From Thermococcus sp. JdFR-02 (GTDB lineage: Archaea; Methanobacteriota_B; Thermococci; Thermococcales; Thermococcaceae), in the NCBI GenBank assembly GCA_002009975.1, contig MTLP01000042.1, positions 62,001-126,000 of the forward strand: a stretch of DNA of 64,000 nt, written 5' to 3'. The notes under the pieces are model-generated. The model was not told where the DNA came from. It made no database searches and saw only the letters and a program-made list of their open reading frames with translations. Shown one piece after another: positions 1-64,000 of this stretch. Made by a program: the position numbers and the translations under genes. How positions within the stretch are numbered: the stretch's first letter is position 1; the number at the start of each line of letters is the position of its first letter.

Positions 1-822
1 CACAAGATAGCTTTCAGTAACTTCTTTAGACTGGCTTTCTTAAATGGAAATGGTCTTCCAAACTTTAGACTCGTAAAATCAACAGGAGATATAAACGTCT
101 ACGAATTCAGACCCTTTGTCTTAGTTCGTATTGAGGTCTTTGAAAACAACACATGGAAGAGCATTAGAAAATTAACCCCAGGAGAATACAAAGCCAAGCT
201 TTACATTTCAGCCTTTGGAAGAGATGTAAAAGGTGCAATCCTAAAGCTCAGGGCATACAATGGTGAAAAGCTGATAAAAGAAGAGATTTTAGCTCAAAAC
301 GTCAATGTGGATCATTTAAACGAGCAGCCAATTGAAGTAACATTAAACGTCCCAGAAGCTGAGAAGTATGAGATAGTTTTAGTTCAAGAGGGTCCTGTAG
401 GGGTCTTAAAAGATGTTCCAAAGGTTAATGGAAAGATCAGCAACCCAATATACGTCTTAAGAGAGGGAGAAAGTGGAAATATTGAGCTTAAGGCTGAGTT
501 TGATAGGGATTACACAGTTGACCTGTATCTGCGGGCTACAATTATTTACCTTGTGAGAACTCAAGGAACAAGCAACGAAGATGAAAAAGCCGTTTTTGAG
601 CCTCACATGGACATTATTGAGTATGTCCCAGTGAAGGAGAAAATTAATGTTAAAGCTGGAGAAAATGTGATTTTAGCAAGTGCAAGCATGCCAGAGGTCT
701 TTAATTCATATATACAGAAGCTTAAGGAAGAGTATGGCGAAGATAAATTAGTCATTAGAGGAAAAAGGATAGAGCCAGTATTCATAGCACAAAAAGAGTA
801 CGTAATTTATGAGCAAAGCTAA
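1..822 (+). CDS. Unrecognised protein, C-terminal 273 residues (5'-truncated)
   Basis: The reading frame is open from the first base of the window to the TAA at 820-822, so the true start lies upstream. A GTG at 307 sits inside the frame and is not a convincing start. The visible part is rich in beta-strand-type alternation and charged residues, without a membrane segment or cysteine motif. I do not recognise a family. The composition would suit the outer region of a secreted or cell-surface protein, but no signal peptide is available to test this. The next gene runs convergently and ends 13 bases away. Confidence 0.7.
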   Translation, partial: HKIAFSNFFRLAFLNGNGLPNFRLVKSTGDINVYEFRPFVLVRIEVFENNTWKSIRKLTPGEYKAKLYISAFGRDVKGAILKLRAYNGEKLIKEEILAQNVNVDHLNEQPIEVTLNVPEAEKYEIVLVQEGPVGVLKDVPKVNGKISNPIYVLREGESGNIELKAEFDRDYTVDLYLRATIIYLVRTQGTSNEDEKAVFEPHMDIIEYVPVKEKINVKAGENVILASASMPEVFNSYIQKLKEEYGEDKLVIRGKRIEPVFIAQKEYVIYEQS

Positions 823-835
823 CTTCTCTTTTTTA

Positions 836-1243
836 TTAATTTCTAACAACTACGATATCCTCAAGAGTTTTTAGTCCGCTTTTCTTTACTGTCTCTTCAA
901 TTTTTGTCTCAATTTCTTTCTCGGGCTTTAAAACTAAGACCTCTATCTGAGAGTAGCCAAGTTTTTTTAGAGCAAATGCCCTATGATGACCATCTAAAAT
1001 GTAGTATCGTCCTTTGTGAGATAAAACGATTACTGGTGCATCATAGCCGTGTTTAATCTCTTGCAAGACAACAAGGAGTTTTGTCTCATTTAATTCTCTT
1101 TGTGTAGGTATTAACACATCAATTGGAAGAAATTTTTGCTCTATTTCAAATTTAACGTTATATATTGCCTCGTTTATCCTCTTAAGCTTCTCTGCTCTTC
1201 TAAATGCGTCTTCTCTTGAAATTACACTTATCTTTTCGTTCAT
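836..1243 (-). CDS. ParB/sulfiredoxin-fold domain protein
   Basis: This 135-residue protein has the core motif of the ParB N-terminal/sulfiredoxin fold, DGHHR at residues 84-88, followed by AFALKKLG, after a strand in which a proline-containing PVIVL leads into the nucleotide-binding region. Family members include ParB CTPases and the archaeal ADP-dependent serine kinase SerK; this protein is shorter than SerK and lacks its C-terminal part, so kinase activity is only a possibility. It is the last gene of a minus-strand operon and its start overlaps the stop of the methyltransferase gene by 4 bases, indicating translational coupling. Confidence 0.75.
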   Translation of the reverse strand: MNEKISVISREDAFRRAEKLKRINEAIYNVKFEIEQKFLPIDVLIPTQRELNETKLLVVLQEIKHGYDAPVIVLSHKGRYYILDGHHRAFALKKLGYSQIEVLVLKPEKEIETKIEETVKKSGLKTLEDIVVVRN

Positions 1244-1917
1244 TCTTTAACCCCTCTTACTACTATAAATGCCCCCAACGATTTTAGCTCAGCATTGAAT
1301 CTCTTATCCATATCTTCAGCCAAGCTTAGAAAAGGTAAGAAAGATGGAAAGAATATAACACCTCTACTTTCAATTTCCTTAAATCCAGATTTACTCAAGA
1401 GTTTCTCAAGTTCCCTAGGTGTATAAAAGCGTGCATATCTATAGGCTGTTTCAAAAAATATGCTCTTCAAACGCTTAAAAATAAACCAAAGACTCCTTCC
1501 GTTCATAGTACCAATAATAACTTCACCATTTGGCTTTAGAACTCTATGAATCTCACTTACTACTTTTTCAGGCTCTTTTAGGAATTCGAACATTGTAATG
1601 CTCATAACCAAATCAAAAGTGTTATCTTTAAATGGTAGATTATAGGCATCTGCCCTAAGAAAAGGTACATTGGGAAGCTTTTGCTTTGCAATTTTAAGCA
1701 TTTCAAGGCTTAAATCAGCGCCTATAACTTTAAATCCTCTTTTGTATAATTCAAGAGTATAATTTCCAGTCCCACAACCCAAATCCAAAGCTAAGCCCTT
1801 TTTAGACTTTAAGAGAGAAAAAATTAACCTCTTCTCTGTTCTGTCAACATATTGTCCAACCTTTGTTTGATACCACGCATCATAACGATGGGCTATTTTA
1901 TCAAAGTATTCTGCCAT
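1240..1917 (-). CDS. Class I SAM-dependent methyltransferase
   Basis: The 225-residue protein has a Rossmann-type methyltransferase domain with motif I LDLGCGTG at residues 44-51, an acidic residue at the end of the next strand (GADLS), and a motif resembling post-I RADAYNLPF. The substrate cannot be read from sequence; relatives of the UbiE/type-11 group methylate small molecules or lipids. The gene starts one base after the stop of the MTH1187-like gene and overlaps the ParB-like gene by 4 bases, so the genes are cotranscribed. The C-terminal third is hydrophobic (FFPSFLPFLSL), consistent with a lid over a hydrophobic substrate. Confidence 0.85.
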   Translation of the reverse strand: MAEYFDKIAHRYDAWYQTKVGQYVDRTEKRLIFSLLKSKKGLALDLGCGTGNYTLELYKRGFKVIGADLSLEMLKIAKQKLPNVPFLRADAYNLPFKDNTFDLVMSITMFEFLKEPEKVVSEIHRVLKPNGEVIIGTMNGRSLWFIFKRLKSIFFETAYRYARFYTPRELEKLLSKSGFKEIESRGVIFFPSFLPFLSLAEDMDKRFNAELKSLGAFIVVRGVKE

Positions 1918-1918
1918 T

Positions 1919-2200
1919 TTATATCCCGAGCTTACTCTCTATTGTTAGTGGTTTATCAATCCTGTCGTCGATTCTGATACTTATTACTACCCTTTTCACA
2001 CCGCTTTCGAAAATAACCTTGTGACATCTCTTTACTAACTCTAAAATCTCATCAATCTCTCCTTCAACAACAGTCCCCATAGGGCAAATCATGTATTTTA
2101 AGCCGCTCTTTTTAATTTCATTGACTACTGGCTCTAAATACTTTCCAACGCTTGGAGTTTCTGTGCCAAGAGGAAAAAGACAAATTTCAGCAACTGCCAT
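1919..2200 (-). CDS. MTH1187/YkoF-family thiamine-binding-type protein
   Basis: A 93-residue protein matching the MTH1187 family (formerly DUF77), a ferredoxin-like fold that forms tetramers; the bacterial relative YkoF binds thiamine. Typical features are the N-terminal strand AEICLFPLGT, the central MGTVVEGEIDEIL segment and a VKRVVISIRIDDR strand. The role in archaea is not established. It sits between the MoaD-like gene (adjacent, no gap) and the methyltransferase gene (one base), in one operon. Confidence 0.85.
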   Translation of the reverse strand: MAVAEICLFPLGTETPSVGKYLEPVVNEIKKSGLKYMICPMGTVVEGEIDEILELVKRCHKVIFESGVKRVVISIRIDDRIDKPLTIESKLGI

Positions 2201-2467
2201 TTATCCGCCCCCAGCTGGTGGGAAGATATGAATAACATCATCATCTTTGAGTTGCGTATCTAAACCTTGAAGGTGGAGTATATTATGTCCGTTTACTAAT
2301 ATCATCCCGTTAATCTCCCCATTTTCGTCAATTAGTTCATTTTTAGCTTTCTCTCCATATTGCTCAATAATTATGTTGATCAACTCTCTGATAGTCCTCG
2401 CTCCGTGAACCTCTATCTCTCTCTTCCCTATAGCTTCTCTTAGAGTTGTGTAAACCTTAACCTTCAT
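2201..2467 (-). CDS. MoaD/ThiS-like ubiquitin-fold protein (SAMP-type)
   Basis: An 88-residue beta-grasp protein ending in a free Gly-Gly-Gly tail after HIFPPA, the feature used for adenylation and sulfur or protein transfer in MoaD, ThiS and archaeal ubiquitin-like SAMP proteins. I place the start at the ATG at 2467, preceded by AGGTGAG, rather than an in-frame start nine codons upstream. It could supply sulfur for the molybdopterin/tungstopterin cofactor, act as a protein modifier, or both. It heads a four-gene cluster; adenylate kinase lies upstream on the same strand. A JAMM protease able in principle to remove such modifiers is encoded at 29 kb. Confidence 0.85.
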   Translation of the reverse strand: MKVKVYTTLREAIGKREIEVHGARTIRELINIIIEQYGEKAKNELIDENGEINGMILVNGHNILHLQGLDTQLKDDDVIHIFPPAGGG

Positions 2468-2534
2468 ATTCTCACCTAACATACTTTTGCACAATAAGGA
2501 TTAAAGAGTTTTTGGAATGATATCTGAGAACTAA

Positions 2535-3209
2535 CTACTCATGCTCTTTTCTTTTCATCTCCTTGTTGTGTATATAATCAAGTAATGGTCTTATCCTTTC
2601 CCAGACTTCATCTATTCCACCATGCCCATTTATTTGGACATAAATTCCCTGCTTTTTGTAGAAGGTTATTATAGGCTTCATATTTTTTATGTAGATGTCG
2701 TATCTCTTTCCAACGAGTTCTGGTCTGTCATCTTTTCTTTGGACTATCTCTCCACCACAGATGTCGCATTTTCCATCAACCTTAGGTGGTTTGTACCTTA
2801 TATGGTAAACTGCTCCACATTTACTGCATATCCTTCTACCACTTATTCTTTCAACGCTCTCTTCCTTTGAAATAAAGATATCTATTGCTACTTCAAGTCT
2901 AATACCTCGCTCATAGAGGAAATTTTCCAAGGCTAGAACCTGTTCTGCTGTTCTTGGATAACCATCTAGTATAAAGTTGGTCCTAATCCTCCCAAGCTTT
3001 GAAAAGACTAATGTATTGACTGCTACATCAGGAATTAAATCTCCTTTTGCTAAGTATCTCTCCATTTCTTTCCCAAGACTGCTTCCTCTTTCAATCTCTT
3101 TTCTAATCAGGTCTCCAGAAGAAATGTACTCAAGCTTGTATTTTTGGACTATCTTTCGAGAGTGAGTTGATTTTCCACTTCCTGGAGGTCCAAAAACGAG
3201 TATATTCAT
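2535..3209 (-). CDS. adk: Adenylate kinase (bacterial-type, zinc LID)
   Basis: The 224-residue enzyme catalyses ATP + AMP to 2 ADP. The P-loop GPPGSGKST is at residues 7-15, the AMP-binding DGYPRT near 82-87, and the LID domain carries four cysteines (128, 131, 148, 151) in two CxxC pairs that should bind structural zinc. The ATG is followed by a canonical N-terminal strand MNILVFG. The C-terminal tail (residues 215-224) is Lys/Glu-rich. It is the first gene of a minus-strand run, divergent from the DUF2258-like gene. Confidence 0.95.
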   Translation of the reverse strand: MNILVFGPPGSGKSTHSRKIVQKYKLEYISSGDLIRKEIERGSSLGKEMERYLAKGDLIPDVAVNTLVFSKLGRIRTNFILDGYPRTAEQVLALENFLYERGIRLEVAIDIFISKEESVERISGRRICSKCGAVYHIRYKPPKVDGKCDICGGEIVQRKDDRPELVGKRYDIYIKNMKPIITFYKKQGIYVQINGHGGIDEVWERIRPLLDYIHNKEMKRKEHE

Positions 3210-3264
3210 TTAATCACCAATAGAGATTTATATCTAAAGGAATAAAAATAATTTGGTGAGGGCT

Positions 3265-3720
3265 ATGCCCAAACTAATGACCGGTTTTGTTAGAGCGGCT
3301 GGCTATGCGAACAAAACAAGAAAAGTCCTTTTTGCAATTACCCGGGGCAAAATTACCCCAGAGGAAGTTGTTAGAGCATCTGCGGAATTGAACCAATACC
3401 TCTTCAAAAAGTTTCAAGAACTTAATGTTAAGAAAGAGGATGTTGTGAGGATAGAAGCAAACTTTGAGATAAAGGATGGCAAAATAGTATGGGATTATGA
3501 CAGCTTAAAGATTGAGATTTACAAGAGGGAGGAGGAAGAAAGACTTTCTGAAGCCATGAAAGAAGTAGAAGAAAGTGAGAGAGCACTGGAATTGGTTATT
3601 GATGAATTAAGCAAACTTTCAGAAAAACTTAGGGGACTGAGTGAGGAGATCTCGCAATTGGTTGAAAAACTCAAACAAGAACATACAGCATTAAAGCTTG
3701 AATTCGAGAGAGAAGCCTAA
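3265..3720 (+). CDS. DUF2258-like archaeal protein with C-terminal coiled coil
   Basis: A 151-residue protein with a compact N-terminal domain ([20 protein letters not shown] onwards) and a long heptad-like helix from about residue 85 to the end. The ATG at 3265 is chosen because GGTGAGG lies at the right distance; the earlier TTG is inside the leader. I associate it with DUF2258, found in Thermococcales and Crenarchaeota, but the assignment is from memory. Function is not known. A TATA-like TTTATATC lies upstream in the spacer shared with adk. Confidence 0.75.
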
Positions 3721-4328
3721 ATCATTAACCTATCCAATGTAATGTTAACGTAAGACACAACATGTGAGGTCAGATAACTTTTCCTCCCTATGCTAACTTT
3801 TTCTGCTAAGTTCTCTAAAAAGCGTTCATCTTCTATTTTCAACCCTAAATGATCTCCTAACACAAATGCAACGTTTCTATTAAATCTTATTTGGCTAATA
3901 TCCTTCCCCTTCTCATGCAGATAATAGAGGGTTGAGTTTCTAAGAGTTCGCCTGATAATGTCCTCAAAAGTTAGATTGCTCACATAGATACCTGGAAGAA
4001 TCTCATGTTCCTTTGAAGGTTCTTTAATTGTCTCTCCAACCTTTAAAGCCTTGATTATTAACTTTGCTGTACTTAATTCATCGGGATTTAAAGTTTTAGG
4101 CTTTATTTCTTGCCCTTCAAAGCGAATTGTTTTTGGTGGAATTGGAGGCCCATTCAAATTTAACCAAACCCTAACATTCTTTCTAAATCCATGGGAGAGA
4201 AGAAAAGCACTGCTCAATGTTCGACACAATAGATCAATTCTTCCACTTGTACCCGGCAAATCTTTAAGATTAAAATCTGCCTTTGTTCTCGCTTCATTGG
4301 CTTTTATTATAAAGATTCTAAAGCTCAA
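3717..4328 (-). CDS. trmY: tRNA (pseudouridine54-N1)-methyltransferase TrmY
   Basis: The 203-residue protein is a SPOUT-class methyltransferase that makes N1-methylpseudouridine at position 54 of archaeal tRNAs. The family is recognisable from the N-terminal [19 protein letters not shown], the [10 protein letters not shown]-type helix (here [17 protein letters not shown]), and the C-terminal knot with FVLGDHLGL, which forms the SAM pocket. Its start overlaps the stop of the small upstream gene by 11 bases, and its stop overlaps the convergent DUF2258-like gene by 4 bases. Confidence 0.92.
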
Positions 4329-4566
4329 TACCTTTCACCTTGTCGCTAACGTAACCCTCGAGAATTTCCACCTTTACACTCCTTTCTTCTCCTGTCAAGT
4401 CTGCCATCAACTCAACACCTTTTGCATAATCCCAGAGCCTTCTCTTTGCATCTTCATCAATAGCATCACACATAACTATTATTTCCTTTGCATTTTCCTT
4501 GCTTGCAATTTCAATAACCTTTAAAGCATCACCAACTGTAAAAAGACCCTTCTTCTTGAACAGCAT
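4318..4566 (-). CDS. Small unrecognised protein upstream of trmY
   Basis: An 82-residue protein starting at the ATG at 4566, which is preceded by GGTGGG. It has a predicted alpha/beta arrangement: a helix [15 protein letters not shown], a hydrophobic strand [10 protein letters not shown], a helix, and a strand [10 protein letters not shown]. The family is not one I can name. Translational overlap with trmY suggests a shared transcript and possibly a role in RNA modification, but that is only context. Confidence 0.65.
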
Positions 4567-4644
4567 TTTACCCACCATTCGCTAATCTGTTGGAGAGTTT
4601 TTAAGGTTGATTATCTAAATTTATGTAATTAAACAAAAAGGTAA

Positions 4645-5145
4645 TTAAATATACTTTATCAGGAGCTTCACAGCTTCATCTAAAATCTCCTTATCGTTCT
4701 CATCAATAACTCTTTCTAAGTAATGAAGAGCTTTTATGTTCAAAATTACATATGCCTCATTTCTATCCAATCCCAAGTCATAGGCTTCATAGAATACCCT
4801 TTCTTCTCCCAATGCTTCATTAAGCATTTTAACAAAATAGTCTATTTCATCTGTTGTTAATTCTCCCCATTTACTCTCAAGTTCATCAAAGTATCTTTCC
4901 AAGATTCTCAATTCATCAATATCGACCTTTAAAGTGCCCTCTACATATGGAAACTCACCGATGCGGAAAATTTTGATCCCCTCATCATCCTGAACTGCAA
5001 CATAATCCCAGAGCAAAAACCCCTCAATAACATTTCCACTTCCATAACGACTTGCTAAATAGGTAAATCTCTCCAAAATATCCTCCATATCCATTAAAAA
5101 CTCCTCTTCATTATCGTATCGCACAATTTTACTGAGAGTTGCCAT
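4645..5145 (-). CDS. Unrecognised acidic protein
   Basis: A 166-residue, strongly acidic and mostly helical protein. The ATG at 5145 (MATLSKIVRYDNEEEF) has GGTGTTAG upstream and is preferred over an earlier ATG at 5217. It has no cysteines, no membrane segment and no motif that I recognise. It is transcribed away from topA, with a candidate RNA gene in between. Confidence 0.6.
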   Translation of the reverse strand: MATLSKIVRYDNEEEFLMDMEDILERFTYLASRYGSGNVIEGFLLWDYVAVQDDEGIKIFRIGEFPYVEGTLKVDIDELRILERYFDELESKWGELTTDEIDYFVKMLNEALGEERVFYEAYDLGLDRNEAYVILNIKALHYLERVIDENDKEILDEAVKLLIKYI

Positions 5146-5247
5146 TTCTAACACCTTAATGCAAAGATTACAAAACCCCTTTAAAAATGTGTTCCCTTTA
5201 TATTCAGCAAAACTCAAATGTTATAAAATTTAACTGCGAAATTATAA

Positions 5248-5335
5248 TGCCCGAGGAGTATTGGGTTGCGATGACCTCGGGACCCCCAGGGGGGCAACAT
5301 TCCTAAAGCCCCCTTTCCACAAATTTTGTTTTTGA
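5248..5335 (+). ncRNA. Candidate structured RNA, unassigned
   Basis: A short GC-rich island inside an AT-rich spacer, a known hallmark of RNA genes in hyperthermophiles. CCCGAGG at 5250-5256 pairs with CCTCGGG at 5275-5281 around an 18-base loop containing TTGCGATGA, and GGGGGC at 5290-5295 pairs with GCCCCC at 5308-5313 around a 12-base loop. A TATA-like TTATAAAAT begins at 5221, roughly 25 bases before the first stem, which favours the plus strand, and T-runs at 5326-5336 could end the transcript. No CTGA box or canonical H/ACA pocket was found, so the class is unknown. Boundaries are approximate. Confidence 0.55.
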
Positions 5336-5393
5336 AAAATTCTCTTCCATAAAATTCTTAACTGTTCTTGTCCCATTAAAAAAAGGTGCTAAA

Positions 5394-7547
5394 ATGGTCA
5401 CGCTTATAATCGCAGAAAAGCCAAATGTAGCAAGGAAAATTGCTCAAGCCTTAGCAGAGGGTAAAGCTATTCGTAAAAAAATTGGAGATGTTTCTTATTA
5501 TGAGTTAACAAGGGATGGAAAAAAGATAATAGTTGCTCCAGCCGTAGGTCATCTCTTTACGTTAGCACCAAAGAGCAAAAGCTGGGGCTATCCACAATTT
5601 GATATTGAATGGGTTCCAGTTTATGCTGCTGAAAAAGGGAAAAGCTATGCTAGGGACTACATAAAAGCATTAAGAGAGCTCGCAAAAAGAGCTGATGAGT
5701 TTATAGTTGCTTGTGACTATGACACAGAGGGAGAGGTTATTGGATACACGGCTTTAAAGTACGCATGTGGTGTTGACCCATCTAAAGCCAAGCGTATGAA
5801 GTTTTCTGCTTTAACCAAAAGAGATATCCTAAATGCTTGGTATAACTTAGAACCAACTATAAATTTCGGAATGGCGGATGCTGGAATAGCAAGGCATATT
5901 CTAGATTGGTATTGGGGCGTGAACTTATCAAGGGCTTTGAGTCATGCAATAAGGAGAGCAAGTGGGAAGTGGATGGTTTTATCGACGGGAAGAGTTCAAG
6001 GTCCAACCCTCAAGTTTTTAGTTGAGAGAGAAGCAGAGATCAAAAACTTCGTGCCAACTCCTTATTGGGTTATAAAGATGATTTTAGAAAAAGAGGGAAA
6101 GCAGTACACAGCTACTTATGAAAAAGAGAGAATTTTAAATGAAGAAGAAGCAAAAAGGATTGTGAAGGAAGCAAAGCAAGGAAAAGCATTTGTTGAGAAA
6201 ATTGAAGTTAAACAACAAAAAAGGAATCCACCTTATCCCTTTGACTTAGGAACCCTGCAAAGGGAAGCTTACTCCGCTTTTGGTTATTCCCCAAAGAAGA
6301 CCTTAGATATTGCCCAGCGTTTGTATGAAGCCTCTTTAATCTCTTACCCGAGAACATCTTCCCAAAAACTTCCAAAGAATGTGAACTTTAGATACATACT
6401 TCAAAATCTTGCCAAACTTCCTGAATATAAGCCCTTTGCCCATGAGCTTTTGGGAAAAAGTAATCTTAAACCCGTAGAAGGTAAAAAAGATGACCCTGCT
6501 CACCCAGCTATCTATCCAACTGGCGAATTACCTGAATTAAGCAAGTTAAATCAAGAAGAGAGAAATTTATATGATTTAGTTGTGAGAAGGTTCCTAGCGG
6601 TTTTTGCTGAACCTGCAGTTAGAGAGAGCGTTAAAGTGATTATAAATTCAAATAACCATCGCTTTATCTTAAGTGGTTCCAGAACTCTCAAAGAAGGATG
6701 GCTTAAGATCTATGGCAAATACGTAAAATTCGATGAAATAATCCTACCCCAATTCAGAGAAGGTGAGCTAATTAAAGTTCTTCAAATTAGGAAGGAAAAA
6801 AAGAAGACAAAACCACCTGCAAGATACAGTCCAGCTAGTATTATAAAAAAGATGGAAGACTTGGGAATTGGAACTAAAGCCACAAGAGCACAAATCTTGG
6901 AAACCCTCTACAATAGGGGATACATTGAAGGAAAGAAGAAAATTAAGGTAACTCCTCTAGGAATGCAAGTTGTTGAAGCTTTAGAAAAGCATGTTCCAGA
7001 TATTGTGAGTGTTAAGCTGACACGGGAATTTGAGGAGAAGATGGAACAGATAATGCAGAGAAGACTGAACAAAGATAAAGTTATTGAAGATGCAAAAGAA
7101 CAGCTAATTAAAATTTTAAAGGAGTTTAAAGCAAAGGAAATGGATATAGGTAAAGAGCTGATGCAAAAGCTCCTAGAAAGTGAAGAGAGATCAAAGAAAA
7201 AAAAGAGAGGAAAAGAAAAGGAGATAAGCCTGGAAGAGCAGGAAAAAGTAAAAAGAGAAGCTGAAAAAGAAAACAAAGCTAAGGATTACATTGTAGTAGG
7301 GAAATGTCCAAAGTGCGGAGGGGACTTAGTCGTTAGATACAACAGAAAAAGTGGAAAAAGATTTGTTGGATGCTCCAATTGGCCAAATTGTAACGTTACA
7401 TACCCATTGTTGCAAAGAGGAGAGGTAATACCCACAGGGAAGATTTGTCCAGAATGTAAAGCACCAATAGTTAAGATTAGAGAAAAAGGAAGAGAGTTTG
7501 AAGTATGCCTGGATATTAAGTGTAATAGATGGAAAAGAAAAAGTTAG
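5394..7547 (+). CDS. topA: DNA topoisomerase I (type IA, archaeal)
   Basis: A 717-residue type IA topoisomerase that relaxes negative supercoils by single-strand passage. The Toprim domain is N-terminal ([10 protein letters not shown] at 7-16; DYDTE with D108, D110, E112 as metal ligands). The catalytic tyrosine is Tyr318 in [10 protein letters not shown] charged Lys/Glu linker around 590-635 leads to two C-terminal zinc-finger motifs (CPKCGG...CSNWPNC and CPEC...CLDIKC). The ATG at 5394 has AGGTG at the expected distance. It ends 4 bases into the convergent FAD reductase gene. Confidence 0.95.
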
Positions 7548-8734
7548 ATAGCTTCAGTTAATAGTTTAAGTAGCTTGGGTTTAAGTAAAACCTTTGGATT
7601 CTTAATTAAGGCTTTGAAAACTTTTTTATAGTCACCTGAAATTAGGCTTTCTGCATCTGCTCCACTTAAAGCTTGAACTGCTGCATCTAATTCGTCATCG
7701 CTTAGCTTTTCACTTATCTTCCTGATCTTCAGAACCCTCATTAACCTTGCTCCATCCTTGCTCCACCATTCTTCAGTATAGCCTTTTAATAGCTCCAAGT
7801 TTTCATCTTCAAGGGCTTTAGTGATATATCTTGAAGCAATGGTTCCAGCTTCCATAGCCTCTGCCATTCCGCCACCATGTATTGGATTTACCTGCCTTGC
7901 GGCATCACCAACTACGACAACATTATCTTTAACAAGCTCTCTCAAGAATCCACCGACTGGGACTCCCCCAACATTGACTTCCAAAATTTTAACGCCTTTT
8001 ATGTTGTTCTCTTTTATCCACTTATCTAAATAGTATTTAGCAGTTCTTGGATTATCACCAGCAATTCCTACCCCAACATTAGCCCTATCCTCATCTTTTG
8101 GGAAAACCCATACGTATCCTCTTGGAGCTATCTCATTTCCAAAGTAGAGGTGTATTAAATCAGGATCAGGTATATTTTCAATGATCATCTCATACTCATA
8201 TGCACTATCAAGCTCATGGGGAGGTAAAAAGCTGTTAATCCCAGCCCATCTTGCTACCCTACTTTCAATGCCATCTGCAGCAACTATAACATCGGCATAG
8301 ATTTCTAAAGAATTTCCTTCATGCCTAGCCTTAATTCCCTTGATTTTTCCATCTTCTCTAATTAGACCAATAGCTTCCGTTTTTGCCATTATATCTGCTC
8401 CAGCTTTTGCGGCATAGTAAGCTAACATCTTGTCGAATATCTTTCTCTCCAAAATAACTCCCGCAACATGGTTGTGCTTAACCTCTAACTTATATCCACT
8501 TGGAGAATAAATAGCAGCGCCATAAATCTCTCTATTGATGAAACGCTTGTCATAGGGAATATCATATTTTTTAAATGCACCGATACTTATGCCCTCTCCA
8601 CATCTTTTTGGAGTGCCAATTTCAGCTTTCTTATCAATCATTAAAACTTTAAAGCCCTCTTTTGCAACGTTTCTGGCAACAATTGGTCCAGCAATCCCTG
8701 ATCCCACTATAACAACGTCATATTTAAGCTTCAT
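7544..8734 (-). CDS. Geranylgeranyl reductase family FAD protein
   Basis: A 396-residue flavoprotein with the N-terminal FAD-binding [19 protein letters not shown] at about 11-29, a KRCGEGIS motif near 43-50 and [15 protein letters not shown] near 276-290. The group includes digeranylgeranylglycerophospholipid reductase, which saturates archaeal isoprenoid lipids using reduced ferredoxin or F420. The ferredoxin gene immediately upstream, overlapping by 4 bases, is a plausible electron donor. Reduction of lipid or quinone-like isoprenoid substrates is inferred from family membership. Confidence 0.85.
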
Positions 8735-8925
8735 TGTTCCACCTCCTCAGCATTTAAAGCACCTACTGGACAAGCTAAAACGCAGAACTTACAGCTTATA
8801 CATTTATCAAAAAAGAAGTTCCATTCATCATTTTCGATTATTATGGCTTCTTTAGGACAAACAGCAACACATGAACCGCATAAATAACACTTCTCTTTAT
8901 CAACTATTATTTCAACCTTTGGCAT
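8731..8925 (-). CDS. 2[4Fe-4S] ferredoxin
   Basis: A 64-residue ferredoxin with two complete cluster motifs, cysteines 13, 16, 19, 23 and 42, 45, 48, 52. It lies in an operon between surR and the FAD reductase gene, coupled to the latter by a 4-base overlap, and most likely delivers electrons to it. Confidence 0.92.
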
Positions 8926-8936
8926 AACCTGCCCCC

Positions 8937-9632
8937 CTAAAGGCTCTTTGTTAGTGCCTCTGTGTCAATTTTCACTCTACTGTCTTTTATTATTAACGGT
9001 ACAAATTTGCTTAGCTCCTCTGCCTTCTTTAAAACCTCCCTCTCCTTTAGATTTAATTTATCACTAAGCTCTTCAATTGTTGCTTCACCATTTAACAAGA
9101 GATAATGCAGAACTGCTAACTGTGTCATATCACCAATTTCCTTAAGGTACTTCTCTTTAATCATCTTTATTAACCAATCTCTGTAGGTTTCTATTTTCTG
9201 CAGTATTGCTAGAACTTCCTCCAATTCTTCATTCGCTTTTAAGAAGTCGTTAACCATCTCGTGAAGATTTTCATGCTTTAAATTAAGCTTTTGCAGATCG
9301 ATAGAGTATTCTACTAAATGCTCCTTTGCAGGTTCCCTCTCCAATGAAATACCTTTGTACCAAAAGAGGTTTGGAGTTATTGTGGCAATATATGTATTTG
9401 AAACACTTATCTTGTAATATTTTCTCATCGGACCTATTAACTGTTCTTCCTTTTCATAGGCTTGAATTACTCCCTCTCTTTCCATGATCTTAAGATGCTT
9501 AGAAACTGCTGTTGATGAGACATTAACCCTGCTACTAAGCAAGCTAAAATAACATTCAGTGCAAGTGAGATGTCCGAGTAAATCTCTTCTCACCTTATTT
9601 CCAAGTATGTAAAATATATCCGGTTCAGACAT
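8937..9632 (-). CDS. surR: SurR, redox-responsive sulfur regulator
   Basis: A 231-residue ArsR-fold regulator that closely resembles Pyrococcus furiosus SurR. The N-terminus MSEPDIFYILGNKVRRDLL leads to a CTEC redox switch (Cys24, Cys27) in the winged-helix domain; oxidation of this pair by elemental sulfur releases DNA in the characterised protein. The C-terminal part (DMTQLAVLHYLLLNGEATIEELSD) is a second helix-turn-helix. The ATG at 9632 is preceded by AGGTGGGG; an in-frame GTG nine bases upstream is rejected. It is divergent from pdo and shares a spacer containing a full SurR site, which implies autoregulation. Confidence 0.93.
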   Translation of the reverse strand: MSEPDIFYILGNKVRRDLLGHLTCTECYFSLLSSRVNVSSTAVSKHLKIMEREGVIQAYEKEEQLIGPMRKYYKISVSNTYIATITPNLFWYKGISLEREPAKEHLVEYSIDLQKLNLKHENLHEMVNDFLKANEELEEVLAILQKIETYRDWLIKMIKEKYLKEIGDMTQLAVLHYLLLNGEATIEELSDKLNLKEREVLKKAEELSKFVPLIIKDSRVKIDTEALTKSL

Positions 9633-9683
9633 GTTCCCCACCTACCCAAATTTGTAGCGTAAAGCTTATATAGTGTGCATCTC

Positions 9684-9700
9684 AACCTTTGGTTGAAAAC
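9684..9700 (-). promoter_or_regulatory. SurR operator, extended consensus
   Basis: On the plus strand the sequence is AACctttgGTTgaaAAC. Read on the minus strand this is GTTttcAACcaaagGTT, an exact match to the published extended SurR site GTTn3AACn5GTT. It lies between surR and pdo, upstream of a minus-strand TATA-like CTATATAAGC (about 9664-9673), where it could activate or repress both genes. Confidence 0.85.
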
Positions 9701-9742
9701 TTTAAATTTGCAAATGGTTATTGAACTAATGTTACCCTCTAA

Positions 9743-9752
9743 GGGTTATAAA
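9743..9752 (+). promoter_or_regulatory. TATA element of pdo
   Basis: The T/A-rich TTATAAATC lies about 35-40 bases before the pdo start codon, giving a predicted start of transcription just upstream of the GGAGG ribosome binding site. The extended SurR site is about 45 bases further upstream. Confidence 0.55.
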
Positions 9753-9783
9753 TCTTTAGTTCAAAATGTGGGAGGTTGTGAAA

Positions 9784-10458
9784 ATGGGATTGATAAGTGA
9801 TGGAGATAAGAAGGTAATCAAAGAGGAATTTTTCTCAAAGTTAGTTAATCCAGTCAAGATAATCACTTTCATAGGAAAAGAGCACTGTCAATACTGTGAA
9901 CAGCTAAAACAGCTTGTGCAAGAGATTAGTGAGCTTAGTGATTTAATTAGCTATGAGATACATGACTTTGACACAGAAAAAGAACTTGCCCAAAAGTATA
10001 GAATTCCAATGGCACCAGCGGTTACAATAACCCAAGATGGGAAGGACTTGGGAGTTAGGTACTTTGGATTACCAGCTGGTCACGAGTTTGGTGCATTCCT
10101 AGAGGATATAGTTGATGTTTCAAGAGGAGAGACAGACTTAATGCCTGACACAAAGGAAGTATTAAAGAGTATTGACAAAGATGTTCAAATTTACGTATTT
10201 GTCACACCAACTTGTCCCTATTGCCCAGCAGCAGTTAGAATGGCACATAAATTTGCCCTTGAGAACACATTAGCAGGAAAAGGCAAGATACTTGGCGACA
10301 TGGTTGAGGCAATTGAATATCCAGATTTAGCCGATAGATATAGGGTAATGGCAGTTCCAAAGATCGTCATAAAGGTTGATGGCGAAGATAAAGTTGAATT
10401 TGAAGGTGCTTATCCAGAGAAAATGTTTCTTGAGAAGCTTTTAACGGCTCTTGAGTGA
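9784..10458 (+). CDS. pdo: Protein disulfide oxidoreductase (PDO)
   Basis: A 224-residue protein made of two thioredoxin folds, with active sites CQYC (Cys35, Cys38) and CPYC (Cys144, Cys147). It forms and isomerises disulfides in the cytoplasm of hyperthermophiles and is reduced by a thioredoxin-reductase-like enzyme. The sequence closely follows P. furiosus PDO from MGLISD onwards, which fixes the start at the ATG at 9784 (GGAGG upstream) instead of 9766. It is divergent from surR, an arrangement conserved in Thermococcales. Confidence 0.96.
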   Translation: MGLISDGDKKVIKEEFFSKLVNPVKIITFIGKEHCQYCEQLKQLVQEISELSDLISYEIHDFDTEKELAQKYRIPMAPAVTITQDGKDLGVRYFGLPAGHEFGAFLEDIVDVSRGETDLMPDTKEVLKSIDKDVQIYVFVTPTCPYCPAAVRMAHKFALENTLAGKGKILGDMVEAIEYPDLADRYRVMAVPKIVIKVDGEDKVEFEGAYPEKMFLEKLLTALE

Positions 10459-10517
10459 CCTCTTTTCTACCTTATTTTTAAAAGCCTTAAATGAGATTGT
10501 TAAATTGGTGAAGCTTA

Positions 10518-10865
10518 ATGGTAGAAATACTTGCAAAACTTGAAGAAGAGCAGAGAATTGGAAAAATATACAAAATCTATTCTGTTAAAAGCAACTTGCT
10601 TGAAGCTTTAAAAGAGCTATGGGAAAATAGAGCTATCTTTGAAATTTATGAAGAGAATGAAGCGTCTCTAATTGATGACATGCTGACCAATAACGAGGAG
10701 CTTTTTACAAGGCTCATTAGAGAGATAGAATTAAACAAAGGACTTGAGAGCGCGAAATTAGTAGTGTCTTCAAAAGACAAGATAGTTATGATAATCAAAA
10801 TTGGTGAGTACATAACTTGGAGATTGTCTCTGCTTCCAGAGAAAGTTGAGATCAAAGAAGCTTAA
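10518..10865 (+). CDS. Unrecognised small protein
   Basis: A 115-residue protein with an ATG preceded by GGTGAAGC. It is largely helical and charged, with a central acidic stretch and a C-terminal KDKIVMIIKIGEYITWRL that resembles paired strands. There is no membrane segment or metal motif. Nothing in the neighbourhood fixes a role; it is convergent with the next gene, with no gap. Confidence 0.6.
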   Translation: MVEILAKLEEEQRIGKIYKIYSVKSNLLEALKELWENRAIFEIYEENEASLIDDMLTNNEELFTRLIREIELNKGLESAKLVVSSKDKIVMIIKIGEYITWRLSLLPEKVEIKEA

Positions 10866-11138
10866 CTACTTCTTCCATTTCCAGTTTTTTGTGTTTTCTC
10901 TTTCGAGCCAATAATATGCATGGATTTTTCCATAGGCAGTTAAGAGTTTTCCGGCAACCGCTGACATAATCAAGAGAAATATCCCAATTAAGACCCATTC
11001 TTTAAGTGTTAACCCATACCTCATTCCACTATAGAGCAATCCAGATACCCACAGAAAAATTGGAGCCAAAGCTATTAATACCATCAATATGAGAAGAATC
11101 TTGAATCCATACCTTTCCATGAAAAGCGAAAAATCCAT
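10866..11138 (-). CDS. Small membrane protein with two transmembrane helices
   Basis: A 90-residue protein with two hydrophobic segments, roughly residues 12-34 (FKILLILMVLIALAPIFLWV) and 44-64 (EWVLIGIFLLIMSAVAGKLL), and a basic, aromatic C-terminus. The ATG at 11138 has GGTG upstream. Family not recognised. Confidence 0.6.
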   Translation of the reverse strand: MDFSLFMERYGFKILLILMVLIALAPIFLWVSGLLYSGMRYGLTLKEWVLIGIFLLIMSAVAGKLLTAYGKIHAYYWLERENTKNWKWKK

Positions 11139-11198
11139 AAGTTTCACCAAATTATTATTGTTGCTTGATGCTTAAACCCTTTGTCATGGTGGTGAAGA

Positions 11199-11954
11199 AT
11201 GTTCTTAGCGGAGATTTTTAATAGCTGGCAAGGTGAAGGAGGAAGTGTTGAGGGTTCTGCTTTTGGGAGAAGGCAAATTTTTGTAAGATTTGCTGGATGC
11301 GACCTCTTTTGCTGGTGGTGTGATTCTAAACAATATTTGATTGCTTCTCAAGTTCCAAAGTATCGCTATGAAATCAAGCCCTTTAGTGGACGCTTTGAAT
11401 ATAAAAACAATCCAGCGAAAATTGAAGATGTTATTAATATTATTCTAAATCTCGACACTGGAGACATTCACTCAATAAGTTATACGGGAGGAGAGCCAAC
11501 TTTACAAACGAAGTCCCTTAAAGAGTTAATGGATAAGATGAGAGAGGTTGGATTTAAAAATTATCTTGAAACCAATGGCTCCCAGCCCCAAAAAGTTAAG
11601 GAAGTCGCGTATTTAACTGATTATGCCTGTGTTGATATAAAGGATGAGACAGCAAGAGCAGCGAAAGATTGGAGAGATTTAGTTTTAAGGGAAATTGAGA
11701 GCATAAAAATCTTAAAAGAGCATAACGTTAAGGTTTTTGCAAAATTGGTTGTCACAAAAGACACAAAAGCTGAGAATATTAGATGGTATGCTGAGCTTTT
11801 GAAAGGAACAGCACCCATGGTAATCCAGCCAAAAGAACCTATAGATATTTCCCAAAAACAATTAATGAAGTTTTACAATATCATCGCAGGAATTATGGGG
11901 AAAGAAAATGTTGGGTTAAGCTTTCAAGTGCATAAGTATCTTGGAGTTTTGTGA
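11199..11954 (+). CDS. queE: 7-carboxy-7-deazaguanine synthase QueE
   Basis: A 251-residue radical SAM enzyme that converts 6-carboxytetrahydropterin to 7-carboxy-7-deazaguanine, the precursor of archaeosine in archaeal tRNA. The iron-sulfur motif is CX3CX2C (Cys34, Cys38, Cys41) in GCDLFCWWCDS, after the substrate-binding NSWQGEGGSVEG. The YTGGEPTLQ motif near 105-113 is the glycine-rich SAM contact. The ATG at 11199 has GGTGGTG upstream. Confidence 0.93.
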   Translation: MFLAEIFNSWQGEGGSVEGSAFGRRQIFVRFAGCDLFCWWCDSKQYLIASQVPKYRYEIKPFSGRFEYKNNPAKIEDVINIILNLDTGDIHSISYTGGEPTLQTKSLKELMDKMREVGFKNYLETNGSQPQKVKEVAYLTDYACVDIKDETARAAKDWRDLVLREIESIKILKEHNVKVFAKLVVTKDTKAENIRWYAELLKGTAPMVIQPKEPIDISQKQLMKFYNIIAGIMGKENVGLSFQVHKYLGVL

Positions 11955-11987
11955 AAGGTTTTTAACTATCCTTCTTACAACATTATC

Positions 11988-12049
11988 TAGGCGATGATGT
12001 AGATTGGCCTTTGGGGTATTGATGCCCGGGATCGACATTGCTGAGCCTA
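11988..12049 (+). ncRNA. Box C/D guide RNA candidate 1
   Basis: A terminal stem TAGGC (11988-11992)/GCCTA (12045-12049) encloses a C-box region GATGATG (11993-11999), an internal C'-like TTGATGC (12019-12025) and a D box CTGA (12041-12044). One base between stem and RTGATG fits the three-base kink-turn bulge. The D' box is degenerate. The guide adjacent to the D box is GGGATCGACATTG. The 3' end overlaps the TAG stop of the convergent aldolase gene by 3 bases. The rRNA or tRNA target was not identified. Confidence 0.75.
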
Positions 12050-12934
12050 TAAAAGAAGAAGACCGAACTCTTCTAAAACTCTCTCAATTTCTTCGACTTC
12101 TTCTTCCTGTAAAGGCAAGCTGGGGTATCTTGGATATCCAACGTTCAAGCCCCTGATATTCATGGCTTCCTTTACAGCGCTTATCTGATCCCGTCTTTTC
12201 ACTATAACTTCATTTAGATATGTAAGTTTTATCTGAAGCTTTTTTGCTCTTTCAAATTTTCGTTCTTGGAAAGCATTGTAAAGTTCAACGCACATGCGAG
12301 GAGCAACATTGGCAATAGCTATCACAGCACCGTGAGCACCGAGTATTAGCGAGGGATATATTAAATCTCCTGTTCCAGCTAGCACACTGATTCTATCCCC
12401 AACCACTCTAATTAGCTCACTTATCCTCCCTATCGAGCCACTTGAGTCTTTAATTCCAATAATATTTGAATGCTCTTCAACAAGCTTTTCGACAACATCT
12501 ATACTTATGTTATATCCAGTGAACTTTGGAACATTATAAATGAGTATCGGCGTGTCAACTTTTTCTGCTATCTTTGAATAGTGGGCAAAAATTTCCCTTT
12601 CATTTGGTTTGAAATAATAAGGGGGCACTATTAGAACAGCATCAACCCCAATGTTCCATGCTTCTTCAGTTAACTTAATCGTTTCTTTTGTAGAATTTTC
12701 ACCTGTTCCAGCAATTATTGGAACCCTATTGTTAGTTTCATCAACAACTATCTTCAAAACCTCAAGTTTTTCCTCAAAGCTTAAGTAGGGAAACTCTCCA
12801 TTACTTCCTAATGTCACTAATCCACATATTCCAGCATCTATAAAGTAGTCCACAAGCTCCCTAAGAACTTCTTCATTGATTTCCTCATCTTCATCAAAAG
12901 GTGTTACATGGGGAACAAATATACCCTCCAGCAA
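12047..12934 (-). CDS. DapA/HOGA-family class I aldolase
   Basis: A 295-residue TIM-barrel aldolase of the dihydrodipicolinate synthase family. The Schiff-base lysine is Lys162 (GIKDSSG) and the catalytic tyrosine is Tyr133 (LIYNVPKFTG). The loop that reads GTTGES in true DapA is GSNGEFPYL here, as in 4-hydroxy-2-oxoglutarate aldolases, so a pyruvate-yielding cleavage is more likely than lysine synthesis. The start is taken as TTG at 12934, with GGTG upstream; 12946 is an alternative. It is divergent from a PfkB-family sugar kinase, which could make a sugar-acid pathway. Confidence 0.82.
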   Translation of the reverse strand: MLEGIFVPHVTPFDEDEEINEEVLRELVDYFIDAGICGLVTLGSNGEFPYLSFEEKLEVLKIVVDETNNRVPIIAGTGENSTKETIKLTEEAWNIGVDAVLIVPPYYFKPNEREIFAHYSKIAEKVDTPILIYNVPKFTGYNISIDVVEKLVEEHSNIIGIKDSSGSIGRISELIRVVGDRISVLAGTGDLIYPSLILGAHGAVIAIANVAPRMCVELYNAFQERKFERAKKLQIKLTYLNEVIVKRRDQISAVKEAMNIRGLNVGYPRYPSLPLQEEEVEEIERVLEEFGLLLL

Positions 12935-12991
12935 GATATGCACCAAATTAAAAAGGATGTTTGACTAATTAAATTTTTTGGGGTAGGAAAA

Positions 12992-13867
12992 ATGAGATGC
13001 TTAATTTTAGGTCATCTAACACGGGATATAATCATAAAAGACAACATGACCCAGGAAAAAATAGGTGGAGGAGCATATTATTCGGCATTAGCACTCTCAA
13101 AATTTTGCGACGTCGTGATCGTCACTAAAATTGGTAGGGATTTCCCAAAGGAGTGGATTGAAAAGCTTGAAGATAGGGGAATTAACGTGATCTATAAGTT
13201 CTCAAATAATACCACTACTTATGAACTGAGATATATAGATGAAAATACTAGGAGTCTAAGATTATTAAAAAGAGCAGACGAGCTAGGTTTTGAAGAGTTA
13301 CCTAGTGACAAATTTGATATAATTCTGGTTAACCCAGTAGCTGGTGAAATTTCAACAAAGATGCTTCAATCTTTAAAGAAACACTACTTAGCTGTAGATC
13401 TGCAAGGATTTGTAAGAGATTTTGACGAAGAGGTGCATCTAAAACAAATAAATGGGGAATTTCTGAGAGGAGTTAAAATACTTCATGCAGATAAAAATGA
13501 AGCTCAGTGTTTGGGAAATTCAAAAAATGCCCTTAATTTGCTCAAAAACTCGGTCGAGATAGCGTTGATTTCCAATGGTAAGGAAGAGGGTGTTGCACTT
13601 TATAAAGGAAGCTTTTATAGATTCGTACCCTTAGATATGAAAATCAAAGAAGCAACAGGTGCAGGAGACACTTTTTTAGCGTCATTTAGCTACTTTTATA
13701 AGAAATACACATTTGAAGAAGCATTAAAAATGGCAAACGCTTTTACTGTCATCTTCTTGTCCCTCAGAAATTACGATTTTTCTATTAGAGAGGTTATGAA
13801 AAAAGCTAAATTGGTTGAGGTTAAGAAAATTTCAAGTGATGAAGAGATTAATGGCTTGTTGGGGTGA
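12992..13867 (+). CDS. PfkB-family carbohydrate kinase
   Basis: A 291-residue ribokinase-fold enzyme. The N-terminal part carries KIGGGAYYSALALSKF, the PfkB signature 1 region, and the C-terminal EATGAGDTFLASF holds the catalytic Asp and the anion hole. The sugar substrate is not determined by the sequence. It is followed by a Nudix gene 4 bases downstream, and is divergent from the aldolase gene. Confidence 0.88.
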   Translation: MRCLILGHLTRDIIIKDNMTQEKIGGGAYYSALALSKFCDVVIVTKIGRDFPKEWIEKLEDRGINVIYKFSNNTTTYELRYIDENTRSLRLLKRADELGFEELPSDKFDIILVNPVAGEISTKMLQSLKKHYLAVDLQGFVRDFDEEVHLKQINGEFLRGVKILHADKNEAQCLGNSKNALNLLKNSVEIALISNGKEEGVALYKGSFYRFVPLDMKIKEATGAGDTFLASFSYFYKKYTFEEALKMANAFTVIFLSLRNYDFSIREVMKKAKLVEVKKISSDEEINGLLG

Positions 13868-13871
13868 AAGC

Positions 13872-14408
13872 ATGGATAGATATGTTTTGCTGATAAAAGC
13901 ACCAAAGGACTTTGATGCAGAACCGTTAAAAGAGGAACTAATTGAGCTTATTTCTTCTAAATATCCAAATCTTAAAGTTGAGATGTACAAATGTATTGCC
14001 CTGACTGTTGATCTGGTGATTCTCTATAACAATGGTGTTGTGCTTATTAAAAGAGGAAATGAACCTTACAAAGATTGTTGGGCTTTGCCTGGTGGGTTTG
14101 TTGAATATGGTGAGAGAGTTGAAGAAGCCGCAATTAGAGAAGGAAAAGAAGAAACAGGACTAAACATTGAGCTAATAAAATTAATTGGAGTTTATAGCGA
14201 CCCAAATAGAGATCCAAGGGGGCATACTGTTACAGCGGCATTTTTGGCAAAAGGAGAAGGAAAACTAAAAGGCGGGGACGATGCTAAGGAAGCTAAGGTT
14301 TTCAAATTTGAAGAGCTAAAACACATTAGATTAGCCTTTGATCACGAAAAAATCATTGAAGATGCTCTTAAAATCATGAAAGAACTTCAAGAGAGGGGAG
14401 AGCTATGA
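13872..14408 (+). CDS. Nudix hydrolase
   Basis: A 178-residue protein with an intact Nudix box, GGFVEYGERVEEAAIREGKE followed by ETGL, at about residues 74-98, in a domain that starts near residue 40. About 40 N-terminal residues precede it. The likely substrate is a nucleoside diphosphate derivative such as ADP-ribose. The ATG at 13872 has GGGGTGAAAG upstream; the longer reading frame that starts inside the kinase gene is rejected. The last 4 bases overlap the next gene. Confidence 0.88.
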   Translation: MDRYVLLIKAPKDFDAEPLKEELIELISSKYPNLKVEMYKCIALTVDLVILYNNGVVLIKRGNEPYKDCWALPGGFVEYGERVEEAAIREGKEETGLNIELIKLIGVYSDPNRDPRGHTVTAAFLAKGEGKLKGGDDAKEAKVFKFEELKHIRLAFDHEKIIEDALKIMKELQERGEL

Positions 14409-14758
14409 TAGAAGGTGTTAGATTTGGAGAGATTATTGTGAATGGACAAAAATATGAGCACGACATTGTAATTTATCCCTCAGGGAAGATTGAGAAGAGG
14501 AAAAAGTGGGTTTCAAAGCAAAAACATGGAACCAGTCATAAGTTCGATAAAGAAGAGCTAAAAGAATATTTAAGTGAGGAGTTTGATGTTTTAGTTGTTG
14601 GAACTGGAATTTATGGGGTGCTGAGCCTTTTACCAGAAAGCAGAGAACTTGTGAAGGAAAAGGAGATTATAGAGAAGCCAACTCCAGAAGCTGTAAAAAT
14701 CTTTAATGAGCTAAAAGATAAAAAGAGAATTTTGGGAATTTTTCACATCACTTGTTAG
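14405..14758 (+). CDS. Mth938-like domain protein
   Basis: A 117-residue protein of the Mth938 family (formerly DUF498), related to the mitochondrial complex I assembly factor NDUFAF3. The recognisable parts are FGEIIVNGQKYEHDIVIYPS at the N-terminus and VLVVGTGIYGVLSLLPES in the middle. The molecular function is unknown. It is coupled to the Nudix gene by a 4-base overlap and ends in a 4-base overlap with the convergent ABC permease gene. Confidence 0.85.
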   Translation: MIEGVRFGEIIVNGQKYEHDIVIYPSGKIEKRKKWVSKQKHGTSHKFDKEELKEYLSEEFDVLVVGTGIYGVLSLLPESRELVKEKEIIEKPTPEAVKIFNELKDKKRILGIFHITC

Positions 14759-16251
14759 CCTTTTATCTTTTTGAGCATCAAGAAAAGTGATAGCAGAGCA
14801 ATTGCATAGCTTATTGCCAATCCTTTTGGTGCATTAATTATGAAAGCTGGAATACCTATAAATGCTAACAGGACACTATTGACCAAAAATAAGGCAAGAA
14901 CCTCTCCAAAGTTTATTTCTGGAATTCCAATTTCTTTTCCCTTATAGCGGAACAGGAGTAACATTGTAAGGAGAGAAACATTCAATGGCAAGAGAACCAC
15001 GTAAGGAATCAGATATAAAGTAGCAGAGTCAAAGTAAGTGCCTAAACCAAGAATTAAACTTGCTAAAATCATTGGAATTAAGCTCATTGAGAATGCTTTG
15101 CTTAAAATAAATTGACCTTTTGAAATTGGCAAAGTCCTTAGAAAATCCATTTCTTTTCCTTCAACCTTTAAGATTGCATCAGCACCACTTGTTGAAAAGA
15201 GACCAATGAGAAAAAGCAGACCAAACACCTGTTCTTTGGAAAGGTTTCCGCTTCTCAATGCTATAAACAATTGGGGGAATACAAAATAGATTGGAACTAA
15301 AAATCCAGTGAGCATTGAAGTTTTTCTAAATATTACCCTTAAATCCTTCAAAGTAAGGGCAAAAATAGTGCCACCAAAACTTGATTTAAAACCTTCAGCT
15401 TTTCCTTTTTCTGAAGTTATTTTTGGTTCCAAAATTTCTTTCCAAACTTTACTTATGGAAAAGTAGTACAAAATAGAAATGCCAATGAAATAACCAGTTA
15501 AAAATACCAAACTCTTGGAAGGCTCAAATATTGATGCAACAGAGAAAGGATAAGCAACAATGTACTTCCCAAAAAAGCTTGCAAACTTTTCACTGTTTTT
15601 GCTTATATACTCCTGAAGATAGCTTAGAGCGTAAAACATGCTCATAAAGGCAAATAGCCCAAGAATTTTAAACAAGTTCTTCAACATCTGTCCTCTTGTT
15701 TTCCTATGGGCTATTCTTAAGCCAAATAGTGAAAAGATCAATAATCCAATGCTATGACCAGCTAAAATTCCAACCAAAACCCACAGCAAAAACAATAATC
15801 CATTTATAGGGAACTTAATGAGCAAAACAATTGCACTTGGAAGCACTATTGAGAGAGAAACGGAGATATCAATGAGCAAAAGCTCGCTTAAGTACAAGGC
15901 TCCAACTCTTATTGGAAGAGATTTCAATGGTTCAAAAAGTCCCAATGAAACGACATAGGATGACTGAACAGCAGTAACATAAAGGGAAAAAATGAATGGA
16001 ACTAAGGCTAAAGAAACGGCTAACGAAGATATTACAATCTTATTATCTGAGAGAATTATACCTGAAGCCATGAAAATTCCAAAAAATATGAAGGCTAAGG
16101 ATTGAAGTGCCAAATTTCGCTTAATGCTTAAAGCATTCTTTAACTGCTTCTTAAAGCGTTTTTCATCATTTGCAACTAAAGGATTTCTTTTAACAATTTG
16201 ATAATGCAGTTCTCTGTAAAGGATTCTCACTATTTCAAACAACCTTCTCAC
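14755..16251 (-). CDS. ABC-2 type exporter permease
   Basis: A 498-residue integral membrane protein with about twelve hydrophobic segments and a cytosolic N-terminus (residues 1-45). It has the general plan of ABC-2 exporter permeases. It begins one base after the ATPase gene ends, so the two form an exporter. The substrate is unknown; the lack of a binding protein fits export, not import. Confidence 0.85.
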   Translation of the reverse strand: MRRLFEIVRILYRELHYQIVKRNPLVANDEKRFKKQLKNALSIKRNLALQSLAFIFFGIFMASGIILSDNKIVISSLAVSLALVPFIFSLYVTAVQSSYVVSLGLFEPLKSLPIRVGALYLSELLLIDISVSLSIVLPSAIVLLIKFPINGLLFLLWVLVGILAGHSIGLLIFSLFGLRIAHRKTRGQMLKNLFKILGLFAFMSMFYALSYLQEYISKNSEKFASFFGKYIVAYPFSVASIFEPSKSLVFLTGYFIGISILYYFSISKVWKEILEPKITSEKGKAEGFKSSFGGTIFALTLKDLRVIFRKTSMLTGFLVPIYFVFPQLFIALRSGNLSKEQVFGLLFLIGLFSTSGADAILKVEGKEMDFLRTLPISKGQFILSKAFSMSLIPMILASLILGLGTYFDSATLYLIPYVVLLPLNVSLLTMLLLFRYKGKEIGIPEINFGEVLALFLVNSVLLAFIGIPAFIINAPKGLAISYAIALLSLFLMLKKIKG

Positions 16252-17013
16252 CTAAAGGGCTTCTTTTAATGCCTGAACTACAGTCAAAATTTCATCTTTA
16301 CTCTCTGTCAGCTTCAAAAAGACATCTTCAAGGTTTTCTTCATGGGCTTTCTCTTTAAGCTCTTCTATAGTTCCCTCAGCAATGATCTTCCCTTGATAAA
16401 TAACCCCAATTCTGTCACAGATCATCTCCGCTAATGGTAAAACGTGGGTCGAAAAAAGTATGCTTTTCCCTTCTTTTTTAAATTCAAGCAAAAGCTCCCT
16501 CAAAATTCTCGCGCTCTTTGGATCTAAGCCATTCATCGCTTCATCTAAAATCAAAACTTTGGGGTCGTGAAGTAAAGCGGTGATTAAAGAAACTTTCTGT
16601 TGAGTTCCAAAGCTTAAGGTTCCTATAAACTGATCCAAGTATTCCTCAACTCCAAAAGCTTTAACAAAGTAATTAACCCTTTCCTCAAGCTCTTCTCTTG
16701 GAAGCTTTCTTATTTTACCTACCAGGTCAAAAAGCTCACTTGGGGTTAAGCTTTCATAGAGAGTGGGTGTTTCGGGGACGTAGCCAACTATCTCCTTAAC
16801 TTTTATTGGGTCTTTGACCACTTCAACACCTTCAATTAAAGCTCGTCCTTTCGTAGGCTTTAAAATACCAGCAAGGATCTTCATTGTAGTGCTTTTTCCG
16901 CTCCCATTTGGGCCAAGAAGTCCATAAATTTCACCGTCATGAACGGTGAAGCTTATCCCATTAACAGCAATGTTATTTCCAAAGACTTTGTAAAGCTCAT
17001 GAACTTCAATCAT
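16252..17013 (-). CDS. ABC exporter ATP-binding protein
   Basis: A 253-residue ABC ATPase with Walker A GPNGSGKST (residues 34-42), Q-loop at VGYVPETPTL, a signature motif in the variant form LSFGTQQKVSL and Walker B VLILDEAMNGLDP. The Walker B and H-loop (STHVLP) residues are intact. It partners the permease encoded directly downstream. Confidence 0.92.
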   Translation of the reverse strand: MIEVHELYKVFGNNIAVNGISFTVHDGEIYGLLGPNGSGKSTTMKILAGILKPTKGRALIEGVEVVKDPIKVKEIVGYVPETPTLYESLTPSELFDLVGKIRKLPREELEERVNYFVKAFGVEEYLDQFIGTLSFGTQQKVSLITALLHDPKVLILDEAMNGLDPKSARILRELLLEFKKEGKSILFSTHVLPLAEMICDRIGVIYQGKIIAEGTIEELKEKAHEENLEDVFLKLTESKDEILTVVQALKEAL

Positions 17014-17100
17014 TCAACTCACCTAAGTTAAAAGAAGAAACACTTTACTTAATAAAGATTTTGGGAGATATTTATAACTTGTGAATGCATATCCTAACAT

Positions 17101-18615
17101 ATGAGAATTCTCCTTGTCACCGGTCGCTTGGCAGAACCTTTAGTTAAAAAATATGGAAAAGGTTGCGATGTGTTTGTGACTCCAGTTAGTGTGGCGGCTT
17201 TTCTAACACCTGAACTTATCGTGCGTTATTTAAAAAAAGCCAATGTTAAAGGCTACGATTTAATTTTAATCCCCGGTCTCGTTAGGGGCTCAGCCCAGGA
17301 GATAGAGGACAAAATAGGAATTCCAGCATTCAAAGGTCCTCGCTATGCTCATGATTTGCCCCAGGTTTTAAAAGCGATTAGAGAGGGTTTTAAGCTTAGC
17401 AAAGAAGTTCCAGCAGATTTGCTCTTTCAAGAAGATGCTCTTAAAAAAGTTGAAGACATCAAGAATAAAACAAAAAATAAAAATTACATTATGAAAGCTC
17501 TCAAAAAGCCATACAATTTCCTTGTTAGAGATTTACCTGTTGGCTTTGACTTCCCACATAGAATCTTAGCCGAAATAGTTGATGCTCCAAGGCTTAGTAT
17601 TAACGAAATAGTGGAGAGAGCAATTTACTACATTAAAAGTGGTTCTGACATCATAGATTTAGGGATGATTAGTGGAGAAACAAATTTAGCATTTACTGAA
17701 AAGATTCCTGAAATAAGAGAAAAGCTTAAAGAAGAGGGATTTGATGTTCCAATAAGCTTTGATTCATTCAATGAGCGTGAAATAGAAAATGCGTTAGATT
17801 TTGCCGATCTATTTTTGAGTCTTGATGAAGGCAATATTGAAGCTCTTGTAACTGAAAAACCAGTTGTTTTAATTCCAACCAACCAAAGAAAGGGTTATTT
17901 TTTAACAAACCCAAAAGAAAGAGTAGAATTTTTGGAAAAGCTCAAAGAAAGGGCTTTGGATTTAGGATACAATAAAATAATCCTTGACCTAATTCTTGAG
18001 CATGTTCCTAATTTAGCACGTTCAATAACTGCTTTTCAACTCTATAGAGAGAGAAATCCAAATGATGTTCTTTTGGCTGGAGTTGGAAACGTTGTTGAGT
18101 TAATAGATGCTGATAGTATTGGGATTAACGCTCTATTAGCCGGAGCTGCAAAAGAGCTTAATATTTCGCTTTTGCTGACAACCGAGGTAAGTCCAAAATG
18201 TAAGGGAGCGGTAAAGGAACTTAGAAGGGCTTTGGACATGATGCTCTTTGAGATGCCGAAAGATTTAGGTTTTGATTTGCTCATTTTGAAAGAGAAGAAG
18301 AGTGAAAGTGTTGAGTATAAAGTTAGATCACCGATAGCTGAGGCAAAAGAAAGAGGAGTGGAACTTGAAGACCTTTACTTCAGAATCTTTACAAAAGAGG
18401 AAAAAATTTGGGTAATTGCTCATAAAGGTACGGAACAGCTTTTAACTATTGTTGGGGAAGAGCCTAATGCAATAATAGACACAATTTTAGAGCACTTTGA
18501 GATTTCACCAAGACATGCTTTTTATTTGGGAAGAGAACTGGAGAGAGCAAAAACTGCTTTAAAGCTTAAGCGCTCATACACTCAAGAGGTTGAGCTTTTC
18601 AAGGAGTTTTATTGA
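17101..18615 (+). CDS. Dihydropteroate synthase-like protein
   Basis: A 504-residue archaeal protein of the DHPS-related family found in methanogens and Thermococcales (MJ0107 type). The TIM-barrel pterin-binding segment is in the middle (GSDIIDLGMISGETN near 181-195 and VPISFDSFNE). An N-terminal domain of about 160 residues precedes it and a C-terminal domain of about 100 follows. Involvement in a folate-like or methanopterin-like cofactor is inferred from the fold. No ribosome binding site precedes the ATG, and a TATA-like ATTTATAAC lies about 25-30 bases upstream, so the mRNA is probably leaderless. Confidence 0.82.
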   Translation: MRILLVTGRLAEPLVKKYGKGCDVFVTPVSVAAFLTPELIVRYLKKANVKGYDLILIPGLVRGSAQEIEDKIGIPAFKGPRYAHDLPQVLKAIREGFKLSKEVPADLLFQEDALKKVEDIKNKTKNKNYIMKALKKPYNFLVRDLPVGFDFPHRILAEIVDAPRLSINEIVERAIYYIKSGSDIIDLGMISGETNLAFTEKIPEIREKLKEEGFDVPISFDSFNEREIENALDFADLFLSLDEGNIEALVTEKPVVLIPTNQRKGYFLTNPKERVEFLEKLKERALDLGYNKIILDLILEHVPNLARSITAFQLYRERNPNDVLLAGVGNVVELIDADSIGINALLAGAAKELNISLLLTTEVSPKCKGAVKELRRALDMMLFEMPKDLGFDLLILKEKKSESVEYKVRSPIAEAKERGVELEDLYFRIFTKEEKIWVIAHKGTEQLLTIVGEEPNAIIDTILEHFEISPRHAFYLGRELERAKTALKLKRSYTQEVELFKEFY

Positions 18616-18622
18616 ATGGTTT

Positions 18623-18642
18623 AATTACATAATTATGCAATT
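18623..18642. repeat. 20-base palindrome-like element, copy 1
   Basis: AATTACATAATTATGCAATT lies about 40 bases upstream of the cyclic diphosphoglycerate synthetase start. It matches a second copy at 45544-45563 in 18 of 20 positions and is close to an inverted repeat of AATTGCAT. It is either an operator shared by two operons or AT-rich promoter coincidence. Confidence 0.4.
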
Positions 18643-18678
18643 ATTTAATTAAATTAAAATTCATGGTGGTGGGAAAGT

Positions 18679-19986
18679 ATGAGAGTAGTTTTGATTGATG
18701 GAGAGCATTACGTAGATGTTAACAAGTGGGCTATCAAAAAGCTCGGCAATGTTTGTTGTGCAATATTTATAGGGGGAACAGAGAAAATAGGAGACTTTAA
18801 AGAGGTAGAGAGGAAACTCGGTGTTCCCGTTTATTTTGGAGAGAATTACCTAAGAGTAATTGAAGAGATTGTCCAAAGATATGCTGTTGAAGAAGTCGTT
18901 GATTTAAGTGATGAGCCTATAGTAAATTATGAAGATCGCTTTAGAATTGCAAATTTGCTCATGAAATATGGTGTTACCTACAGAGGTGCCGACTTTGAGT
19001 TTAAACCTAAAAAGATGAGGAAACTTTTGAATAAACCAAGTATAGCGATAATTGGCACTGGAAAGAGAGTAGGAAAAACGGCAATTAGCGGTTTTGTTGC
19101 TAGAACTCTAAAAGAAGTTTGCGACTTAGTGATAATCACTATGGGGAGGGGAGGTCCAGAAAAGCCTGAGATTGTTGAGGGTGATAAGTTTGAAATAACC
19201 CCAGAATTTTTGCTCAAAATAGCTGAAAAAGGAAAGCATGCCTCATCGGACCATTTTGAAGATGCTCTAACTTCTAGAGTTTTAACAATTGGATGCAGAA
19301 GATGTGGAGGGGGAATGGCAGGCTTTAGCTTTTTTGATATCGTTGAGGAGGGAGTAAAGATAGCGAATAAGTTAGACAAAGACTTGGTGATTTTGGAGGG
19401 AAGTGGAGCAACTTTTCCCGCTGTTAAAGCTGATAAATATATAACAGTTGTTGGAGCTAATCAAAAGCTTGAATTCATTAGAGGTTACTTTGGACCTTTT
19501 AGAATTGGCTTAGCAGATTTGGTTGTAGTTACAATGGCGGAAGAACCTATGGCTAGTGAAGAGAAGGTTAGCAAAGTTAAGAAAGCAATCAGAGAGATTA
19601 ATCCTAATGCAGGCATTCACACAACTATTTTTAGACCAAGACCTTTAGGAGATATCAAAGGAAAAAGGATAGCCCTGATAATGACAGCTCAAAAAGAGGC
19701 TGTTGAAAAGGTTGCAAAATATCTAGAAGAAACTTACAATGTTGAGATAGTTGGAACAAGTTCGCATTTAGCAAATAGACCAAAACTGAGGGAAGATTTA
19801 AAGCGCTTTAAAAATTATGATGCCGTTTTAGTCGAGTTAAAGGCTGCTGCTGTTGATGTCGTGACAAAGGAAGCTTTGAATCAAGGAAAAGAAATAGTCT
19901 ACATGGACAATGAGCCAATTAACGTTGATGGGAAAGATTTGGGGAAAGCCGTGATAAGGCTTTGGGAGGAGTTGAAGCAACCTTAA
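18679..19986 (+). CDS. cpgS: Cyclic 2,3-diphosphoglycerate synthetase
   Basis: A 435-residue ATP-dependent enzyme that cyclises 2,3-diphosphoglycerate to the thermoprotective solute cDPG known from methanogens; Thermococcales carry homologues. A P-loop GTGKRVGKT is near residues 122-130 and a CRRCGGGMAGFSFF segment near 212-225. The GGTGGTGGGAAAG leader fits the ATG at 18679. Whether the organism makes cDPG is not shown by sequence. The TatD gene follows on the same strand. Confidence 0.85.
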   Translation: MRVVLIDGEHYVDVNKWAIKKLGNVCCAIFIGGTEKIGDFKEVERKLGVPVYFGENYLRVIEEIVQRYAVEEVVDLSDEPIVNYEDRFRIANLLMKYGVTYRGADFEFKPKKMRKLLNKPSIAIIGTGKRVGKTAISGFVARTLKEVCDLVIITMGRGGPEKPEIVEGDKFEITPEFLLKIAEKGKHASSDHFEDALTSRVLTIGCRRCGGGMAGFSFFDIVEEGVKIANKLDKDLVILEGSGATFPAVKADKYITVVGANQKLEFIRGYFGPFRIGLADLVVVTMAEEPMASEEKVSKVKKAIREINPNAGIHTTIFRPRPLGDIKGKRIALIMTAQKEAVEKVAKYLEETYNVEIVGTSSHLANRPKLREDLKRFKNYDAVLVELKAAAVDVVTKEALNQGKEIVYMDNEPINVDGKDLGKAVIRLWEELKQP

Positions 19987-20026
19987 ACTTTTAAGCTCTT
20001 TTCTCAACTTTCCTCTTGGTGGTCAA

Positions 20027-20791
20027 ATGATAGATTCACATGCTCATTTGGAATTCTTTAAGGAGGAAGAGAGAAAGGCAATTTTAGAGAGATGCAAAGA
20101 AGAAAGGGTTAAAGCTATTGTTGATTCGATAAGTGAATATAGAAAAAAGCATGTTTGGAAAAGTTGGAATATTTTAAGCCCTTATTTTGACTATGTTTAC
20201 CCTACAGTTGGATTTCATCCAAATGAAGCAAGAAGAGGAAACTGGGAAAAAGTCAAGAAAGTTGAAGAATTCATCCTTAAGCATAGGGATGAAATATTAG
20301 CCGTTGGGGAGATTGGCTTAGACTTTCATTATGCTAAAAGTGAGAAAGAGCGAGAAAATCAGAGAGCAATTTTTGAACATTTCTTAGACTTAGCTGTTGA
20401 ACTTAATTTGCCAGTTGTAATTCATGCAAGGAAAAGCGAGAGAGAAGTCTATGAGTTAGTTCAGAAGAAAGGAGTTTTGGGAATTTTCCATTCCTATGCT
20501 GGAGATGTTGATCTGGCAAAGGAAATACTCGAAAATGGTCACTACATTGGAATTAACACTGGGATAGTGTTTATCCCTGAGGTCTATGAAGTTGCAAAGG
20601 CTGTGGAGTTGGATAACATTTTAGTTGAGACAGATGCCCCATATATGAGCCCAGTTAAAGGAGAAAAGAACATTCCTTGTTATGTAAGAGTAGCAATTGA
20701 AAAGATTGCAAAATTAAAGGGGATCAGCTTTGAGGAAGTTGAGGAAATAACTGAAAGAAACACAATTAAGGCTTTTAACTTAAAAATTTGA
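20027..20791 (+). CDS. TatD-family metal-dependent hydrolase
   Basis: A 254-residue TIM-barrel hydrolase with the N-terminal DSHAHL metal ligands, GEIGLDFHY in the middle, VIHARKSE and the late ETDAPYMSP. The family includes 3'-5' deoxyribonucleases; activity on DNA is likely but unproved here. It leads into a small protein gene 10 bases downstream. Confidence 0.9.
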   Translation: MIDSHAHLEFFKEEERKAILERCKEERVKAIVDSISEYRKKHVWKSWNILSPYFDYVYPTVGFHPNEARRGNWEKVKKVEEFILKHRDEILAVGEIGLDFHYAKSEKERENQRAIFEHFLDLAVELNLPVVIHARKSEREVYELVQKKGVLGIFHSYAGDVDLAKEILENGHYIGINTGIVFIPEVYEVAKAVELDNILVETDAPYMSPVKGEKNIPCYVRVAIEKIAKLKGISFEEVEEITERNTIKAFNLKI

Positions 20792-20801
20792 GGTGGTAAA
20801 T

Positions 20802-21101
20802 ATGAAAGCTCTTGAAATCTTAGAGAATTTAAAGAAGCTCTGTGAAGAGCTTAATGAAGGTGCTTTAATCCAAAGGATTGACAGTTTTATAAAGCTCAAT
20901 GAGGGTTTAGAAACCAAGAAGGGCAAAGAATTTATTGAAGTCTCACTTTTAGGCTTTGCAGAAGGGATTTTAACAACCCTTAAAACCAAATATAAGAATG
21001 AGAAAATTTCAGAGCTTTTAGAGGAAACTAAAAAAGCCAGAGAAGAGCTTGAACAGAAGTTCAGAAGGGCAAAGATCCCTTATTTCGAAGGGCAAACTTA
21101 A
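20802..21101 (+). CDS. Small helical protein (possibly DUF3216)
   Basis: A 99-residue, nearly all-helical protein that starts at the ATG at 20802, behind GAGGTGG. The pattern (MKALEILENLKKLCEEL, then GFAEGILTTLK) is similar to what I recall of the Thermococcaceae family DUF3216. Function is unknown. It is the last gene of the TatD transcript and precedes a box C/D RNA. Confidence 0.65.
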   Translation: MKALEILENLKKLCEELNEGALIQRIDSFIKLNEGLETKKGKEFIEVSLLGFAEGILTTLKTKYKNEKISELLEETKKAREELEQKFRRAKIPYFEGQT

Positions 21102-21125
21102 AAAGAACTTAAGAGATATTACTAC

Positions 21126-21186
21126 AGGTGATGAGCTTCCTACGGACTGAGCCTTGGCAATGAAGAATACAGCCAGGGCTGAGTTC
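21126..21186 (+). ncRNA. Box C/D guide RNA candidate 2
   Basis: A near-canonical archaeal box C/D layout: C box GTGATGA at 21128-21134, a 12-base guide GCTTCCTACGGA, D' box CTGA at 21147-21150, a C'-like GCAATGA at 21157-21163, a second guide ending ACAGCCAGGG, and D box CTGA at 21179-21182. The 12-base spacing between C and D' boxes is the archaeal standard. The terminal stem is weak. The RNA ends against the stop codon of the convergent radical SAM gene. Targets were not determined. Confidence 0.85.
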
Positions 21187-22250
21187 TAAATCTTCTCTAA
21201 AATCTTTGGAACTTCTTCTGGCTCTAAAGCACTTTCAACTATGTAGCCTTTGTCAATTAAAATTTTATTGTAGAGTTTTTGTCTTTTCCAGCCATCTAAA
21301 GTCAAATCTCCATAGAACATCACTTCAGGGAGGATTATTAAACCTAAATCAACCTCTGGGAGTTTTTTAACTTCCCTCAATACATCCCGAGCCGTTAATA
21401 AACCAGCACTCCCAATATTTCCACCAAAGAACTCATTTTTAACCCTCACCACATTAAGCTTTGGAAAAAGCCTTTTAATTTCCGGATAAGCAAATTCACC
21501 AGTAAATATATAGGTTGGGAGTTCACATTCGACATCAAAGGGTTCTAATCTCGCAGTAAACTCTCCTAAAAGGGCTTGAAAAATTGGAGGGATAACGATC
21601 TTTATGCTAAGCTCTTTCTGCTTTTCCAAGGCAACTTTCTTAACAAACAAAAGCTCTTCTCTCCTTAAGGGTCTAATCTTGGACCATTTGGTAACTCCAA
21701 CAGGGAAGAGTCTAACTTCATGAACTCCAAGGTTATCTAAATCATCTAAAATCTCTCCAATATCATTGACGTTATATCCAGGAGTTAGGATTATATCGGC
21801 AATCATTCTAAAATGCTCCACTATTATTGGGATTAAATCTACAAGCTTTCCAGCATTTCTGTTGTTCATTAACCTCATTCTGACCTCTTTTTTAGTTGTA
21901 TGTAGGGAGATTTGAATTTCATCTAAACCAGCCTTATAGAGTGATCTTATTCTCTCCTCATTAAAGCGAACGTTTCCACTTGTATCTGTTACTCTAATCC
22001 ACAGATCAAAGTGTTCCCTCGCATAAGCTATTCTCTTTTCAATTTCTGGATCATTTAAAGTGTCATGCTTACTTGCCTTAAACACGATTTGGGGTGGATT
22101 TTGAGTTAGATAGCAGAAAACACAGTCATTGGCACAAGAACCAGCTTTCGAAGAAGGGGGGATAATTAATAAATCCTCCCTCTCATCTGTCATATCCAAC
22201 TCGTATTTTGTGATTTTTCTGAGTTTATAATCTTCAGTGAGCTCATACAT
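21186..22250 (-). CDS. DUF512-type radical SAM protein
   Basis: A 354-residue radical SAM protein with CX3CX2C (Cys39, Cys43, Cys46) in [11 protein letters not shown] and, in the C-terminal half, [19 protein letters not shown], which resembles the DUF512 domain of bacterial radical SAM proteins of unknown role. The substrate is unknown. The protein starts close to [20 protein letters not shown]; no better start is visible. Confidence 0.8.
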
Positions 22251-22355
22251 ATCAGAACTGACGCATTAAACGACTAAAAGGATTTTCATGGATAAAATGT
22301 CCACTTTCAAAAAAGCAAAAAAGAATGAATGCAAAAATAAATCTGGGAGATAAGA

Positions 22356-22487
22356 ATGAGGAAACCTACTAAGCCTTTGAATTTTGAGTTTGTCTGCCCC
22401 TTCTGTGGATATAGAGCAAAAGATATGGAAGAGCTTAAGAGACATATCTTAGAAAAACACACCCTAAAAATGGATAAAAAACACTAA
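22356..22487 (+). CDS. C2H2 zinc-finger microprotein (43 residues)
   Basis: An ATG at 22356 preceded by GGGAGA opens a 43-codon frame ending at TAA 22485-22487. It encodes a classical C2H2 finger, CPFC at residues 14-17 and HILEKH at 30-35, with C-X2-C-X12-H-X4-H spacing, flanked by basic residues at both ends. Small archaeal C2H2 proteins are DNA- or RNA-binding candidates. It lies alone between the divergently transcribed radical SAM gene and the PPC-domain gene, and has been easy to miss because of its length. Confidence 0.8.
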   Translation: MRKPTKPLNFEFVCPFCGYRAKDMEELKRHILEKHTLKMDKKH

Positions 22488-22559
22488 AGAGAGTTAACTT
22501 TTATTAACACCACCCAAAAAGTTAAATCCTTGCTCAACTTATAGCTTTTGGGTGAGAAC

Positions 22560-22982
22560 ATGGAATACGAGTTAGGAAGAAGCTTTTTGCTAAGGGCTCC
22601 GGAAGATGCCGAGCTTGTGAGCTTTATAAACGAGTTTGCAGAAAAGAAAGGAATTAGAATGGGAATCTTCAATGTAATTGGTTCTCTGAAAAAAGCAAAA
22701 ATAGGATATTTTGATACAAATGAAGGGAAATACACGGTTATTGAGCTTAACGAGACCCACGAACTCATCGCAACAATGGGGAATATTAGCCTAAAGGATG
22801 GGAAGCCATTTGCTCACGTTCATGCAGTTCTTGGAGATGAAAAGGGAAATGCTAAAGGCGGTCATTTAGTTGAAGGGGTAATTTTTGTTGCTGAAATCTT
22901 TATCCAAGAGCTAATTGGCGAACCATTGGAAAGAAAACCTCAAGAGAGTGGCTTAGCTCTTTGGGATGAGGAAAGGACATAG
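22560..22982 (+). CDS. PPC-domain (DUF296) protein
   Basis: A 140-residue protein of the plant-and-prokaryote-conserved domain, with RMGIFNVIGSLKKAKIGYF and PFAHVHAVLGDEKGNAKGGH. In this family the conserved histidines (HVHAV and GGH) often bind a metal and the protein forms trimers; some relatives bind DNA. The ATG at 22560 has GGGTGAGAAC upstream. It ends one base before the convergent membrane protein. Confidence 0.85.
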   Translation: MEYELGRSFLLRAPEDAELVSFINEFAEKKGIRMGIFNVIGSLKKAKIGYFDTNEGKYTVIELNETHELIATMGNISLKDGKPFAHVHAVLGDEKGNAKGGHLVEGVIFVAEIFIQELIGEPLERKPQESGLALWDEERT

Positions 22983-23465
22983 TTAAGGTTTAAAGAATTT
23001 AAACAATAACAAAATCAGAGTCAACACTGCTAGAATAAAGCTATCACTAGAGAAAGCAATGTATTCACCTTTCGATTTGCTTGGATAGGCTGAAGAAAGC
23101 TTACTCTCAATTTTTATTTTTGGTAAGCTTCTAATTTCAATTTTTCCAGCTATCTTTATCCCAATGCCGAGTTTTTTAAAGGGATAAAATAGAGGAAGCA
23201 CACCGCTGAAAAGATCTAAAAGAAAGTGAAAGCAGAGCCCATATGTAAAATACCACAAATATTCCGATTTTGAGTAGAATGGGGCAAAGATGAATGGGAT
23301 TAAGAAGAATATGGAGTGAAAATAACTTCTGTGCTCCTCAAAGAACACGTCAAAATCTGGAGTTGTTGACCCAAGAACAACTAAAAAGACCTCTGTAAGT
23401 TGAAGCTCACCTTTAAGTGCAAAAATAAATAGCAGAGGAATTGTGACATGTTTTATTGGATCCAT
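22983..23465 (-). CDS. YdjM-like membrane-bound metal-dependent hydrolase (DUF457 type)
   Basis: A 160-residue membrane protein with motifs of the DUF457 group: HVTIPLLFIFAL, TTPDFDVFFEEHRSYFHS and YGLCFHFLLDLFSG, the His/Asp residues of which may bind metal. Four hydrophobic segments can be seen. The ATG at 23465 is preceded by GGGGAGA and replaces a longer frame from 23519. It is divergent from rfcS. Role unknown. Confidence 0.75.
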   Translation of the reverse strand: MDPIKHVTIPLLFIFALKGELQLTEVFLVVLGSTTPDFDVFFEEHRSYFHSIFFLIPFIFAPFYSKSEYLWYFTYGLCFHFLLDLFSGVLPLFYPFKKLGIGIKIAGKIEIRSLPKIKIESKLSSAYPSKSKGEYIAFSSDSFILAVLTLILLLFKFFKP

Positions 23466-23542
23466 TTTGCATCTCCCCAAATAATTTTTATATGATGGAA
23501 AAATAATAAACCTTAGCATCTTTGCGATAATGGGTGATAACT

Positions 23543-24538
23543 ATGGTAGAAGCAATAAAAGAAGCTGAGATAAAAGAAGTTAAGATCCTTGAAAAGCCCT
23601 GGGTTGAAAAGTATAGACCTAAAGTACTTGATGATATTGTTGGTCAAGACCACATAGTTAGAAGGTTGAAACATTACGCTAGAACAGGAACAATGCCTCA
23701 TTTACTATTTGCGGGACCTCCTGGTGTTGGTAAAACTACTGCAGCCCTTTGTTTGGCGAGAGAACTCTTTGGCGAGCATTGGGGACATAACTTCCTCGAA
23801 TTGAACGCCTCAGATGAGAGAGGCATCAACGTCATTAGAGAGAAAGTTAAAGAATTTGCCAGAACAAAGCCAATTGGAGCAGCGAGCTTTAAGATTATCT
23901 TCTTAGATGAGGCAGACGCTTTAACCCAAGATGCCCAACAAGCATTGAGAAGAACTATGGAAATGTTCTCAAATAACGTCAGATTTATCCTGAGCTGTAA
24001 CTACTCCTCAAAAATCATTGAACCAATACAATCAAGATGTGCAATGTTTAGATTTAGACCACTAAAAGACGAAGACGTTGCAAAGCGTTTGAGATATATA
24101 GCAGAACAAGAAAGATTGGAATTAACAGAAGAAGGATTGCAAGCTCTTCTTTATGTTGCTGAAGGCGATTTGAGGAGAGCAATAAATGTTTTACAAGCTG
24201 CGGCTGCCTTAGATATAGTAATCACAGATGAAAATGTATTTACAGTTGCAAGTAGGGCAAGACCTGAAGATGTAAGAGAGATGATGATCTTGGCTTTAGA
24301 GGGCAACTTCTTAAAGGCAAGGGATAAGCTTAGGGAAATTCTACTTAAGCAAGGACTTAGTGGAGAAGACGTTATAATTCAGATGCACAAAGAAGTGTTT
24401 AATTTGCCAATAAGTGAACCAAAGAAGGTTGCCTTAGCAGATAAGATTGGAGAATACAACTTTAGACTTGTTGAGGGAGCAAATGAGATGATTCAATTGG
24501 AAGCCTTGCTCGCTCAATTTACACTGCTCGGAAAGTGA
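23543..24538 (+). CDS. rfcS: Replication factor C small subunit
   Basis: A 331-residue clamp-loader ATPase that works with RfcL to place PCNA on DNA. Walker A is GPPGVGKTT, Walker B DEADAL, and the SRC arginine-finger motif is intact. The ATG at 23543 has GGGTGATAACT upstream. The gene carries no intein, unlike some Thermococcales. It is followed after 6 bases by rfcL. Confidence 0.97.
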
Positions 24539-24544
24539 TGATCT

Positions 24545-25999
24545 ATGCTACCATGGACCGAAAAGTATAGACCAAAGAGACTTAGTGAAATTGTAAATCA
24601 AAAACAGGCTTTGATAAAGATAGAAAATTGGATTAAGCAGTGGTCTCATGGAATGCCAAAGAAAAAAGCTTTACTATTAGCTGGTCCTCCAGGTAGTGGG
24701 AAGACTTCCACAGTTTATGCTTTAGCTAACGAGTACAAGTTTGAGGTAATAGAACTTAACGCCAGTGATGAGAGAACTTTTGAAAAGATCAGGCGTTATT
24801 TAGATGCAGCATATACATTGGATGTCTTTGGAAGAAGGAGAAAGCTAATCTTCTTAGATGAAGTTGACAACATGGAGCCAAGTGGAGCTTATGAGATAGC
24901 AAAGCTCATAGGAAAGGCTAGAAATCCAATCATAATGTCAGCGAATAAATATTGGAAAGTTCCGATGGATATTAGAAACAAAGTAGAGATTGTTGAATAT
25001 AAGCGTTTAACTCAAAGGGACATAGAAAGTGCTCTTTGGAGAATTGTGAAAGCTGAAGGTCTTTTTGCTCCTAAGGAGATTATTAAAGAGATAGCTAAAA
25101 GGGCTAATGGGGATTTAAGAGCAGCAATAAATGATCTTCAAAGTGCTGTGGTAAGCATAGAAGATGCTAAGCAAATCTTAGTTTATAGAGACTCGGAGAG
25201 GTCAATATTCCAAGCATTGGGCATGATCTTTGGCAGCGACAATGTGAAAAGGGCAAAGATGGCGCTTATGAACGTTGACAATACACCAGATGAAGTTCTA
25301 TTGTGGATAGAAGAAAATATTCCTTATATGTACTCAACCCCTGAAGAAATTGCTAAAGCTTATGATGCAATTAGTAGAGCAGACATTTATTTGGGAAGGG
25401 CTACAACAACAGGAAACTATGGGTTATGGAAATATGCCATAGATATGATGACGGGTGGAGTTGCTGTTGCTGGAACAAAGAAAAGAGGTTTCCTGAAGTT
25501 TTATCCCCCAAAGACTCTTAGAATGCTTAAAGATACAAAAGAAGAAAGAGGAATCAGGGATTCAATAATTAGAAAGATAATGAAGCAGATGCACATGAGC
25601 AAATTAGAGGCTATTGAAACGATGCAGATATTCAAGTCAATTTTCGAGAACAATTTAGATGCAGCAGCTCATATAGCTGTTTTCTTAGATTTGGGAGATA
25701 AGGAGTTAGAGTTTTTAGCTGGAAAAGAAAAAGCCCCTACAATTAAAGGGAAAATGCTTGCAATTCATAGGAAGCTTAGGAAAGAGGGTATTGAAATCAA
25801 AGCTGAAGTAGAAGAGGTTCCAAAGATTGAAGAGGAAGAAATGGTAGAGGAGGAGCTAAAAGAGAAAGAAAAAGGTGAAGAGGAAATAGAAGAAGCTGAG
25901 GAAGAGGTTAAAGAAAAAGAGAAGGCTAAAGAGGAAAAAGTCGAAGAAAAAGAAAAGAAGCCAAAGCAAGCAACCCTCTTTGACTTTATAAAGAAGTAG
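24545..25999 (+). CDS. rfcL: Replication factor C large subunit
   Basis: A 484-residue clamp-loader large subunit. The N-terminal AAA domain has Walker [10 protein letters not shown] and Walker B DEVDNM. A long acidic and lysine-rich region (about 415-470) leads to the C-terminal PCNA-interacting motif QATLFDFI (PIP box). It forms an operon with rfcS. Confidence 0.97.
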
Positions 26000-26021
26000 C
26001 GCTCTCCTCCTACCGCAAACT

Positions 26022-26032
26022 TTATATTTGAT
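26022..26032 (+). promoter_or_regulatory. TATA element of tRNA-Val
   Basis: CTTTATATTTG lies about 30 bases before the tRNA 5' end, the usual place for a TATA box of an archaeal tRNA gene. Confidence 0.55.
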
Positions 26033-26055
26033 TTACAAGCCTAATACCTTTGGGC

Positions 26056-26132
26056 GGGCCCGTGGTCTAGCTGGTTATGACGCCACCCTTACGAGGTGGA
26101 GGTCCGGGGTTCGAATCCCCGCGGGCCCACCA
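26056..26132 (+). tRNA. tRNA-Val (anticodon TAC)
   Basis: Acceptor stem GGGCCCG (26056-26062) pairs with CGGGCCC (26122-26128). The anticodon stem CCACC/GGTGG encloses the loop CTTACGA, with TAC in positions 34-36, so it decodes valine GUA/GUG. The T-arm CGGGG-TTCGAAT-CCCCG is standard. The discriminator is A and the CCA end is encoded (26130-26132). No intron. Confidence 0.96.
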
Positions 26133-26197
26133 GCTGTTCTGAAAAATTTGCACAACTCTTTTAAAACACTCTTAGATATTGTGTTCGGTGGTGAGAG

Positions 26198-27973
26198 ATG
26201 AGAGTTGCGGTCATAGATTACGATAAATGTAACCCAGATAAGTGCGGTCATTTTTTATGTGCTAGGGTATGTCCCGTTAATAGAATGGGAGGAGAGGCTA
26301 TAATAATTGACGAGGAAAATTACAAGCCAATAATTCAAGAAGCCTCATGCACTGGTTGTGGAATTTGTGTTCATAAATGTCCCTTTAATGCGATAACGAT
26401 TGTGAACCTCCCAGAAGAGCTTGATGAGGATTGTGTTCATAGATATGGTGTAAATGCCTTTGTATTGTATCGCTTGCCTGTTGTTAAGAAGGGAACTGTA
26501 GTGGGTATCTTAGGTCCAAACGGTACAGGTAAGACAACTGCTGTTAGAATATTATCCGGAGAAATCATTCCAAACCTTTGTGGCTTTAATGATAGCTGGG
26601 ATAATGTAATTAAAGCTTTTAGGGGAAACGAACTTCAAAATTACTTTGAGAAGCTTAAGAATAGAGAAATTAAAACTGTTGTAAAGCCCCAATATGTTGA
26701 CTTAATTCCAAAAGCTGTTAAAGGAAAGGTCAGAGATTTGCTTAAGAGGGCAGACCAAAGGGGAATTTTGGATAAGCTGATTAAAGAGCTTGAGCTTGAA
26801 AACGTTTTAGATAGGGAAATACAGCATTTAAGTGGTGGAGAGTTGCAGAGAGTTGCTATAGCTGCTGCAATGGCAAGGGATGCGAGCTTTTACTTCTTTG
26901 ATGAGCCTTCATCCTACTTAGATATCAGACAAAGGCTTAAAGCTGCAAAGGCTATTAGGAGACTAGCTGAAGAGGAAAAAGCCGTCCTTGTAGTAGAACA
27001 CGATCTGGCTGTTTTGGATTACTTAAGCGATATTATTCACGTAGTCTATGGTAAACCCGGCGCTTATGGTATTTTCTCAATGCCAAAGGGAACTAGAGTA
27101 GGTATTAATGTGTTCCTCAATGGTTATCTTCCAGATGAAAATGTTAGATTCAGACCCTATGAGATAAGATTCACAAAGAAAAGCGAAAGAAAAAGCCAAG
27201 TGGGTGAAGTTTTAGTTGAGTATCCAGATTTGGTTAAAGATTATGGAGAGTTTAAGCTTGAAGTAGAAGGTGGGGAGTTGTACAAAGGAGAAGTCGTTGG
27301 AATTGTAGGTCCTAATGGTATCGGTAAGACCACCTTTGTTAAAATGCTTGCAGGAGTAGAAGAGCCAACACAAGGGAAAGTCGAGTGGGAGCTTGAGGTT
27401 AGCTACAAGCCTCAATACATCAAAGCAGATTATGAAGGGACTGTTTTTGAGCTTTTAAGCAAAATAGATGCTGCTAAACTTATGTCAAACTTCTATAAGA
27501 CAGAACTTTTAAACCCCTTAGGGATTCCTGATTTATATGATAGAAAGGTCGAAGAGCTTAGTGGTGGAGAACTGCAAAGGGTAGCAATAACGGCTTGTCT
27601 CTTAAGAGACGCTGACCTCTACTTAATTGATGAGCCATCAGCTTATTTAGATGTAGAACAAAGATTAGCGGTTTCGAGAGCAATTAGACACTTAATGGAG
27701 AAGAACGAAAAGACAGCATTGGTTGTAGAGCACGATGTTTTGATGATTGATTACATAAGTGATCGCTTAATGGTCTTTGAAGGAGAGCCAGGAAAGCATG
27801 GTAGAGCTTTGAAACCAATGGGGATGAGAGAGGGAATGAACCGCTTTTTAGCCAATATTGGAGTTACATTTAGGAGAGACCCAGAAACAGGAAGACCAAG
27901 AGCTAATAAAGAAGGAAGCGTTAAGGATAGGGAGCAAAAGGAAATTGGTGAATACTATTATGTTGAAACTTAA
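26198..27973 (+). CDS. ABCE1/Rli1-type ribosome recycling ATPase
   Basis: A 591-residue ABCE1 protein that splits ribosomes after termination with aPelota/aRF1. The N-terminal iron-sulfur domain has the ferredoxin motifs CNPDKCGHFLCARVCP and CTGCGICVHKCP. Two ATPase domains follow, with Walker A GPNGTGKTT and GPNGIGKTT and two LSGGELQRVAI signatures. Length and layout are standard. Confidence 0.97.
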   Translation: MRVAVIDYDKCNPDKCGHFLCARVCPVNRMGGEAIIIDEENYKPIIQEASCTGCGICVHKCPFNAITIVNLPEELDEDCVHRYGVNAFVLYRLPVVKKGTVVGILGPNGTGKTTAVRILSGEIIPNLCGFNDSWDNVIKAFRGNELQNYFEKLKNREIKTVVKPQYVDLIPKAVKGKVRDLLKRADQRGILDKLIKELELENVLDREIQHLSGGELQRVAIAAAMARDASFYFFDEPSSYLDIRQRLKAAKAIRRLAEEEKAVLVVEHDLAVLDYLSDIIHVVYGKPGAYGIFSMPKGTRVGINVFLNGYLPDENVRFRPYEIRFTKKSERKSQVGEVLVEYPDLVKDYGEFKLEVEGGELYKGEVVGIVGPNGIGKTTFVKMLAGVEEPTQGKVEWELEVSYKPQYIKADYEGTVFELLSKIDAAKLMSNFYKTELLNPLGIPDLYDRKVEELSGGELQRVAITACLLRDADLYLIDEPSAYLDVEQRLAVSRAIRHLMEKNEKTALVVEHDVLMIDYISDRLMVFEGEPGKHGRALKPMGMREGMNRFLANIGVTFRRDPETGRPRANKEGSVKDREQKEIGEYYYVET

Positions 27974-28035
27974 TCTCTTTTATTTTTAAGGCAAATCTTA
28001 ATTTACCTTAATGCCATATTTATTTGGGTGATTGC

Positions 28036-28425
28036 ATGAGTGGAGTGCAAATTTTCACTGAAAATGCTCCAAAGCCAATTGGACCTTATAGTCAGGCAAT
28101 ATTGGTTAAGAATCCAAAGAATTTGCTTTTTATAGCTGGACAGATTCCCATTAATCCCAAGACTGGTGAAATAGTTAAAGGAGACATAAAAGAGCAGGCA
28201 AGACAAGCAATTGAGAACCTAGTTGCAATTCTTAGAGAGTCTGGAGCAACCATTGACGATGTTGTTAAGGTGACTGTTTATCTAAAGGATATTAACGATT
28301 TCCAAGCCTTCAATGAAGTTTATTCAGAGTATTTTGGAAAGTCAAAACCGGCAAGGGCTGTTGTAGAAGTCTCAAATTTACCAAAGGGAGTAAAGATCGA
28401 AATAGAAGCAATTGCCGCTTTTTGA
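28036..28425 (+). CDS. ridA: RidA-family enamine/imine deaminase
   Basis: A 129-residue RidA/YjgF protein that hydrolyses reactive enamines such as 2-aminoacrylate. Matching parts are [29 protein letters not shown] and the C-terminal [26 protein letters not shown] with the conserved Arg and Glu. The ATG at 28036 is preceded by GGGTGATTGC. Confidence 0.92.
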
Positions 28426-28501
28426 CTAGTTAATTTAGCTTTTTATTTTTAGCAACATAAATGTTATAATGCACTCTTGATAATTTTCTTTTGTGATTAG
28501 A

Positions 28502-29089
28502 ATGATAAGTCCAGGTGCTATAGTCCTCTTATTTCCCGAAGATTTTGCTAGAGAGAATAAGTCACTTAGGAAAGGCATGAAATATTTTGAATGGCAGAAG
28601 AGATATGATGCTTATGATGTAGCTTATGCTATAGTGGGAATTACCTTAGCCGATCTTATTAGAGAAGGTTATATCGAGCTGAATATCAAAAAAGGCTTTT
28701 TTGGAAAAAAGGTTGTCTTTACAAGAAGAAGGGCGATTCCAAAGGACTATGGCGTTGTCATTAGGGGATTAAACTCCATAGAAATATATAAGGAAACAGA
28801 ACTTAGATCCGCTCTTTTCCTGTCATTTCCAGTTTCAAGATTTCCTGCAGCGGCTCTTGGGGTATACATAATCCAAAAAGAGCTAAAAGGTGAAGATGTG
28901 AAGAAATTAAGGGAAGACCCAGAAATCAAGAGAAGAAAAGATGAGTTAAAGCTAATTTTTGAAAGCTTTAAACAGCAAAATGAAGAGCTTTGGAAAAGGA
29001 TTGTGAAGGAGATAGATAAGGCATTTGATTTAGTTAAAGGAAAAGAAGGGCATGTGCTGTATACACCTCTCGACATGCTGGAAGGATAA
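28502..29089 (+). CDS. Unrecognised protein upstream of the JAMM protease gene
   Basis: A 195-residue soluble protein. The first half is compact alpha/beta (AYAIVGITLADLIREGYIEL, then a basic FFGKKVVFTRRR stretch); the last 60 residues are charged helices. The N-terminal half has some resemblance to GPP34/Golgi phosphoprotein 3 proteins, but not enough to assign. The start is the ATG at 28502. The gene is followed 2 bases later by the JAMM gene and should be cotranscribed with it. Confidence 0.6.
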   Translation: MISPGAIVLLFPEDFARENKSLRKGMKYFEWQKRYDAYDVAYAIVGITLADLIREGYIELNIKKGFFGKKVVFTRRRAIPKDYGVVIRGLNSIEIYKETELRSALFLSFPVSRFPAAALGVYIIQKELKGEDVKKLREDPEIKRRKDELKLIFESFKQQNEELWKRIVKEIDKAFDLVKGKEGHVLYTPLDMLEG

Positions 29090-29091
29090 AG

Positions 29092-29460
29092 ATGAAAGTA
29101 AGGATTAGGAAAGCTCTTCTAGATTATCTGCTCCAATTAGCGAGAGAATTTTATCCAAATGAATTTGGAGGATTTTTAAGAGAAAAGAAGGGCGTTTTCG
29201 AAGAGGTTTTGATAATTCCCAAAGGGTACTTTGGAAAAGGCTCGATTTTCTTTGATACTTGGCTTTTACCTCATGATGAGAGCATAAAGGGGACTGTGCA
29301 TTCACATCCATTACCTAGCTCAAAGCCTTCAAAAGCAGATTTGCACTTTTTCTCAAAATTCGGTGGGGTTCATCTGATACTGTCATATCCATTTAATGAA
29401 AGAAGTGTCAAAGCTTATACAAGCGATGGAAGAGAAATTAAAATAGAAATAGTAGATTAA
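29092..29460 (+). CDS. JAMM/MPN+ metalloprotease (desampylase-like)
   Basis: A 122-residue protein with a complete JAMM motif: Glu24, then HSHPLPSSKPSKAD, with His70, His72 and Asp83 as zinc ligands. P. furiosus JAMM1 and haloarchaeal relatives remove ubiquitin-like SAMP proteins from targets, so deconjugation of the MoaD-like protein encoded at 2 kb is possible. The gene ends in a 4-base overlap with the convergent membrane regulator gene. Confidence 0.88.
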   Translation: MKVRIRKALLDYLLQLAREFYPNEFGGFLREKKGVFEEVLIIPKGYFGKGSIFFDTWLLPHDESIKGTVHSHPLPSSKPSKADLHFFSKFGGVHLILSYPFNERSVKAYTSDGREIKIEIVD

Positions 29461-30287
29461 GGAATTAATTCAACCCAGTTTTCTTTAGCTCCCCTAATTA
29501 TCTTAACGAGTCCCTGCTTTTCAAGTCTTTGGAACATTCTCCATGCAGTTGTTTTTGGAATTCCTAAAGCTTTTCTAACCTCTGCCTGACTTGCCCTTCC
29601 ACCTTTGTTCAATATATACAGCAAAGCCTTTTGCTCTTCTTCATTTAGGTTATACTTCCTCATCTTTTTTAAATAGAGGTCTTTGTTTATTTGACCTGGT
29701 TCACGTTTCTTGGGTTTTCTAATAAATATTAATAATAAACCAGCGATTATAGCTAACCCCACAATTATTCCATAAATAACATTTGTAGGTCTTTCTTCAA
29801 TCCCCATGCTTTTTAAAGTGTATCCTATACTTTGGTTACCCTCTGGCATTGAGAGCGTATTTGCACTTATTGAGAGGGGTATATCACTCAATTCGACGAT
29901 AATGGCATCTTCAGGCAGTATAACACTAAAAGGATATGGAGAGCTTACATTTAACGTCCAAACTAGCCCCTCCTTATTAGTTAAATCGGAAGTATAGTAG
30001 GAGATCTTTATTATTTGGGCGTCTCCAACATAGATTATAATCTCATTTCCATTAACTTCAAAATTGAGGGGATCATCATTTTCATCTACAACAAATAAGT
30101 TTTCATAATCCTTCCCCAGAAGGGGAACTGTTATTTGGGTAACATATTCTTCGGGAATTATTTGATACTCAACCTTAACATAACCATCTCTGTAAACAAT
30201 TAATTCTAAATTTGAAACAGTAAATTCTGCATTAACCCAAGGGAAGACTATTAAGATTAGAGAGATTAAAGCGAGTATCCTTTTCAT
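29457..30287 (-). CDS. Membrane-anchored winged-helix regulator
   Basis: A 276-residue protein with a signal peptide (1-20), an extracellular beta-rich domain (about 21-165), one transmembrane helix (about 170-189) and a cytosolic winged helix (about 215-265, KALLYILNKGGRASQAEVRK then GIPKTTAWRMFQRLEKQGLV). It should be a one-component sensor that binds DNA while tethered to the membrane. The domain order is widespread in Thermococcales but the ligands are unknown. It is transcribed from downstream of a secreted coiled-coil protein that may be its partner. Confidence 0.8.
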   Translation of the reverse strand: MKRILALISLILIVFPWVNAEFTVSNLELIVYRDGYVKVEYQIIPEEYVTQITVPLLGKDYENLFVVDENDDPLNFEVNGNEIIIYVGDAQIIKISYYTSDLTNKEGLVWTLNVSSPYPFSVILPEDAIIVELSDIPLSISANTLSMPEGNQSIGYTLKSMGIEERPTNVIYGIIVGLAIIAGLLLIFIRKPKKREPGQINKDLYLKKMRKYNLNEEEQKALLYILNKGGRASQAEVRKALGIPKTTAWRMFQRLEKQGLVKIIRGAKENWVELIP

Positions 30288-30319
30288 TTAGCCACCTCCA
30301 AAGTAAAAAATAAAGGAAG

Positions 30320-31519
30320 TCAGCTGTGTAGTAAAATAAACTTCTCCACGTTATAGAGCAGCTTTAAGGTTATTGCAAAGTGTGACTTTGCCATAGCAAC
30401 TTTTCCTTCTTTTAGCATTCTGATTCCTATTTGCATTTCTTGAATTGCAGTCCTTAACTCTATTTCCGCTCTTCTTGTGTTAACGCCTCTTTGTCTTAAA
30501 ACTTCCAAAGCCCTTATATCCTTCCTAATTCTTTCTGTTGTTTCTCTTATGAAGACTTTTGCATCCATTTTAATCTTCTGTTCTGTTATTCTTTCACGTA
30601 TTCTTTGTAAACCTTTGAAAAACATGTCAATTTTGATTCTGTTCTCTTTGATGACCTCTAATGCCTCTTCCCATCTTTCCTGATCTGCTAGACTTTTAAC
30701 TTCTTCATAAATTGCTTTCATTTCCTCAAGCTTTGCCTCGGCTTCACTCGTGTCAATACCTTTAAGCTTAGCCTCTTGAATACTTCTTTCTGCAAATTTG
30801 ATTCCATTTTCTGTTCTAATTAGGAAATCCTTTACGATCTTATCCGCGTTCATATAGGCAAGTTGTTCCCTTATCTTTCTCAACTCTTCATCTAAAGCAA
30901 CTTTCTTTTCCTGTGCAATCTCTAAATCCTGTTTAGCCTTTTCAAAATCTTTTGCTTTCAAGTCATCCAAAACGACTTTATATGCTTCCCTAGTTTCATT
31001 ATATAGGTGGGTTATGTTGGATACATCTATACCTTGATTTTCCGCTATTTTAATGGTCCTCTCAACGAATCTGAAGTATTCCACCATTCTGTTAATCATT
31101 CCAAAGATTCTTTCTCTATACTCATTAATCCTTTCCCTTCCCTCTTTTAACTGGATTAATACGAGTTTATAATGGCGCATTGCAGTTAATGCATCAAGAA
31201 TTGAGTTGTAGTAATCACCATTGTTAAACTCTTCAATTGCCTTATCCTTAAGCTCTTCTCCTTTTTCATAATGGAAAAGTATTGTGGAGTTTTCAGGTAG
31301 TTTGTCTCTAATTGGTTCTATTCTTTTAGTTGTAAATTCACTTAGCTTTTCTAAGTGTGAAATTAAGCGTTGAGCAATGACTTCTTCTCTATTTGTGGCA
31401 TTTTCGTCTAATGTAAATTCTGGAACTTCTGTGGTTGTTGTGTTCCCTTCATCTGCAACTGCAAGGGGCACTATACTGCCAATCAACAAAAGCACCAGTG
31501 CCAAAGCACTCCCCTTCAT
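30320..31519 (-). CDS. Secreted coiled-coil protein with internal repeats
   Basis: A 399-residue protein with an N-terminal signal or anchor (MKGSALALVLLLIGSIVPLA), a Thr-rich linker and a long helical region. Three or four copies of a 40-residue unit can be seen: a (G-[IV]-[DN]-[TV]) turn followed by a long amphipathic helix (AENQGIDVSN..., AKLKGIDTSEAEAKL..., LRQRGVNTRRAEIEL...). The ATG at 31519 follows GGTGATG. An external or cell-surface structural or sensing role is likely. Family not named. Confidence 0.75.
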   Translation of the reverse strand: MKGSALALVLLLIGSIVPLAVADEGNTTTTEVPEFTLDENATNREEVIAQRLISHLEKLSEFTTKRIEPIRDKLPENSTILFHYEKGEELKDKAIEEFNNGDYYNSILDALTAMRHYKLVLIQLKEGRERINEYRERIFGMINRMVEYFRFVERTIKIAENQGIDVSNITHLYNETREAYKVVLDDLKAKDFEKAKQDLEIAQEKKVALDEELRKIREQLAYMNADKIVKDFLIRTENGIKFAERSIQEAKLKGIDTSEAEAKLEEMKAIYEEVKSLADQERWEEALEVIKENRIKIDMFFKGLQRIRERITEQKIKMDAKVFIRETTERIRKDIRALEVLRQRGVNTRRAEIELRTAIQEMQIGIRMLKEGKVAMAKSHFAITLKLLYNVEKFILLHS

Positions 31520-31573
31520 GGGCATCACCAAATATGAATGGAATCTCAACTTATTTTAGGGACTCGATGAAAA

Positions 31574-31592
31574 GAACGTTCCGAAACGTTCC
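31574..31592. promoter_or_regulatory. Tandem GAACGTTCC-type repeats, candidate operator
   Basis: AACGTTCC occurs twice (31575-31582 and 31585-31592) with 10-base periodicity, so both copies lie on the same face of the helix. They are placed where transcription of the coiled-coil gene should start: a minus-strand TATA-like GATATAAG is about 20-25 bases away (around 31608-31615). Confidence 0.5.
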
Positions 31593-31748
31593 ACTCTGAA
31601 ATTATGCTTATATCTTGAAGTATTTAACTTTTTTGGGCAAAATAGAATTTCCTTTTGTTTCATATTACATTCTCCTCATACTCTGAAAACAACTTGTAAA
31701 GCCCAAACTTAAAAGTGCTATTATGCTCTAATAGAAAAAATGAAATTT

Positions 31749-32504
31749 TTAGGGAATAGCAAAACCAAGTCCCTTCAAAATCATTCTAATTGCAATTAGG
31801 ATGAGTATAGCTGAAAAGCCCATTTTAAGATTATCTGGATGCATATTGTGAGCAATTCTAGCTCCCAAAAAGCCTCCTAATATCAACCCTGGTGCTAGTA
31901 GAATGGCTTTATCAAGATGAACTTGTCCAAGATTGTAATGTCCAATTACTCCAGATAGAGCTGTGAAAAACAAAGCAACACTTGAGGTGCCAATGGCATA
32001 ACGAATTGGGATACCCAATGAATGAAAAAGTGGAACGTTTAAAATCCCACCACTTATTCCTAAAAGCCCAGAAGAGAAGCCGGAAATAATACCAACCACT
32101 GGAACCTTCTTGTAATCCACTTTAACCTTTTTCTTGTTTGAGATTATCCCAGACTTTTTCATCAGTTTGTAGGCAGCACATGCCAAAGCTAAGCCAAATA
32201 TTACGCTTAATTGCTTTGTATTCAGAAATATTGTTAGGTAAGCACCAAAGAATGCAGATGGAATTGAGAAGCTCTCCTTTAGTATCACAACTTTAAATAG
32301 AACATTTTTTCGCTTTAAATGACCATAAGCAGATGCAAAAGAACTCATAACTATACACGCCAAACTAGTTCCAATTGCATCTTGAATAGGCAAGCCCATG
32401 AGAGTTAGGACAGGGACTATCAAAAAACCGCCGCCAATTCCAAACAGGCCAGCAAGCAAGCCTATGAGGAAGCCTATGGAAATGTCAAGGATATACTGAA
32501 GCAT
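31749..32504 (-). CDS. TauE/SafE-family anion permease, copy 2
   Basis: A 251-residue membrane protein with the duplicated glycine-rich loops of the family (LFGIGGGFLIVP near residues 20-31 and GLLGISGGILNVPLF in the second half) and about eight transmembrane helices. Family members export or take up sulfite, sulfoacetate or related sulfur anions. It lies next to a similar gene in a tandem pair. The ATG lacks a clear ribosome binding site. Confidence 0.85.
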   Translation of the reverse strand: MLQYILDISIGFLIGLLAGLFGIGGGFLIVPVLTLMGLPIQDAIGTSLACIVMSSFASAYGHLKRKNVLFKVVILKESFSIPSAFFGAYLTIFLNTKQLSVIFGLALACAAYKLMKKSGIISNKKKVKVDYKKVPVVGIISGFSSGLLGISGGILNVPLFHSLGIPIRYAIGTSSVALFFTALSGVIGHYNLGQVHLDKAILLAPGLILGGFLGARIAHNMHPDNLKMGFSAILILIAIRMILKGLGFAIP

Positions 32505-32536
32505 AGAAAGAGTAAAAGGAAAAATAGTTTTAAAGG

Positions 32537-33301
32537 TTACGGAATCACAATCCCTAACCCTTTTAAAATCATCCTCAATGCCAGCAAAGCCAAAACTACT
32601 GCGAAGGCTCTCTTTAGACTACTTGCTTTTGTTTTCTTCGCTATCCTTGCCCCTAACTGTGCTCCAACCATTAACCCTGGCACTAGAAGGATTAACCACT
32701 GGAACTCAACGTTTCCGAGCAAATAGTGTTTAGCTGCACCACTCATGGCTGTGAAGAATATAGCAAAACTTGAAGTTGCTACTGCATAGTGTATTGGCAA
32801 ACCAAGATGAACTAAGAAAGGAACGTTTATTATTCCCCCACCGACACCGAGCAGACCTGAGGCTATTCCTGCAAAAAAACCACCAATTGGTATTATCTTG
32901 TAATTAAGCTTGACCTCTTCTAATTTAATCTCTTCAGGCTCTCTTGTTCTTCCTCTAAAAATCCTTATGGCAACCAATATTAAAGCGGCACCAAAGATAA
33001 CCTTAAGCTGAGCTGGATTTAAAAACGACGTTAGCCAAGCACCTATGTAAGCACCAAATATAGCGGGAATAGCTAGTAGTATTCCAGCTTTGTAATGAAT
33101 TCTTTTCTGCTTTGAGTAAGCTATTGCTGATGAGAAAGATGTAAAGACTATTGCCGCTGAGGAAGTTCCAACAGCATGGTGAATCTCGACTCCTAAAATG
33201 TTGAGTGTTGGAACTATTAAAAATCCTCCTCCAAGACCAAAGAGGGCAGCTAAAATACCTATAAAGACGCCAACAGCAAAGTAAGAGATGTATTTAAGCA
33301 C
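32537..33301 (-). CDS. TauE/SafE-family anion permease, copy 1
   Basis: A 254-residue paralogue of the next gene, with LFGLGGGFLIVP and SGLLGVGGGIINVPFL and a similar helix pattern. The start is a GTG behind GGAGGTGATTA. The pair may form a heteromer or handle different substrates. It follows the M42 peptidase gene with a 12-base gap. Confidence 0.85.
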   Translation of the reverse strand: MLKYISYFAVGVFIGILAALFGLGGGFLIVPTLNILGVEIHHAVGTSSAAIVFTSFSSAIAYSKQKRIHYKAGILLAIPAIFGAYIGAWLTSFLNPAQLKVIFGAALILVAIRIFRGRTREPEEIKLEEVKLNYKIIPIGGFFAGIASGLLGVGGGIINVPFLVHLGLPIHYAVATSSFAIFFTAMSGAAKHYLLGNVEFQWLILLVPGLMVGAQLGARIAKKTKASSLKRAFAVVLALLALRMILKGLGIVIP

Positions 33302-33313
33302 CTAATCACCTCC

Positions 33314-34315
33314 TTATTCAAGCTCAAAGGCTAATGCTTCAATTAATTTTATCAAAGCTTTTAAATCTTCAATATGAAGCATCTCTGTTTCAGAATGCAA
33401 ATACCTTATTGGAACGCTCAAAGCTAGAACTTGGCTTTTATCTTGGAATACTGAAGCATCTGTTCCTCCACCTGTAACGCCAATTTGTATTGGGATTTCA
33501 TTTTTCTCAGCTATTTTCCAAACATTTTTAGCCAAACTTCTCGTGTAAATAGCCGAGTTGTCAATAGCCCTTATTACCGCTCCTTCTCCAAGCTTGACAT
33601 CTCCCGTTAAGAAGGAACAGCAGGCAAAGCTATCAATTGCAACAGCATATTCCGGATTATAACTATTTGCTAAGAACTTAGCTCCTTTAAGCCCAATTTC
33701 CTCTTGAACCGTGAAAGCAAAGATAACTTTCCCGTTTAAGTCATGATCAACCAGATCCTTTATGGCTTCAACTAATGCTACAGCCCCAAACCTATCATCT
33801 AAAGACCTTGTTGCAACGTATTTATTGTTTAAAACAGCGAAATGTTTCTTAAATACGGCATAGTCCAAAGGCTTAACTCCTAAAGTCAAAGCTTCTTCCT
33901 TGCTTTCGGCTCCAATGTCTATGGCTAACTTGTGCCAAGGAAGTGTGTCAAACTTACGCTCTAAGTTTAAGTGCACAGCTTCAGCCCCTATAACTCCATC
34001 AAGCTTTCCACCCTCAGTTATTACATCAACATGTCTTCCAAGCAAAAGCCTATCATCAATTCCTCCAATCTTTCTAAACTTAAGCTTTCCATCATTAGTT
34101 ATTCCTGTAATTAAAAGTCCAATCTCGTCCATGTGAGCCATGAACAAAAGTCTTTCTTTTCCTTCTCCAAGCTCGACAATTAAGTTCCCGATTTTGTCAA
34201 CCTTATAATCTGCAAAAGGTTCTATTATTTCAATGAGCTTTTCCCTAATTTTCTCCTCGTAACCAGAAATTCCGGGAAGTTGAGTAATCTCTTTAAGTTC
34301 TTTAATCAGCTTCAT
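33314..34315 (-). CDS. M42-family aminopeptidase (TET type)
   Basis: A 333-residue metallopeptidase that forms tetrahedral self-compartmentalising complexes in Thermococcales. The metal ligands are in MAHMDEIGLL, RSLDDRFGAV, VQEEIG and DSFACCSF, and the catalytic Glu is in VQEE. A late GVTGGGTDASVFQ motif is typical. It degrades short peptides. Confidence 0.92.
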   Translation of the reverse strand: MKLIKELKEITQLPGISGYEEKIREKLIEIIEPFADYKVDKIGNLIVELGEGKERLLFMAHMDEIGLLITGITNDGKLKFRKIGGIDDRLLLGRHVDVITEGGKLDGVIGAEAVHLNLERKFDTLPWHKLAIDIGAESKEEALTLGVKPLDYAVFKKHFAVLNNKYVATRSLDDRFGAVALVEAIKDLVDHDLNGKVIFAFTVQEEIGLKGAKFLANSYNPEYAVAIDSFACCSFLTGDVKLGEGAVIRAIDNSAIYTRSLAKNVWKIAEKNEIPIQIGVTGGGTDASVFQDKSQVLALSVPIRYLHSETEMLHIEDLKALIKLIEALAFELE

Positions 34316-34324
34316 AATATCACC

Positions 34325-35326
34325 TCAAAGCATCTTTAACTCTTCAATTGGTCTGATCTTTAAAACATCCCTATTAACTAATCCTTCTGGAATTTCTCCC
34401 CTAAGAAGCATTAATAAGTTCTTCACAGCTTGGACTCCCATATCTTCCATAGCCTCTATTGCTAAGCCAGCATGGTGTGGAGTTAAAACGGTTTTCCACT
34501 CCATCTCAAAGAGTTCGCTCTCCTGCAGGGGTTCCCTTTCATAAACGTCGGTGGCAAATCCCTTAAGCTTACCTCCTTTGAGAGCTTTGATCAGGGCTTT
34601 TTCATCAACTAAAGAGCCTCTTCCAATGTTTATCAAGTATTTTCCTTCCAAAAGCTTTAATCTTTCTTCGTTAATGATATGATAAGTCTCTGGAGTTGCT
34701 GGTAAAGCTAAGACAACTATATCACTTTGCTTTAAGACATCATCAATGGGCAACCATTTTGCATTTACCTCTTTCTCAATATCTTCTTTTCTTGTCCTGC
34801 TCCAGTAGAAAACTTCTGTGCCTAAGGCTTTGACCCTTCTTGCTATAGCTTTTCCTATTGCCCCCATTCCTAAGATTCCAACTTTCTTCCCATAAACTGT
34901 CTCTATTTTGTTATACCATCCCCAAACGGTCCTATGGGAGTCCCATTTTCCTTTCCTTATGAACTTATCAGAATAGGCTATTTTTCTAAGCAATGCTATC
35001 ATTAAGCCAACTGCAAACTCTGCAACTGCTTCGCTTAAAACTCCACTAACTTTTGTAACATAAATCCCCTTCTTTGTAGCAGCTTCAATATCAATATGGT
35101 CATAACCAGCTGAATGAGTGCTTATGACTTTTAAATTACTCGCTCTTTCAATTATCTCCCCATCAACTTTATTTAAGGGTGAAACAATCAGGGCATCATA
35201 TCTGTCAATAATGCTTAAAAGTTCTTCTTTGCTTGGATAAAGCGAAACATCAACATCACAATGTTTTTTCAACATTTCCAGTGGCTTGCTTTTTATCTTA
35301 AAAACTACCAATATTTTAGGTCTCAT
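34325..35326 (-). CDS. D-isomer-specific 2-hydroxyacid dehydrogenase
   Basis: A 333-residue NAD(P)-dependent dehydrogenase related to archaeal glyoxylate/hydroxypyruvate reductases. The Rossmann motif is GILGMGAIGKAIARRVK (near 152-168). The catalytic Arg is in INIGRGSLVD and the His in LTPHHAGLAIEA. The substrate is uncertain. It is the first gene of a run including the M42 peptidase and the two permeases. Confidence 0.88.
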   Translation of the reverse strand: MRPKILVVFKIKSKPLEMLKKHCDVDVSLYPSKEELLSIIDRYDALIVSPLNKVDGEIIERASNLKVISTHSAGYDHIDIEAATKKGIYVTKVSGVLSEAVAEFAVGLMIALLRKIAYSDKFIRKGKWDSHRTVWGWYNKIETVYGKKVGILGMGAIGKAIARRVKALGTEVFYWSRTRKEDIEKEVNAKWLPIDDVLKQSDIVVLALPATPETYHIINEERLKLLEGKYLINIGRGSLVDEKALIKALKGGKLKGFATDVYEREPLQESELFEMEWKTVLTPHHAGLAIEAMEDMGVQAVKNLLMLLRGEIPEGLVNRDVLKIRPIEELKML

Positions 35327-35455
35327 GCATCTACACCTCTACGATATTCATCGAAACGAACTAATAAATCTTTTCTATATTATCTTGATCCTTTGTTCAA
35401 TTTAAAAGCGAAAAGTTAAAATGTCTTCAATGAATTTTTAGACCTAGGTGGTAGT

Positions 35456-36898
35456 ATGGGAATAGAAAGAAATAGATGGCAAAACGACTTTAGTGAGTGG
35501 TACAATGAAATGATAGAAATTGCTGGAATACAAGATAAACGTTATCCAGTCAAGGGAATGAACATCTGGCTACCATATGGCTTAAGGATCATGAAAAACA
35601 TTGAGAAGTTTATCCATGAGGAAATGGAAAGAACTGGACATCAAGAGGTTCTCTTCCCAGCATTAATACCAGAGACAGAGTTTCAAAAGGAAGCGGAGCA
35701 TATAGCTGGATTTGAAGGAGAAGTTCTTTGGGTAACTCATGCAGGGCGCAATCCATTAGAAGTTAGACTTATTTTGAGACCAACAAGTGAAACCGCAATG
35801 TACTCAATGTTCTCTCTTTGGATTCGCTCTCACGCAGATTTGCCATTCAAAATCTATCAAATAGTTAACGTTTATCGTTATGAAACAAAGCACACAAGAC
35901 CATTAATTAGAGTTAGAGAAATCAGCAGATTCTTTGAAGCTCACACAGCTCATGATAGCTTTGAGGATGCTGAGAGACAAATTCATGAAGATTTGGAGAT
36001 TTTTGATAGGATTGCAAAGAAATTGGGATTACCATATATAGTGAGCAAGCGTCCAGAGTGGGATAAGTTCCCAGGAGCATTTTATTCATTAGGTGCTGAA
36101 ATAGTTATGCCAGATGGAAGAACGCTCCAAATTGGAACAATGCACCACTACAAGCAAAACTTTGCCAAAGCCTACAACATTACCTATGAAAAAGAAGATG
36201 GAACCCATGAATATGTTCACCAAACAACCTATGGAATGAGTGAAAGGCTTTTAGCTGCAGTAATTGCAACCCATGGGGACGATAGAGGTTTGGTATTACC
36301 ACCAACACTTGCTCCAATTCAAGTTGTTATAGTTCCAATACCACTTAAAGAATCTCCTTATGATGTAAATGCTTATGCAAGAGGAATTGCAGAAGAATTG
36401 AAATCAGCGGGAATTAGGGTTCATGTGGATGAGAGGGACATAAGACCAGGAAGGAAGTTCTATGACTGGGAGCTTAAGGGAGTTCCATTAAGAATTGAAG
36501 TCGGACCAAAAGACGTTGAAACTGGAAAAGTTGTCTTAGCAAGAAGAGATAACTTACAAAAGTTTGCAATTGATAGGGAAGAGCTAATTGATAAGGTCAG
36601 GGAAACTTTGGACGAAATTATGGAGAATCTTTACAACAGGGCTAAAGAGTTCCTTGAAACTCACATAAAGAGGGTTGAAACAATAGAAGAGGCAAAGCAA
36701 GTGTTCGAGGATAGAAGAGGAGTAGTTGAGATTCCATGGTGTGGCGAGGAAAGCTGTGGTTTAGAGATGGAAGAAATTTTAGATGCAAAGATGCTTGGTA
36801 TTCCATACCCAGATGAAAAAGCCAAGATAGAAGGTAAAAAGTGTGCCCATTGTGGAAGAGAGGCAAAATATATTGCAAGGTTCGCAAGAACATATTAG
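35456..36898 (+). CDS. proS: Prolyl-tRNA synthetase
   Basis: A 480-residue class II synthetase of the archaeal/eukaryotic type. Motif 2 ([18 protein letters not shown]) and motif 3 (DDRGLVLPP) are intact. The C-terminal domain ends with four cysteines (CGEESC and CAHC) and a final tyrosine, the zinc-binding extension of this group. Confidence 0.97.
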
Positions 36899-36958
36899 CT
36901 TTTCTCCTTTTTGAAAATTTTTAAATACTCTTCTTTGGATTTCTTTTTGGTGAAAGAA

Positions 36959-37780
36959 ATGAGATTTGTGCTGAAAAATGAGCATATAAAGGATGCCTTT
37001 GTTTGGGAGCTAAAGAATGCAGGGATTAAGTTTCAGATTAGGGAAGAACTTGGCTTTGAATCCTTTATTGGCCATGTTATAGTAGGAACATTTGAGGAAG
37101 TGAAGCAAAAAATTGAGAGCTTTTCAAGTGAAGATGATAGAAAAGCTATGCTTAGTGCATTAAAAACATTCAAAGAGGGATTTATTAAAGTTATGGAGGA
37201 GTTAAAAGAAAGTCCAAAAACATTTAATGAGCTTTTAAATAAGTATGGGACGTTGGTGGGTGAAGTATTGGAGCAGCTTTTAGATAACAATGCAATTGAG
37301 GTTAAAGATGGAAAGATTTTTCCTAAAGACTTTGACCTTGAAAATTTAATAATCCAATTTAGAATTCCCCTTGGAGCCGTGAGGAATTTTGAAGAGCTTG
37401 AGAAGAATGCGGAACAGTTTGCCTATATTGACTTCATGCCCCAGTATGTTGTGGAGATCAAAGAGTTTGAAATTAACAAAGCTAACAGAGTTTTAGAGAT
37501 AGCTTCAAAATATTTTAACCTTTATGAAGCATTGGAAGCTTATTTTGCACTGTTGGGGAAAAATATTATTGCGAAAGAACTCTTAGAGAAAGCTAAGGAA
37601 AAAGTTACAAAAGACATAGCAATTAAGCACTTCTTAGAAAACTCACCTTTTGAGGTTAAAGAAGAAAAAAGGAGAATTATCATTGGGATCTCACATCCAA
37701 AGGCAGTTGAAGATATTTTAAGAGAAATGGAGAAGAGGGGACAAGTGCTTGTCAAAGGGAACAAAATTCGGCTTCCTTAA
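36959..37780 (+). CDS. Unrecognised protein downstream of proS
   Basis: A 273-residue soluble protein. It begins with a short alpha/beta segment, is helical in the middle, and ends with a basic segment (EKRRIIIGISHPKAVEDIL...) that could be a winged helix. The ATG at 36959 follows GGTGAAAG. No catalytic motif is evident. It is convergent with the thioredoxin-like lipoprotein gene. Confidence 0.6.
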   Translation: MRFVLKNEHIKDAFVWELKNAGIKFQIREELGFESFIGHVIVGTFEEVKQKIESFSSEDDRKAMLSALKTFKEGFIKVMEELKESPKTFNELLNKYGTLVGEVLEQLLDNNAIEVKDGKIFPKDFDLENLIIQFRIPLGAVRNFEELEKNAEQFAYIDFMPQYVVEIKEFEINKANRVLEIASKYFNLYEALEAYFALLGKNIIAKELLEKAKEKVTKDIAIKHFLENSPFEVKEEKRRIIIGISHPKAVEDILREMEKRGQVLVKGNKIRLP

Positions 37781-37783
37781 CCT

Positions 37784-38275
37784 CTATCCTTTAAAAATGC
37801 TCTCAAGGGCTTTAATAACTTCAGGATCTTCGGTAATATAGATTTTATCCAGCACTAATAGAACCTTCCCTGCCTTTGATTCATCGAGAATTTTAGTTAA
37901 AAGTTCATAGCTAACCTCCCCAACGATTATAATCCTTAGGCTACCGTTTACGAATACACCCGTTTGGGGAACTCCTGTGGTCCCAGTATATTGGGATAAT
38001 CTGGTAAACTTCTCCACATTTCTGTTGTAATTTGGCTCTTTCTCATCTGCAACCTCATAATAAGTCAATGCATCTTTTCCGTAGTGTTTCGTTATTAGCT
38101 CTTTCATGTTGGCACAGTGTGGACAGTAATAGGCGCCAAACATGTAAAAATGTATTCCCTGCTTTTGCTGAAAGCTCGTTTGTGAAGTTGTTTGGGTCTG
38201 TTCTTGATTTATACATCCAGCCAATAATGCAAATAAGAACACAATTGCCAACATTAGCCCTACATATTTCCTCAT
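37784..38275 (-). CDS. Secreted thioredoxin-like lipoprotein
   Basis: A 163-residue protein with a signal peptide and a lipobox-like LLAGC (Cys21), a Gln/Thr-rich linker, and a thioredoxin-fold domain with CPHC (Cys51-Cys54). The cis-proline position is in TTGVPQTGVF. It should act on disulfides outside the membrane or receive electrons from a CcdA-type protein. Confidence 0.8.
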   Translation of the reverse strand: MRKYVGLMLAIVFLFALLAGCINQEQTQTTSQTSFQQKQGIHFYMFGAYYCPHCANMKELITKHYGKDALTYYEVADEKEPNYNRNVEKFTRLSQYTGTTGVPQTGVFVNGSLRIIIVGEVSYELLTKILDESKAGKVLLVLDKIYITEDPEVIKALESIFKG

Positions 38276-38331
38276 TTTAACCCCTAAACTTAAAATGCAG
38301 TCTTAGGCTTTATAAATAATGAGGTGTTAAA

Positions 38332-38910
38332 ATGGAACACTACATCAAATCCTTTGATGAAAAGATGCTTTCCCTGAGCAATGCTCCTCATAATGGCGGG
38401 TTATTCAAAGCTAATGGCTTCTTTTTTATGCATGTCCCTAAAAACTACAATGGCAATTACAAAAGAGATTGTGCAGAATTTGAACGAAAATACAGCTTAA
38501 GGGATTTTGTGGGTTTTATGACTGCTGTAACGATTCCAAATGTGTTAAGCGTTGCAAAGCATAAAAATGTTGAGGCTTATATTACAGCAGGAATTACGAA
38601 TCCAGCAATTGTTGGAGAAGAGTGCAAATTTGAATATGGGACGATAAATATTGCTGTTCTTATAAAGGAAGGATTAACAATTGGTGCTTTGGCAAATGCA
38701 ATAATGACTGCAAGTGAAGCAAAAACATATACTCTTCTAAAGCTCGGTTATAATGCAACTGGCACAACAAGCGATGGCATTGGAATATTTGCCTTTGAGG
38801 GGGAACAAGAATGGGCTGGAACTGCAACGGGGATAGGGATTTCAATTGGAAAAGCTGTTAGGAAAGCTTTAGAAGAGAGTATAAGAAAGTGGGAGAAGAT
38901 AAGGAGTTAA
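38332..38910 (+). CDS. cbiZ: Adenosylcobinamide amidohydrolase CbiZ
   Basis: A 192-residue protein matching CbiZ, which cleaves the aminopropanol side chain of adenosylcobinamide during corrinoid salvage. Characteristic parts are LSNAPHNGGL, VEAYITAGITNPA and KTYTLLKLGYNATGTTSDGI. It stands alone, away from other cobamide genes in this window. Confidence 0.88.
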   Translation: MEHYIKSFDEKMLSLSNAPHNGGLFKANGFFFMHVPKNYNGNYKRDCAEFERKYSLRDFVGFMTAVTIPNVLSVAKHKNVEAYITAGITNPAIVGEECKFEYGTINIAVLIKEGLTIGALANAIMTASEAKTYTLLKLGYNATGTTSDGIGIFAFEGEQEWAGTATGIGISIGKAVRKALEESIRKWEKIRS

Positions 38911-38940
38911 GCTTAAAAATTTCCTTCCTTAATTTCGATC

Positions 38941-40545
38941 ATGATCGTTGGAATCCATGATGGCCACGATGCTGGAGTTGCTCTGATTGATGGTGAAAAG
39001 ATTTACGCAATAAATGAAGAGAGATTGGTTAGGATTAAGCATTATCGCGGCTTTCCAGAAAAAAGCTTAGCTAAGGTTTTTGAGATAGGTAATGTTAATC
39101 CTGAAGATATCGAGATCATTGCTATTGCTGGCATTTTTAGGAAGTATTCTCGTCTTTTAGAGCTTGAAAAAAAGCTCAAAGCTTTCTTTGGAAAGGACTT
39201 TAAGAGGAAAGTTCTATATGTTGAGCATCATTTGGCTCATGCTTCATCTGCCTACTTCACGTCTGGCTGGAGAGATGCAATAGTTTTAAGCATTGATGCC
39301 GCTGGTGATGGATTAAGCTCTTCAATTTATGTTGCAAGGGATGGAGAACTGGTAAGAATAGCTCAAAGCACTTATATTGACTCTTTAGGCGATTTTTATG
39401 CTTCAATTACAGAGCTTTTAGGCTTTAAACCAATGCGTCATGAAGGAAAAGTGATGAGTTTAGCTGCTTATGGGAAGCCAACTTATGATTTAAGCAACGT
39501 AATCGAGCTAAATGGACTAACCTTTGAGAACAAGCTTAAAGTTGTTGGGATTGAAGCGACTAAAAAATTAGCCCAGCTCTTTGGTTATCCATTCGAAAGA
39601 GCAAAGAAAATTGCAAATCAAATGAAAAAGGGGAACTTAGATGAAGAGGTTCAAAGAAAGGCTGTTGAAATTGCAGCTTCTGCTCAAAGGCATCTTGAAA
39701 AGATTATTGACGAGCTCGGACTGAAGTTAACAAAATATGATCTTCCCTTAGCTTATGCTGGTGGGGTGGCTCAAAACGTTAAAGCGAACATGATTTTAAG
39801 AAAGCACTTCCCAAATTTATGGGTCTTCCCAGCAATGCATGATGGGGGCTTAGCCTTTGGAGCTGCAATTTTTGTTAAAGCTCAAATGGAGAGATTAGAT
39901 AACAAATGGAAGCCATTTAAGCTTAAACACGTCTATCTCGGACCTTCTTACAGCGAAGGTCAAATTGAAGAGCTTTTAAAGAGTGAAAACATTAACTATG
40001 AGCGCGTTAGTGATGTTGAAAGCTTTGTAGTTGATTCATTAATTGAAGGGAAAATTGTTGCACACTTTACTGGAGCAATGGAATTTGGACCAAGGGCTTT
40101 GGGAAATCGCTCAATTTTAGCTGATCCTCGAGATAAAAGCGTTGTGAAACGTCTTAACCTTCACTTAAATAGAGATGTATTTCAACCCTTTGCCCCAACA
40201 ATCTTAGAGGAAAGAATTGAGGAATATTTGGTTGATGCTTATCCAAACAAGTTTATGACGATGAGCTATTATGCAACAGAAGAGATGCAAAGCTTAACCC
40301 CAGCTGTGGTTCATGTTGATAAAACAACAAGACCTCAAACCCTGCTTAGAGAAGATAATCCAAGGTATTATGAAATAATTAAGCGTTTTGAAAAGAAAAC
40401 TGGAGTTGGAATTGTTTTGAATACGAGTTTCAATATGCATGGAGAACCTATTGTTTGTTCACCAAAGGATGCCTTAGAGAGCTTTAAGAAAGCAAAGCTT
40501 GATGTGTTGGTTTTGGAGAGATTTGTCGTGTATGACAAAGCTTGA
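38941..40545 (+). CDS. NodU/CmcH-family carbamoyltransferase
   Basis: A 534-residue protein of the carbamoyltransferase superfamily. The N-terminal Kae1/ASKHA-type domain includes GIHDGHDAGVALI and VEHHLAHASSAYF, and the C-terminal YrdC-independent domain includes FGPRALGNRSILADPRD and TSFNMHGEPIV. It transfers a carbamoyl group from carbamoyl phosphate via carbamoyl adenylate to an unknown acceptor. There is no ribosome binding site, and a TATA-like element about 28 bases upstream suggests a leaderless mRNA. Confidence 0.85.
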   Translation: MIVGIHDGHDAGVALIDGEKIYAINEERLVRIKHYRGFPEKSLAKVFEIGNVNPEDIEIIAIAGIFRKYSRLLELEKKLKAFFGKDFKRKVLYVEHHLAHASSAYFTSGWRDAIVLSIDAAGDGLSSSIYVARDGELVRIAQSTYIDSLGDFYASITELLGFKPMRHEGKVMSLAAYGKPTYDLSNVIELNGLTFENKLKVVGIEATKKLAQLFGYPFERAKKIANQMKKGNLDEEVQRKAVEIAASAQRHLEKIIDELGLKLTKYDLPLAYAGGVAQNVKANMILRKHFPNLWVFPAMHDGGLAFGAAIFVKAQMERLDNKWKPFKLKHVYLGPSYSEGQIEELLKSENINYERVSDVESFVVDSLIEGKIVAHFTGAMEFGPRALGNRSILADPRDKSVVKRLNLHLNRDVFQPFAPTILEERIEEYLVDAYPNKFMTMSYYATEEMQSLTPAVVHVDKTTRPQTLLREDNPRYYEIIKRFEKKTGVGIVLNTSFNMHGEPIVCSPKDALESFKKAKLDVLVLERFVVYDKA

Positions 40546-40640
40546 GTTGTTTATTCATGCATCGCTATAGGATCGTCTGAACAATAAAAGAAAAAAAGAT
40601 TTATAAGGAAGTTCATCCAAATGACCGAAATGGTGATTTT

Positions 40641-41951
40641 ATGGTCCATCCTAATGACTTTATTTTAGAATATTTAGGCAAGCTTCCGACTCTGATTAGG
40701 CCATATAACAAGTTAAGGAAAAGATATCTCTATCATCAGCTTAAGGAGAAAATTGATTCTTATCTGTCGAACGGTCGCGAGGATACTATTATTATATCGG
40801 GTCTTAGAGGAACAGGCAAGACGACTATTTTAGCACAGCTCTATTTTTATGGAATATCAAGGATCAATCCAAATGAAGTTATCTATCTTTCTCTTGATGA
40901 GCTTCAGCTTCTTGGTCTCGACTTACTTGAGGTCCTTGATACCTATAAACGAATTATCAAGCCAGAGAGACCAATCTTGCTTCTTGACGAAGTTCAGTAT
41001 GATGAAAACTGGGATTTAAAGTTGAAAGTAATACATGACAAAATGAAGTTTTTAACAATAACGACAGGTTCTTCTGCAGTAAGACTTAAGGAAAGTCCAG
41101 ATTTAGCAAGGAGAGCGCTTCACAGGGAGCTTTATTCAATGACTTTCAGAGAATATTACAGTCTTAAAACAGGCAGAGAGATTCCAGAACTAATACACAA
41201 TATACTAAGCCTCAAAGAGGTGCAATTTTCTCCGATTGATGAAGAAGAGATAGTAAGATACATGAAAGTTGGTGGCTTACCCTTTGCTCTCGAGATGCCA
41301 GAATGGGAAGCTTATGAAAGAATACTTTCAATGCTTGACAGAATTATATATAGAGATCTCAGGGAAATTCACGATTTTGATGTTGAAACCCTTGATAAAG
41401 CTATTCATCTGCTTGTTCTTCTTGCAAATCCCAAAGGAGAGCGATTTAGCTATGAAAAATTGAGTAAAAGCTTAAATCTCGCAAAGGGTACTATTATAAA
41501 GCTTATTGATTCCCTTGAAAAGGCATCGCTAATACATAGAATACCAGCTCACGGCTCTATTGTTAAGGGCATTAGGAAGAGTCCAAAGGTAAAGTTTCTT
41601 GCTGTGCCAGTGAAATCAGCAATTCTTTACAAAATCGGTCTACTTGTAGATAGTGAGGAAATACTTGGCTCACTTCTCGAGGATATAGTTGCTTTCTACC
41701 TGTATCTATTGACCAAGTTGAGAATGGGTAGATTAAGCTATGAACCTGCTCGTGGAGGTGCCGACTTTGTGCTCGAACTTGGCGATGAGAAAATCGTTAT
41801 TGAAGTTGGGCTTGGAAAAGCAAAGAAATCACAGGTCAAAAGAACGATGGAGAGGATTGGTGCAGAGAAAGGAATTGTGGTTGGAAAAAAGTATGAAATA
41901 GGGGAAAGAGTAGCATTTTATCCATGGCAAATGTTTATAATGGGATTTTAG
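40641..41951 (+). CDS. Archaeal AAA ATPase of the DUF234/DUF4143 type
   Basis: A 436-residue protein with an N-terminal P-loop domain (SGLRGTGKTTI, Walker B PILLLDEVQ, sensor TGSSAVRL), a winged-helix-like middle (FSYEKLSKSLNLAKGTIIKL) and a C-terminal domain with ADFVLEL-12-VIEVGLGK that resembles a nuclease-fold core. Such ATPases are highly duplicated and often mobile in archaea; function is unknown. ATG after GGTGATTTT. Confidence 0.78.
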   Translation: MVHPNDFILEYLGKLPTLIRPYNKLRKRYLYHQLKEKIDSYLSNGREDTIIISGLRGTGKTTILAQLYFYGISRINPNEVIYLSLDELQLLGLDLLEVLDTYKRIIKPERPILLLDEVQYDENWDLKLKVIHDKMKFLTITTGSSAVRLKESPDLARRALHRELYSMTFREYYSLKTGREIPELIHNILSLKEVQFSPIDEEEIVRYMKVGGLPFALEMPEWEAYERILSMLDRIIYRDLREIHDFDVETLDKAIHLLVLLANPKGERFSYEKLSKSLNLAKGTIIKLIDSLEKASLIHRIPAHGSIVKGIRKSPKVKFLAVPVKSAILYKIGLLVDSEEILGSLLEDIVAFYLYLLTKLRMGRLSYEPARGGADFVLELGDEKIVIEVGLGKAKKSQVKRTMERIGAEKGIVVGKKYEIGERVAFYPWQMFIMGF

Positions 41952-42084
41952 GAGGTTTCAATTTAAACTCCTCCTATAAAAACCGTCCCTAGACTCAAAC
42001 TTTTCGATTCTATTTTTCATAAATCGAATATTTTACAGCGGCAAAATTATAAATCTCAAAATTGAGTTCACTTTGGTGATTCTC

Positions 42085-43254
42085 ATGGCGCTAAGTGATA
42101 GATTAGAACGTGTAAATCCTTCTGAAATTAGAAAGCTTTTTGATTTAGCTCAAGGTGTTGAAGGGTTAATATCACTTGGAATTGGAGAACCAGACTTTGA
42201 TACGCCGGAGCATATAAAAGAGTATGCAAAAGAAGCCCTTGACAAAGGGTTGACGCATTATAGTCCAAATGTTGGGATTTTAGAGCTTAGAGAAGCTATA
42301 GCAGAAAAACTAAAAAGAGATAACAATATTGATGCCGATCCAAAAACTCAAATCATGATAACTGTGGGTGCAAATCAAATAATACTAATGGGACTTGCGA
42401 CGTTTTTAAAAGACAATGATGAGGTTTTAATTCCTTCACCTATGTTTGTTAGCTATGCGCCAGCAGTTCTTTTAGCTGGAGGAAAGCCAATAGAAGTTCC
42501 AACCTATGAAGAAAATGAGTTTAGACTTAGTGTTGATGAGCTTAGAAAATATGTAACTCCAAAAACTAAGGCATTAATTATTAACTCGCCCAATAATCCA
42601 ACTGGAGCAGTTTTAACAAAGAAAGACCTTGAGGAAATAGCGGACTTTGCAGTTGAGCACGATTTAGTGATTTTAAGTGATGAGGTTTATGAATACTTTA
42701 TTTACAATGAAGCCAAGCATTACAGCATTGCATCTCTAAACGGCATGTTCGATAGGGTAATCACAATAAATGGCTTTTCTAAGACTTTCGCAATGACCGG
42801 CTGGCGTTTAGGCTTTGTCGTGGCAAGGGAGGATATGATCGAAAAGATGACGAGATTCCAAATGTACAATGCAACATGTCCAGTAACCTTTATCCAATAC
42901 GCAACTGCAAAAGCTTTGAGGGATAAAAGAAGCTGGGAAGCAGTTGAAGAAATGCGTAAAGAGTACGATAGAAGAAGAAAAATGGTATGGAAGAGACTAA
43001 ATGAAATGGGATTGCCAACAGTAAGACCAAAAGGAGCATTCTATATTTTCCCAAGAATAAGAGATACCGGTTTAACGAGCAAAGAATTCAGCGAATTAAT
43101 GATAAAGGAAGCAAGGGTAGCTTTAGTTCCAGGAAGTGCCTTTGGAAAAGCTGGTGAAGGTTACGTAAGAATATCTTATGCAACAGCTTATGAAAAGCTT
43201 GAAGAGGCAATGGACAGAATTGAAAAGGTTTTGAAAGAGAGGAAGTTAGTATAG
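42085..43254 (+). CDS. Aromatic/aspartate-type aminotransferase (PLP)
   Basis: A 389-residue fold type I aminotransferase very similar to P. horikoshii PH1371, an aromatic aminotransferase. The PLP lysine is in GFSKTFAMTGWRLG, and NSPNNPTGAVLT and EVYEYF provide ring contacts. The ATG at 42085 follows GGTGATTCTC; the ATG 12 bases upstream is not used. The gene ends in a 9-base overlap with the convergent phosphoesterase gene. Confidence 0.93.
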   Translation: MALSDRLERVNPSEIRKLFDLAQGVEGLISLGIGEPDFDTPEHIKEYAKEALDKGLTHYSPNVGILELREAIAEKLKRDNNIDADPKTQIMITVGANQIILMGLATFLKDNDEVLIPSPMFVSYAPAVLLAGGKPIEVPTYEENEFRLSVDELRKYVTPKTKALIINSPNNPTGAVLTKKDLEEIADFAVEHDLVILSDEVYEYFIYNEAKHYSIASLNGMFDRVITINGFSKTFAMTGWRLGFVVAREDMIEKMTRFQMYNATCPVTFIQYATAKALRDKRSWEAVEEMRKEYDRRRKMVWKRLNEMGLPTVRPKGAFYIFPRIRDTGLTSKEFSELMIKEARVALVPGSAFGKAGEGYVRISYATAYEKLEEAMDRIEKVLKERKLV

Positions 43255-43890
43255 GGTAATGCTCACTTTTCTTTCTTCATTTATGTCAATTATTGCATAA
43301 TGTCCTCTAAATAATGGTCCGGGATTTACTATTAGTGTTTTTCCAATCTCATCAATTCCTCTTGCTTCGTGGATATGCCCACAGATAACTAAAGGCGGTT
43401 GTCTCTCTTCAATAAACTTTCTCAGGGCTTTACTTCCAACGTGTAAACCAGTGAAAGTTCTGTCTACTTTAGTATTGTATGGTGGAACATGCATCAAAAG
43501 GATATCTCCCTCTCTGTAGTTTCTATTCAAGCTCGCCCATATAGCATCATCTTGAAATTCCCATATGGTTGAGAAAGGAGTTATGTTTGAGCCTCCAAAC
43601 CCGATTATTCCCAAATCTCCAAGCTCAACCCTTTTATCATGTAAGTTTATTCCTTTCTCCTCAAGCAAATCTAAAACATCTTTACCATCACAGTTTCCCA
43701 TAACTGCATAAATTGGCTTTTCTAATGTTTCAAAATGTTTCAGGATTACTTTAGCACTCTCTCTTCCACTAAAGTGTGTCAAATCTCCGGCAATTAGGAT
43801 TAAATCAAAGTCCTCTTTCTTAATTTTCTCAACCAACCACTTTGCTTTATTTTCTCTTCCGTGAATATCAGTTACAGTAACTATTCTCAT
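43246..43890 (-). CDS. Calcineurin-like metallophosphoesterase
   Basis: A 214-residue phosphoesterase with TDIHGRENK, IAGDLTHF, VMGNCDGKD, LLMHVPP and ICGHIHEARG, which provide the two-metal ligands. The start is the ATG at 43890 behind GGGGTGAG; a much longer frame upstream has no supporting site. Substrate unknown. Confidence 0.9.
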   Translation of the reverse strand: MRIVTVTDIHGRENKAKWLVEKIKKEDFDLILIAGDLTHFSGRESAKVILKHFETLEKPIYAVMGNCDGKDVLDLLEEKGINLHDKRVELGDLGIIGFGGSNITPFSTIWEFQDDAIWASLNRNYREGDILLMHVPPYNTKVDRTFTGLHVGSKALRKFIEERQPPLVICGHIHEARGIDEIGKTLIVNPGPLFRGHYAIIDINEERKVSITLY

Positions 43891-43978
43891 TTTCTCACCC
43901 CTAAGTTTGTTTTTTGCATTTTTCTTTATGAGCGTTAAGGTTAAGTCTATGAAAGTTCTTTCATTAATTGGTGGAAAG

Positions 43979-44308
43979 ATGGGTTGGAAAGAGAAGCTTA
44001 GAAAGGATGAATACATCAATGTGGGAGAGTTTATTGTTGAGCTTAGCCTAGACATGGAGTGTCCTTGTAAGGATGGTGAAGTTTATCCTGCCATAACAGT
44101 TTATGATTACAAAACAGAATGTTGGTATTATATTGATGAAGATTTTCCTGCTGTGAACAATTTTAGAGAGGCTTGGGAAGTTGCCATAAAAACGCTCGAG
44201 GAATACATAAACGGAAAAACTCCAAGATTGAAACGCTCACCAAAGAAATTTGCTTCTGATGATGTTATAGAGAGGTTTATTAGGGCTTTGAAAGAGTTAA
44301 AAGAGTGA
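43979..44308 (+). CDS. Unrecognised small acidic protein
   Basis: A 109-residue protein starting at the ATG at 43979, with GGTGGAAAG upstream. It contains VELSLDMECPCKDGEVYPAI and VYDYKTECWYY; the CPC motif with a second cysteine could bind metal. Family not recognised. It is divergent from the phosphoesterase gene. Confidence 0.6.
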   Translation: MGWKEKLRKDEYINVGEFIVELSLDMECPCKDGEVYPAITVYDYKTECWYYIDEDFPAVNNFREAWEVAIKTLEEYINGKTPRLKRSPKKFASDDVIERFIRALKELKE

Positions 44309-44328
44309 TTATCAATAAAAAGTTAAAA

Positions 44329-45519
44329 TCAATAGAGCACAATCTCAACCTCTTCCCCTTCTCTGTAACCCTCAACATCTTCTGGAATAATCAGATAGCC
44401 ATTGCTCTCAACTAATGAGCTTATCAATCCGCTTCCGCTCTTCCGTATTGGCTTTGCTTTCCCATCTTCATACCAAACCTTGACAAATTCATAACGCCCC
44501 AATGTTGAGCTAACTTTGGAGGCAAGCCTTGCTTTGACTTTGATGTCTTTATAATCAGCACCAGCAAGCTTTATCAAAGCATACTTAACAAAGAGATGGA
44601 ATTGCGTAAATACAGCAACAGGATAGCCACTCATTACAAAAATCTTCTCTCCATATCCCATAGGTCTTCCGGGTCTTATTGTTGTGCCGTGGAACAAAAG
44701 CCTAACGAACTTATGGGCATAATCCTTATCTCCAAAAGCACTTCCGCCGGTAATCAGCACTAAATCGCATTCTTTTTTGGTTTTTTCGAGTGCTTCATTT
44801 ATTTTAGCTTCATCATCTGGAAGAACACCATAAAAAATTGGCTCTCCGAAGTACTGTCTAACTAAGCTTTTGAGCATTATTGAGTTGCTCTCCAAAATTT
44901 TGCCTTCATTAAGGGCTTTTTCGTCAAGATCTTCTATAAGTTCATCCCCAGTGACGATAATACCTACTTTTGGCTTTCTCTTCACTTTAATCCTCTTTAT
45001 TCCAACGCTCTTAAGCAATGCTAAATCTTGAGCTCTTAAAATTTGCCTTTTCCTTAAAAGAACTTCTCCTTTTTTGATATCTTCTCCTTTGAAAGAAACA
45101 TTTTGCCCGGGAGCAACAGGTCTTAACACATAGATCCTATTTCCTTCTCTCTTAACGTGCTCTTGCATTATAACAGCATTAGCCCCCTTGGGGATTTTGT
45201 TTCCTGTCATTAGCTTTATAGCTTTCCCTTTCCCTACCTCTTTTTTGCTTTCCATACCAGCAGTTATTTCATCTATGACCTCAAGTTCTATTGGATTGTA
45301 TTCCCTTGCTTGGAAGGTATCTTCAGCTCTTACTGCATAACCATCAACAGCCGATCTATCAAAAGGTGGTGAATCGATCGGAGAAATTATGTCCTCAGCT
45401 AAAACTCTACCTAATGCTTCATCTAGAGAAACCTCTTCAACTTCTTTAGTCTCTTCAATATCATTAATCATCAAGTTGAAAGCCTCTTTGTAAGGGGTTA
45501 GCTTTTTGAATTCTCTCAT
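44329..45519 (-). CDS. moeA: MoeA, molybdopterin/tungstopterin molybdotransferase
   Basis: A 396-residue enzyme that inserts molybdate or tungstate into the adenylylated pterin. Motifs include DRSAVDGYAV, EHVKREGN, VTGDEL, ITGGSAFGDKD and HGTTIRPGRP. The ATG at 45519 follows GGTGATTTGT. Thermococcales mainly use tungsten. It shares an operon with moaB, after a 54-base spacer containing an inverted repeat. Confidence 0.93.
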   Translation of the reverse strand: MREFKKLTPYKEAFNLMINDIEETKEVEEVSLDEALGRVLAEDIISPIDSPPFDRSAVDGYAVRAEDTFQAREYNPIELEVIDEITAGMESKKEVGKGKAIKLMTGNKIPKGANAVIMQEHVKREGNRIYVLRPVAPGQNVSFKGEDIKKGEVLLRKRQILRAQDLALLKSVGIKRIKVKRKPKVGIIVTGDELIEDLDEKALNEGKILESNSIMLKSLVRQYFGEPIFYGVLPDDEAKINEALEKTKKECDLVLITGGSAFGDKDYAHKFVRLLFHGTTIRPGRPMGYGEKIFVMSGYPVAVFTQFHLFVKYALIKLAGADYKDIKVKARLASKVSSTLGRYEFVKVWYEDGKAKPIRKSGSGLISSLVESNGYLIIPEDVEGYREGEEVEIVLY

Positions 45520-45543
45520 ACAAATCACCCTATTTAATTCTTT

Positions 45544-45563
45544 AATTGCATGATTATGCAATT
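45544..45563. repeat. 20-base inverted repeat, copy 2, upstream of moeA
   Basis: AATTGCAT and ATGCAATT form an 8+4+8 inverted repeat (45544-45551 and 45556-45563) in the moaB-moeA spacer, about 25 bases before moeA. The element matches the one upstream of cpgS at 18623 in 18 of 20 positions. Confidence 0.5.
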
Positions 45564-45573
45564 CTGTAATTGT

Positions 45574-46083
45574 CTATTCCCTTGCATGCTTCAAAATGTG
45601 GTATGCTTCTTTTTTAATTATCTCCACTCCCACTTTAACCGCATTTAAGCTTCCCGGCAAGCAAAAGACTACCTTGCTTTCTTTATCTCTTATAATCCCA
45701 GCTGTTGCCCTTGTGAGAACTGCGGCAGTTCCAACTTCTTTAAAGCTTTTTAATCTAAAAATCTCTCCAAAGCCAATAAGTTCTTTATCAAAAAGAAGTC
45801 TAGCGATTTCAATCGTGATATCTCTTCGTGTTATTCCAGTTCCGCCAGTTGTGATGACTACTTCAGCTTTTTCTAAAGCTTCGAGGAGAGCTTTTAGAAT
45901 TGCCAATTTTTCATCTGGGACTATTTTATAGTAAACGTTTTCATTTCCAGCATTTTTTAATTCTTCAATTATGTAATAACCGCTTAAATCTTCCTTTTTC
46001 CCTAAGCTTGCGGTATCGCTAACAGTTATTACAGCAAACTTAAAACTCTTCGGTGCTTTAGCTCTATGCTCTTCAACTCCCAT
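45574..46083 (-). CDS. moaB: MoaB/Mog-type pterin adenylyltransferase
   Basis: A 169-residue protein that adenylylates molybdopterin. Typical motifs are AVITVSDTASLGKKEDLSG and ITTGGTGITRRDITIE. The start ATG follows GGTGATAAC. It is next to moeA on the same strand. Confidence 0.92.
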   Translation of the reverse strand: MGVEEHRAKAPKSFKFAVITVSDTASLGKKEDLSGYYIIEELKNAGNENVYYKIVPDEKLAILKALLEALEKAEVVITTGGTGITRRDITIEIARLLFDKELIGFGEIFRLKSFKEVGTAAVLTRATAGIIRDKESKVVFCLPGSLNAVKVGVEIIKKEAYHILKHARE

Positions 46084-46132
46084 GTTATCACCTAAAAGAG
46101 TTTAGAAAATTGGGTTTAATAACCTTATTGAG

Positions 46133-46984
46133 TTAAGTCTTTTTGTTTAACATCTTTCTAATGTTCTCCACCAATTCCCTGTCATTAAGGGCTGAAGATT
46201 CTAAAAGACCTCTCTTTTTCAAGTTATAGGCAATTTTTACGCTTGCTGGAATTCTAATGCCTAAATTTTGTAAAAGATCAACTTCTTCAAAAATCTGCTT
46301 TGGCTTTCCTTCCAAAATTATTTCTCCTTTATCAAGGACAATGACCTTATCAGCGAATTCTAAAATGTAATCAGTGTTGTGTTCGACCATAATTATTGTT
46401 ATCCCTTGCTCTTTATTTAGCAAAGTTACTAAACTCAAAACTTGCTCTTTCCCAAGGGGATCAAGCTGGGAAGTTGGTTCATCTAAAACAAGAACTTCTG
46501 GCTTCATAGCTAGAACGCTTGCTATTGCCAACCTCTGCTTTTGACCACCACTTAGATTTGGTGGGAACTCATTTTCTAACCCTTCTAATCCAGCTAATCT
46601 TAAAGCCCATCTAATCCTTTTCTTAATTTCTTCAATGTCCAAACCTAAATTTTCTAAACCAAAAGCAACTTCTTCTTCAACTGTCATGTTAAAAAGCTGG
46701 GAATCAGGATTTTGCAAGACCAACCCAACGATGGTCGAAAGCTTTGCCACACTTGTCTCTTTTGTGTTATATCCCTTTACATAAACATCCCCTTCAAATT
46801 CTCCGCTTATCGAATGGGGGATTATACCATTGAATGTTAAGCATAGGGTTGACTTTCCACTTCCACTAGCTCCCAATATTCCCAAAAATTCGCCTTTTTT
46901 GACTTTAAGCTCTATATTTTTCAGGGAATATTCTTTTGAGCCACTGTACTTAAAGCTCAACTGTTCAACTCGGATTAAGGGCAT
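46133..46984 (-). CDS. ECF-type ABC transporter ATPase (CbiO/EcfA)
   Basis: A 283-residue ABC ATPase with Walker A GASGSGKST, Q-loop LQNPDSQLF, signature NLSGGQKQRLAIAS, Walker B VLVLDEPTSQLD and H-loop MVEHN. It closely follows the EcfA/CbiO group, which drives vitamin and metal importers. No partner permease or substrate-binding subunit is encoded nearby, so the cognate membrane part is elsewhere or missing. Confidence 0.88.
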   Translation of the reverse strand: MPLIRVEQLSFKYSGSKEYSLKNIELKVKKGEFLGILGASGSGKSTLCLTFNGIIPHSISGEFEGDVYVKGYNTKETSVAKLSTIVGLVLQNPDSQLFNMTVEEEVAFGLENLGLDIEEIKKRIRWALRLAGLEGLENEFPPNLSGGQKQRLAIASVLAMKPEVLVLDEPTSQLDPLGKEQVLSLVTLLNKEQGITIIMVEHNTDYILEFADKVIVLDKGEIILEGKPKQIFEEVDLLQNLGIRIPASVKIAYNLKKRGLLESSALNDRELVENIRKMLNKKT

Positions 46985-47045
46985 AGTTTAAATTTGCCCA
47001 TGAACCTTTAAAAGTCTTAAGAACAAAATTTGGTTGGTGGTGACT

Positions 47046-48062
47046 GTGAGTAGAGAGGGAGTCTGGAAATATCTGAGCTTTATTCTCACATTGTTATTGG
47101 CTTTAGCTATAATCTCAAATATCTTACTGTACTTCCAAAATAGTGAGCTTCAAAAAGCCTTGGAAAATAAGACAACAGAAATAAGAGTCGAAGTTCCGAA
47201 TGTAACCTACACAATTTCTGGTAACATAACAGCCCTTCAAGCCAAGATTGAGGATCTTCAAAAGGAAATTGAATATTTAAAACTTCAATTGAGGGAAAAA
47301 CAACAAATTTCTGCCAATACTACAATAGCAATTTTACCCATAATGGGACCTATAGATGAGTACACTGCCATGGACATAGTTTCTAAAATTAGACAGATAA
47401 GACAAAACAAAACAATTGGAGGAGTTTTATTATGGATCGAAAGCCCCGGAGGTTATGTAGGACCTGTTAGAGTTATATATAAAGAGCTCAAGAAGTTAGG
47501 TTATGAAAAGCCAATAGTTGCTTACACAGGGGGATATGCAGACTCTGGAGGTTATTTTATAGCTTCTGCCGCTGATAAAATTATTGCAGATCCATTAGCC
47601 GAAGTTGGTAGCATTGGGGTGATTTATGTCCATTATGACTTGGAAGAGAACTATAGACAGTTTGGAATAAAAGTTAACGTCTTTAAGACTGGAAAATACA
47701 AAGATATGGGTGCTGAGTGGAGAGACTTAACTGAAGAAGAGAGGCAGATTATTAGGGAAGATATCGACACCTATTTCCAAGACTTTTTAAATGCCGTAAG
47801 TGAAGGGAGAAAGCTTGACATGAACACTACGAAACAGTATGCAGATGGTAGAATGTGGTTTGCTACAGAGGTTAAGGGCATACTAGTTGATGATACTGGA
47901 GATCTGGATTATGCAATAAAGGTCCTTGAAGAAATGATGGGCGTTAAAAGTGCAAGAGTAGTGTTGTACAATGTGCAAAAAGTTGATTTTGGAATTTATG
48001 AGAGCACCTCCCTCTACATGCCCTCTAACTATGCCCTCTCCTACATTAGGATTAGGGGGTGA
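47046..48062 (+). CDS. sppA: Signal peptide peptidase SppA-like
   Basis: A 338-residue membrane-anchored serine peptidase. A single N-terminal transmembrane helix (about 8-29) is followed by a coiled coil and an S49-type domain. The Ser is in DSGGYFIAS and the Lys in the TGKYKDMG segment. I prefer the GTG at 47046 behind GGTGGTGACT. It cleaves signal peptides or other membrane protein remnants. The next gene follows with a 4-base gap. Confidence 0.85.
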   Translation: MSREGVWKYLSFILTLLLALAIISNILLYFQNSELQKALENKTTEIRVEVPNVTYTISGNITALQAKIEDLQKEIEYLKLQLREKQQISANTTIAILPIMGPIDEYTAMDIVSKIRQIRQNKTIGGVLLWIESPGGYVGPVRVIYKELKKLGYEKPIVAYTGGYADSGGYFIASAADKIIADPLAEVGSIGVIYVHYDLEENYRQFGIKVNVFKTGKYKDMGAEWRDLTEEERQIIREDIDTYFQDFLNAVSEGRKLDMNTTKQYADGRMWFATEVKGILVDDTGDLDYAIKVLEEMMGVKSARVVLYNVQKVDFGIYESTSLYMPSNYALSYIRIRG

Positions 48063-48066
48063 AAAA

Positions 48067-48546
48067 ATGCAATGTGAAGAGAAGCTTGAAGTTTTTGAAA
48101 ATGGCTTCGATGATGGAAAGTTTAATCTGAGGATTGAGTTTTATGGAAGTGATGCAAGAAAAATTCTTTTAGCAATAATTTACGAACTTTATCAGCCCGA
48201 ATACGGAAGTGAATATGTATATCCCTTTGAATGTGCTAAAGAATTTTGGGGAATTTACATGGATGGAAGTGAGGTTCAAGGCGAAGAACTAAGATTGAGC
48301 AAAACCAAGTTCATAAACAAGGCACTCATCAACAGACTTGAAAGTGTTTTAGAGAAAATAGATGCTCCAAGAGAAATTAAGGAACAAATTTCAAAGGAAA
48401 TCGAGAACTCAGAGATATATAAGCTCAAAGATGGCTTACTCGCCCTAGGGAAAAACTTTATCTTAGATGAAGGCAAAAAGGTAGTGTTTGTATTTAATAA
48501 ACCCAGTGCAAGGGAATTAATCTTGAGATATCTTAGGAAGTGGTGA
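48067..48546 (+). CDS. Unrecognised protein between SppA and AI-2E genes
   Basis: A 159-residue protein starting at the ATG at 48067 (GGGGGTGAA upstream). It is soluble with a compact N-terminal domain (FNLRIEFYGSDARKILLAI) and a helical C-terminal part with charged pairs. Its position in the SppA-AI-2E run suggests a membrane-protein-related role; family not recognised. Confidence 0.65.
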   Translation: MQCEEKLEVFENGFDDGKFNLRIEFYGSDARKILLAIIYELYQPEYGSEYVYPFECAKEFWGIYMDGSEVQGEELRLSKTKFINKALINRLESVLEKIDAPREIKEQISKEIENSEIYKLKDGLLALGKNFILDEGKKVVFVFNKPSARELILRYLRKW

Positions 48547-48547
48547 T

Positions 48548-49552
48548 ATGGAAAGAGAGTCTCTGGTATGGATTGGTGTTTCCCTCATAATACTTTATTT
48601 AGTGTGGAAAACTGTCGAGCCTCTTATTTCTCCTATAATCTTTGGTCTTGCAATGGCTTATGTTTTCCATCCTCTTCATGCGAAGCTAACTGTAAGATTT
48701 AATGAAAAGAAATCTGCAATACTCTTAACTGCTTTGATGACCATTATAGCAACACTATTAACAATCGGAGTTGTTTTGTGGCTTAGAGATGTCACGAGAT
48801 ATATTTACATTTACATCGATGAATTCTTTCAATGGCTTTCTGGAGTTTCTTTTCCTTTTGGAATCAGTGAAACTTTGAAAGGCTTATCTCAGACAATTCC
48901 AGAGAAGTTAAGTGCTTATCTCCTCAACTACACATTCTCACTTCCAAAGTTTTTGCTTCAGGCAATAATCTTCTTGGGAATATTCTACGCAACTCTTAGC
49001 AATGCTCAGTTTCTCTCAAAGGAGATGTATAATCTCCTCCCTAAAGAAAATCGAGAACTTGGAGTATTATTGATAGAGAAAGCAAAGCTAACGCTAAGTG
49101 CAATACTGAGAACTTGGTTAATGTTAAGTGTTGTCAAGGGAATATTTCTAGCGACTGGAATGATTATGTTCGATATAAGCAACGTTAGTGGAGCTATAGC
49201 AGCTGGAGTTTTATGTGTAGTTTTAGAGCTTTTGCCCATGATAGGTGGATGGATTCTTTGGCTAATCGGCTCATTTTATCTCATTTCCTCTGGAGATGTC
49301 GTGGGGGGAATACTCTTCGCTGTATACGGAGCTATATTCATCTCTCCAGTCCCCGATATAACAGTCAGACCAAAGTTAGTTGCTCAGGGTGCAAAGGTTA
49401 ATCCAATAGTAGCTTTCATAGGCATATTTGGCGGTATCATGTCATTTGGATTCAAGGGAATAATAATTGGTCCGGTATCTCTTGGATTGCTTGTAACCCT
49501 ATTAGAGGAGTGGAAGGAGCAGAAGAGAAGGGAGATAATACTCGGTAGCTAG
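48548..49552 (+). CDS. AI-2E family membrane transporter
   Basis: A 334-residue integral membrane protein with about seven or eight helices, a characteristic central LIEKAKLTLSAILR segment and the FIGIFGGIMSFGFKGIIIGP C-terminal signature of the AI-2E/PerM family. Some members act as Na+/H+ antiporters. It ends in a 4-base overlap with the convergent HypE-like gene. Confidence 0.85.
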   Translation: MERESLVWIGVSLIILYLVWKTVEPLISPIIFGLAMAYVFHPLHAKLTVRFNEKKSAILLTALMTIIATLLTIGVVLWLRDVTRYIYIYIDEFFQWLSGVSFPFGISETLKGLSQTIPEKLSAYLLNYTFSLPKFLLQAIIFLGIFYATLSNAQFLSKEMYNLLPKENRELGVLLIEKAKLTLSAILRTWLMLSVVKGIFLATGMIMFDISNVSGAIAAGVLCVVLELLPMIGGWILWLIGSFYLISSGDVVGGILFAVYGAIFISPVPDITVRPKLVAQGAKVNPIVAFIGIFGGIMSFGFKGIIIGPVSLGLLVTLLEEWKEQKRREIILGS

Positions 49553-50541
49553 AAGAGCTTCCAAAGTTCATCACTTAACGGCTGTTCTAATTTTTCCTCT
49601 TTTCCATCTTTGACGATAATTCTAACACTCTTGTCTTCAAGGAACTCTCCAATTACTGAAGCCTCTATATTTTCGTTTTTAAGGGCTTTTACGATTTTTT
49701 CGGCATTTTCTTTTGGTGCTGATATCATCAATGCTCCAGAGCTTATCAGAGCTAAAGGATTTAGGTTATAATATTCACAAATTTTCTTAGTTTCTTCTGC
49801 AATTGGAATTCTTTCCCAGTAAACCCTAAAGCCTAAATTACTAGCATCTGCCATTTCATGCAATCCATTGGTTATTCCACCCTCTGTTGGATCATGCATA
49901 GCATTGACTCCAATTTCACTAGCTATTAGCGCATCTTTTACCACGCTAATTTTCCACAAAAAATCCTTAGCCCTCTTAACAAATTCTTCCCCAAAAACTT
50001 CTTTCAGCTCCTCTTCTTTCTCCATTGCGATGATTGATGTTCCTTCTATTGCTGCTCCCTTCGTTAAAATTATTGCATCCCCTGCTTTTGCATTTGAAGA
50101 ATAGACTAATTTTTCCCTCTTTACCTCTCCAAACATAGTTCCGACTACTATAGGTCTGTTCAAACCTGGGGTTACTTCCGTGTGTCCTCCAACTATTGAA
50201 ATTTCCAACTCCCTTGCACTTTTGTCCAAATCATTCATAATCTCCTCTAGAAGTGCTTCATCTGCATCTTCTGGCAATAAAATAGTCACTAAAAACCATT
50301 TTGGCTTTGCTCCAAAAGTTGCAACATCGTTGGCATTTACATTTACGGCATAGAACCCTATATGCTTACTTGCTCCCGTTATTGGGTCAGTTGATGCAAC
50401 TAAAATTGTATCTCCAAGATCTATTGCAGTTGCATCTAGTCCCACGCCTGGCTTTATTAGAACCCTATTATCTTCAATCCCCAACCTTCTAAATACAATG
50501 CTTTTAAGTTTCTCTGGTGGAATTTTACCGGTAGGCAACAT
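49549..50541 (-). CDS. HypE-like AIR synthase family protein
   Basis: A 330-residue protein of the AIR synthase/HypE/SelD/ThiL fold, with VLIKPGVGLDATAIDLG, TDPITGA, VNVNANDVATFGAKP and VGGHTEVTPG, and later HDPTEGGITNGLHE. It lacks the C-terminal PRVC tail of HypE, so it cannot carry the cyanide thiocarbamate. It is therefore a paralogue of unknown function. The true hypE is 1.2 kb away on the other strand. Confidence 0.85.
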   Translation of the reverse strand: MLPTGKIPPEKLKSIVFRRLGIEDNRVLIKPGVGLDATAIDLGDTILVASTDPITGASKHIGFYAVNVNANDVATFGAKPKWFLVTILLPEDADEALLEEIMNDLDKSARELEISIVGGHTEVTPGLNRPIVVGTMFGEVKREKLVYSSNAKAGDAIILTKGAAIEGTSIIAMEKEEELKEVFGEEFVKRAKDFLWKISVVKDALIASEIGVNAMHDPTEGGITNGLHEMADASNLGFRVYWERIPIAEETKKICEYYNLNPLALISSGALMISAPKENAEKIVKALKNENIEASVIGEFLEDKSVRIIVKDGKEEKLEQPLSDELWKLF

Positions 50542-50602
50542 TTCTCATCGCCAAAGAAACTTTAAAACAATAAATTAAAAACCTTGCTACAAAAATGGAA
50601 AG

Positions 50603-50664
50603 GTAACCTCAGCGAGAAGTCGGTCATCATTTTTCAGCTCACTCTTGTTCCAATCATCGGTCAC
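50603..50664 (-). ncRNA. Box C/D guide RNA candidate 3
   Basis: On the minus strand a terminal stem GTGACC/GGTTAC (plus-strand positions 50659-50664 and 50603-50608) encloses a C box with one mismatch, ATGATTG (651-657), a 13-base guide, D' box CTGA (634-637), spacer AAA, C' box ATGATGA (624-630), an 11-base guide CCGACTTCTCG, and D box CTGA (609-612). The layout is that of a canonical two-guide archaeal RNA. Target not determined. Confidence 0.82.
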
Positions 50665-50711
50665 TAAAAACTTAAAAATTCATCTTTAAAAATTTACCTT
50701 AGATGTTCAAG

Positions 50712-50775
50712 GCATTGATGATGAAGCTGAGGACACCTGAGCGAGGCGATGAGGATTCTTCGCTTCGCTGATAAA
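50712..50775 (+). ncRNA. Box C/D guide RNA candidate 4
   Basis: C box ATGATGA at 50718-50724, a 12-base guide AGCTGAGGACAC, D' box CTGA at 50737-50740, a C' box GCGATGA at 50746-50752, a 15-base guide ending CGCTTCG, and D box CTGA at 50768-50771. The terminal stem is weak. It is on the plus strand only 50 bases from candidate 3 on the minus strand. Confidence 0.78.
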
Positions 50776-50786
50776 AAGAAAGGGAG

Positions 50787-51581
50787 TTAAGCCTTCTTTT
50801 CCAAATATTTTTCTAAGGGTTTTGCAGGTATGTCTAATGCTAGCTTCATAGGTTTGAGAACTGTCCTTAAAGCATAAACCTTTGCATGTTCTGTAAACTC
50901 CTCTGGGGCATATTCTGTTGGCGTAAAGTTCAAAAGCTTCTCTGTGATGCCTTTTATTTCACTCTCGCTCCTTACCTTCTTAAATTCTCTGAAATATCCT
51001 TCAATACCTTTAACGTCTATCTCTGCATAGATTGGGATCTTTAAAGTAATTGTTTCATTTATGCTTGCCAATATCCTTGCAACATCTATTAAAGGAGTTT
51101 TCTCATCTATCATTAGTCTCTTAACGACTATCCAAGAACCGTGTTTAGCTGTAAAGTTTATGTGATCGTCTTCATAGGGTAAGGCAACCTTAAGCTCACT
51201 TATTGGATTTTCGGGGTAATCTATCTTGAGCTTTCCTGAGAGGGTTTCTCTAACTAAAAGAGCCTTTGCTACTTCCACTAACATCTTTTTTAATTTTTTA
51301 TCCTCTTCAAAGACTAATGGGCTGAGCTTTCTTGAAGTTCCTGGCGATTTCAAAGCTTTAAAGACTTCCCAAAGCTCTTTTTCAGCTAAACTCTCTGCAA
51401 GAGATTTGACACCCTTAACGTCAATAGCATCACTTAAATATGTGGGAATCTTCAGGTTTATTGAATTTGAAACGCTTGCTAAGAAATGAGCTATACTCTT
51501 ATTTTCCATCTCTGTAAGCTTATCTCCCACTTTCCATTCTTTATGCTTTGCAGTAAACATTACATGATCTACGACTTTCAT
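50787..51581 (-). CDS. DUF2666-like protein with internal duplication
   Basis: A 264-residue protein in two halves with clear similarity to each other: VMFTAKHKEWKVGDKL ... LKIPTYLSDAIDVKGVKSL in the first, and INFTAKHGSWIVVKRL ... LKIPIYAEIDVKGIEGYF in the second. The pattern fits the archaeal DUF2666 family. Function unknown. The fold is probably a duplicated alpha/beta unit. Confidence 0.8.
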   Translation of the reverse strand: MKVVDHVMFTAKHKEWKVGDKLTEMENKSIAHFLASVSNSINLKIPTYLSDAIDVKGVKSLAESLAEKELWEVFKALKSPGTSRKLSPLVFEEDKKLKKMLVEVAKALLVRETLSGKLKIDYPENPISELKVALPYEDDHINFTAKHGSWIVVKRLMIDEKTPLIDVARILASINETITLKIPIYAEIDVKGIEGYFREFKKVRSESEIKGITEKLLNFTPTEYAPEEFTEHAKVYALRTVLKPMKLALDIPAKPLEKYLEKKA

Positions 51582-51694
51582 GACACCACCACCTTCTCTT
51601 ATTCCTACTTCATTTTTAGTTTTTTCTTAGTTTTAAACAGTTGGTTTAAGGTGAGCTTTTAAAGGGTATCTTATAATTTTAGGTTGGTGATGCT

Positions 51695-52705
51695 ATGAGA
51701 ATCAAGCTTGAATATGGTGCTGGTGGAGAGCTAATGGGAGAGTTCATTAGAGATGTCATCCTAAAGAATATTGCGCTGAAAAGCTTGGGTGGAATCGGGT
51801 TAGAGGCGTTAGATGACGGTGCTACAATCCCCTTTGAAGATAAACACATAGTTTTCACGATAGACGGTCACACTGTAAAACCACTATTCTTCCCTGGAGG
51901 AGACGTTGGGAGACTAGCGGTTAGTGGAACGGTTAATGATCTAGCGGTTATGGGTGCTAAACCCTTAGCTTTAGCCAATTCAATGATAATTCAAGAAGGT
52001 TTCGGAATGGAAGAATTCGAGAGGATTCTAAAATCAATGGATGAAACATCAAAGGAAGTTCCTGTTTCAATAGTTACGGGAGACACAAAAGTTGTCGAAG
52101 ATAAAATCGGGATCTTTGTAATAACGGCTGGAATTGGAATTGCCGAGAAACCCATAAGCGATAATGGGGCAAAAGTTGGAGATGTAATCTTAGTTAGCGG
52201 AACTGTTGGAGATCATGGAATTGCAATTATGAGCCATAGAGAGGGAATATCTTTTGAAACCGAGCTTAAAAGTGATGTTGCACCCATTTGGGAGGTAGTT
52301 GAGAGCGTTGCAAAAGCCATTGGATGGGAAAACATTCATGCAATGAAAGATCCAACGAGAGGAGGATTAAGCAACGCTTTGAATGAAATGGCGAGAAAAG
52401 CAGATGTTGGATTTTTGGTTAGAGAGAGTGACATACCAATAAAACCAGAGGTTAAAGCAGCAAGTGATATGCTTGGCATAAGTCCCTTTGAGGTTGCTAA
52501 TGAAGGGAAAGTTGTCATGGTCGTGAATAAGGAATATGCCGAAGAAGCATTAGAGGCTATGAGAAGGACAAGGTATGGAAAGGAAGCAGCTATAATAGGG
52601 GAGGTCATTGAGGACTATAAAGGGAAAGTTGTTTTGGAAACAGGAATTGGCGGAAAGAGATTTTTGGAACCACCAATTGGAGACCCTGTACCAAGGGTTT
52701 GTTGA
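51695..52705 (+). CDS. hypE: Hydrogenase maturation protein HypE
   Basis: A 336-residue carbamoyl dehydratase that makes the thiocyanate ligand for [NiFe]-hydrogenase assembly. It begins with LEYGAGGELMGEFI and ends in the obligatory PRVC tail, the cysteine of which carries the carbamoyl group from HypF. The P-loop-like ATP motif GDTKVVED and MKDPTRGGLSNALNE are present. The other hyp genes are outside this window. Confidence 0.95.
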   Translation: MRIKLEYGAGGELMGEFIRDVILKNIALKSLGGIGLEALDDGATIPFEDKHIVFTIDGHTVKPLFFPGGDVGRLAVSGTVNDLAVMGAKPLALANSMIIQEGFGMEEFERILKSMDETSKEVPVSIVTGDTKVVEDKIGIFVITAGIGIAEKPISDNGAKVGDVILVSGTVGDHGIAIMSHREGISFETELKSDVAPIWEVVESVAKAIGWENIHAMKDPTRGGLSNALNEMARKADVGFLVRESDIPIKPEVKAASDMLGISPFEVANEGKVVMVVNKEYAEEALEAMRRTRYGKEAAIIGEVIEDYKGKVVLETGIGGKRFLEPPIGDPVPRVC

Positions 52706-52748
52706 TGTAAGCATAAGAGGTATAAACCCTAAAACAATAATAACTAAC

Positions 52749-52807
52749 GGCACAGGCTTGCCAGACCTATGAAAACCATGAGTAGGTCTGCCCTTCCTGT
52801 GCCTACA
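52749..52807 (+). ncRNA. Box H/ACA guide RNA (single hairpin)
   Basis: A lower stem GGCACAGG (52749-52756)/CCTGTGCC (52796-52803), an internal loop with guides CTTGC (52757-52761) and CCCTT (52791-52795), an upper stem CAGACCTA (52762-52769)/TAGGTCTG (52783-52790), and a kink-turn-like loop TGAAAACCATGAG. An ACA box at 52805-52807 follows one base after the lower stem, about 15 bases from the pocket, as archaeal H/ACA RNAs require. The target pattern would be AAGGG-UN-GCAAG; it was not searched. Confidence 0.88.
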
Positions 52808-52816
52808 TCTTTTTTG
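52808..52816 (+). terminator. T-rich terminator after the H/ACA RNA
   Basis: A run of six T (52810-52815) directly after the ACA box would end the short transcript, as is usual for archaeal RNA genes. Confidence 0.45.
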
Positions 52817-52902
52817 TCCAAGTTTTAGCCGAATATTTTTTGCTAAAAATTTATAAGAGGAGTTAAGCTATTGGTGCATGAGAGTGAGAAGAGGGATCTA
52901 TC

Positions 52903-54810
52903 ATGGGTGAGAGGGAAATTGTTGAAATAAATAAATCAAGCTCAAAGGTTGAGCCTTTGGAGTTAGGTGTTGATTTTGAAACAACTGAAGAAATTGAGGT
53001 ACCTCAAAAGCTAATTGATCAAGTTATTGGACAAGAACATGCGGTAGAGGTTATAAAAACAGCTGCAAAGCAAAAACGTCACGTACTTTTAATAGGAGAG
53101 CCGGGAACAGGAAAATCAATGTTAGGACAAGCAATGGCAGAGCTGTTGCCAACAGAGGAGTTAGAGGATATTCTAGTTTTCCCAAACCCTGAAGATGAAA
53201 ACATGCCAAAAATCAAAGTTGTTCCAGCTTGTCAAGGAAAAAGAATCGTTGAGCATTATAGAGAAAAAGCAAAAAGTCAAGAAAGCATAAAGTCCTACCT
53301 CTTACTTTTCGTGCTTTTTGTTGTAATGCTAGCAGTTCTAATGGATCCAAGCTCACAAACTTTACTCTTTGGAGTATTTGTGCTCATAATTTCAGTAATG
53401 GCAATCTCCAACTTAAGGCTAAAAAGTCAAGCCCTTGTTCCAAAACTCTTAGTTGACAACTGTGGAAAGAATAAAGCACCATTTGTTGATGCAACTGGCG
53501 CTCACGCAGGTGCATTGCTTGGTGATGTTAGACACGACCCATTCCAAAGTGGTGGCTTAGGAACTCCAGCACATGAAAGAGTAGAGCCTGGAATGATACA
53601 TAGAGCTCATAAGGGAGTCCTCTTTATAGATGAGGTTGCAACTTTAAGCATAAAAATGCAACAGAACCTCTTAACAGCAATGCAAGAGAAAAAAATGCCG
53701 ATTACCGGACAAAGCGAACTTTCAAGTGGTGCAATGGTTAGAACTGAGCCTGTTCCATGTGATTTCATCTTAATAGCTGCTGGAAACCTTGACACAGTGG
53801 ATAAAATGCACCCCGCTTTAAGATCAAGAATTAGAGGTTACGGTTACGAGGTTTATATGAGAGTTACAATGCCAGACACACTTGAAAATAGGAAAAAGCT
53901 TGTGCAATTCGTTGCTCAAGAAGTTAGGAGAGATGGGAGAATACCACACTTTACGAAGGATGCAGTTGAGGAGATAGTTAGAGAAGCCCAAAAGAGGGCT
54001 GGGAGAAAGGGACACTTAACCTTAAGGCTTAGAGATCTAGGTGGAGTAGTTAGAGCTGCGGGAGATATAGCCGTTAGAGAAGGAGCAAAATACGTAACTA
54101 GAGAGCATGTATTAACGGCATTACAATTAGCAAAACCATTAGAAAAGCAGTTAGCTGATTGGTACATTGAGAGAAAGAAGGAATACCAAGTCATTAAGAG
54201 CGAGGGTGGAGAAATTGGAAGAGTTAATGGATTGGCAGTTATTGGAGAACAGAGCGGTATCGTTTTACCAATTGAAGCTGTAGTTGCACCTGCAGCAAGT
54301 AGGGAAGAAGGTAAAATTATAGTTACTGGAAAGCTCGGGGAAATAGCAAAAGAAGCTGTTCAAAACGTATCCGCAATAATTAAGCGTTACAAGGGTGAGG
54401 ATATAAGCAATTACGATATTCACGTCCAATTCCTTCAAACTTATGAAGGCGTTGAAGGAGACAGTGCAAGCATTAGCGTTGCAACCGCAGTTATCTCAGC
54501 TTTAGAAGAAATTCCAATCAAGCAAAGTGTTGCAATGACAGGTTCGCTAAGTGTTAGAGGAGAAGTTTTACCCATTGGTGGAGCAACTCCAAAGATTGAA
54601 GCCGCTATTGAAGCTGGAATAAAAACGGTGATTATTCCAAAGAGCAATGAGAAAGATGTATTCCTAAGCCCAGATAAAGCTGCAAAAATTGAGATAATTC
54701 CAGTTGAGACAATAGATCAAGTGTTGGAGATAGCTCTAGAAGATTGTGAGAAGAAAGAGGATTTAATTAAGAAGGTTAGAGAGGCTTTGCCTTTAGGAAA
54801 GGCATCTTAA
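52903..54810 (+). CDS. lonB: Membrane-bound ATP-dependent protease LonB
   Basis: A 635-residue archaeal Lon protease. The AAA domain has GEPGTGKS (65-72), two transmembrane helices inserted in the AAA domain (about 131-147 and 153-169), and a C-terminal protease domain with the Ser521/Lys564 dyad (GDSAS and ATPKIEAA). It degrades unfolded and membrane proteins. There is no intein, although some Thermococcales have one here. The ATG at 52903 follows GAGGGATC. Confidence 0.96.
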
Positions 54811-54867
54811 TTTAACTCTCTTTAAACTTTTTCTTCTTCATTAATATCTAAGCAAAGGACCGAGAAC

Positions 54868-55584
54868 TTATTGAGTTTGAGCACGTATAACCCTCCAAAG
54901 CTCCTCAATTTGAGAAATAGCTTCAACTTCTTTACCTTCTAAACTCTCGTAAATAAGTCTTTGACTAAATGGAATAACAATATCAGGATTTATATTGATT
55001 TTCTCTAAAATATCTGGCAGAGCTTTGTTCAAAACTAACACATGCTTTAGGTTTGCTTTCTTAGAGAATTCTTCAATCTTTTTTGAAAGCTCCAAAGATT
55101 CTAAGCTTGGTTCTGCAACGTTTACTATAACATCAACTTCCAAATCTATTCCTCTTCCAAAATGCTCTATTCCCGCTTCTGTGTCAACTAAAACTACTTC
55201 TCCGTTTCTCACTTTTAGCCCTCTTAAAAACTCTTTAGCCAAAACGCCGTAGGGACATGCACAGCCTTCACCAACGTTCTCAATTTTTCCTATAGACATA
55301 ACAGCTAAGTTTCCCTGTCTTGAAAGGACTTCCTCAGGAATATCGTTAAAGTTCCACGAAAAGTTCAAGCCTTCATTCATACGAGATTTTAGGACTTTCT
55401 TTCCTCCCAAATACTCAGTTAATGTTTTAGCTTTTTTCAAGCCTAGCATTCTGTAAAGTCCGGGGTTTGATTCATCAGCATCAACTATCAAAACTCTAGA
55501 TCTCTTATTTGAAAGATATTTTCCAAGCATTGCAGTTATCGTGCTTTTTCCACAACCACCTTTTCCACACACGAGAACTTTCAT
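54868..55584 (-). CDS. CooC/MinD-family ATPase
   Basis: A 238-residue ParA/MinD-fold ATPase with deviant Walker A CGKGGCGKST (7-16). The cysteine pair in EGCACPYG corresponds to the CXC metal site of CooC, which loads nickel into CO dehydrogenase, so metallocentre assembly is likely. It is divergent from a NifX-family gene. ATG after GGTGATACC. Confidence 0.85.
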   Translation of the reverse strand: MKVLVCGKGGCGKSTITAMLGKYLSNKRSRVLIVDADESNPGLYRMLGLKKAKTLTEYLGGKKVLKSRMNEGLNFSWNFNDIPEEVLSRQGNLAVMSIGKIENVGEGCACPYGVLAKEFLRGLKVRNGEVVLVDTEAGIEHFGRGIDLEVDVIVNVAEPSLESLELSKKIEEFSKKANLKHVLVLNKALPDILEKININPDIVIPFSQRLIYESLEGKEVEAISQIEELWRVIRAQTQ

Positions 55585-55676
55585 TTGGTATCACCCAATT
55601 TAGAGATAGTAATATCAATTAAAAAAGTTCTGCATTAAGGTATTATCAATAAAGTTTCAATGACTTTTGGTTTTAA

Positions 55677-55690
55677 TGTGCATATGCACA
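55677..55690. promoter_or_regulatory. Perfect 14-base palindrome in the nifX-like promoter
   Basis: TGTGCATATGCACA is a perfect palindrome. It sits just upstream of the TATA-like TTTATATG (about 55692-55700) that serves the NifX-like gene, in the spacer shared with the CooC-like gene, and could bind a dimeric regulator. Confidence 0.6.
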
Positions 55691-55733
55691 AAGTTTATAT
55701 GAAAAGGTTCTCATATTCTGGTTGGTGATTTAA

Positions 55734-56108
55734 ATGAGAATAGCTATCCCATCAAAAGACAACAAGGGTTTAGAAAGTGAAGTCTGTGAGCATTTTGGAA
55801 GAGCTAAATATTTCACATTCGTTGACATCGAGAATGGTAAGATTAAGAGCATTGAAGTTGTTGAAGTTCCTTTTGAAGAACATAACCCTGGAGATCTGCC
55901 AAACTTCATAAGAGAGCACAACGGAGAATTGGTTTTAGCCTATGGAATGGGAAGAAGGGCAATGGTCTACTTTGAGAGTCTTGGCACTCAAGTAATTACT
56001 GGGGCTTATGGGAAAATTAAGGATGTAGTTGAAGATTTTATAAATCAAAGCTTGAAGATTGATAGGGATTGGAGGAAAAAAGGAGATTTTGGAAAGCATG
56101 AGCACTGA
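55734..56108 (+). CDS. NifX/NifB-family iron-molybdenum cofactor-type protein
   Basis: A 124-residue protein of the dinitrogenase iron-molybdenum cofactor biosynthesis family, with EVCEHFGRAKYFTFVDIENGKI and LVLAYGMGRRAMVYFESLGTQVITG. The C-terminus ends in GKHEH. Members bind metal-sulfur clusters or metalates; nitrogen fixation is not implied in Thermococcales. It is upstream of a ferredoxin gene. Confidence 0.85.
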   Translation: MRIAIPSKDNKGLESEVCEHFGRAKYFTFVDIENGKIKSIEVVEVPFEEHNPGDLPNFIREHNGELVLAYGMGRRAMVYFESLGTQVITGAYGKIKDVVEDFINQSLKIDRDWRKKGDFGKHEH

Positions 56109-56204
56109 TTTTTTTGTATGTTATAAAAGAACTAAAGTTACTGCGACAGATATATGAAAATCTTTTTATATGATACTTTTTTCATATTTAATTCGGTGAC
56201 AAAG

Positions 56205-56603
56205 ATGGGCAATATTGAAGCACCTATAATTGGAAAGGATGCTTTGGGAAGAAAAGTTGAAGATTTAAGTGTAGTTTCTTGGTGGGGAATAGACAGAAAA
56301 GAAATTGAGTGGTATCCAAAGATTGAGTACAATAAATGCTCTAGCTGTGGTCTGTGCTTCGTAACCTGTGGAAGAAGGGTCTTTGATTGGGATATCGAAA
56401 GTGTAAAGCCAATAGTTGCTCATCCATACAACTGTATGGTTGGATGCAACACTTGTGCAATGCTTTGTCCATGTGAGGCTATTAAATTTCCAGATAAAAG
56501 CTATCTAAGAAAAGTGACTACTAAAGCAAGAGTAGTTAAGAAGGCTTTGGCAATAGTTAATTCCATAGTATTAAACAGTGAAAAAGAAAAATCAAAGACC
56601 TAA
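56205..56603 (+). CDS. Ferredoxin-like protein with two [4Fe-4S] motifs
   Basis: A 132-residue protein with CX2CX2CX3C at Cys45, 48, 51, 55 and a second motif CX3CX2CX3CP at Cys77, 81, 84, 88, plus Cys90. The spacing in the second set differs from the usual CX2CX2CX3CP by one residue. The start is the ATG at 56205 after GGTGACAAAG. It is the last plus-strand gene before the copper island and ends in a 12-base overlap with the convergent thioredoxin gene. Confidence 0.85.
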   Translation: MGNIEAPIIGKDALGRKVEDLSVVSWWGIDRKEIEWYPKIEYNKCSSCGLCFVTCGRRVFDWDIESVKPIVAHPYNCMVGCNTCAMLCPCEAIKFPDKSYLRKVTTKARVVKKALAIVNSIVLNSEKEKSKT

Positions 56604-56903
56604 AAGCTTTTTTAACTTTTCTTCTACCTCTTCCTTTCTTCGCACCAAATTTTGTCTCCCGACTTCCTTACCTTTTCTCAAATAGACAAGCGTTGGCACA
56701 TTTAAGATATCAAAGCTCTGAGCAACCATTAAGTGCTTATTTATGTCAACTTCCCAAAACTTTACGTGTCCATACTCTTCACTCAACTCTTTCATGAAAG
56801 GCTCAATCATTCTACAAGGAGGGCAACCAGGAGAAGAAAACCAGAGAAGGGCATATTTTGCCCTCTTAATTCTCCCAAAGTCACCATCAAATTCTTTTAT
56901 CAT
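56592..56903 (-). CDS. Thioredoxin
   Basis: A 103-residue thioredoxin-fold protein with active site CPPC (Cys27-Cys30) and the cis-Pro in ILNVPTLVYL. The ATG at 56903 follows GAGGTGAGAGTG. It lies 10 bases after copA on the same strand and is likely to be cotranscribed with it, giving a thiol reductant for copper handling. Confidence 0.9.
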   Translation of the reverse strand: MIKEFDGDFGRIKRAKYALLWFSSPGCPPCRMIEPFMKELSEEYGHVKFWEVDINKHLMVAQSFDILNVPTLVYLRKGKEVGRQNLVRRKEEVEEKLKKLLGL

Positions 56904-56913
56904 CACTCTCACC

Positions 56914-59322
56914 TCAAATCCTAGCTTTCTTCAAAACTAACGAATTTGTAACCACACTAACACTACTCAATGACATTGCTCCAGCAGCCCATTCTGGTCT
57001 AAACTGTATCCCAAAGAGGACATAAGCTAAGCCAGCCGCTATTGGTATTAAGATTATGTTGTAAATCATAGCCCAGAAGAAGTTTTGCTTAATTTTTGAG
57101 AGCGTCTTTTGGCTGAGCTTTATTGCCTTAACCACATCTCTTAAGTCATTCTTCATGAGCACTATTTCACCGCTTTCCATTGCAATATCTGTGCCCGATG
57201 ACACGGCTATACCTATGTCTGCTTGGGCTAAAGCAGGTGCGTCGTTTATACCGTCTCCCACAAAGATAACTACTTCTCCCTTTTCTTGAAGCTTCTTCAC
57301 TTCGTTAGCCTTATCTTGAGGCAAAACCTCTGCTAGGACATAGTCTATATCAAGTTGCCTTGCTATTGCATTTGCAGTTCTTCTGTTATCTCCTGTGATC
57401 ATTCCAACTTTCTTACCCATCTTGTGAAGCTCTTCTATCGCTTCTTTTGCATGCTCTTTTATTGTATCTGCAATCCCAATAACGCCCACTATTCTGCCAT
57501 CAATTGCAACTATTATTGCTGTTTTTGCCTCATCTTCAAGCTTATGAAGAGCTTTTTCTACACTTTCTTCAATTGCGTAGCCGTTTTCTTTGAATAATTT
57601 CCTGTTTCCTGCTAAAATCTCTTTTTCATCTACTACTGCCCTCACACCTTTTCCTGTTATTGCCTCAAAGCTTTTCGGCTCTTTAATCTCTAAGCCAAGC
57701 TCTTGGGCTTTTCTAACTATTGCCTCTCCCAATGGATGCTCTGAACGCTTCTCTGCTGAAGCTACTAAGCTTAAAAGTTCTTTCTCATCCATGCCAAAAG
57801 GTATTATATCAGTAACCTCTGGCTTTCCTTTTGTTAGTGTTCCCGTTTTATCAAAGAGCACCACAGTAGCTTTCCTCGCTATCTCAAGCACTTCACCGTT
57901 CTTAATTAAAATTCCCATTTCAGCACCTTTGCCCATTCCAACAGTTAAAGCCGTTGGAGTTGCTAGACCAAATGCACATGGACAGGCTATTACTAAAACG
58001 CTGATTAGTGTTGTAAATGCAAAAATCAAAGGCTGCTTCGCTATAAAACCCCAATATACAAAGGATGCAAGGGCAATTGTTAGAACTATTGGAATGAAAT
58101 ATGTGACTACTTTATCGGCTATTCTTTGAATGGGTGGTCTTGTGTTTTGTGCTTCCTCTACAAGCTTGATAATTTGGGCTAAAACAGTATCTCCACCAAC
58201 TCTTTTTGCCTCAATTTTCAAAACTGAGTTTTTGTTGATCGTTCCACCAATTACCTCATCTCCTTTCTTCTTCAAGTTTGGAATTGGCTCCCCAGTTATC
58301 ATGGACTCATCGACATAGCTTTCCCCTTCAATTACAACGCCATCAACTGGAACTTTTTCTCCGGGTTTCACTATTACAGTATCTCCAACTTTAACCTGCG
58401 TTATTGGAACCTCGATTTCCCTCCCATCTCTAATTACAGTAGCTTTTTTAGCTTGAAGTCCCATTAGCTTTTTAATTGCCTCGCTTGTCCTTCCTTTTGC
58501 AACATGTTCCAAATATCTTCCAAGGAGAAGGAAGGCTAACAATAGCACACTTGCTTCGTAAAAGTTGTACTCCTTGGGCAAAATTCCAATTGTTGCTAAA
58601 ACACTGGCTATATAAGCTGAACCCACACCCATTGAATACATTACATCCATGTTGAGCGTTTTGTGTCTTAATGCTCTTATAGCGGCTAAGAACATCCCCT
58701 TCCCAGAATAAGCAATAACTGGCGTTGCTAATGCAAGCTGTATCCACAGCATATATGGAATCTCAAAATCAAATCCAAAAAGCCATCTATAAGTCATTAA
58801 GGTTATTATTCCTCCGAATGTCCAAGCAACGATAAGTTTTTTCTTCATGTCTCTTAGATAATTCTCCCTCGCTTCCTTTTCTATGTCTATGCTCTCTTCC
58901 CCCTCGACCCCTAAAAACTTATATCCAAACTCTTCTATTGTTTTTTGAATATCGTCCATGCTAATTAATGTTGGATCATAACTAACTGTAGCTTTCTCAG
59001 TTGCAAGATTAACTTTAACATCCAGAACTCCTGGAAGTTCCTTCAACGCCATTTCTATTGTTTTCACACATGATGCACAACTCATGCCGCCAATTTTAAT
59101 TATTGCATTCCTCTTTTCCCTAACAACACCGTAACCAACACTTTCTATCGCCCTAATTATTTGAGTTATACCCACTTTTGATTCATCAAATTTAATATAT
59201 GCACTTTCTGTTGCTAGATTAACTTTTGCCTCTTTTACACCATCCAAATCTTTAAGTGCCATTTCTATGGTTTTAGCACACGATGCACAACTCATTCCAG
59301 TAATCTTAATATTCATCTCCAT
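56914..59322 (-). CDS. copA: Copper-exporting P1B-type ATPase CopA
   Basis: An 802-residue pump with two N-terminal heavy-metal-associated domains (MXCXXC motifs GMSCASC near residues 8-14 and GGMSCASC near 77-84). The transmembrane CPC is in ACPCAFGLATP, the phosphorylation site is DKTGTLTKG, the SEHPLG motif and GDGINDAPAL are intact. It exports Cu+. The ATG at 59322 lies behind GGAGGTGG. CopR is encoded divergently. Confidence 0.96.
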   Translation of the reverse strand: MEMNIKITGMSCASCAKTIEMALKDLDGVKEAKVNLATESAYIKFDESKVGITQIIRAIESVGYGVVREKRNAIIKIGGMSCASCVKTIEMALKELPGVLDVKVNLATEKATVSYDPTLISMDDIQKTIEEFGYKFLGVEGEESIDIEKEARENYLRDMKKKLIVAWTFGGIITLMTYRWLFGFDFEIPYMLWIQLALATPVIAYSGKGMFLAAIRALRHKTLNMDVMYSMGVGSAYIASVLATIGILPKEYNFYEASVLLLAFLLLGRYLEHVAKGRTSEAIKKLMGLQAKKATVIRDGREIEVPITQVKVGDTVIVKPGEKVPVDGVVIEGESYVDESMITGEPIPNLKKKGDEVIGGTINKNSVLKIEAKRVGGDTVLAQIIKLVEEAQNTRPPIQRIADKVVTYFIPIVLTIALASFVYWGFIAKQPLIFAFTTLISVLVIACPCAFGLATPTALTVGMGKGAEMGILIKNGEVLEIARKATVVLFDKTGTLTKGKPEVTDIIPFGMDEKELLSLVASAEKRSEHPLGEAIVRKAQELGLEIKEPKSFEAITGKGVRAVVDEKEILAGNRKLFKENGYAIEESVEKALHKLEDEAKTAIIVAIDGRIVGVIGIADTIKEHAKEAIEELHKMGKKVGMITGDNRRTANAIARQLDIDYVLAEVLPQDKANEVKKLQEKGEVVIFVGDGINDAPALAQADIGIAVSSGTDIAMESGEIVLMKNDLRDVVKAIKLSQKTLSKIKQNFFWAMIYNIILIPIAAGLAYVLFGIQFRPEWAAGAMSLSSVSVVTNSLVLKKARI

Positions 59323-59411
59323 GAGGATCCACCTCCAATTGATATTCTATTAAGAAGGATTATTGAAGTTATTTTTTGACAAAGTGTAAATATAGGCAGG
59401 AAAATTTTTAT

Positions 59412-59423
59412 AGTTTGAAAACT
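59412..59423. promoter_or_regulatory. AGTTT-GA-AAACT palindrome in the copR promoter
   Basis: AGTTTgaAAACT lies directly downstream of the TATA-like ATTTTTATAG and upstream of the predicted copR start. It is in the copA-copR spacer, where a copper regulator would act. Confidence 0.5.
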
Positions 59424-59448
59424 CAATAGACCCCATGGAGGGTTTAAG

Positions 59449-60051
59449 ATGGTAAAGCTTGATGAAGTTGATCTAAAGCTGATCTATTTGCTGAGAGATA
59501 ACTCAAGACTTAGCATTTCCGAGTTGGCAGAACTTTTAGGTTTAAGTAGACCAACAGTAAAGTCTCGGTTAGAGAAGTTAGAAAAGGAGGGAATAATTCA
59601 AAAATATACTATAAAGCTCTCTCCAGAACTTGAGAGGGCAGAAAACATAGTAATAATGATTGTAAAAACTGAAGACCCCGAAAGTCTTGAAAACTTCAAC
59701 GAAATCATTGAGATTAACAAATTTACAAGCAAAAAGCACGTCATAAAAGTTGCTGTGGAAAACATGAAACAGCTCAGACAAGTCATTGAAGGAGCAGGGT
59801 TTGAAGTAATTGAAATAATGCCTGTCTTAGAGATGAGGGAGAGGGAGAGACCTATTAAGATAAGGGTTCCATTCAAGTGTGATTACTGTGGGAAAGAGAT
59901 TGTTGAAGAACCTATCGTTTATAAATACCGCAACAAAGTTTATTTCTTCTGCTGTGAGACTTGCTTTAGAGAGTTTAAAAAAGCGAGGGAGAATATAGAG
60001 AAATTCAAACTATCTGAAGGACAAAAGGTAGAGGAGGCTCACAAGCACTAA
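59449..60051 (+). CDS. copR: CopR, Lrp-type copper regulator with TRASH domain
   Basis: A 200-residue regulator. The N-terminal helix-turn-helix is Lrp/AsnC-like (about 1-55). The C-terminal TRASH domain has Cys144, Cys147, Cys168 and Cys172, with an extra Cys169, a metal-sensing arrangement shown to bind copper in related Thermococcales regulators. It ends AHKH. The reading frame overlaps the convergent CcdA-like gene end by 42 bases. Regulation of copA is inferred from the divergent layout. Confidence 0.92.
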   Translation: MVKLDEVDLKLIYLLRDNSRLSISELAELLGLSRPTVKSRLEKLEKEGIIQKYTIKLSPELERAENIVIMIVKTEDPESLENFNEIIEINKFTSKKHVIKVAVENMKQLRQVIEGAGFEVIEIMPVLEMRERERPIKIRVPFKCDYCGKEIVEEPIVYKYRNKVYFFCCETCFREFKKARENIEKFKLSEGQKVEEAHKH

Positions 60052-60444
60052 TGCAACTCCCATAGCTAAGTCTCCCCTACCACTTATTTTTGAGAAGCTG
60101 TTTAGAGCATTTTCTATTTTTGGAATTTTCTTTCCATAGTGGAAACTAACGGTAATTAGCAGTAAAGGTGCGATGAATATCAAGTTGTAAAATGCTAAGA
60201 GAGAAATTTTAACTCCAAAGCTAAAACTTTGGGAAAGAATTGAGGTAATGAGCAAATAGGGCGGTAGAGTGCATATCAACGATAAAACGGACATAACAGC
60301 TCCAACTGCAAAAGCACTTAATGGAGATGTTGCTTTTTCCAAAATTTTGTTACTTTTTTCTTTGAATGGATTTGAAAGCCTAACTTCCAGTGTTCCGAGA
60401 GCTCTTAGAATTTTATAAATCCCGACAGACAAACTAAACGCCAC
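60010..60444 (-). pseudogene. CcdA-like membrane protein, C-terminal part (frameshifted)
   Basis: This 144-residue frame continues the membrane protein that starts in the previous frame. It has SPLSAFAVGAVMSV followed by SLICTLPPYLL, similar to the second-cysteine loop of CcdA (CTGGPY), and more helices. It would begin at a GTG inside the end of the first frame with no ribosome binding site; joining the two frames by one base shift near 60434-60444 gives a CcdA of normal length. A real break, a programmed shift or a sequencing error are all possible. Confidence 0.6.
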
Positions 60445-60676
60445 CTGTGAAGGAAAGCCCTATTTTTAGAATTTTTTGCTCATCAATTAAGGCTATCATT
60501 GAGAGCAGGAAAATTATCATAATGAACATGATTGGTCTCAGGGAATTTAAAAGCCCAAAAACTATAAGAGAAACTATTAAGCCTTCAGAATTAAATTCCT
60601 CAAATCCAGAACCATAAACATTTGGAAAAAAGAGTAAAGCGATCAAAATTGTAATTATTAAACCTCTTAACTTCAA
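60434..60676 (-). pseudogene. CcdA-like membrane protein, N-terminal part (frameshifted)
   Basis: An 80-residue frame that starts most plausibly at TTG 60676 (GAGGTG upstream) with a signal-like segment, then EGLIVSLIVFGLLNSLRPIMFIMIIFLLS. CcdA proteins have DGxNPC at this place; here it is NSLRP, so the first redox cysteine is missing. The frame ends in GLSFTGG-V-stop, and the next frame begins AFSLSVGIY, which reads as its continuation. Confidence 0.6.
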
Positions 60677-60686
60677 AAGCATCACC

Positions 60687-61040
60687 TCAATGTTCCATTG
60701 AAGGCTTACCTACGCGGAAAATTTCCACCGTTGAATTATCCTTCATACGTATATTGACTTTATCTCCTCTTGAGAGACATGGAACGTCAATTGGATGAGT
60801 ATAACGTACTTTTATTACCTCCTCATTAGCTTGTATTATAGCCGTACATGTAAGTGTTGTATAAGATTCATTTGGCACGCAATCTCTGTCTGCTAAAACC
60901 TTGGCACTTTCAGCATTTATTGGCTTTCCTTCAACCAAAGTGCCAATAAAAACATCTTGTCGCTCATTATTGTTTAGGGTTATAGAAAAAAGCAAAAAGA
61001 GGCTAGATAATACTATAAAAAGCAAGAAAAGCTTTTTCAT
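60687..61040 (-). CDS. Small secreted or membrane-anchored protein
   Basis: A 117-residue protein with an N-terminal hydrophobic signal or anchor (about 1-22) and a beta-rich remainder with three cysteines (two in DRDCVPNESYTTLTC). It ends KPSMEH. Not recognised as a known copper protein. The position between the Met/His-rich gene and the CcdA-like gene indicates a periplasm-like or external thiol or metal role. Confidence 0.65.
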   Translation of the reverse strand: MKKLFLLFIVLSSLFLLFSITLNNNERQDVFIGTLVEGKPINAESAKVLADRDCVPNESYTTLTCTAIIQANEEVIKVRYTHPIDVPCLSRGDKVNIRMKDNSTVEIFRVGKPSMEH

Positions 61041-61072
61041 CTCATCACCTCATAAAAATAAAAAATTAAAGA

Positions 61073-61393
61073 TCATTCTTCATCTTCTTCAAAGCCCATC
61101 ATTCTTTCGCAATACTCGTGCATTTCCTTCCAGCCTTCGCCCATGTGCTCTTCCATCTCTTTTTCCATTTCTTCGTGCATTTCTGCAAAGTCTCCACTTT
61201 CCATAAATGCTTCCATTTCCTCATGCATGTCTTCATTCATCATTCCATGACCCATCATTCCACCGTGCATTCCCCAAACGGGCATTCTGAAACTTTTTTC
61301 ATAGTTATAGTTAAATCCCGAGTGAGCTAAGCCTATTGGAATTGCGATGAGCGCTCCAAGTAAAAATCCAACTAATATTGACTTCCACTCCAT
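61073..61393 (-). CDS. Met/His-rich membrane-anchored protein, candidate copper binder
   Basis: A 106-residue protein with one N-terminal membrane anchor (about 5-24) followed by an external tail with 16 Met and 6 His among residues 25-106, in repeated MH, HGGMM and MGHGMM patterns (MH pairs at 42/43, 56/57, 72/73 and 91/92). The ending FEEDEE is acidic. Such composition is typical of Cu(I) binding proteins. The ATG at 61393 is behind GGTGATAAAG. It is the first gene of a four-gene minus-strand set. Confidence 0.75.
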   Translation of the reverse strand: MEWKSILVGFLLGALIAIPIGLAHSGFNYNYEKSFRMPVWGMHGGMMGHGMMNEDMHEEMEAFMESGDFAEMHEEMEKEMEEHMGEGWKEMHEYCERMMGFEEDEE

Positions 61394-61549
61394 CTTTATC
61401 ACCTTCTTTTGTTGTTCTATCTATATACTTTGAGCTAAATGCTAATAGGCTTATTATTTTCAATATGAAAAAGTCATACATTTTGATTTGCCGAAGTGTA
61501 AGAACAAAATTAATTTAAAGTTTCCATATAGTTAAGTTCAGTGAGAAAG

Positions 61550-62158
61550 ATGTCCAAAACGGCTAAAAAGTATGATAGATTTTCGAAGATTTATGACCTT
61601 TTTGAAAGTCCAATGGAGATGAGAGCTTTTTCAAAGTACAGAAAGAAAGCGTTAAGCTTAGCTAGGGGTAAAGTCCTTGAAGTAGGTGTCGGGACTGGCA
61701 AAAATTTCCCCTATTATCCAAAAGATGTTGAAGTAATTGGGATAGACTTCAGCAAAGGAATGCTTGAAAAAGCTGAAAAAAGAAAGAAGGAGCTCGGTTT
61801 AGAAAATGTTAAGCTTCTCCTGATGGATGTACAAAACTTGGAGTTTGAGGACAATACTTTTGACACCGTTGTTAGCACCTTTGTGTTCTGCACAGTGCCT
61901 GATCCAATTAAAGGGCTAAAAGAGGTTTATAGGGTTTTAAAACCGGGAGGAAAGGCGATATTTTTGGAGCATATGAAAAGTGAATCAAAGCTTTTGAACA
62001 TTCCACTCTACCTAATGGACCCGATAATGAGAGCACTGGTGGGCACTTCAATGGTGAGGGAAACACAGAAGAACATTGGAAAAGCTGGCTTTAGGATAGA
62101 AAAGGTTGAAAATCTCTTTTTTGACATTGTGAGGTTCATAATTGCTACAAAAGATTAA
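61550..62158 (+). CDS. Class I SAM-dependent methyltransferase
   Basis: A 202-residue methyltransferase with motif I LEVGVGTG near residues 44-51, VIGIDFS and VLKPGGKAIFLEH. The last 40 residues are hydrophobic, suggesting a lipid or small hydrophobic substrate. It ends 2 bases from the convergent Cys-rich regulator gene. The ATG at 61550 is preceded by GTGAGAAAG. Confidence 0.85.
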   Translation: MSKTAKKYDRFSKIYDLFESPMEMRAFSKYRKKALSLARGKVLEVGVGTGKNFPYYPKDVEVIGIDFSKGMLEKAEKRKKELGLENVKLLLMDVQNLEFEDNTFDTVVSTFVFCTVPDPIKGLKEVYRVLKPGGKAIFLEHMKSESKLLNIPLYLMDPIMRALVGTSMVRETQKNIGKAGFRIEKVENLFFDIVRFIIATKD

Positions 62159-62160
62159 CA

Positions 62161-62721
62161 CTATCTCCTATCGTTGAATCCTCTGAAATAGACTGTTGCT
62201 GGACAGCCTTTGCATCTCTTTTCATAGAGGTAACAGTCTCTACAAATCTTCCCGCATGGGGCTATTTCCTTCGTAGGAGAAATCTTAAGATCGATGAACT
62301 CTGGATAGGCTGGAGCCTCTCCAATGGACACATCCATACTTTTCACATTTTTAAGAGGTCTTATTGTGTTCTCTATTGTTGCTTCCAAGAGAAAATTGCT
62401 CTCCGCTATTAGGGCTATATTAAGGTTGTACTTTCCTGTTGTTGGTGCTACAAAGATTGTCCTGGGACATTTAGCGAAGATGTCTGCAAGTTTAATCGCT
62501 TCCTCCATACTCTCGACCTGCAAATTTACAACAGCACATTTAAAACCCCTCTCCTTTATGTTGAGGAGAGCTTTTATCGTGATGTCCTTTCGCTTGATCA
62601 GCTTTTCAAGCCTTTCTTTGACAGATGGATGGCTCAAGCCAAGTTCTTTCGCTATTTCTGTGAGCTTTGCACGCCCGTTCTTTCTCAGTATTTGATAAAT
62701 TTTCAAGTCCCTTTCGTCCAT
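62161..62721 (-). CDS. Lrp/AsnC-type regulator with Cys-rich C-terminus
   Basis: A 186-residue regulator with an N-terminal winged helix (1-50) and a RAM-like domain (60-140). The C-terminus has CX3CX2CX6CX2C (Cys156, 160, 163, 170, 173), of the DUF3795-like pattern C-GKICRDC...RCKGC, suited to Zn or an Fe-S cluster and thus to redox or sulfur sensing. It is divergent from the DUF2892 gene, with a shared element in both leaders. Confidence 0.85.
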   Translation of the reverse strand: MDERDLKIYQILRKNGRAKLTEIAKELGLSHPSVKERLEKLIKRKDITIKALLNIKERGFKCAVVNLQVESMEEAIKLADIFAKCPRTIFVAPTTGKYNLNIALIAESNFLLEATIENTIRPLKNVKSMDVSIGEAPAYPEFIDLKISPTKEIAPCGKICRDCYLYEKRCKGCPATVYFRGFNDRR

Positions 62722-62727
62722 AACATC

Positions 62728-62744
62728 ACCTACATTTTGTAGGT
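62728..62744. promoter_or_regulatory. 7+3+7 inverted repeat at the Lrp regulator start
   Basis: ACCTACAtttTGTAGGT is a perfect inverted repeat whose edge overlaps the GGTGAT ribosome binding site of the regulator. An autoregulatory operator or translational hairpin is likely. Confidence 0.65.
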
Positions 62745-62790
62745 AATTACTTTAATTTTTGTGGAAAAATAATATAAATCTTTCTAAATA

Positions 62791-62808
62791 CATACAAAAT
62801 TGAGGTGA
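62791..62808. promoter_or_regulatory. Partner element in the DUF2892 leader
   Basis: CATACAAAATTGAGGTGA matches the minus-strand version of the neighbouring inverted repeat, CCTACAAAATGTAGGTGA, in 15 of 18 positions. It overlaps the predicted transcription start and ribosome binding site of the divergent gene; the TATA-like AATATAAATC is about 20 bases upstream. Confidence 0.55.
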
Positions 62809-62813
62809 CTGCG

Positions 62814-63014
62814 ATGGAGAAAAATGAGGGAACAGTTGATAGAGTTGTAAGGACATTAGTAGGACTGGTCTTGCTTTCTCTTGGAGTCCTGAATATGGTG
62901 CCATACAAAACAGTAGTCCTTCTTATAGGACTTATAGCGATTGTCACGGGCTTAACCGGATTTTGCGCCATTTATAAACTTGTGGGCATAAATACCTGCA
63001 GAGGGCAATGTTGA
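62814..63014 (+). CDS. DUF2892-family small membrane protein
   Basis: A 66-residue protein with two transmembrane helices in the YgaP-type DUF2892 pattern (ENEGTVDRVVRTLVGLVLLSL-like start, later VVLLIGLIAIVTGLTGFCAIYKLVGINTC). Two further cysteines (Cys in NTCRGQC) follow. The ATG at 62814 lies behind GAGGTGACTGCG. Often linked to rhodanese and sulfur genes. Confidence 0.85.
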   Translation: MEKNEGTVDRVVRTLVGLVLLSLGVLNMVPYKTVVLLIGLIAIVTGLTGFCAIYKLVGINTCRGQC

Positions 63015-63048
63015 TAGCAACTTGCCACGAAGCGCAAAGGGATGTACT

Positions 63049-63690
63049 ATGGAGAGGGAGTATAAGGCTCTAATCATCTCAGGAGAGCTTTTAATTTTTG
63101 TTACTCTACTTACTCTCTTGTCAGGATTTTTCACGACCAAGAACTTTTTAGTGGACAAATGGATAAGCTATTCCTCTGCCTACAGAATTCACACAATTAT
63201 ACTCCCAATAATCTTTATTCCCCTCCTTTACGTCCACTCCCTCGCAGGCATTTTGATAGCTACCGAGAGAGTAAGAGCTTTGAACAAAGGCATAATAAGG
63301 AAGACCATAATGGTAATCTGGACACTCATATTTATGGGGTTGCTAGTACTTTACTTTGCCCAACCTGAATCAATAAGCTCTGAAAATAACAGCAGGAGTA
63401 TTTTAGCTCAGACTGCATCTCCTATTACAAATACCGAAAAAGAGGGGATAATCTTAACTCTCAAAGAGGTGTCAAAACATAACCAATCAAATGATTGCTG
63501 GATCATCGTAGAAGACAAAATTTACAACGTAACTAGCTTTCTAAGTATTCACCCTGGAGGGAGTGATGCCATAATTCCTTATTGTGGAACAAATGCGACC
63601 GAGATATTTTTCAGCAAGCACGATCAGGGGGCGTATGAGACACTACAACAATACTACATCGGAAAAATTGGGAATGTGGTTGAAAGATAG
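63049..63690 (+). CDS. Membrane protein with C-terminal cytochrome b5-like domain
   Basis: A 213-residue protein. Three transmembrane helices (about 7-27, 46-70 and 84-104) are followed by a Ser/Asn-rich linker and a cytochrome b5 domain (137-209) with the HPGG motif (His168) and a second candidate haem ligand His191. Helix 2 carries His48 and His63. The start is the ATG at 63049. The gene follows the DUF2892 gene by 34 bases and is probably in the same operon. Confidence 0.85.
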   Translation: MEREYKALIISGELLIFVTLLTLLSGFFTTKNFLVDKWISYSSAYRIHTIILPIIFIPLLYVHSLAGILIATERVRALNKGIIRKTIMVIWTLIFMGLLVLYFAQPESISSENNSRSILAQTASPITNTEKEGIILTLKEVSKHNQSNDCWIIVEDKIYNVTSFLSIHPGGSDAIIPYCGTNATEIFFSKHDQGAYETLQQYYIGKIGNVVER

Positions 63691-63783
63691 TACTTAAAGC
63701 TTCCCTTCTCCAATTTTGAAGGTTTGTGTTTTGAACTTGCCTTATTATAAATTTTTGATGGACAAAATTGTATAAAAACTGGA

Positions 63784-63802
63784 AAAAGGTTAAAAACCTT
63801 TT
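63784..63802. repeat. 8+3+8 inverted repeat upstream of the last gene
   Basis: AAAAGGTT-AAA-AACCTTTT is a perfect inverted repeat. It contains GTTaaaAAC, the core SurR motif, but not the extension, and lies about 80 bases upstream of a TATA-like GATATATATG. The 228-base spacer between the b5 gene and the last gene holds nothing else that I recognise. Confidence 0.45.
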
Positions 63803-63918
63803 ATCTCAAACCTTTTGTTAAATAAATCCGAATTATTTTCGATTTTTCAAAAAGCAGTTTTGCCACAACCGAAAGATATATATGCATTTTTATTCATCTT
63901 TGAGTAGGTGAGGGCTAA

Positions 63919-64000
63919 ATGGTAGAAAATTATACAGAATTGGGTATTTATGACAATGTCCTTCAAACAATTGGAAAGACCCCTATAATCAGGCTTAGAC
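63919..64000 (+). CDS. Cysteine synthase-like PLP enzyme (3'-truncated)
   Basis: Only the first 27 codons are in the window. They read as a fold type II PLP enzyme N-terminus, ending TIGKTPIIRLR, the signature of cysteine synthase/cystathionine beta-synthase. The ATG at 63919 follows TAGGTGAGGGCT. The end lies beyond the window. Confidence 0.7.
   Translation, partial: MVENYTELGIYDNVLQTIGKTPIIRLR

Follow-up and report, generated by a model that had tools for sequence, protein, structure and literature searches.

What does the small protein rich in methionine and histidine contribute to the copper locus of Thermococcus sp. JdFR-02? Its gene lies close to those of a copper ATPase and a copper regulator. 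We analyzed a 64-kb stretch of DNA around it (the window; all coordinates are window positions) and named the protein MHP. The locus contains the following features.

56592-56912, minus strand: thioredoxin (CPPC), directly behind copA, export signal absent
56914-59322, minus strand: CopA, copper P1B-type ATPase with two HMA domains
59376-59390, unstranded: CopR-like box with one mismatch, between copA and copR
59449-60051, plus strand: CopR, Lrp/AsnC HTH plus archaeal TRASH with a His-containing C-terminus, convergent with the MHP operon
60010-60685, minus strand: broken gene for an SfLAP-like membrane protein (initially called CcdA-like), as overlapping ORFs 60434-60685 and 60010-60444
60687-61040, minus strand: P117, a 117-aa protein with an N-terminal hydrophobic helix and a predicted six-strand beta domain
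61073-61393, minus strand: MHP, a 106-aa, probably exported Met/His/Cys protein (from ORF, family alignment, distribution, and selection)
61457-61471, unstranded: CopR box TTTTCAATATGAAAA, between MHP and the divergent methyltransferase gene
61541-62158, plus strand: SAM-dependent methyltransferase, divergent from MHP and sharing its CopR box

The MHP ORF runs from an ATG at 61393 to a stop at 61073. This ATG is the better start because the Shine-Dalgarno-like GGTGAT precedes it and the relatives align from MEWKS. A single N-terminal hydrophobic segment (residues 6-23) is followed by an 83-residue tail, in which 16 residues are Met, 7 are His, 1 is Cys, and 24 are acidic. The first-pass annotation described a Met/His-rich, membrane-anchored protein with sixteen Met and six His; the ORF is real and the Met count stands, but there are seven His (six when the juxtamembrane His24 is omitted) and a Cys in addition. 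With Met at 2.1% and His at 1.6% as the background of the window, the Met and His excess of the tail has a binomial probability of ~2e-14, and when the ORFs of the 64-kb window are ranked, MHP (0.28) has over twice the Met+His content of the next-richest one (0.12). The tail has eight MxxxM spacings versus 2.8 expected from shuffling (p = 0.0004), an arrangement that would put ligands on a single helix face. The AlphaFold model, of low confidence (pLDDT 55), predicts helices at residues 54-65, 69-84, and 86-98.

MHP is a conserved family: 43 of 94 Thermococcales genomes, from all six genera sampled, encode it (44 with a looser threshold, one being a poor match), and it was absent from the remaining genomes searched in the class. 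The dN/dS values of ten pairs were 0.035-0.27, as befits a real gene subject to purifying selection. Sixteen positions are invariant in 28 sequences (W3, K4, S5, G9, G13, I16, A17, P19, A23, H24, G26, W88, E93, C95, E96, and M99). The tails contain 10-18 Met each, with HxxMxxxMxxxM in 26/28 and HxxCxxxM in 27/28. All 28 sequences carry the N-terminal pattern P-x-[GS]-x-A|H-[ST]-G, and in every aligned relative Pro(-5), Gly/Ser(-3), Ala(-1), and His(+1) fit a signal-peptidase site. The single anchor proposed initially is consequently uncertain, although the one hydrophobic segment is there: the pattern fits both an anchor and a cleaved signal peptide, and the segment may be either. Cleavage would leave the invariant His24 as residue 1. 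Profile searches of the 28 members against Pfam and NCBIfam returned chance-level matches only, and neither PDB sequence searches nor plasmid tblastn gave a match. Homology to any known copper protein was thus not found by profile and PDB sequence searches.

High Met content, taken alone, could be compatible with other roles. The tail might mainly be a sacrificial antioxidant, or MHP might be a surface protein whose copper induction is incidental to metal binding. Arguing against this, Thermococcales are anaerobes, and the His and Cys positions are conserved as strongly as Met, with metal-site-like spacing (HxxM, HxxCxxxM). MHP is nevertheless Met-rich and probably exported, and antioxidant enzymes also belong to the P. 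furiosus copper regulon (PMC7830388). We regard this explanation as very improbable.

CopA and CopR, named as the neighbors in the first-pass annotation, were both confirmed, and the ORF at 59449-60051 scored above the cut-offs of PF13404 (52.2 bits) and of the C-terminal PF08394 (72.4 bits), as expected of an archaeal CopR. The arrangement is conserved in relatives, where about 40 loci show the order Trx-CopA(-) / CopR(+) facing [SfLAP-like, P117, MHP](-) / methyltransferase(+); this contradicts a scenario in which no relative has MHP beside copA. MHP is usually convergent with copR. At 14 of 41 MHP copies, it faces copR alone, with P117 and the SfLAP-like gene both missing.

Other features of these neighborhoods were also recorded. 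The methyltransferase gene is conserved at most loci. Three genomes have two MHP/copR regions, namely G081 (L097), G012 (L078 and L079), and G055 (L089 and L090), and one of the copR copies of G081 is frameshifted. Many relatives encode a second, CopB-like P-type ATPase near MHP (including L072:11241-13412, L073:14377-16602, L093:992-3205, and L100:17116-19272), whose N-terminus is extremely rich in Met and His (up to 42% over 83 residues). A short Met-rich protein (RFGMPRWMHMMRRFG...MDMGPGMDM) is found in the copper neighborhoods of several relatives (L101:4493-4954, L100:15673-16119, and L082:14230-14676). In the window, the membrane protein at 63022-63690 has a C-terminal cytochrome-b5-like stretch, IHPGGSDAI, recognized by eye, which is unusual in an anaerobic archaeon.

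The box at 61457-61471 is an exact match to the published CopR motif TTNNCAWWWTGNNAA (PMC7830388), lies 63 bp upstream of the MHP ATG, and is the sole exact motif in the window outside any ORF. Two further exact matches were rejected as CopR sites; both are inside ORFs and look like chance. Among relatives, 34 of 41 MHP upstream regions contain the box with at most one mismatch, 10 of them exactly (0.06 expected), and nearly always at a fixed distance, roughly 65-75 bp from the alignment start. A box within this threshold was also present in 33 of 35 copA upstream regions. MHP is present in 43 of 49 CopR-bearing genomes and in none of the 45 without CopR (Fisher p ~1e-20). Six CopR-bearing genomes lack MHP; it is therefore not essential to the copper system. 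In two of these six, a membrane protein of ~100 aa starting MFEEIKMMLENVNPDFLVHMEEGEWGWHEMM adjoins copR (L117:6939-7259 and L118:6580-6882), and this protein is possibly a functional substitute for MHP.

The most copper-induced gene of P. furiosus, PF0738.1n, rises 290-fold, and the induction is absent in the copR knockout (PMC7830388). It is transcribed divergently from PF0738, the two being separated by a CopR site (PMC7830388), and it is convergent with copR, PF0739 (PMC5658578). MHP shares this arrangement: it is convergent with copR and divergent from the gene at the PF0738 position, the methyltransferase, with the CopR site between. Both genes are conserved mainly in Thermococcales. They differ in that PF0738.1n sits alone between copR and PF0738, whereas the JdFR-02 window has two further genes there. 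Wherever a single gene separates copR from the methyltransferase in the relatives, that gene is MHP, and for this reason we place PF0738.1n in the MHP family. MHP is thus the probable ortholog of PF0738.1n by gene position and synteny rather than by sequence. PF0738.1n was left as a hypothetical gene with no function assigned, and the closing remark of the same study suggested the induced hypothetical proteins as possible additional sequestration systems (PMC7830388). The system had been called undescribed in the first-pass annotation, which is correct for the function of the protein; that the P. furiosus gene responds to copper and is controlled by CopR had been published.

An alternative is that MHP is a dedicated partner of CopA that takes Cu(I) at the pump exit or tunes the pump, like CusF or another export chaperone, rather than a bulk sponge. 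MHP nearly always adjoins copA, PF0738.1n and copA respond to copper together in P. furiosus (PMC7830388), and the discrete invariant H92, C95, and M99 resemble one defined site rather than bulk binding. However, the number of Met per tail exceeds the need of one site, one genome (G001) has MHP on a separate contig from copR and copA, and the genomes that keep CopR without MHP indicate that CopA can work alone. We consider a dedicated partnership quite unlikely.

The adjacent P117 was found solely in Thermococcales, in 22 of 99 genomes of a phylum-level search, and C54, C65, H82, C88, M115, and H117 are invariant. Its predicted structure, of good confidence (pLDDT 89), is a helix plus six strands. 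A fold search against the PDB gave no match below E 0.3, a PDB sequence search gave no match, and Pfam and NCBIfam profile searches gave chance-level matches only. CopK was rejected as an identity, since NCBIfam peri_CopK scored 15.2 bits against a cut-off of 123, which is chance level. Judged from these sequences, P117 represents another undescribed family, in which Cys, His, and Met positions are invariant.

For the third gene of the group, the CcdA-like identity initially proposed was not supported. The two overlapping ORFs are a disrupted gene, in which an 83-nt deletion relative to intact relatives removes one membrane segment and shifts the frame; most relatives have one ORF of about 245-260 aa. 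The best Pfam match of the full-length relatives is SfLAP (PF11139, E down to 1.4e-9), with the member scored in detail falling narrowly under the curated cut-off (32.9 vs 35 bits). A CcdA/DsbD carrier was rejected, as DsbD_TM scored lower than SfLAP (17.5 bits vs a cut-off of 27.1, E 0.0026) and the family has one conserved Cys column (21/21), whereas CcdA has two conserved membrane Cys. No intact close copy was found in the genome, where the closest other copy is a 36% paralog. Loss of 83 nt is unlikely to come from base-call error but might reflect an assembly error. Slippage at a short direct repeat, GGTGGCGTTT, could explain the deletion. Several more loci carry a disrupted copy of P117 or of the SfLAP-like gene, with MHP mostly intact.

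These observations bear on the idea that MHP, the CcdA-like protein, the 117-aa protein, and thioredoxin form a copper/thiol defense system that moves reducing power across the membrane. P117 does have three invariant Cys, thioredoxin adjoins copA, and the sub-threshold DsbD_TM match would fit a carrier. However, the thioredoxin has no export signal and is apparently in a separate transcript from the MHP group, and the SfLAP-like gene is broken and offers one Cys; a transmembrane thiol relay is therefore unsupported. P117 and the SfLAP-like protein are also optional, as the MHP copies that lack both demonstrate. We find such a system scarcely credible.

We return to an external copper protein. 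The external sponge or chaperone of the first-pass annotation has good genomic support from the exact CopR site, the strict co-occurrence with CopR, and the syntenic ortholog PF0738.1n, and its location, predicted from sequence, is probably external. We consider it likely that MHP is a copper-binding protein which Thermococcales make under the control of CopR and export, and that it acts as a sponge or a hand-off chaperone, copper binding being predicted from the ligand pattern. CopR, seated on the box between MHP and the methyltransferase gene, would sense copper and turn MHP on together with copA; this switching has been shown for PF0738.1n in P. furiosus, and the box and synteny suggest it for JdFR-02. 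The N-terminal hydrophobic segment would export MHP, which may then stay anchored or be cleaved before His24. Outside the membrane, its acidic Met/His/Cys helices could bind copper from CopA efflux or from the medium. As a sponge or hand-off chaperone, MHP would lessen copper re-entry and damage to surface proteins. Where present, P117 would probably be a second external copper-site protein on the same transcript as MHP, and the SfLAP-like membrane protein may be an accessory that was lost in the JdFR-02 genome. A more elaborate version is unlikely, though worth stating: MHP and P117 would be a new archaeal external copper-handling pair, with MHP cleaved to carry His24 as residue 1 plus the Met/His/Cys helices, and P117 supplying a new beta fold, in which Cys, His, and the Met-x-His at the terminus make a second copper site fed by CopA or MHP.

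New here are P117 itself and, for the MHP family, a likely function and a conserved pattern of ligands; the copper induction of the probable ortholog PF0738.1n was already known. Through this family, a gene that is probably the most strongly copper-induced one in a model archaeon, and that the published regulon lists as hypothetical, acquires a concrete identity and a function that can be tested; the anatomy of MHP offers a candidate mechanism for the sequestration suggested in that study (PMC7830388). If the proposal is true, copper buffering outside the membrane extends to anaerobic hyperthermophilic archaea, which lack a periplasm of the bacterial type. P117 adds a second uncharacterized family, one that conserves Cys, His, and Met and for which the searches of solved structures found no relative.

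Bacterial external metal-binding proteins provide points of comparison. In CopC, removal of the signal leaves a His at the N-terminus, a feature that MHP may share. External copper binding, as in the CopC-type and CopK bacterial proteins, is proposed for MHP too, although MHP had no profile match. SilE and PcoE are periplasmic silver/copper sponges, and SilE folds on binding silver (PMC5008109). Like them, MHP is a small, probably exported His/Met-rich protein with helix-forming His/Met motifs, and its gene neighbors that of a P-type ATPase in a metal-resistance locus. Homology to SilE/PcoE was not found in the NCBIfam/Pfam searches on the 28 members or in the plasmid tblastn, and SilE motif 1 (MxxHxxxxxHxxM) occurs in 3/28 MHP sequences and motif 2 (HxxMxxxHxxM) in 0/28. 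MHP also differs from SilE in being far more acidic, in its invariant Cys, and in its possible anchor. By analogy rather than homology, a SilE-type metal sponge that folds upon binding is most likely the closest working model for MHP.
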